A DNA stretch of 27,475 nucleotides from Nannochloropsis salina CCMP1776 (Eukaryota > Sar > Eustigmatophyceae > Eustigmatales > Monodopsidaceae): the NCBI GenBank assembly GCA_004565275.1, contig SDOX01000012.1, forward strand, positions 33,893 to 61,367. Reading direction: 5' to 3'. The position numbers and the translations under genes are program-made. The notes under the pieces were generated by a model. That model saw nothing but the letters and a program-made list of their open reading frames with translations, was not told where the DNA came from and ran no database searches. Below are positions 1 through 27,475 of this stretch, piece after piece (position 1 is the first letter of the stretch; each line of letters begins with the position of its first letter).

Positions 1-17
1 CGTCTTTTTTGCCCCAG

Positions 18-113
18 GTCAAATTCCAGACGTTGGTGTGCGTTGATGCCCAGCAACGATGCACGGGCGTGGTGGCCATCGGTGATTTGGTCGCGTATTT
101 TATCATAGATTGA
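18..113 (+). CDS. Last exon of a probable CBS-domain protein (partial)
   Basis: A pyrimidine-rich intron end with a CCCCAG acceptor at 13-17 is followed by 31 codons and a TGA at 111-113. The peptide contains VCVDAQQRCTGVVAIGDLVA, which fits the second half of a CBS domain: a beta strand, a short turn, a hydrophobic strand of the 'G-hh-s-DLh' type, then a helix. CBS domains bind adenosyl ligands and regulate the proteins that carry them, so this would be the C-terminus of such a protein. The rest of the gene lies left of the window, so the full product cannot be named. An AATAAA at 213-218 lies 100 bases downstream, as expected for a 3' end. The call rests on a short peptide and could be wrong. 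Confidence 0.5.
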   Translation, partial: VKFQTLVCVDAQQRCTGVVAIGDLVAYFIID

Positions 114-212
114 GAGAAGGGCTGGGGGTGGGGAAGGACGGGCGGGTGGGAGGAGCGCACAATTGGTGGCAACGTACCCGGAGGTGCCTTTGATGTATTT
201 GGACAGGAACGA

Positions 213-218
213 AATAAA
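213..218 (+). terminator. Probable poly(A) signal of the CBS-domain gene
   Basis: AATAAA 100 bases after the stop codon at 111-113. The opposing signal of UTP11 lies at 297-302, so the two genes end tail to tail. Confidence 0.4.
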
Positions 219-296
219 ACACTTCCATGTGCGAACAAGGGCATCGTCCGTGCAAGCAGATCCTGATGCTGATATCTAGATAGTTTCTTCTTTGAT

Positions 297-302
297 TTTA
301 TT
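297..302 (-). terminator. Probable poly(A) signal of UTP11
   Basis: TTTATT on the plus strand reads AATAAA on the minus strand, 180 bases downstream of the UTP11 stop codon. Confidence 0.4.
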
Positions 303-412
303 CTTTCTGCGTCTCTTGCTCCGCACGGGCAGTACCGCCTCCCTCCCCCCCTCCTTCCTTCCCTCCCTCCCTCCCCTTGTCCCCCAGGCGGCGGCCGGCA
401 CGCCCCTGCACT

Positions 413-477
413 CAGGACAATGAAACCTCTTGCACAGGCCGATGAACCTCTTACACAGGACAATGAAACCTCTTTCC
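413..477. repeat. Three imperfect 21-22 bp tandem copies in the UTP11 3' UTR
   Basis: Copies start at 413, 435 and 456. Each opens with CAGG and contains a version of ATGAAACCTCTT. The middle copy is one base shorter and has several substitutions. The array lies just downstream of the UTP11 stop codon. Confidence 0.7.
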
Positions 478-481
478 CTCC

Positions 482-2574
482 TCATTTTCTTCGCTCCCGT
501 TTCCACTTGAAGACGGCGGGTTTCCCATCCTCCGCCTCCTGCACCTTCCGTTTACGGCCCTTGCCCTGGAGGGAGGGAGGGAGGGAGGGAGGGGAGGGAG
601 GGAGGGAGGGAGGGAGGTGAGCAGGATGATCCTACCCCTAACAGTGAAGGAAATGCAAGCGCCACAAGCATCTGCGGGCAGACCATGGTCGTAAGGAGAG
701 AGAAGAATACGAAAAGTAAGGCAAGAGTTCCACACGCCCCCCCGATAAAGACGACGCGGACAGGGGCCCGGGCCGTGTCGGGGAGGAGGGAGGCCTCCGA
801 GAACAGCGGGCTCCCACGGGACTCTGAAGCCTCACCATCACATTTTTCTCCACCTGCATGTGTTCCAACACCTCCTTGAAGGAGAGGCTTCGTTTCAAAC
901 GTTCCCCCAACTCGGTGTAGGCCTTTTCCCGGGCTTTTCGGACTTTTTTCAGTTCCCCCACGTTCGCCACGCCCAGGACGGCTCCCGGTGTCTGAGGAGG
1001 ACAAAGGCAAGGGGGAAGGGAAGGAATGGATGGGTGCATGGCCTTCCCCGGAAATCCCCCGAGAATGCCCGACTTCCACGGGCATTTTCGCGGCATGCGT
1101 CGTGCCTGTCGGTGTTTTGCGACGTCGCTTCCATGGTCCGCAGAGGGCTAGAGCCATCCTCCAACAAGCAGGACGCAGGAAGAGGGGAGAACCAGACCGG
1201 AAACACGGCCAGGTATAATTTTCCCGCCTATCCATTGGTCCAATTCCTGATTCCCTCCCTCCCTCCCTCCTCCCTCCCTCCCCCCCTACCTCCAACGTCT
1301 CCAATTTCGGTCTGTTGAAGGCCCTCGTGACGAGCGCGGGGTCGGTCCCGAAGTGCTTGGCGGGGTCAAAGGTCTCCACCTCCGCCTGTATATGTGTGTG
1401 TATGTGTATGGTTGTGTAATTATCATATGATGCAATGGGCGGGGGCGAAGGAAATGCGAGCATTTGGGGGGGGAAGCGATGGTCGTGGCGGCCTTCGAGA
1501 AAGGAGAAAGGAGACGTGAAAACACCGATAAGGGGATGACGATAAAATGAATCAGTCACCAAAAGAACGTATGTCGTTTGCAAAGCGGGAAAAGAAAGAA
1601 GAAGCAGGGTGGGAGGTAGAGCAAGTGGGAGGAAAGGAAGGGAGGAAGGCGGAAGGGAGTGAGGAAGGGAGGGAGGCACCTCCGTGTCCACGAAGACAGT
1701 GTGCTTGTTGGCCGCCTCCTCGGTGAGAAAATGCAGGCCGGCTTGGAGCTTCTCCGCTTTCTGTGAGGTGGGTGGGACGCAGGAAAGAAAACCCCATGTC
1801 AGGCGACGCCCTCTTTCCCTCCCTCCCCTGCCACCCTCCACCCTTCCACACCCTTGCCCCGACAATTCCCTCTCTTCCCCGTACCTTCACGTCCAGCGCT
1901 CGCTTCATGGTCACGTAGCGCATGTCCTGGGTCTTCAACAGCGCGATGTGGTCGTGGGGGAGGGAGGCCTCCGCGGGTCGCACACGATGGACACCCTCTA
2001 CATGGAAAACAAAGAAATTTATGAAGCCAGAGAAATAAAGTCGTCCGTCTGCGCCGCGTTTCCCGCTTGCCTATCCTGCTTTCCCTCTGTCTGCGAATGA
2101 GAGCCCCTTTCGTTCCCGACAATCTACTCCAGATATTCGTATCGGAAATTGCCTTCTCCCGTGGCCCTACCTTTCGTTTGCCCCTTGGTCATGGCGAAAT
2201 AAAATTCGTCGGGGTTTCGGAACGCCGCCTTCTCCCGAAGCGAAGCCAAGGCTTTGCTCTTCCTTTTGTAGTCATTCGCGCGCTGGACGTAGTCCTTGTG
2301 CTTCTCCAAAAGGCCCTGGACGGAAAGAGAACACACCCAAAAAAAACGACGTGGGTGCCCCCCCACGGAAGAAGGGAAACAAAAGTCAACAAAAAGCATA
2401 CGTTGACGCCATTTTAAGCGAAGTTAAGGTCAGACAGCCCTGCCTTGCCACTTTGTGGAAAGTTTTGTGACTGGGTATGACGAAGATACTCACAAATTTC
2501 TTGCGGGCGGCAGGCTGGCTCCGTTCCTTGTTGGTTTTGCGTGGAATCGCGTTCCGAAGCGAGGCGTACGGCAT
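482..2574 (-). CDS. UTP11: UTP11, U3 snoRNA-associated protein 11 (SSU processome)
   Basis: Nucleolar protein of the small-subunit processome, which binds U3 snoRNP and is needed for 18S rRNA maturation. Exons on the minus strand: 2494..2574, 2171..2315, 1885..1997, 1680..1760, 1290..1385, 836..991, 482..565. All splice phases fit and total 756 nt (251 aa), close to the human protein's 253 aa. The N-terminus carries the family signature SLRNAIPRKTNKERSQP followed by RKKF; exon 2 reads GLLEKHKDYVQRANDYKRK and then REKAAFRNPDEFYFAMTKG. Later landmarks are KTQDMRY, NKHTVFVDTE, FNRPKLETLE and a basic tail ending VFKWKRERRK. Donors are GTGAGT, GTAGGG, GTACGG, GTGCCT, GTAGGG and GTGAGG. The start is the first ATG in frame and matches the family start. 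The gene is divergent from ATG3. Identification is secure; individual splice sites are read by eye. Confidence 0.95.
569..616. repeat. (GGGA)n tract in last UTP11 intron
   Basis: Near-perfect GGGA tandem repeat. On the UTP11 sense strand it is the C-rich tract just before the acceptor CAG of the last exon. Confidence 0.8.
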
Positions 2575-3323
2575 GGTGTAAGATTCAGTAAGCTGTTTGT
2601 AAGCAATGGGTGGTCCAAGAGAGAAGGGACACTAAAATAAGTGCAGGGGGGGATGGCTGGGTGTACGAGCGGCTTCTAGGGTAAGGAGGGGTATACGGCT
2701 GTCTTTTAGGGCCAAACACCAGGCGATGTCCCCAGTCCCAAGACCAGCCAGCACCTGAAAGACTGTACAATTAATGGATACATGAGAACCAGACGAATGA
2801 GGAAAGTGTGCGTCTTAAATAACGTCCAGTAAAAGTCCCCTACCACTCGGACAACCTGCTCAAGCTAACCCCCCGTGCCGGTGCGTATAGAAAGGAGGAA
2901 AAAAAACGATAGCCACCTGCAACCGGTCTGAAAAAGTTCCTGAACAAGAGGTGCTCTTCGCACTAGTTTCCCATCGTTCGTGGTTCGTGTATCCTACGCA
3001 CGCAAGACCCTTTGATTGGCTTCATATTTTGTTCACAAACACACCATGCGGCGTTTGGAAAGAGGCTTGAAAAAGAGTGCCCCAGTCCTATGGCAACAAC
3101 ATGTAGGAGGATGCAACAGTCCTATGTTCTGACCACTGCACAACCAACGTCGGCACAAACACACCGCGTCATGCATGAGAACAGGCCAACGAAGCGATTT
3201 TCAAGGATCAAAAAGGAGGAAAGGGCGTCAAGAACTATTTAATCCTTGCCCTCAGGGCCTGGCAGCAACACCTCGGAATCCTGCGTTCTACCGCACGCGG
3301 TGACATATACCCCTGGAAGCGGC
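2575..3323. promoter_or_regulatory. Divergent UTP11/ATG3 intergenic region
   Basis: About 750 bases lie between the two start codons, which point away from each other, so promoters and 5' UTRs of both genes must lie here unless further 5' exons exist. I see no coding pattern, no consensus TATA box and no RNA gene. Its base composition is more even than that of the flanking genes and it lacks GGGA tracts. Confidence 0.4.
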
Positions 3324-5083
3324 ATGGCACAAAAGCTCACAAGTTTTTTGAAAGGAGTGCGGGAGTACGCCTACCCTGTTTTGGACAAATCGGCTTTCAT
3401 GGAACGGTGCGTGCCGCCCCCTTTGGTCCTTGGCTGCCCCTTTTGACATGTCTTGGCCCTGCTTCCCTCCCTCCCGTGCCTGGTGGTCCCCTCTTTCCTA
3501 GTTTCCTCATCGACCCTGCTCCTTCTCAACCCCCAGGGGAGTGTTGACCCCTCATGAGTTCGTGCTGGCGGGCGATCAGCTGGTGTACCGGTGTCCCACT
3601 TGGTCGTGGGAAGGGGGGGACCCGACCAAAAGGAAGCCGTACCTGCCAGTGGATAAACAGTACCTGGTGACACGCAACGTTCCCTGCGCCCGGAGGGCCA
3701 AGATGTTTGAGGAGGAGTACGAAGAGGAGGAGGAGGTGGAGGGGGCGGGGGAGGATGGGTGGTTGGCTACCCACGTGCGGGAGAGAGGGGGGGAAGGAGG
3801 GGAGGGAGGGAAGGAGGGGGAGGAGGAGGGGGTGGTGGTGTTGTTGGGAGGGGAAGAGGGAGGAAGAAAGGAAGAAAAGGACAGGGATATCATGGTGGAG
3901 GAAGGAGGGGAGGAGGGAAAGGGTGTGATATTGATGGGGAAAGGGGTTGCTTCCCTCAAAATTGTGGACGAGCACTTTGCTCTGAAAGACGACCCGGAGG
4001 TAGCGAAGGAGGGCGGTGGGGAGGGCGGTGGGGAGGAAGGGGAAGAAGAAGGGTACGCAGACTTGGCAACGTACGAAGAGGCAGGGCTGGGTGTGGGCGG
4101 GGAAGGCGGGGGGGAAGAAGGGGGGGAGGGAGGGCGAGGGGGTGGAGGGGCAGAGGGGAGGGACGTCGCGGCTCTTCCCCTAGACCAGTTATCTTACCTA
4201 AAAACCGAGGAACCTACGAGTCTGTTGGTGGCCTCTCGGTCGTACGATATCTCCATCACCTACGACAAGTACTACCAGACGCCCAGAGCTTGGCTGCTAG
4301 GGTACGACGAGGTGAGGCAGGGGGGGAGGGAGCGGGGGTGGAAGGGGAGGAGGGAGGGGAGGAGGGAAAGGTGTCTGTCAACCGTGAAACTCCTGCATTC
4401 GACTGTCTCCATCATGTACACCCCTCTGTGTCGGTCATTGCTTTCCTGCACTTTGGCTCTGTGCGTGCGACTCGAAAACCCCGACGTGGGAGGGAGGCGC
4501 TTTCCTCCTTGTCCTCCCCCCAAAAGACCCTCCCCAACCCTCGCACAACACCTGTACAACATTTCCACGAGGCACACCTTCTCTCCCTCCCCTTCCTTCG
4601 CAATTCATCACCCCCTCCCTCCCTCCCTCCCTCTCTCCCTCCCGCCCTTTCTCCCTCCCCACCGCGGTCTCGGCGTAGGAGGGCCACCCCCTGTCCGCCT
4701 CAGCGCTCTTCGAAGACGTCCAGCAGGACTACGCCCACCGGACCGTCACCGTCGAGACACACCCGCACACAGGGGTCCCGCAGGCCTCCGTGCACCCCTG
4801 CCAGCACGCCAAGGTCATGAAGAACATCACCCAGAATTTGGCGCGAAAGGGAGGGGTGGGGGAGGATGATTCGGAGGGCGGGGGGGTGCCGCGGACGGAC
4901 CATTACCTCTTCATTTTCTTGAAGTTCCTCCAGAGCATCATCCCCACCATCGACTACGACTTCACGGTGGAGGTGGAGGCGGGGGGAAGGGGGGGGTTGG
5001 AGGGGGGCGGGCCTGGGAGTGAAGGGAGGGAGGGAGGGAGGGAGGGAGGGAGGGGTGCACAACATGGAAAGTCTTCCCTGTGA
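3324..5083 (+). CDS. ATG3: ATG3, E2-like enzyme for Atg8 lipidation
   Basis: Atg3 accepts Atg8 from Atg7 as a thioester and transfers it to phosphatidylethanolamine during autophagosome growth. Exons: 3324..3406, 3537..4311, 4679..5083 (about 420 aa; human 314). The N-terminus ([20 protein letters not shown]) fits the membrane-sensing helix, followed by [20 protein letters not shown] and [27 protein letters not shown] ends exon 2. Exon 3 holds [11 protein letters not shown] with the catalytic Cys at about residue 327, then [17 protein letters not shown]. The usual acidic flexible loop is present ([19 protein letters not shown]) but is swollen by Glu/Gly runs encoded by GGGA-like repeats, which explains the extra length. 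The extreme C-terminus is uncertain: after DYDFT the frame enters GGGA repeat up to TGA at 5081-5083, and a further intron is possible. An AATAAA at 5230-5235 suggests the transcript ends soon after. Confidence 0.93.
4312..4678 (+). other. ATG3 intron 2, G-rich 5' end and C-rich 3' end
   Basis: It opens GTGAGGCAGGGGGGGAGGG and closes with a long CCCTCCCTCC tract before GTAG. The two ends are complementary in the transcript. Confidence 0.75.
5021..5053. repeat. (GGGA)n tract at the ATG3 3' end
   Basis: Tandem GGGA repeat, either translated as Glu-Gly-Arg-rich tail or part of an unrecognised intron or 3' UTR. Confidence 0.75.
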
Positions 5084-5229
5084 GACCAAAAATGTGCGTG
5101 GATCTGTGTCGGAGACTGTTGCAGTGGACAAGGGCGGTTGTTCGAAGGACAGGTGTACATATGGGTGTGGGGACGACTGATTGATGCGGTAGGTGTGGAT
5201 AACGAGAAAAAAAGAAGAAATGCGCGAAT

Positions 5230-5235
5230 AATAAA
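5230..5235 (+). terminator. Probable poly(A) signal of ATG3
   Basis: AATAAA 147 bases after the TGA at 5081-5083. A minus-strand AATAAA at 5381-5386 faces it. Confidence 0.4.
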
Positions 5236-5380
5236 TGAAGGGAGGCTCGAGAGGAGATGTCGGGACAGTGATGCCAGTGGTAAACGGCGTGCCTGTGGTC
5301 GACGGCCTTGAAAAGGGCCGTGTCCTGGCATCGAAAACATGCGTCTTCAAGGCTTTGGTGTCATCCGCATATGCCTCTCC

Positions 5381-5386
5381 TTTATT
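5381..5386 (-). terminator. Possible poly(A) signal of the minus-strand gene at 5656-6867
   Basis: TTTATT reads AATAAA on the minus strand, 270 bases downstream of the stop at 5656. This makes a tail-to-tail arrangement with ATG3. Confidence 0.3.
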
Positions 5387-5522
5387 TCCATCCCTTTCCC
5401 CCAGGCTTCATAGAGTACAATTCATCACCGCAAATGCCCCCACATCCTCGCCTCTCAAGCACTTTGGGAGCCTCCCCATCCTTCCCTCTTCGCGCGCACG
5501 GGGCCGCGGCCGGCCGCCTTGA

Positions 5523-5607
5523 CTTTTCGCGCCATATTTCCGCGCACCCCTCCCCGCTTTTCGCGCCATATTTCTGCTCACCCTCCCCACTTTTCACGCC
5601 ATACTTT
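5523..5607. repeat. Triple tandem repeat with TTTTCGCGCC core
   Basis: Three units start at 5523, 5557 and 5590. The first two share CTTTTCGCGCCATATTTC; the third reads CTTTTCACGCCATACTTT. Spacers are C-rich and the period is 33-34 bp. The core contains TTTCGCGC, which matches the E2F-type site TTTSSCGC, but the position (between two gene 3' ends) is odd for a promoter. Confidence 0.75.
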
Positions 5608-5655
5608 CCCTCCCACCTACCCGCCCTCCCCTTGTACCACGCCCTTCCCTGCGGC

Positions 5656-6867
5656 CTAATTCTCGGCCCACCCTACGCGAAACGACGGCAATCTCTCCAA
5701 CTCTACCTTTCTCACCATCCACCCACCCTCCCTCCCTCCATCCCGCCCTCCTTCCCTCCCGCCTCGACCCAGCGTCACCACCGCAAAGTGACCGTCCGCC
5801 AAGGCCCCCGGGTCCACAATGATAGTACCTCCTGCCTCCTCCACATTCCCTTTTCCCACACCTTCTCGGTGCCGTATCCGGAGCAGCACGCGCGGCGATG
5901 CGTCCTCCGGTATTGACGGGGAAGGGAGGGAGGAAGGGGCAGAGGCAGGGAGGGAGGGCGGGCTTAAGGGGGAGGCCATTGTCTCCGGAAGGTGCTCCAT
6001 CATCATCATTCTCCACGATCCATTCCTCCCTTCCTCCCCCTCCTCCTCCGCCAAATGTGCTGCCGCGCATAGCGTCCGTGCCAGCACCTCCTCCTCTTCC
6101 TCCCTCCCTCCCTCCCGCCCCCCTCCCCTCCCTCCCTCGTACGCATAACCGCCCAAATACAAATCTGTCGACAGCTTGACGCAGCCATCATGCACGTTCA
6201 ATGCCGTCGACGTCAACACCTCCTTCTCCTCCCTTCCTCCCCTCCCGCGATTCGTTCTTCCCGCGCCGTCCCCCCCGCCCTTGGTCCGTTCCCGCCTGTC
6301 TGGCACCACACAGGCCCGACACACCACATTCTCCAGCAAGGCTACTACATTGATCATATCCCCCTCCACCGCCGCTTGGCCCACCCAAGTCTCTGTATTC
6401 AAGGCTGGGAGCCGGCCTGGGACCTCCTCCTCCTCCTCCACCTCCTCCCATCTCCCTTCCTCCTCGTCCTCCCCTTCCCCTCCTTCATTATTTATTCTAC
6501 CGGTCTGATTCCTCCCGGTATGCGGGGCAAGAGACCCACGCTTTCTCCGTGTCATATGTGCGAACGTCCCCAGGAGCAACAAAAGGTCGAATTTTTGATC
6601 TTCGACCTCCATCCCGTCTTCCAAATCCATCCCTTCCTCGCCCGCGCCAAACCTGCTTCCACGGGACGAAGCATTCCCGGACGCAGTGAAAACCGGGCTC
6701 CGGGCATGCACCCGAGACTTGGCACGTTCACAGGATACATTTTCCACGACTTTCCAGGCCGTCAGGGCCATGGCTGTATCGAAGGTGGGGGAGGCGACGA
6801 CCAACAGGCGCAAGGTGACAGGAGCTTGGAGCCCCTCGGGGCGGGGTCCGGGGGAAGCGCATGGCAT
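5656..6867 (-). CDS. Unrecognised 403-codon open frame, possibly several exons
   Basis: I do not recognise this protein. The frame runs from an ATG at 6865-6867 to TAG at 5656-5658. Parts look like a folded protein: LRLLVVASPTFDTAMALTAW near the start, DMINVVALLENVVCRACVV in the middle, STALNVHDGCVKLSTDLYLG, and IIVDPGALADGHFAVVTLG near the end. These are separated by Glu/Gly/Arg-rich runs that are GGGA repeats and may be loops or in-frame introns. A second in-frame ATG (MALTAWKV, about 6771) is an alternative start. The plus strand is also open for long stretches here, as expected of GC-rich repeat DNA, so strand choice rests on the hydrophobic, ordered look of the minus-frame segments. No transmembrane helices or signal peptide are clear. 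Confidence 0.5.
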   Translation of the reverse strand: MPCASPGPRPEGLQAPVTLRLLVVASPTFDTAMALTAWKVVENVSCERAKSRVHARSPVFTASGNASSRGSRFGAGEEGMDLEDGMEVEDQKFDLLLLLGTFAHMTRRKRGSLAPHTGRNQTGRINNEGGEGEDEEEGRWEEVEEEEEVPGRLPALNTETWVGQAAVEGDMINVVALLENVVCRACVVPDRRERTKGGGDGAGRTNRGRGGREEKEVLTSTALNVHDGCVKLSTDLYLGGYAYEGGRGGGREGGREEEEEVLARTLCAAAHLAEEEGEEGRNGSWRMMMMEHLPETMASPLSPPSLPASAPSSLPSPSIPEDASPRVLLRIRHREGVGKGNVEEAGGTIIVDPGALADGHFAVVTLGRGGREGGRDGGREGGWMVRKVELERLPSFRVGWAEN

Positions 6868-8293
6868 TTCTTTTATGGCATCGGCTAGTTCTCAGCTGTA
6901 CTTATTGGTTGGAAAAGGGATCAAATTGTTGGGGTGGGGTGCGTTGAAATTATGTTCGGGATGATCAAAGCGATTCCCAAGTTGTGGACTAATTGGATTA
7001 GTTCCGCTCGAACTGCGTGTCTTAACCAATAGCCAAAACACGCAACGCATTTCTAGCGGAAACTTGGTTCCATAATCTCATACAAGCATTCTCTGTCCGC
7101 GTGGCATTCTTACGTGGCTCTAACCAAGTCCATGTCGTAGGTTGTACAGCAACATCAACTCCTCTACCTGCCGGCAACGAGGGCACCGCATCCCATAAAC
7201 AAGCCCCCCAAGAGCAGCAAAACAAGCCTTTTGATCAGCGGGCACATTTCAGCAGATATTTTGACGAACATTCACATCTCCAATGCCACGTGGTCAATTT
7301 GTCCATCGTGAATGAGTGGTTTCAAAGTCGACGGGCTACAAGGCGCAGCTCGTAACTGATAGCTGAGCTCCTGGCTGAACGATGTTAAAAGTGCCGGCAT
7401 AAGTTTCCAAAATACAAGCATCCGAGTCCGAAAACGAAGCCTTTCGATGGGTGTCCCCTTCTTTCCAATGTGCTGGAGAGCATGTATCCCATTCACTGTG
7501 TAGAGCCCGCATGGTCAACGTCAAGAGTGCGAGTCTTGAAAAGGACCAGAGAATATCTTGCCCTCCCCCACATCTACTCAGTCTTCTTTCCACCCTTTGG
7601 GAATTGACCAGTAAACATGGTCGAAATGCTTACCCGCCGTCGGTCCTCCGACAGACTATTCAAGGGTCAGCAACACCTCTACCGCGCTGTGCTTGACCTT
7701 TAAATACCATAACAGGGCTTGTAATTGCCCTATGGCAGATTCGAAGCTTGGCGGGAGCATTCCTACGCTTACGTGTACGCCGTGCTCAAGCACTGGGGGC
7801 CTTGACATAAAACAGCGGAGAGACCTTTTACCCAGCGTTGGCACTCCTGTGTGAATGATCAAGAGCTAAATAGACCCACACTGCTCTTTTTGGGGTGTCG
7901 ATGCGGAGATGCATGGATCCCACGCTGTGGCAGGACTACTACCCTTTCGGAAGCACGGGGGTTCTGAACCTCACGGCATGGAGCTCTTGCACGTGTTTCC
8001 CAGCCTCTCACGCACCCTCCCCCGACGAACTCATAACACAGGCAGCTCTAAGACTCCAATCGAGGGCTACGCCAGTAAGGGAGCGTTCCGTGCGGCAATA
8101 ACCAAACGAGGAAACGACACAGTGGGCTGACATCGCCATCACCACCCCTCCAAGTGACCGTGAACCTTCCCCACCCCTCGACAAAATCGTCTTCCATCCC
8201 ATGCCCATCATTACGCAGAGCTAAGCCGCTAGTTGTAACCTTAGTCAGCCAGGGACCGGGTGGAAAGGCGGAGAGGGAGGGTGAGGAGGAATA
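6868..8293. other. Intergenic region, no supported gene
   Basis: About 1.4 kb of more even base composition with no GGGA tracts. Only short open frames occur, none with a recognisable motif. It should contain the upstream region of the receptor-phosphatase gene and, if that frame is real, of the minus-strand gene at 5656-6867. No tRNA or repeat array was seen. Confidence 0.4.
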
Positions 8294-11200
8294 ATGGGTA
8301 ATCTACCGCCCTTTCCCATGCTGGCGCCAGCCACCATCGTGACGATGGTCCAGGCCGAAGCGGGCATCTCCATCGCCGGGCTCACCATTTCCCTCATGGC
8401 CTTGGCCTACGACCATATCATGTAAGGAGGGAGGGAGAGGACGGCGGGAAGGGGGGAAGCGCGGAGTTGGCAGGTTTGGGGGAGGGAGAGGGGGTGATGT
8501 CCTTGGGAGGGATCCGTGCATTTGCTCGCCGGCTCACGCTTCCTCCCGCCCGCCCTCCCTTCCTCCCGCCCGCCCTCCCTTCCTTCCGCACCAGTGCCAA
8601 GGAACCCCTCCGTTTCCACGCGCACATGACCATCGTCCTCTTCGTCTTCGACCTCCTGGACGCAATCCCCATGGTCCTCTCTCGCACCACCTTCGGCCAT
8701 CCCTGGCTGTGTGACGCCCAGGGGATCGCCATCACCGCCCTCGAGGTCATGATCGTCCTCTGGAACAGCTTCATGGCCCTGCAGGTGCGCCTTCCCTCCC
8801 TCCCTTCCTCCCTCCCTCCCTTGCCTTTCCGTCCCTCCCCTGGTTCCGACCCTCCCTCCCTCCCTCCCTCCCCCCCTCCTTCCCCCAGGTCTACCGCTGG
8901 ATCCTCCTCAAGACCGACACGAACACGCTTCGCCGCCAGCTCCACCCGGCCGTTGTCGTCATCGTCCTCTTCGCCCTCGCCAACACCGCCTTCTGGCGCC
9001 TGGCCGTCGCCCCAATGGACGGCTCGGCGGACCTCTGGTGCTGGATCCCCAAGTACATGCCCTGGGCCCGCTTTGGCTCCGTCTATATCTATGTCTACCC
9101 CTCCATGCTCTGGGTCTCTTGGGTTTTCATTCAGGTTCGGATATCGGGGCAGTCCCCTCCCTCCCGCCCTCCCTCCCGCCCTCCCCTTCTTCCCTCCCGT
9201 CCTCCCGTGGCGGGACCCCTCCCGCCCGCCCTCCCTCATGCCCCTCCCTCCCACCCTCCCTCCCTCCCTCCCTCCCTCAGGTCTACCGGCGCGTGGTCAT
9301 CACGCCCAAGAAAGGCTCCTCACACTCGGTCCGTCAGGCCGCCGCCCGCCTCCGCGTCGGCCGGAAGCTCATGCTTTACCTCCTCTGCTTTCTCGGCACC
9401 TGGACCTTCCCTATGATCAATCGGACCGTGCAGATGGGCGGGCACACCAATCCTTTCCTCCTCTTCCTCCACGTACGTGTGTCGGGCCCGCACGCCCTCC
9501 CTCCCGCCCTGGTCTTTTGGCTCTTTGTGTACCTCCCCTCCCTCCCCCGCGACCTCCCCTTGCCCTCCCTCCCTCCCTCCTCCCCTCCCTCCCTCCCTCC
9601 CCATGCTTCCCAGGTTTCTCATCCATTTCACCCCTTCTTGTCCCGCTAATGCATACAGGTCATCTCCAAACCCTCCATGGGCTTGTGGGACTCTCTCGTC
9701 TACGGCTCGGTAACCGCCGTTTTGAGCAGCCGTTTAAAAATGGGAAAATACGGGCGAAAGAAGGGGGCAGGGCCCTCCCTCGAGAGCGTGGACTTGGACC
9801 AGCCGGTGGAGGAAGGGGAGGGCGGGGGGGAGGGCGGGTTCAAGGGGGAAGGGGAAGGGAAGGACGTGGACGAGGACGACATCGTCTGGTTGGACAAGGA
9901 GGAGGATGGCGGGGAGGAAGAGTGGAAGGAGGCAGGCAGGAGGGAGAAGGCGATGGAGGAAGGGCGCCGGGGGAGCAGGTATTTTCATTTGAATTCAAAT
10001 TTGAATTCTATGAACGGGAAAGGACAGGTGTGCAAGGAGGGGGCTGGCCAGGGAAGCGGGAAGAAGCAGGAAGGGCGGGCCGCAGGTGGGGGAGGCACGG
10101 GGGAAGGAATCTGGGAAGTGGAGATGGGGAAGGAAGGCGGGGAAGAGAGGGGGGGCGGTACCGTGGGGACAAGCACCTGCTTGACCTCCATGGCGAAGGA
10201 GCTTCTCGGCACCGCAAGCGCCCTGGCTCCGAAACCGGTGGCAGGGGCAGCCACGGACGTGTCGGGGAGAGGGAGGACCAACGGCCCGGGCTTTGTCGGG
10301 CATGCCGGTTTCTCCGCCGCCGAAAAGCACCGAGGAGACGGCGACGGCACGGAAGAAGCGGAGGACAGGGCCAAAGGCCGTGCACCCTCCCTCCCGGCCC
10401 AGGCCTCCCTGTCCACCTCCTCTTCCCTGCGTCTTCCCCTCCCCGGTCGGCGCCATGCGCGACCCCCACCTCTGCGGGCTGCTTCCTCCAACGCCCTCCT
10501 CTCCCCCGCCCTTCCCCCCGCCCTCCCGCCCCCCACCCCACCCCTCACGGCCAGCATCTTCGTTTCCACCTACAACTGCGGCTCCCTCCCCCCCTCTGCC
10601 CTTTCCTCCTCCCTCCCTTCCCCCTCCTTCCTCCACGCCTGGATACCCCTCCACCACCACCTCTACATCATTGGTGTCCAGGAATTGAAGGGTCTGCAAG
10701 CCCTGAAACAGCTTTTGCACACGCATTTGGGAGGTCCCGCCGCTTTTCAAATGTATGGGCAGGAGATCAGTGTGGTGGGAAACGGCACGGCGTTGGCCGA
10801 ACGCTTGGGGGCGATCGCCCTCCTGGTGTACGCCAGGACGGAGGACGTGGAACGCGGCGTCTTCGAAATGACAGCGGTGCCCAAGGCGGGGGGGCAGCAG
10901 GTGTTGCAGGGGAAAAACCTCCTCGTGTGCCGCGCGGGAAACAAGGGGGCGGTCTGCCTCCCCTTCCGCTACCATCAGTCCACTCTGGTCGTGGCTGCTG
11001 CCCACCTGCCCGCCGACGGCTCTCGGCGGAGTAAGGTGGAGAAGCGGAACGCGAATCTGAGGTAAGGGGGAGGGACAAGGCGGGAAAGGAGACCGGACCA
11101 CGCTGAGGAAGGGTGGGAGGGTNNNNNNNNNNNNNNNNNNNNNNNNNNNNNNNNNNNNNNNNNNNNNNNNNNNNNNNNNNNNNNNNNNNNNNNNNNNNNN

Positions 11201-14200
11201 NNNNNNNNNNNNNNNNNNNNNNCTCTTCCCCGGCCCACCATTTTGCGTGGCCCAACCCGCCCCTCCACGCGTGTGCTTTTTGCACTTTCTCCTCATTTTT
11301 CCTCCTCCCTCTCTCCCTCCCTCCCTTTCCCCCTCCCTCCCTCCCTCCTTCCCTCTTCCCCCCCCTCAGACCGCATGCTGGGCACACCCGAGGAGGTCCT
11401 GGAGGCTATCGCCGAGTCTGCCCGGAAGGCCAAGAGGGACAGCCGGCGCCGGTGCCGTCGGGAGCTGGCACCTGGAGCCAAAGATAAGGAGCAAGCAGGG
11501 AGGGAGGAGGGCGGGAGGGAGGGGCGGGGGGAGGAGCCTCCTTGGTCCCCGTCATCCTCCTCCTCTTCCTCCACGCCGGCCCGCCTTCTCTCCGAGTCCT
11601 CCCCAGGCCCCGCCCACGGGCACAACCTCAGTCGCTGCAGCAGCGTGGCCCTGGAAGGATACTCGAGCAGCAGTAGCGACGACGAGAGCGGGGCGGAGGG
11701 CGGGGCGGAGGGCGGGGCAGAGGGAGGGTGGGACTGGCTCCAGGTCCGGTACCAGGGAGTGGAGGCGCGGGCAGCCCCCGCCCGGCCCTGCCTGCACTGG
11801 GACAATCTGGTCGAAACCCGTGACGAGTTAAGGAAGAATCAATCCGCGGGCGCGGTCCTTCACGGCTTCCGGGAGCACCCCATCTCCTTCCCGCCCTCCT
11901 ACCGGCGGGTCCGAGGTGAGAAGGGCGACGCCCACGACTATACGGACGTGCAGGTGTTGAAAAAGGCGTACTCGACCTACCTGGATGCGGCGGGGAAGAC
12001 GGTGGAGATCGAGGTGGTGCCTGAGGGGGGAGGGCGGGAGCGAGGGGGGGGCGGAGGGGAAGGGGGGGAGGGCACGAGCACTGGGAAAGGAAGGGAGGGC
12101 GTGGAGGTCGGAGGACCCACGCCGGCGGATGAGGACGACTACGACAACCGGGGCGGGGGCGGGAGGATGCGGTACGAAGCGACCTCCAACACCACTGTGG
12201 CCCATGCCGCTGTCTCCAGCGCCGCGCAGCCCTCCGCCTTGACCTCGGTCGAAGCCGCCGCCCTCTACAAAGTCCGGGTACCGAGTTATACGGATCGGAT
12301 CTGGCTCCACTCCCTCCCCGACGTGGCGAACGCCTTGTCCTTCCAATCCTACGAGTTGTGCGATGCCTTGTGGGAAAGCGACCATCGGCCCGTCTCCGCC
12401 GTCCTCCACCTCGACCTCCGCCCCGCCCTCAACATGCACCGCGCTTACCTCCAGGCGTACACTCCCCGCGCCCCTCTCTTACCCCTCCCTCCCCGGTCTC
12501 CGACGGCCATGATGAAGAACAAGGTCTCCTCCTTCTTCAACGGAACCAGCCACACGGGGGGAAATGGCGGGAGCGACATAGTCAAGAAAGGCTTGCGGAG
12601 GAGCGAGGGCAGCCACGGAGGGATCCGGGCCACGCCCTCGATCCGGAGACTGGACGTGGAAACAGCGGCCGCAGCGGCGGTAAAGGCCATTGCTGGCTGC
12701 CCTACCACCCAGTCATCGACCCCGTCCTCCGCGCCAGCCCTTCTCCAGCCGGCGCCAGCCCAGGCCCGGGAGGGAGGGCGGGAGGGAGGGCGGGAGGGAG
12801 GGAGGGCAGAAGGGCGGGCGGGCATGCCCCTTTCGCAGAACCTGGAGGCAGATAAACTCTCTGCCCCTGGTTCGTCGGGAGAAAGGGGATCCATGGCTTC
12901 GACCCTGCTCCATTTACCTGCGTCTTCGACGCTTTCTGCTCCCACCCTGCTGACCACCTCCCTCCCCCCCCCCCTCCCCCCTGGCCCCGCCGCGAGGCTT
13001 TCTAGACGCCCCTCCCTCTCCCTCCCTTCCACACCTAAGTTCAAATTCTCCAGCCTCTCACCGGGGGGAGGTCTGACGTTCGGGTGGGGAAGTGGGAGAT
13101 TTCTTGCCTCCTCCACGACCAGCCCTGCCTCCACCCCTTCCTCCACCCCTGCCTCCCTCCCCGCCCCTCGTTCGGGACCGACCTCCCGCCGAGCCAGCGA
13201 GTCCTTGTCCTCACCCTCGGTGCCCCTCCTGGTCTTCTACGTGAAGCTGAGCAACATGAGCATCACCTTGGAACCGCCTCCCTCCCTCCCTCCCTCCCTC
13301 CCTCCCTCCCTCTCCTCGCTTCCCTCGAACAAAGATTCCCCCCGGCCCATGGGGATGCTGCAGGGCCAAGGAGGGGAAGGGGGGCGGGAAGAAGCGAGCG
13401 GGGAAGGGGAGGTCGGCGGAGAGGGCGGAGGAGGACATGCCACCCAGGAGGTGCCCCCTGCCCCCCGCCCTCCCTCCCGCCCTCCCTCCCGCCCTCCCTT
13501 CCGCCCTCCCTCCCGTCCTCCCTCCCGCCCTCCCACGTCGGGGACGGGGAGGGCACCCGGGGTTCCGGCATGGGCGGGGGCGGGTTCAAACTCCCCTACA
13601 CGCAGCGGAAAGTCGGGCGGCTGGCCGTGCTGTTCCCCTTGCCCAGCGAAAACCAACTCGAGCATACGCACCGGACCTTGGAGTACTTGGACGCGACCAT
13701 CTGCCACGAATGGTCCACGTGGAGCCGGGAACGGAAAGGGCTGTTGAAGAGCACGAGCCACCACGAATGGCGGCAGGCCACCTCTGAGGAAGGGATCGTG
13801 GTCTCGGCGGCGATCAAGATAGGCGGGTCCTTGCACACCCTCCTGAAGCTCATCGACGTGAACGGGGGGGAGCTCGCCGAGGCCGTGCTGGCCTTGCCCC
13901 GGCCGGGGGGAGGGGGGGGAGGGAGCGGGGGAGGGATGGGGGGCAAGGGGAGGAAGAAACGAGTGACGGCAAGTCTGACGAAGCACACGGCTTACCGGGG
14001 GACCTTGTGCTGCGACGTCGAAGTGGTCAAGGTGAAGATCCAGCGGGAAGCCTCCGAGGGAGGGAAGAAGGGAGGGAAGCGGGGAAAGCGGGAGGAGAGT
14101 CTGCCTGCGAAGGCGCCGCCCACGTCGGGGCCGGGTACGCCCGTGGGCGAGGAAGGCTTGGGCGGGAAGAAGGGAAGGAAGAAGGGAGGGAAGGAGGGAG

Positions 14201-14658
14201 GGAAGGAGGGAGGGGAGGAGGGTGGAAAGGGGAGCGGCTCGCGGTTCGATTGGGAGACTGGGATGGTCGTCGAGGGCGAAAAGGCATGTGCGCCTCCCTC
14301 TGCTTTTCTCTCCCCTCCCCCGGTCCCTCTACCGCTACCTCCTCCTCCCCTTCCTCCGTGCCCTCCATCGTCTCGAGTGGAGCAGGTGTCGTCGCTTTCC
14401 CCTCCTTCATCGACTTCAGCTCCTCTTCCTCCTCTTCCTCCTCCTCCTCCATCTCTGCCTCCTCTTTCCCCCCCTCTTCCTCCTCCTTCTCCTCCTCCCT
14501 CTTTCACTCACCCCAATCCATCTTCTGCCTTCCCCGCAGCTCTGCCCGCCCCTCGCCCTCGAAGTCCCGCACCCTTCCAACCCCTTTCCTCTTCTCCCTC
14601 CCGCCCTCCTCCCTCTCCGCCCCCTCCTGCAGAGCATGGAGGAGGGGAGACGAACTAA
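8294..14658 (+). CDS. Seven-transmembrane receptor fused to inositol-polyphosphate 5-phosphatase (gap inside)
   Basis: Exons: 8294..8421, 8595..8784, 8889..9134, 9281..9472, 9659..11061, [missing exon in gap], 11370..13450, 13552..14658; about 1780 aa are visible. Seven hydrophobic helices lie at roughly residues 20-39, 52-71, 85-105, 125-142, 169-188, 217-236 and 244-268. Cys82 and Cys157 could form the usual TM3-loop disulfide. TM7 ends PSMGLWDSLVYG, close to the cAMP-receptor/Git3-like (class E) pattern. A Gly/Glu/Lys-rich linker follows, then a 5-phosphatase (IPPc) domain from about residue 549: FVSTYNCGS, IIGVQEL with the metal-site Glu at about 594, GNKGAVCLPF, AAAHLPADGSRRSKVEKRNA. After the gap come HGFREHPISFPPSYR, RVPSYTDRIW and WESDHRPVSAVL. 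The C-terminus has VPLLVFYVKLSNMSI and later strands that resemble a C2-type beta sandwich, then Pro/Ser-rich tail. It would remove the 5-phosphate of phosphoinositides or inositol phosphates at a membrane under receptor control. Confidence 0.85.
8422..8594 (+). other. Receptor-phosphatase intron 1, G-rich 5' end and C-rich 3' end
   Basis: It opens GTAAGGAGGGAGGGAGAGG and ends in repeated CCCGCCCGCCCTCCC before CACCAG. The ends are complementary, as in ATG3 intron 2. Confidence 0.75.
8785..8888 (+). other. Receptor-phosphatase intron 2, (CCCT)n-rich
   Basis: GTGCGC donor and CCCCCAG acceptor; the interior is almost wholly CCCT/CCTT repeat. It separates TM3 from TM4, at a Gln codon followed by VYRW. 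Confidence 0.75.
9239..9279. repeat. (CCCT)n tract before receptor exon 4
   Basis: Pyrimidine tandem repeat forming the polypyrimidine tract of the intron 9135..9280, which ends CTCAG. Confidence 0.8.
9991..10008. repeat. Perfect 18-bp palindrome inside the linker exon
   Basis: GAATTCAAATTTGAATTC equals its own reverse complement. It forms an AT-rich island inside a GC-rich purine-rich exon and encodes part of FHLNSNLNSM in the linker between receptor and phosphatase. Confidence 0.9.
11123..11222. other. Assembly gap of exactly 100 N
   Basis: A round-number run of N marks a scaffold join of unknown true length. It sits in an intron region flanked by a G-rich left side and a C-rich right side. 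Exon 9659..11061 ends with two bases of a codon, but the exon at 11370 needs one base before it, so the two cannot be spliced directly. At least one exon is hidden here. Confidence 0.95.
12767..12806. repeat. GGGAGGGC-type repeat within the phosphatase C-terminal exon
   Basis: Purine-rich tandem repeat read in frame as an Arg/Glu/Gly run between the 5-phosphatase domain and the C2-like part. Confidence 0.7.
13278..13312. repeat. (CCCT)n tract read as Pro/Ser/Leu run
   Basis: Tandem CCCT directly after the codons for KLSNMSITLE. It is in frame as a low-complexity Pro/Ser run and could alternatively belong to an unrecognised intron. Confidence 0.75.
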
Positions 14659-16691
14659 AAACAAAATGTCAGGAGACAGAAAGGGCAGAATCGACAAAAT
14701 TCCCTCTCAAAGGCGCGGAGGCATGAAAACGGAAGGCGAAAGACGAAGGTGTTTGAGGGAGGCGAAGGCAGGAGGGCTGCGAAACAAGATAGTAAAAAGT
14801 AGGAACTTAAAGCAGTGGATTGAAAAAGTAGGGTCGTTTGGAAAAGTAAAAGGGATTATAAGAATGTAAGGAGGAGTCGCTGCATCTGTTCTAAGGGACG
14901 GAAGGGGGGATAAATATCACCGACAGCTGCTCACTCTTACTAAAGAATATACATACTTGTAAAGTGCATTCCTGTGGGCATGGCTGATATTGCTGGAACG
15001 CAAGAGATTGATATTAAAGGTATTTTTCTGTAAGGATAAGTGTAACACGACGTCAGCATTAAAGAATCACGGAGAGGAGAGTGATGGCAAAAGCTACAAC
15101 GAGCAAATAGGACATGCTTCAGCCGCATGGCAGAATCTATTATTTTATTTAGTTTTTTGAATTGCACAAGCCGGTGGAGATTACCGCTATGATCATAACA
15201 AGGCGGAAACTAATAATCAGGTGACCGTGCAGGCAATAAATCCCGAGCGATGAAGATCCGCGCCCTGTAGGTGGCTTGATTGGTAGATTGGTAGCTCTAC
15301 ATAAAATTGAATTCAAGATCAATGCGGAGGAAAGGAGCATGTCATTTATTTTCAAGTGTGGTACATCCGCAGTGATGGGAAACTTCCGTCAAAAAGCACA
15401 CGCGGTTGTGGATTGGCAACAACGCGATCTAATTGAGCTGGTAAGGGTGAATTGGATTCTAATCTTGACACATCATCAGAAAAGCTCGTTGGGAGGCTTG
15501 TCCGGTAGAATATATACAATTAATGCTTCCTATTTGTGCCCTTGATTCAAAAGAGTACCCGTCTCAAAATCGAGGACAAAAGACCTTTTACAAAGAAAGC
15601 AGAGGGCGGGTCTATCGCCAAGAAAACGAAAAACCGTTTCTCGGGGCGGGCGAAGGCGAACGTTGGGGGGCTGAGGCGTGGTGCTGGCAAAAAAGGCGGT
15701 GGTACACATGCATACTGATCCGTCGACATGAGGAATGATTGATTGAGATACTTTCTACGCCTTTGCTTGCAATGTGATGATGCAATTGCCAGGCGTTGGG
15801 TCCTCATCCACAGCCACTTTGACGGTTGGAAGAGCCCTTTCGACGGTAGGATTCCATAGATTACAAAAGTTCTCGCGCTTACAATCCTCACCAGTGTCTT
15901 CCATCACCTGCTTTATTATTTCAGGCTAAAGTAATCATTTGCATGAGTAACAAGATGCTCATCAACTTGCCTGTGCGAGACCCGTCAAGCTTCTCGCGGA
16001 TGCATATCAGAGGGAAGCCTGCGGTACGTCTACGAAAGCTTTGCCGGTTTGAAGTACCCAGAATTGAACAAGATATTGAGCAGTACACGCATGAGAAGTT
16101 GTTCTTATTATAATGAAGGAGCGCGCGTGCAACAAAGATAGGGATGGTTCGCCATGCTTTCATATTAATGGGTGTTCATAGGTGTTCCATGACTGTGCTT
16201 TCTTTGCGACAATGGCATCACGCGCTCAGCCGTCTCAACCCCGGCACTCTATTGTCGTTTGTGGAATAACATATAGGTACAAGTCCCGCGTGAGCTTATT
16301 CCCACCAACGACACCAATGCCATGCAGGTACGCGAGACAAAACTATCCCTTGTGCTTAAAATTTGTCATTTCTTAATCTGGTAGATTTGTGTAACTGTCT
16401 TGCGACGCTATGATACAAAGATGAGTTTCGTGATCTTGATACACAACGCATAATGTGTTGAATTTGGACAACATTACCCTTTACGTAATATATGTTGATC
16501 GTCATAGCATAGCAAAAGAAATGGCATGCGATGCGTGAAAGAGGATGACATTTTTTTGTGGTGAAAATAGAGAGAAGAGCATCCAGTTGAAAAAAATATA
16601 TTGGGTCAAGATTCATTTCAAGGATTTCCGGCAACCCTCTTACAATCATGCCACACTATAGCCCACCCCTAATAGAGCAGGCGAGCCATGG
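14659..16691. other. AT-richer spacer, no supported gene
   Basis: Base composition drops sharply after the receptor-phosphatase stop codon and GGGA tracts vanish. A short basic open frame at 15536..15718 begins with GTG, not ATG, and has no recognisable motif. I see no tRNA, no transposon coding sequence and no tandem array. Confidence 0.4.
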
Positions 16692-17051
16692 ATGTTAGGC
16701 CTGGGTTCTCCCGCTGCCAGCATCTCTCGAATTCCTGCCTCAATTATCTCGCCCGGCTATCCACAAGCCTCTTCCTCCAAAGCACTTTCATCGAGTGGTT
16801 CGTCATTAGCGAAGAACTCCAGGATAAGCGCGGACGCTGACATTTCAATAGAAACAAAAGATGGAGGAAGTGATTTGACACCACCCGTAGCATCCGTGAC
16901 AAATAAACAAATGGTGGAGTGCGGCGATTTTTTAAATCAATCGAACTTATCGTCAAATAAACGACATGCGCCTGACAATTCAATAGAAGCATGCGATGGT
17001 ACTGAGGTTGAAGGATCACCAAAAGCGAAAAAGGTGATTCGCTTGAGTTAA
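16692..17051 (+). CDS. Hypothetical 119-aa Ser-rich ORF (weak)
   Basis: ATG to TAA, 119 codons, in AT-richer DNA. The product is Ser/Ala-rich and predicted disordered, with a basic end (SPKAKKVIRLS). No family is recognised. A second coding-looking stretch in another frame follows at about 17055-17178 (for example ARLKWRPPEEILFDHLPRNY), so this may be part of a longer or decayed gene of unknown kind. Codon use is unlike that of the confident genes nearby. It may also be chance. Confidence 0.3.
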   Translation: MLGLGSPAASISRIPASIISPGYPQASSSKALSSSGSSLAKNSRISADADISIETKDGGSDLTPPVASVTNKQMVECGDFLNQSNLSSNKRHAPDNSIEACDGTEVEGSPKAKKVIRLS

Positions 17052-20000
17052 AACAATTCCAAAGGATAAAAATAAAGGGCGAATAAAACAGTACAATGCG
17101 TTTTATGACCTTGCTCGTCTCAAATGGCGACCACCAGAAGAAATCCTGTTCGATCATTTGCCTCGCAATTACGTCAAGTAGGCGTTGTTCATTGCTTTTG
17201 TACGAATGCTCGTGGCCAAAAAAATATAAAGTAATTGGAAAATTGCCACTGAGATCAGATTCTAATAGTAACAAAGGTAGTGGAAATCTCCAACTCATGA
17301 ATGTACTTTCCTTGATATGACCCGACTATTCTGGAAATACTCAATCAAAAATGTTCTTTACATTGTCGTTGAGAGTTGATCGTGTCTGGGCTATAGAGCT
17401 TTTTCGATCTGAAAACGCGAGAAATCAGAAAGAAAAGGAAACTTGGATACTCAAATTTGGTATATGCATTCTTCCCCCCCTCACTTTAAAGTTATTGAAC
17501 CAGAAAGGGGGGAAAAGTAATGGCAAAGTAAGGCTCACTTACAGGTCATTTTGGAGAATCAACTTATTGATTAAATGATGCATGAGCATCGTTTTGTTAC
17601 AACTCTGATACATATAGTGCATACATGCTCGAGTTTCGTATACATTCAATAGTGGCAATAACATTTTTGTTGGACTTTAAACGAGCTTTTTACGCTCCTT
17701 TTTCTGTCAACGAGTTCGCGCCCGCCATGAAGTTCAAAAATTCCCGCCCCGCTTACTTAAGCTTAGAACTTTGACGTCCGATGGCTGTGTATCGTTTGCA
17801 AGGGCTTCCTTGTCCCCACCTGACGCTGTGACACGTATATATACATATACGTGCTAAATTGAGCATTGCATAAAAGGAATCTTCACGGCAGATAAAGTAT
17901 GCGTGTGGTACTCAGCTACTTGCGGGAGGGAAGGACGGTTTCCGCCCTAACCAACCGACATTTCACGATGCTTCAAATTGTAATAATTTGTAGCACTTGC
18001 TACCAAAACCTGATTTGACGAAGTTTGTTGCCATTCTTTGACTGGTGCGCTTCGTTTACTTTGCTTTTTATGCGCTTGGTTTCGGAATGCGGACGGGTAT
18101 TATGGCATTGTTAACCGTTCGTCAAAAGTTGTTTGAAAGGGGGGAAGAAAGTGTAACTTCCGAACAGTCGATGTCGACAAAGTTGGCGCATTATTAGCCT
18201 CACGCTGTTTCATGTGCCCATGCCACAAGCGCGCATGTGATTAAGAACGACACATGATTCCGCATCACCAAGTAAAGGAAACAAAGCCATAAACGAAAAT
18301 ACACATAGTCAGAGAGCCTGGTCAAGAAACGAGTCAGTTTTTGGTTTGCTTCTCCCAAGAAAGCATGGGCTCCAGATCGTGTATCCGTTTTTCGAATTCC
18401 ATACCTCACAACATGTGCAACATATGAGAGGATGCACCTCTCACTGTACGGAACCCTCATATCTGTAAGAGCCAATTCTTACCGCCCCGTAGTATCATCT
18501 TGCTTCTGTGCACGTGCAAGGGAGGCATGCCATGACGTCAAAAGACCATTACAGACGAAGACGCGGCTTCCTGGGCGCGAGCAGATTATTCTACTTATCG
18601 TGTCCATTATGGCCTGTGGTCAAGGGGGGGAGGTTCGAGGGAGGGCATTGGAATTTACGCCTTGTTAGTGACCTCATGCTGTGAAAAACTTGGACTGTGA
18701 TAACACAACCCGATTAGGGATGATTCGAAGATATACGAGCATGAATTAAAGAAGCGTGACCTTGACCAAGTTCGTACAGTTGATCTCCATGTGTATATTA
18801 CCTGCCATCTTCAGTCCACGCAAAAACAAGACCAAAAATTATCGAAAAGGCATTCATTTAAGCATTAAACTCTTCGCCTGCACTCTCATAAAGCTCACTT
18901 CGACGCATAATACCCGATTTGGTTTTTGATAGGTGACATGAGTATAGAGTGATGGAAACTAGTAGAGAGCTCGCAATATTCGTGCGTCAAAGGTGGCGAC
19001 AGGAGGGGCAGGCTAGGTAAAATGCCATGTCACCATCCTGATGGCATCCCAGACGGGGATGTTTTGACCGTTGAAGAAGGTGCTGCGAACCGCTTCTTCG
19101 ACGTAGACATGTACTCCCATATGCTCCATACGTGGTTGGCGGATGTGATGTAAATTTGGATTGGAGGAGAGCGAAAGACCAACTTGCAAGAGTGAGGCTA
19201 CCACCTTTAGCCGATCCCAGACCTCATGTACTTCATGAAAGCAGCGTCAAGCGCACCCATTTCATCTAAATAATTCGCGAAGAATTTCATCAAGTCATGT
19301 CACGCATGCTTGTTGATGATACCATCGTCTCATGGCATCCAGCGTCCAAGTAGCGGTCGATTTGAGAATGCTCGTACCAATCACCAGCCAGGCACTTATT
19401 GGAGGAACGCTGCCAATTTATGTCCAAACTGAAATCAAATCATCTTCAATGCCCATTTCTCCCACATGTGGACATTGTCGTGTAGTGATGAGTGCAGATA
19501 GTAATGAAACCTACAATACCAGACGAAATGATAAAATGGCCGCCTGTTCCATGGCACACATGCAATTTGAATCGACATTTAAATTATTTGACCGAGAGGA
19601 ACTCGGTTTGGGACTTACGTTTTGACACGTGCATTTGCCTCGGTCCTACGTCTGATTTTCACGCCCATGAATCAATTTCGATGATTGTATCGTGAAAAGG
19701 TATAAGAATTGGATGTGACATCCTAGGCGTGTATTCATGCATCATTAAAGGAGGAAAAATGCTGCCTGAAGTATTGAGAAGTACTCGGCTGTTGGTTTTA
19801 CTGTTGACAGAGCATTACGCTGCTCCTTAAAGTCCGTCCACCATAAAATGCAAGCAAACAAAAAACAGGTCATCACAGCATATGATAAGCAAAGAGTCAG
19901 ACATGGAGACACAGTGTGGTGTTCGCAGTGTCCTGTGGAAGTGGCAAAGCATTTGTGAAGTTAAGGTTAGACAAAAAAGGAGGGAAAAGAAGACTGAAGT

Positions 20001-20297
20001 TGCGGTGACGTAACGTGTCCAAACCGGGCATGGAGGAGGTCCACTGAGATGCCCTGCATGGGCCCGCCTATTCTACTAACCGCCTATTGATTATAAGAGT
20101 CTGGCACGGGAATCATTTTGTGCTCGCCAAGATCCGCACAATATGATATTGCTTTTCTTTTATAGTTCTCGTCGGGGGCATTCGGCGTTCATTGGGGCGC
20201 GCGATGAGACGTTACCATTATCGTTTATATCTCTATTTCGTTTTCCGCCGTTACACAAAATACACACGGCTTCTTTTCAAGAGTAAGTGCTGCCAAC
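17052..20297. other. AT-richer spacer, no supported gene
   Basis: More than 3 kb with only short open frames on both strands. The longest, such as the minus-strand frame at 19013..19204, lacks a proper ATG and known motifs. A 22-bp near-palindrome lies at 17832-17853. The last few hundred bases should hold the promoter of the Gln-rich gene. Confidence 0.4.
17832..17853. repeat. 22-bp near-perfect palindrome
   Basis: Arms CACGTATAT and ATATACGTG face each other around an AT-rich centre; only the central few bases break the symmetry. Confidence 0.8.
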
Positions 20298-20577
20298 ATG
20301 GACGCGCCAGGCGTTTTGACGCCTGACACGCGAATATGTTACGAGTTGTATCCCCCATTGCTTCCGGGTCAAGGAGGGCCTTGTCCATGTGTTAGGTGTG
20401 CTGGGCAGCCCTCTAGTCCAATTGTACAGCGTCCGATCGAGCCGGTCTGGGAGCGACGCAACCATCAACTTCTGTTCAATCAGGAAAATCAAAAAGGCGA
20501 ACAACAGCTTGAGCTTGAGCAACAACAACAACACCATCAATGGCAATATCAGCAGCGGAAGCAGCGGCAGCGGCAGC

Positions 20578-20618
<41 letters not shown>

Positions 20619-21689
20619 CAACACCACCACCTGATGGAGCAACAAGAGAAGAACCGTTATCTGCTAGAGCAACAAACATCACACCCACGCGAACATCAGC
20701 AGCAGCAGCCGTGGCCGCAGCAATATACGCAACCACAATCACGACCGGAACGGCAGCAGCAGTCGCAACAGCGACCTCTTCCACGGGCTCTAGCACAACA
20801 AGCTCCACAACTACAAGAGCAACAGTATTATCAGCCAAATCGAGTCGACCATTACAATCGACCACATCCATCCATGTATCGGCCTCAAGAAAACCAACAG
20901 CCTCGACCCTTCCCCGGCGAGCATGAGCCCCATTTGGTCCCGCAAAACCCGCCCTGGGAATTTCATTGCGTGTGTGGGCGTAGGGTACCCCTGCCACCAT
21001 ACCCGCATCCACAACGTCAAACAGAGTACGACCAGAATTTAGTCAATTTCGAGCAGCGCATGCCAGAAAACACGCAGCAGCGGCGTGACCCTCATATCAT
21101 TCCTCAGCCACCACCAGGTTGGCAACCGCCTTCGATGCCACCCGAGACCGGGCATGTTCATCGGCCTCCGCTCGAAGTAAAGAGACATTCTTGTCCTCCA
21201 TTCCCGCCATTCAAAATTCGGGAGCATGACCAGGGCCCAAAAGCCTTAGATCCTATGCGTCCTCCCTTCGTACCGGATCGTCCTGCTCTGCTCAATTTAG
21301 AGCTTGAGGAGAAAGTGCCAGCGCTCGTCATTGCGGAGACCCCCAAAACACGGACTCTTACCTCTGGCGTCGTCACATTCGAACGAGCGAGAGAAAGAGG
21401 AATAGCCGAAACAGAAGAAGAGAAGGAAGAAGAAGAAGGTGTATACGACGAAGCATTCCTGATCCCTGCAAACCTTCTCAATAGCAGTATCCCGCAGTCA
21501 GAGGACAAAGGTACGGAGGAGATGAATGGGCTGAACAGGATCGCACAAGCTGGCGAAGGCAGTCGCAAGCAGGGATCCGTTGAACTGCCTGCACTACGAC
21601 TCCCTTCAGTTAAAGAATGCAACGGCTACAACCCTGCAGAGCTCGGACAATTCTTGCAGGTCCTATATCCTCAAGGCTCTCGCACTTGA
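20298..21689 (+). CDS. Gln-rich orphan protein, 463 aa, single exon
   Basis: An uninterrupted frame from ATG to TGA with no GGGA tracts. The N-terminus (MDAPGVLTPDTRICYELYPP) has a Cys cluster CPCVRC. Then come long Gln/His-rich segments including about 14 consecutive Gln (CAG then CAA codons) and three His. A Pro/Gln/His-rich middle carries a second Cys motif (FHCVCGRRVPLPPYPHP) and is followed by an acidic Glu run (EEEKEEEEG). The C-terminus (ELGQFLQVLYPQGSRT) looks helical. I know no family with this layout. Gln-rich, disordered composition is common in transcriptional regulators and RNA-granule proteins, but function is not shown. Other frames across the repeat give poly-Ala and poly-Leu, but this frame alone is open at full length and looks ordered at both ends. 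Confidence 0.7.
20560..20631. repeat. CAG/CAA microsatellite (poly-Gln) with CAC run
   Basis: Interrupted CAG-CGG units, then ten uninterrupted CAG codons, four CAA and three CAC codons, in the Gln frame of the orphan gene. Confidence 0.9.
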
Positions 21690-22490
21690 TTTTAAATTTA
21701 AATCACAATGAGCGATAAGGAAAGAAGGGGTACCCGTCCAGACGCGTACATAGACATGATGTTGACACGCCTTAATTACGGTGGAACGACTAGGAGCGGA
21801 TAATGAAGAACAAGAGAGGAGACCACTTTCTGGAACAGGACGCTTGGAAATGGCCGGGGGATGGAGAGGAGCACCACAGTTTTAAGAGTAAGCACCGGTT
21901 TTGTTACTCATTTTGAGGTAAGTGGGAACCGGGAACGAACGCTGTCCCTCACATGATATTCGTATGGAACAAGACGCAGCACCTCACATGTGTGCTCCAA
22001 GCTGTTTCTTTGCTTTTGAGAGGCGGTCAACCACAGATATTTTAATGCGAGAAACGAAAGTGGTGTCGGGTTCGTCCCTCTTTACATATCGGTCACAAAC
22101 CTATGATTGCCTTTCGATGAAACATGCGCATGAGCAACCCTCATGCTGTCTTCCAAATGAACATGGAATACGAGAGGCCTGAATGACCAATGCAATAGAA
22201 GAAGCCCCACTGTTCAAGGTCATTAGTAATTTATAGAGAGAAAGGTCTGCTTATAGAACTTGCATATTGGGAGATAATTCTGACAAAGATGAAGAAAAGC
22301 AACAAGAACTCCAGCGTTTGCCAAACTCTGTCAAATATGAGACGGAAATTCTCTTATCAGAACCGAATTACTCTGGCTATCCAAAACATGCAAAATCTAC
22401 CGGGCATGCGAGGCAACGGGTCCTAATCAGCTGTCTCCCGCAATTCTTTCATAGAATTTCTCCTCAGGAGCCCCCTCTCCACCCAGACAC
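21690..22490. other. Intergenic region between convergent genes, nothing recognised
   Basis: Eight hundred bases between the stop of the Gln-rich gene (+) and the stop of TRAPPC12 (-). Only short open frames; it should contain the two 3' UTRs. Confidence 0.4.
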
Positions 22491-25469
22491 CTAGCTGAAA
22501 AATCGTGCCTCGATGTCGTCCAATCGAAAACGGCGGGCCACAGCCTCAAGCACTTTCATTTTTTCGTCGCGGCTCGCTCTGTTCAGAGAGGGAAGAAGGG
22601 TAGGGGAGAAAAATACAAGCCTTTAACTCTTACTTCGCACAAAGTTGTTTCGTACACGTTTTTCCTTTCCAAAGCGGAATTCAAATGCATGATAGCGAGA
22701 AAATTGAAAAAGGAGAGATGCACCTCCTCCCTAAATTCCTCGTTGATTCTCTTTCCAAACAGACATACACCACCCATCACCACACGAGAAAGCCCCCAGG
22801 GGGGGGCGGGAAGGGAGGGCAGAACAGGAAAAAAATCGAAGGACGGGCACGTACTTATCGCCGACCAGGTCGTAGAAATAGGAGAGGTTGAGCACCAGGT
22901 TCTCGGTCATGTTCCGGGGAGGGTCTTCTCGGATGAAGTTTTCCAAAATGTGGATGGCCGCGTGCACGTTGCCACGATGCAAGGAGAGGACTGCTAGGTT
23001 GATGATGGCGGGAAGAAGGAGGTTGTCCTCTGGGGAGGGAAGGAGGAGGGACGGCCAAGGCGAGGGGGAGGGGAAGGGAGGCGAGGACGGGCCAGAGGAA
23101 CCGGGGGAGGGGGAGAGCGCTGGGTCGAAAACGAAGGGGTCTCTGTCACGGACGTATTGGGGAAACCACCCGGATGTAAGTCTGCGTGGAGAAAAAATGT
23201 ACCCTCTGCCTCCCCTCCTGAAGTTCCTTCCGGCTTTTATGCCTCTTCCCCACTCCCTACGTCCCACTCACTCGAGTAATCGGGTCCTCTCGGCCGCCGC
23301 GACCTTCTGAAAGTTTCTTTGCGCGTCCTCCCACCGGCCTTCTGCCACGGCTAAGAGCCCTTTCCCCATGCCCACCTGGGACTCGGCCCAACCGAGGAAG
23401 TAGGGAGGGCGGGAGGGAGGGCGGGGGGGAAGGAGGGCAGGCGTGGCTTGCTCCTCATGGCCCTGGGAGGAGAAATGCTGCGTGCTAAGGGCGCAGCTTT
23501 TGGCTTTGAGCACCAAAATCTCCGCGTGGTTCCAAAAACGCCGAGCTTCCTGGACGTTGCCCACCTGCAAGAAGACCCGGCCGATCCGCTGCAAAACTTC
23601 CACCTGTGCCATGTGCAGAAACAGTCTCTCTTCCTCGCCCTCCTTCCCTCCCCCTTTCCCTCCTTCCCTCCCTTCCTCCCCTTCCACGGCCCGGGAGAGG
23701 GACCGACGGATGCCGTCCAGACAGGTGAGGGCGTTTCGCCACTGGTGGGCGTGCAGGTAGGCATTCACAAGGCCCATCTGAATCTGTTGGGGGGATCAGG
23801 AAAAGGGGGGGGAAGGAGGGAGGGAGGCAGGGATTGAGGTGGGACAAAGGCGAGGCGGCATGAGGGGGAAAAGGAAGGAAGGGAAGAAGGGAGGGTTAGA
23901 GGGAGGGAGAGAGGGAGGGAGGGAAAGGAGATGGAACCGGCCCTGGGAAAAAACAAGACAAAACCGCATGGTACGATGGGTCGGACAGGAGTGAAAGGTG
24001 AAGGGAAAGAAAGGGAGGGAGAGAGGGAGAGAGGGAGGGAGGGAAGGAAGGAGGAAGGGAAAGAGGGAAGGCCGCCGCACCTTGGCCATCCACCACGCGG
24101 CTTCCCCCGCCAACCCTTCCACGGGTGTGGACAACGTCCAAGTCCGGAGGGACGGGAAGCACGTCCTCCACTCCCCCCGCGTCGGTCCCCCGAAGCCCGC
24201 CCTCCCTCCCTCCTTCCCTCCCTCCCTCCCCTGCTTCCCCCCCACCAGCTCTTGTTGGACTCGGCGCTGCATCCGGTACAAGACATCGCACGCCTTCTCC
24301 TCCTCCCCCAACCAAACCCAGGCGTCCGCAGCCAGGAGAAGGAAAGGGAGTGGCGCCTCTTCCCTCACCCTTTCCAACCTTGCCTTCACCGCCTGCCTCC
24401 TCCCCAGGCCCCTCAAAGCCAAGAAGGAGGAGGTGACTACGTCCATCATGCTTTCCACCTCTTCCTCCCCCCCGCCCTCCCTCCCGTCCTCCCCTCCCCC
24501 TCCCGTCAATCGGTTCGTCACCTCCAAAACTGTCTTCCAGGCCCGCATCCGACAGAGCGCGACCAGGCCTCGGCGGGAGCGAAAACCTTCGGGATGAGGG
24601 AGGACGCCGCTGCTCTCGGCGAGGAAGCGGTCGGTGAGGTGGCTGACGCGGACGGAGGGAGGGGAAGACGAGGAAGGAGCGGCGGGAAAGAGGGGAGACG
24701 GGGGTCTAGGAAAGGTTGACGTGCGGGGGTGGGAAGGGGGAGGAGGGGAAGGAGGAGGAGGGGGGGGAGGAGGAGGAGGAGGAGGGGGAGGAGGAGGGGG
24801 AGGAGGAGCATGCGATAGCGGCCATCGAGGTGGACTTTGATGTGATGACGGTGAGGATGAAGAAGGAAGGGAGGAGTAAGACGATGGAGATTGTGGATCG
24901 CGAAGGGGGGGAGGGAAGGAGAAGTCGGGGGCTGGGGAAGAGGACGTAGGGGAGGATAATTGCTGCCTTTGTTGGGTTATTTCTTGGGTGCTGTGCACCA
25001 CTGAAGAAGAGGAGGGGCGCCCTGGAGGTGGAGGTGGAGGATACTGCTGCCAGGGTCGAGGGGGTGGTGGTGGACGAGGAGGTGGAAAGGCAGAGGGGGG
25101 AGGAGGAGGGGGGGGGGAGGGGAGGGGAAAGAGCGTGCTGGAGGGGCCAAGACTGATGATAAAGGGTCGTGGAATACAAGCGAAGGGCTGGACGAGCTCA
25201 GCGGGGGGGACGGAGGCGGTGGAACGGCGTACGTGGGCTTCGCAGGAGGTGGGGGAGGGGTTGCGAGGACAGGAGATAAAGGATCGCGTGAAGCGGACGT
25301 CGCTTGCACAAAGCCTCTGGGCGGTGGGAGAAGGGGAGGAGGGGAGAATGGAGGACTGTGCGGTGCAGTGCAAATGGGGGTTTCGGCGTGAGTGTTTGAT
25401 GCATACATTATGTTGAAGGCGGAAGGGGTGGAGACATTGCGCGCGAGACGTACAAAAGAGTGGAAACAT
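22491..25469 (-). CDS. TRAPPC12: TRAPPC12-like TRAPP complex subunit (TPR protein)
   Basis: TRAPPC12 is a subunit of the metazoan TRAPPIII tethering complex, acting in ER-Golgi traffic and autophagy. Minus-strand exons: 24246..25469, 24081..24170, 23272..23783, 22855..23181, 22491..22578; about 745 aa (human 735). Phases fit throughout. The first ~270 residues are a Pro/Ser-rich disordered region with a long poly-Pro run. The TPR part starts near SHLTDRFLAESSG and has PFLLLAADAWVWLGEEEKA, QMGLVNAYLHAHQWRNAL, LQRIGRVFLQVGNVQEARRF, GLLAVAEGRWEDAQRNFQKV and NLAVLSLHRGNVHAAI. The end, ENLVLNLSYFYDLVGDK then KVLEAVARRF, matches the family end (NLTTMYELESSRS...LLEAVA). The acceptor of the 30-codon exon is purine-rich (GGGGGAG), so retention of that in-frame intron cannot be excluded. 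The start at 25467-25469 is the first in-frame ATG; an extra 5' exon is possible. Confidence 0.85.
23784..24080 (-). other. TRAPPC12 intron packed with TCCC repeats
   Basis: Sense strand opens GTGCGGCGGCCTTCCCTC and ends CCCCCCAACAG. Most of the interior is CCCT/CTTT repeat, seen as GGGA on the plus strand. Confidence 0.7.
24735..24809. repeat. GGA repeat encoding the TRAPPC12 poly-Pro run
   Basis: (GGAGGAGGGG)-type repeat on the plus strand, read as CCT/CCC proline codons on the minus strand in the disordered N-terminal part. Confidence 0.8.
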
Positions 25470-25628
25470 CTCCTCCGTCGATGCCGCTAGTGGGAGGTTC
25501 CTCTTCCACCCTCTGCCGCTCTTTTTCCTTCCCTTGATACCCACTCATGTATGTAGGTATATAAGCCGATGTCCCTGGAAAAATAAATGTGGTCACACGG
25601 CATTTGTGAGCGCGGTCTTAGTCTTTGA

Positions 25629-25644
25629 AGGCAGGAAAATGCCT
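25629..25644. repeat. Short inverted repeat (hairpin)
   Basis: AGGCA and TGCCT flank a six-base loop. Confidence 0.5.
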
Positions 25645-25673
25645 GATTTGTTTGGTTTTATAATTTAAGCGAG

Positions 25674-25726
25674 GCGGGAGCTTCGCTCGTGAAGCGCCAG
25701 TGGGAAGTTCGTACACTTCCACCCGC
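25674..25726. repeat. Nested inverted repeats predicting a three-way junction
   Basis: Outer stem GCGG (25674-25677) with CCGC (25723-25726). Inner stem one is GCTTC/GAAGC (25680-25684 with 25691-25695). Inner stem two is GTGG-AAGT with ACTTCCAC (25700-25708 with 25715-25722, one bulged G). All pairs are Watson-Crick. Confidence 0.6.
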
Positions 25727-25966
25727 TGAAGCACTGCCACCGTGGCCACACAACCGCATGTATGAAGGAGACATTTACGTTTAGAAATACACACAGACGT
25801 CTACAGGTTGGGAACAGCCCGGCCAAAAAGGTTCATGGACGTGGAGACCGCATCCGCGAAATAAATATCTTCGTCCTGCCCCCCAGGACCCCCAACACTA
25901 CCGACCTCCTCCCGTCTCCTTCCTTTCTGCCTCCTGAGGGGAAAAAAAGAAACCCGTGCTGAAAGG

Positions 25967-27460
25967 ATGCGTTTCGGATACCGCCCGTCCCGTCTGTTGG
26001 GAGCGGTGCATTCCGGGGGAAATGTAGTGTTTTCCCCGGACGGCAACACGTTGTACAGCCCGGTAACCAATCGCGTGGTTGTCTTCGACCTAATACGGCA
26101 TGTGTCCACCATGCTTCCGTACGAGCACGCCTACCCCATCCGTCGCGTCGCAGTCTCCCCCAACGGACGTTTCTTGCTCACGGTCGACATAGGCGGCTAC
26201 CTTTTCCTTGGCCATGTGTCGCGTGGCATAATCTTATGTCGGATGCGACTCAAGCGTCCCAATAAGGTACGAGACCTGGTTTTCTCGCCGGATGGGCAGT
26301 TTTTCGCCGTCACCCAGGACCGTCAATTCCAAGTGTGGCGCACGCCGGGTGCAGCCCGGGAATTCGCTCCCTTTGTGTTGCACCGGACGTACGGGTCACA
26401 TGGCGACGAGATAGTGAGCCTGGCTTGGGCCCCCTGTGGGCAGTATCTGCTTACCGGGTCCAAGGATTTGACCGTGAGGATTTGGAGCCTCCACCCTCTG
26501 CCTCCGGCGGTCTTCACGCCCGCCACCCTATCGGGCCACCGGGATCGGATCGTCGGCGCCTTTTTTAGTGCGTCTGGCCCCGTGGAGGCCCGGGACCCTC
26601 CCCTCCTGTCCGACGGAGCTGCCGGTTCCCCTCCCTCCCTCCCTCCCTCCCTCCCTCCCCCATCCACTCCCAACGGGCCCGACACCGTCTGGACCCCCCC
26701 CCGGTCCTCGTCCCTCTCCTCCCTGCGCATCTACTCCATCGCCCGCGACGGCTTCCTCTACGCGTGGGTGATCGACCCCAGCACCCAGACCTGGAAATGC
26801 CACGACCGGCACGCCTTTCAAAAATCCCGGCGGGCCCATGTGGTGTCTGTGTGTTACCACGCCATCTCCTCCCCGCTCCCCGCCGCCGCCGCCACGGCCC
26901 CCTCCCCGGGCACCGCCCTCCTGGTCGTGGGGTTCTCCGACGGCGTCTTCGGCCTCTACGACCTCCCGACCGGCGCCGTGGTCCACACCCTGTCCGTCTC
27001 CTCTGGACAGATCGGAACGGTCGCCCTGAATTTGACCGGGGAATGGCTGGCCTTGGGTTGTGCTTCCCTGGGCCAGCTGTTGGTGTGGGAGTGGCAGTCG
27101 GAGACCTACGTCTTGAAGCAACAAGGCCACGCTCAGGCGGTGAACGCGGTCGCCTACTCCCCCGACGGACAAGTGATGGCCACAGGGGGGGAAGACGCCA
27201 AAGTCAAGCTCTGGTCGACTGCCTCCGGCTTCAGTTTCGTCACCTTCACGGCCCACGACGCCCCTGTCACTGCGCTGGCCTTCCTGGGCTCGGGGCAGGC
27301 GGTCTTGTCGGCCTCCTTGGACGGCACGGTTCGGGCGCACGATTTGTTGCGGTATCGGAACTTTCGCACGTTGACCACCCCCGCCCCGACCCAACTCCTC
27401 TCCTTGGCCGTCGATCCCAGCGGGGAGGTGGTTTGTGCGGGGTCGAGCGAGCCGTTTGAG
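25967..27460 (+). CDS. PWP2: PWP2 (UTP1) WD-repeat protein, 5' exon, partial
   Basis: PWP2 is a double-propeller WD40 protein of the UTP-B subcomplex of the SSU processome and is needed for early pre-18S cleavage. The visible exon has 498 codons from ATG and ends at a probable donor GAG|GTGGGGAGG at 27461; the family protein is about 900 aa, so roughly the second half lies beyond the window. The start (MRFGYRPSRLLGAVHSGGNV) aligns with the human start MKFAYRFSNLLG. Landmarks: SPVTNRVVVFDL, KDLTVRIWSL, VGFSDGVFGLYDLP, CASLGQLLVWEWQSETYVLK followed by QQGHAQAV, GGEDAKVKLWST, GFSFVTFTAHD and LDGTVRAHDLLRYRNFRTLT. A CCCT tract near 26633-26664 is translated as a Pro/Ser/Leu loop in place of the acidic loop of the human protein. 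No intron is needed in this stretch. Confidence 0.95.
26632..26664. repeat. (CCCT)n tract translated inside PWP2
   Basis: Tandem CCCT read as Pro-Pro-Ser-Leu repeats in a variable loop between WD repeats; the frame stays open and conserved segments lie on both sides. Confidence 0.8.
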
Positions 27461-27475
27461 GTGGGGAGGGGCCGG

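Follow-up and report, generated by a model that had tools for sequence, protein, structure and literature searches.

The window analyzed here, a 27,475-nucleotide stretch of the Nannochloropsis salina CCMP1776 genome (C13:33893-61367), lies at the end of its contig. Between positions 8294 and 14658 of its forward strand it most probably holds a gene for a true receptor-phosphatase fusion of a class that has been published. The proposed gene model consists of seven exons and is interrupted by an assembly gap:

8294..8421, + strand: exon 1, with the start codon, the N-terminus and TM1; GT-AG intron 8422-8594 follows
8595..8784, + strand: exon 2, TM2-TM3; GT-AG intron 8785-8888 follows
8889..9134, + strand: exon 3, TM4-TM5; GT-AG intron 9135-9280 follows
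9281..9472, + strand: exon 4, TM6 and the start of TM7; GT-AG intron 9473-9658 follows
9659..11061, + strand: exon 5, the rest of TM7 (to ~9706), the linker and the N-terminal half of a 5-phosphatase; Dicty_CAR and Exo_endo_phos2 matches in the same frame
~9720-10540, + strand: low-complexity linker within exon 5
10568-11056, + strand: N-terminal half of the 5-phosphatase domain within exon 5, from Pfam
11123..11222, no strand: assembly gap of 100 N (missing letters) in the middle of the 5-phosphatase domain
11370..13450, + strand: exon 6, which holds the remaining half of the 5-phosphatase and continues through a low-complexity region into the beginning of a C-terminal module; both boundaries are proposals based solely on reading frame and splice consensus
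11795-11923 and 12266-12400, + strand: phosphatase pieces of exon 6 with the PSYTDRI and SDHRPV motifs, from the profile
13220-13276, + strand: start of the C-terminal module, VPLLVFYVKLSNMSITLE, within exon 6
13606..14658, + strand: exon 7, the conserved C-terminal module (to ~14062), a low-complexity tail and the stop

Exons 1 to 5 (8294-11061) splice into one frame of 719 residues, and all four introns between them (173, 104, 146 and 186 bases) run from GT to AG. The exon at 9659-11061 had been called correctly to the base by the first-pass annotation: it holds 467 codons without a stop, its first residues (VISKPSMGLWDSLVYG) complete TM7, and it ends inside the 5-phosphatase domain (VSTYNCGS, IIGVQEL, GNKGAV). 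The span of the gene was also called to a genuine stop codon at 14658, but that stop can be reached only with one more intron (13451-13605), which is proposed from phase and GT-AG only and keeps the frame. GC content by codon position in 9659-10540 is uneven and coding-like (0.66, 0.56 and 0.76), and the true frame of the exon stayed open in none of 5000 mononucleotide shuffles. The surrounding sequence is rich in GC and in repeats, and long open frames come cheap in it.

The annotation had argued, from receptor and enzyme lying in one open exon, that a prediction artefact was unlikely. As an argument the 467-codon frame is poor evidence alone, because over the same stretch a wrong frame, 8302-11034, stays open even longer, at 910 codons. 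The conclusion itself stands on other ground, since two further copies in the genome, C14 and C1, run from TM segments through the phosphatase in single frames. We also considered a chance open frame and rejected it, because how long a frame stays open has no bearing on the domain matches or on the copies at C14 and C1.

In the 719-residue frame, Pfam assigns residues 26-267 to Dicty_CAR with 24.0 bits against a cut-off of 21, and residues 556-718 to the 5-phosphatase family Exo_endo_phos2 with 27.8 bits against a cut-off of 27. Both scores are barely above their cut-offs. The open frame from 11372, in the next exon, carries the remaining part of the Exo_endo_phos2 domain at 50.1 bits. A genome-wide search with the same profile recovers the locus in three pieces, at C13:44460-44954, 45687-45815 and 46158-46292 (window positions 10568-11062, 11795-11923 and 12266-12400), the second of which scores below the curated cut-off. 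A domain search of the translated exons thus places Dicty_CAR and the 5-phosphatase profile in one spliced frame, and the annotation's central claim, that a 7TM receptor resembling the cAMP receptors is joined to a 5-phosphatase, holds, with both profiles over cut-off and the same order repeated in paralogues. An N-terminal 7TM domain and a C-terminal inositol polyphosphate phosphatase domain in the same protein are the features of a GPCR-INPP bigram. Pfam reported no PIPK family in the three window proteins scanned, and the attached domain is a phosphatase.

The receptor resembles the Dictyostelium cAMP receptors to the extent that it matches Dicty_CAR just 3 bits over the cut-off; those receptors are not known to carry an attached enzyme. 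Hydropathy resolves only four peaks in the window protein at 1.6 or above. At a threshold of 0.9 there are seven in the receptor part, with TM5-7 weak at 1.37, 1.18 and 1.09, and one extra peak (1.37) inside the phosphatase. Because hydropathy needs this lowered threshold, it is mainly the Dicty_CAR match that supports a count of seven.

The catalytic motifs of 5-phosphatases (IPPc) are T-x-N, QE, NKG, a His, GDLNYR, P-S-Y/W-x-D-R and SDHxPV. The window copy keeps every motif that can be read (STYN, VQE, GNKG, AAHLP, PSYTDRI and SDHRPV), and GDLNYR would fall in or beside the 100-N gap at 11123-11222, on which the first-pass annotation was silent. Phosphatase profile positions ~152-195 are absent from the assembly and are expected in or beside this gap, and exon 5 joined directly to exon 6 is out of frame. 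The C14 paralogue reads GDLNYR-NRGHPEEILEMVAHSAR, and exon 6 of the window begins RMLGTPEEVLEAIAESAR. We place the GDLNYR stretch there because the paralogues have it at that position, and a short exon is probably concealed within the missing letters or next to them.

Searching the genome (26.5 Mb in 103 contigs) with the Exo_endo_phos2 profile gave at least 20 exon-level matches, which were grouped into 12 loci. At least ten of these count as loci of the same type as the window gene: the window, C14, C1, C57, C36, C99, C11, C47, C55:1133k and C72. Hydrophobic segments lie upstream of the phosphatase at nine of the ten (the window and eight others), not always seven of them at the threshold used and spread across several frames at C72; at C11 that region contains 5354 N. 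No array of hydrophobic segments was seen ahead of the phosphatases at C55:610k and C52:1002k, each of which is complete in one frame. At C14 and C1, one frame free of stops (1554 codons at C14, 1223 at C1) leads from TM segments through SDHRPV and beyond, and neither stretch contains any N. The Pfam scores for Exo_endo_phos2 in these two frames are 102.5 bits (C14) and 109.6 bits (C1), and the phosphatase is the sole domain above cut-off in either.

Hydropathy and a TM7 residue, rather than a profile, identify the receptor parts of the paralogues. None of nine open frames from seven loci carried a 7TM profile over the Pfam cut-off, the best sub-cut-off scores being 12.2 bits for Dicty_CAR at L029 (cut-off 21) and 14.3 bits for 7tm_1 at L030 (cut-off 30.5). 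The receptor frames at L026 and L029 have no phosphatase match at E<=1, as the phosphatase sits in other exons. A genome-wide search with the Dicty_CAR profile, which scores exons apart, gave no match, and this null is uninformative because even the window receptor was missed. With the window receptor as query, one other receptor only was found, at C47 (E 0.003, 25% identity over residues 77-232), and it likewise precedes a 5-phosphatase. All nine copies with a readable TM7 carry an Asp in that helix (WDSLVYG for the window copy, D-A for the others), a count made up of six of six in alignment A2, some rows of which were trimmed or joined by hand, plus L025, L030 and L031 read by eye. Our reading is that the family would go back to one old fusion, followed by duplication.

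Four of the other copies (C14, C1, C57 and C55:1133k) keep the motif Asn, Glu, Asp and His with small flanking changes; the motif reading is less full for C36, C47, C72 and C11. The C99 copy reads TTFD, VQRS, GTKG and GNLNYR while retaining PSYTDRI and SDHRPV. Since three catalytic-type residues (Asn, Glu and Asp) are altered, C99 may be a pseudo-phosphatase.

Among solved structures, the best match of the C14 copy is SHIP2 (E 3.7e-11). SHIP2, SHIP1 and other solved 5-phosphatases (5oko, 3nr8, 3mtc) show the same motif series and are the best solved relatives of this paralogue. Most of the catalytic motifs are visible in the SHIP2 alignment of C14. The half-domain of the window matches the solved 5-phosphatases weakly (best E 0.072). 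These solved enzymes are not known to have a receptor part.

A C-terminal module follows the phosphatase in all six copies aligned, the window included (alignment A1). Its rows are 153 to 389 residues long with low-complexity inserts and are 23-35% identical to the first row. None of the six members matched a Pfam family, a profile search of the PDB returned a single chance-level match (E 0.53), and a single-sequence fold had a mean pLDDT of 31.8. SHIP proteins carry a C2 domain, and a C2 domain was suspected here as well; neither Pfam nor the PDB search lends it support, and the module is left unnamed.

The architecture itself is already known. In the portions of van den Hoogen et al. 2018 (PMC5784254) drawn on here, GPCR-INPP is the name given to one kind of GPCR-bigram; Phytophthora infestans has seven such genes, and other oomycetes have one to nine. 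Outside the oomycetes, those portions report it only from Nannochloropsis gaditana, a closely related alga or the same one, with seven genes and no GPCR-PIPK. The VCPI-2 protein of the genome examined here, which matches the solved chain 8zo9_2 with 455 bits over 223 residues (233 bits for the next match), indicates a eustigmatophyte, VCP proteins being typical of Nannochloropsis and related algae. The published proteins, compared by their description there, are like the window protein in having an N-terminal 7TM domain and a C-terminal phosphatase and in forming a small gene family. They differ from the genome examined here in copy number (at least ten loci versus seven in N. gaditana) and in that one copy here, C99, has changed catalytic motifs. 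A 2022 paper on oomycete IP3 signalling (PMC9694693), from the part of its text consulted, used human sequences as BLAST queries and recovered no robust oomycete homologue of INPP5, which sits uneasily with the 2018 count for oomycetes and may be an effect of method. In our literature search the term GPCR-INPP was found only in PMC5784254 and the companion piece PMC6033456, and the matches listed held nothing further on algal receptor fusions.

The GPCR-PIPKs (RpkA of Dictyostelium and the GK proteins of Phytophthora) are likewise 7TM proteins fused to a phosphoinositide enzyme, but they carry a kinase where the window protein carries a phosphatase. No receptor-kinase fusion was seen at the six PIPK loci of this genome (eight profile matches) at a hydropathy threshold of 1.8. 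This is a weak negative, because helices as faint as TM5-TM7 of the window receptor would go unnoticed at that setting. At one PIPK locus (L049), three hydrophobic stretches lie 1.3-2 kb upstream of the kinase in short frames, and another (C83) has stops inside. The strict motif LRxGI was absent from all six loci, and the looser LRxG[I/V/L] occurred six times, spread over five loci. A genome search for PI-PLC (PF00387) returned no match; its controls were silent too, so the search is uninformative.

Taken as sequence evidence, these results make it very likely that the window locus is one gene for a GPCR-INPP bigram, composed of a 7TM receptor of the Dicty_CAR class, a linker, a 5-phosphatase and a C-terminal module. 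That degree of confidence covers the identity of the protein and does not extend to its mechanism. In such a protein the linker, of ~270 residues, would be intracellular and the enzyme part would face the cytosol, where it would remove the 5-phosphate of PI(4,5)P2 and similar phosphoinositides near the receptor. Ligand binding would shift the receptor helices, and the change, passed on through TM7 and the linker, would switch or position the attached phosphatase, such that a signal would directly lower PIP2 locally. Direct ligand gating of this kind is the mechanism we tentatively rank first, with a chance we would put a little short of even. Direct activation of the enzyme by ligand, bypassing G proteins, is given as a hypothesis still to be tested in the sections of PMC5784254 we used, and PMC6033456, likewise drawn on in part, sets out direct, proteolytic and G-protein-dependent models for GPCR-bigrams.

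The fusion could also be real while the receptor acts through G-alpha, with the phosphatase regulated indirectly or serving as a local brake on PIP2. The genome contains a G-alpha match of 382.7 bits, with one TGA within the matched stretch, and therefore the receptor need not bypass G proteins; the part of the PLoS Pathogens 2018 article consulted (PMC6033456) also places G-protein-dependent models beside direct activation. Physical fusion would, however, make direct control the simpler arrangement, and we regard the G-alpha route as a real possibility that is nonetheless less than probable. We think it unlikely that the 7TM part merely anchors and sorts the phosphatase to the membrane without ligand gating. 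The weak hydropathy of TM5-TM7 would fit an anchor, as would the poor conservation of the receptor parts relative to the phosphatase halves (16-23% versus 30-41% identity to the window copy, five paralogues compared for each). Receptor parts that diverge yet preserve the TM7 Asp, next to enzyme motifs that are mostly intact, would, however, be expected as well if the copies bound different ligands, and ten copies would fit diversified sensing. Two adjacent genes, the first for a receptor that stops near 9720 and the second for an independent 5-phosphatase initiated at an internal ATG of the linker, are very improbable: the low-complexity linker does hold several in-frame ATG codons, and open frames are cheap in GC-rich sequence, as the wrong frame illustrates, but there is no in-frame stop between TM7 and the phosphatase, the order is kept at other loci, in a single frame through SDHRPV at C14 and C1, and PMC5784254, in the text consulted, describes this arrangement for both N. 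gaditana and oomycetes.

A wider picture can be sketched, which on the sequences in hand we hold to be doubtful. In this alga the GPCR-INPP family would have grown to at least ten sensors, all of them removing the 5-phosphate and none, so far as was seen, adding it. C99 would probably be a dead phosphatase among them, possibly a decoy or regulator, and the C-terminal module, without a Pfam match, would be common to the six aligned copies.

What this adds to the printed record is modest, namely the copy number (at least ten versus seven), the altered copy at C99 and a C-terminal module that has no name yet. In a fusion of this kind, sensing is tied to the removal of phosphoinositides. A photosynthetic alga that carries at least ten copies, and in which no receptor-kinase fusion has been seen, would offer a simple system for learning whether a lipid phosphatase can be gated by a 7TM receptor joined to it.

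The phosphatase domain of the receptor fusion is followed by a conserved C-terminal module with the pattern LFPL..EDP ... H.LLK..D ... ELG..VI, which also occurs in five paralogous receptor-phosphatase loci of the same genome (L023, L024, L025, L027, and L030). This module was without a match in Pfam and without a meaningful match in PDB, and it can be called C2-like only by its position. The relevant features are as follows (window positions unless a contig is named):

13220-13276 and 13606-14062: C-terminal module
11123-11222: assembly gap of 100 N inside the phosphatase gene
9155-9278: tandem CCCT-type repeats in one intron
11298-11367: tandem CCCT-type repeats before exon 6
13456-13534: tandem CCCT-type repeats in the gene's putative last intron
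G000:C99:48001-58000 on the minus strand, at about 5900-7200 in reverse-strand coordinates: L027 paralogue

At least one exon of the phosphatase gene seems to be absent from the assembly. By our reading, the tandem CCCT-type repeats also promote long false open frames. Downstream, GC content, which is about 0.6-0.68 within the gene, drops to 0.40-0.45 over the following ~5 kb (15001-20000), where no stop-to-stop frames of 200 codons were found, and 20208-21689 is a 493-codon open frame with a glutamine-rich (CAG repeat) stretch.

L027 has hydrophobic segments upstream of its phosphatase, in which PSYTDRI and SDHRPV are retained and three catalytic motifs, now reading TTFD, VQRS, and GNLNYR, have lost their Asn, Glu, and Asp, respectively. 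Judged from these residues, this paralogue may be a receptor-pseudophosphatase.
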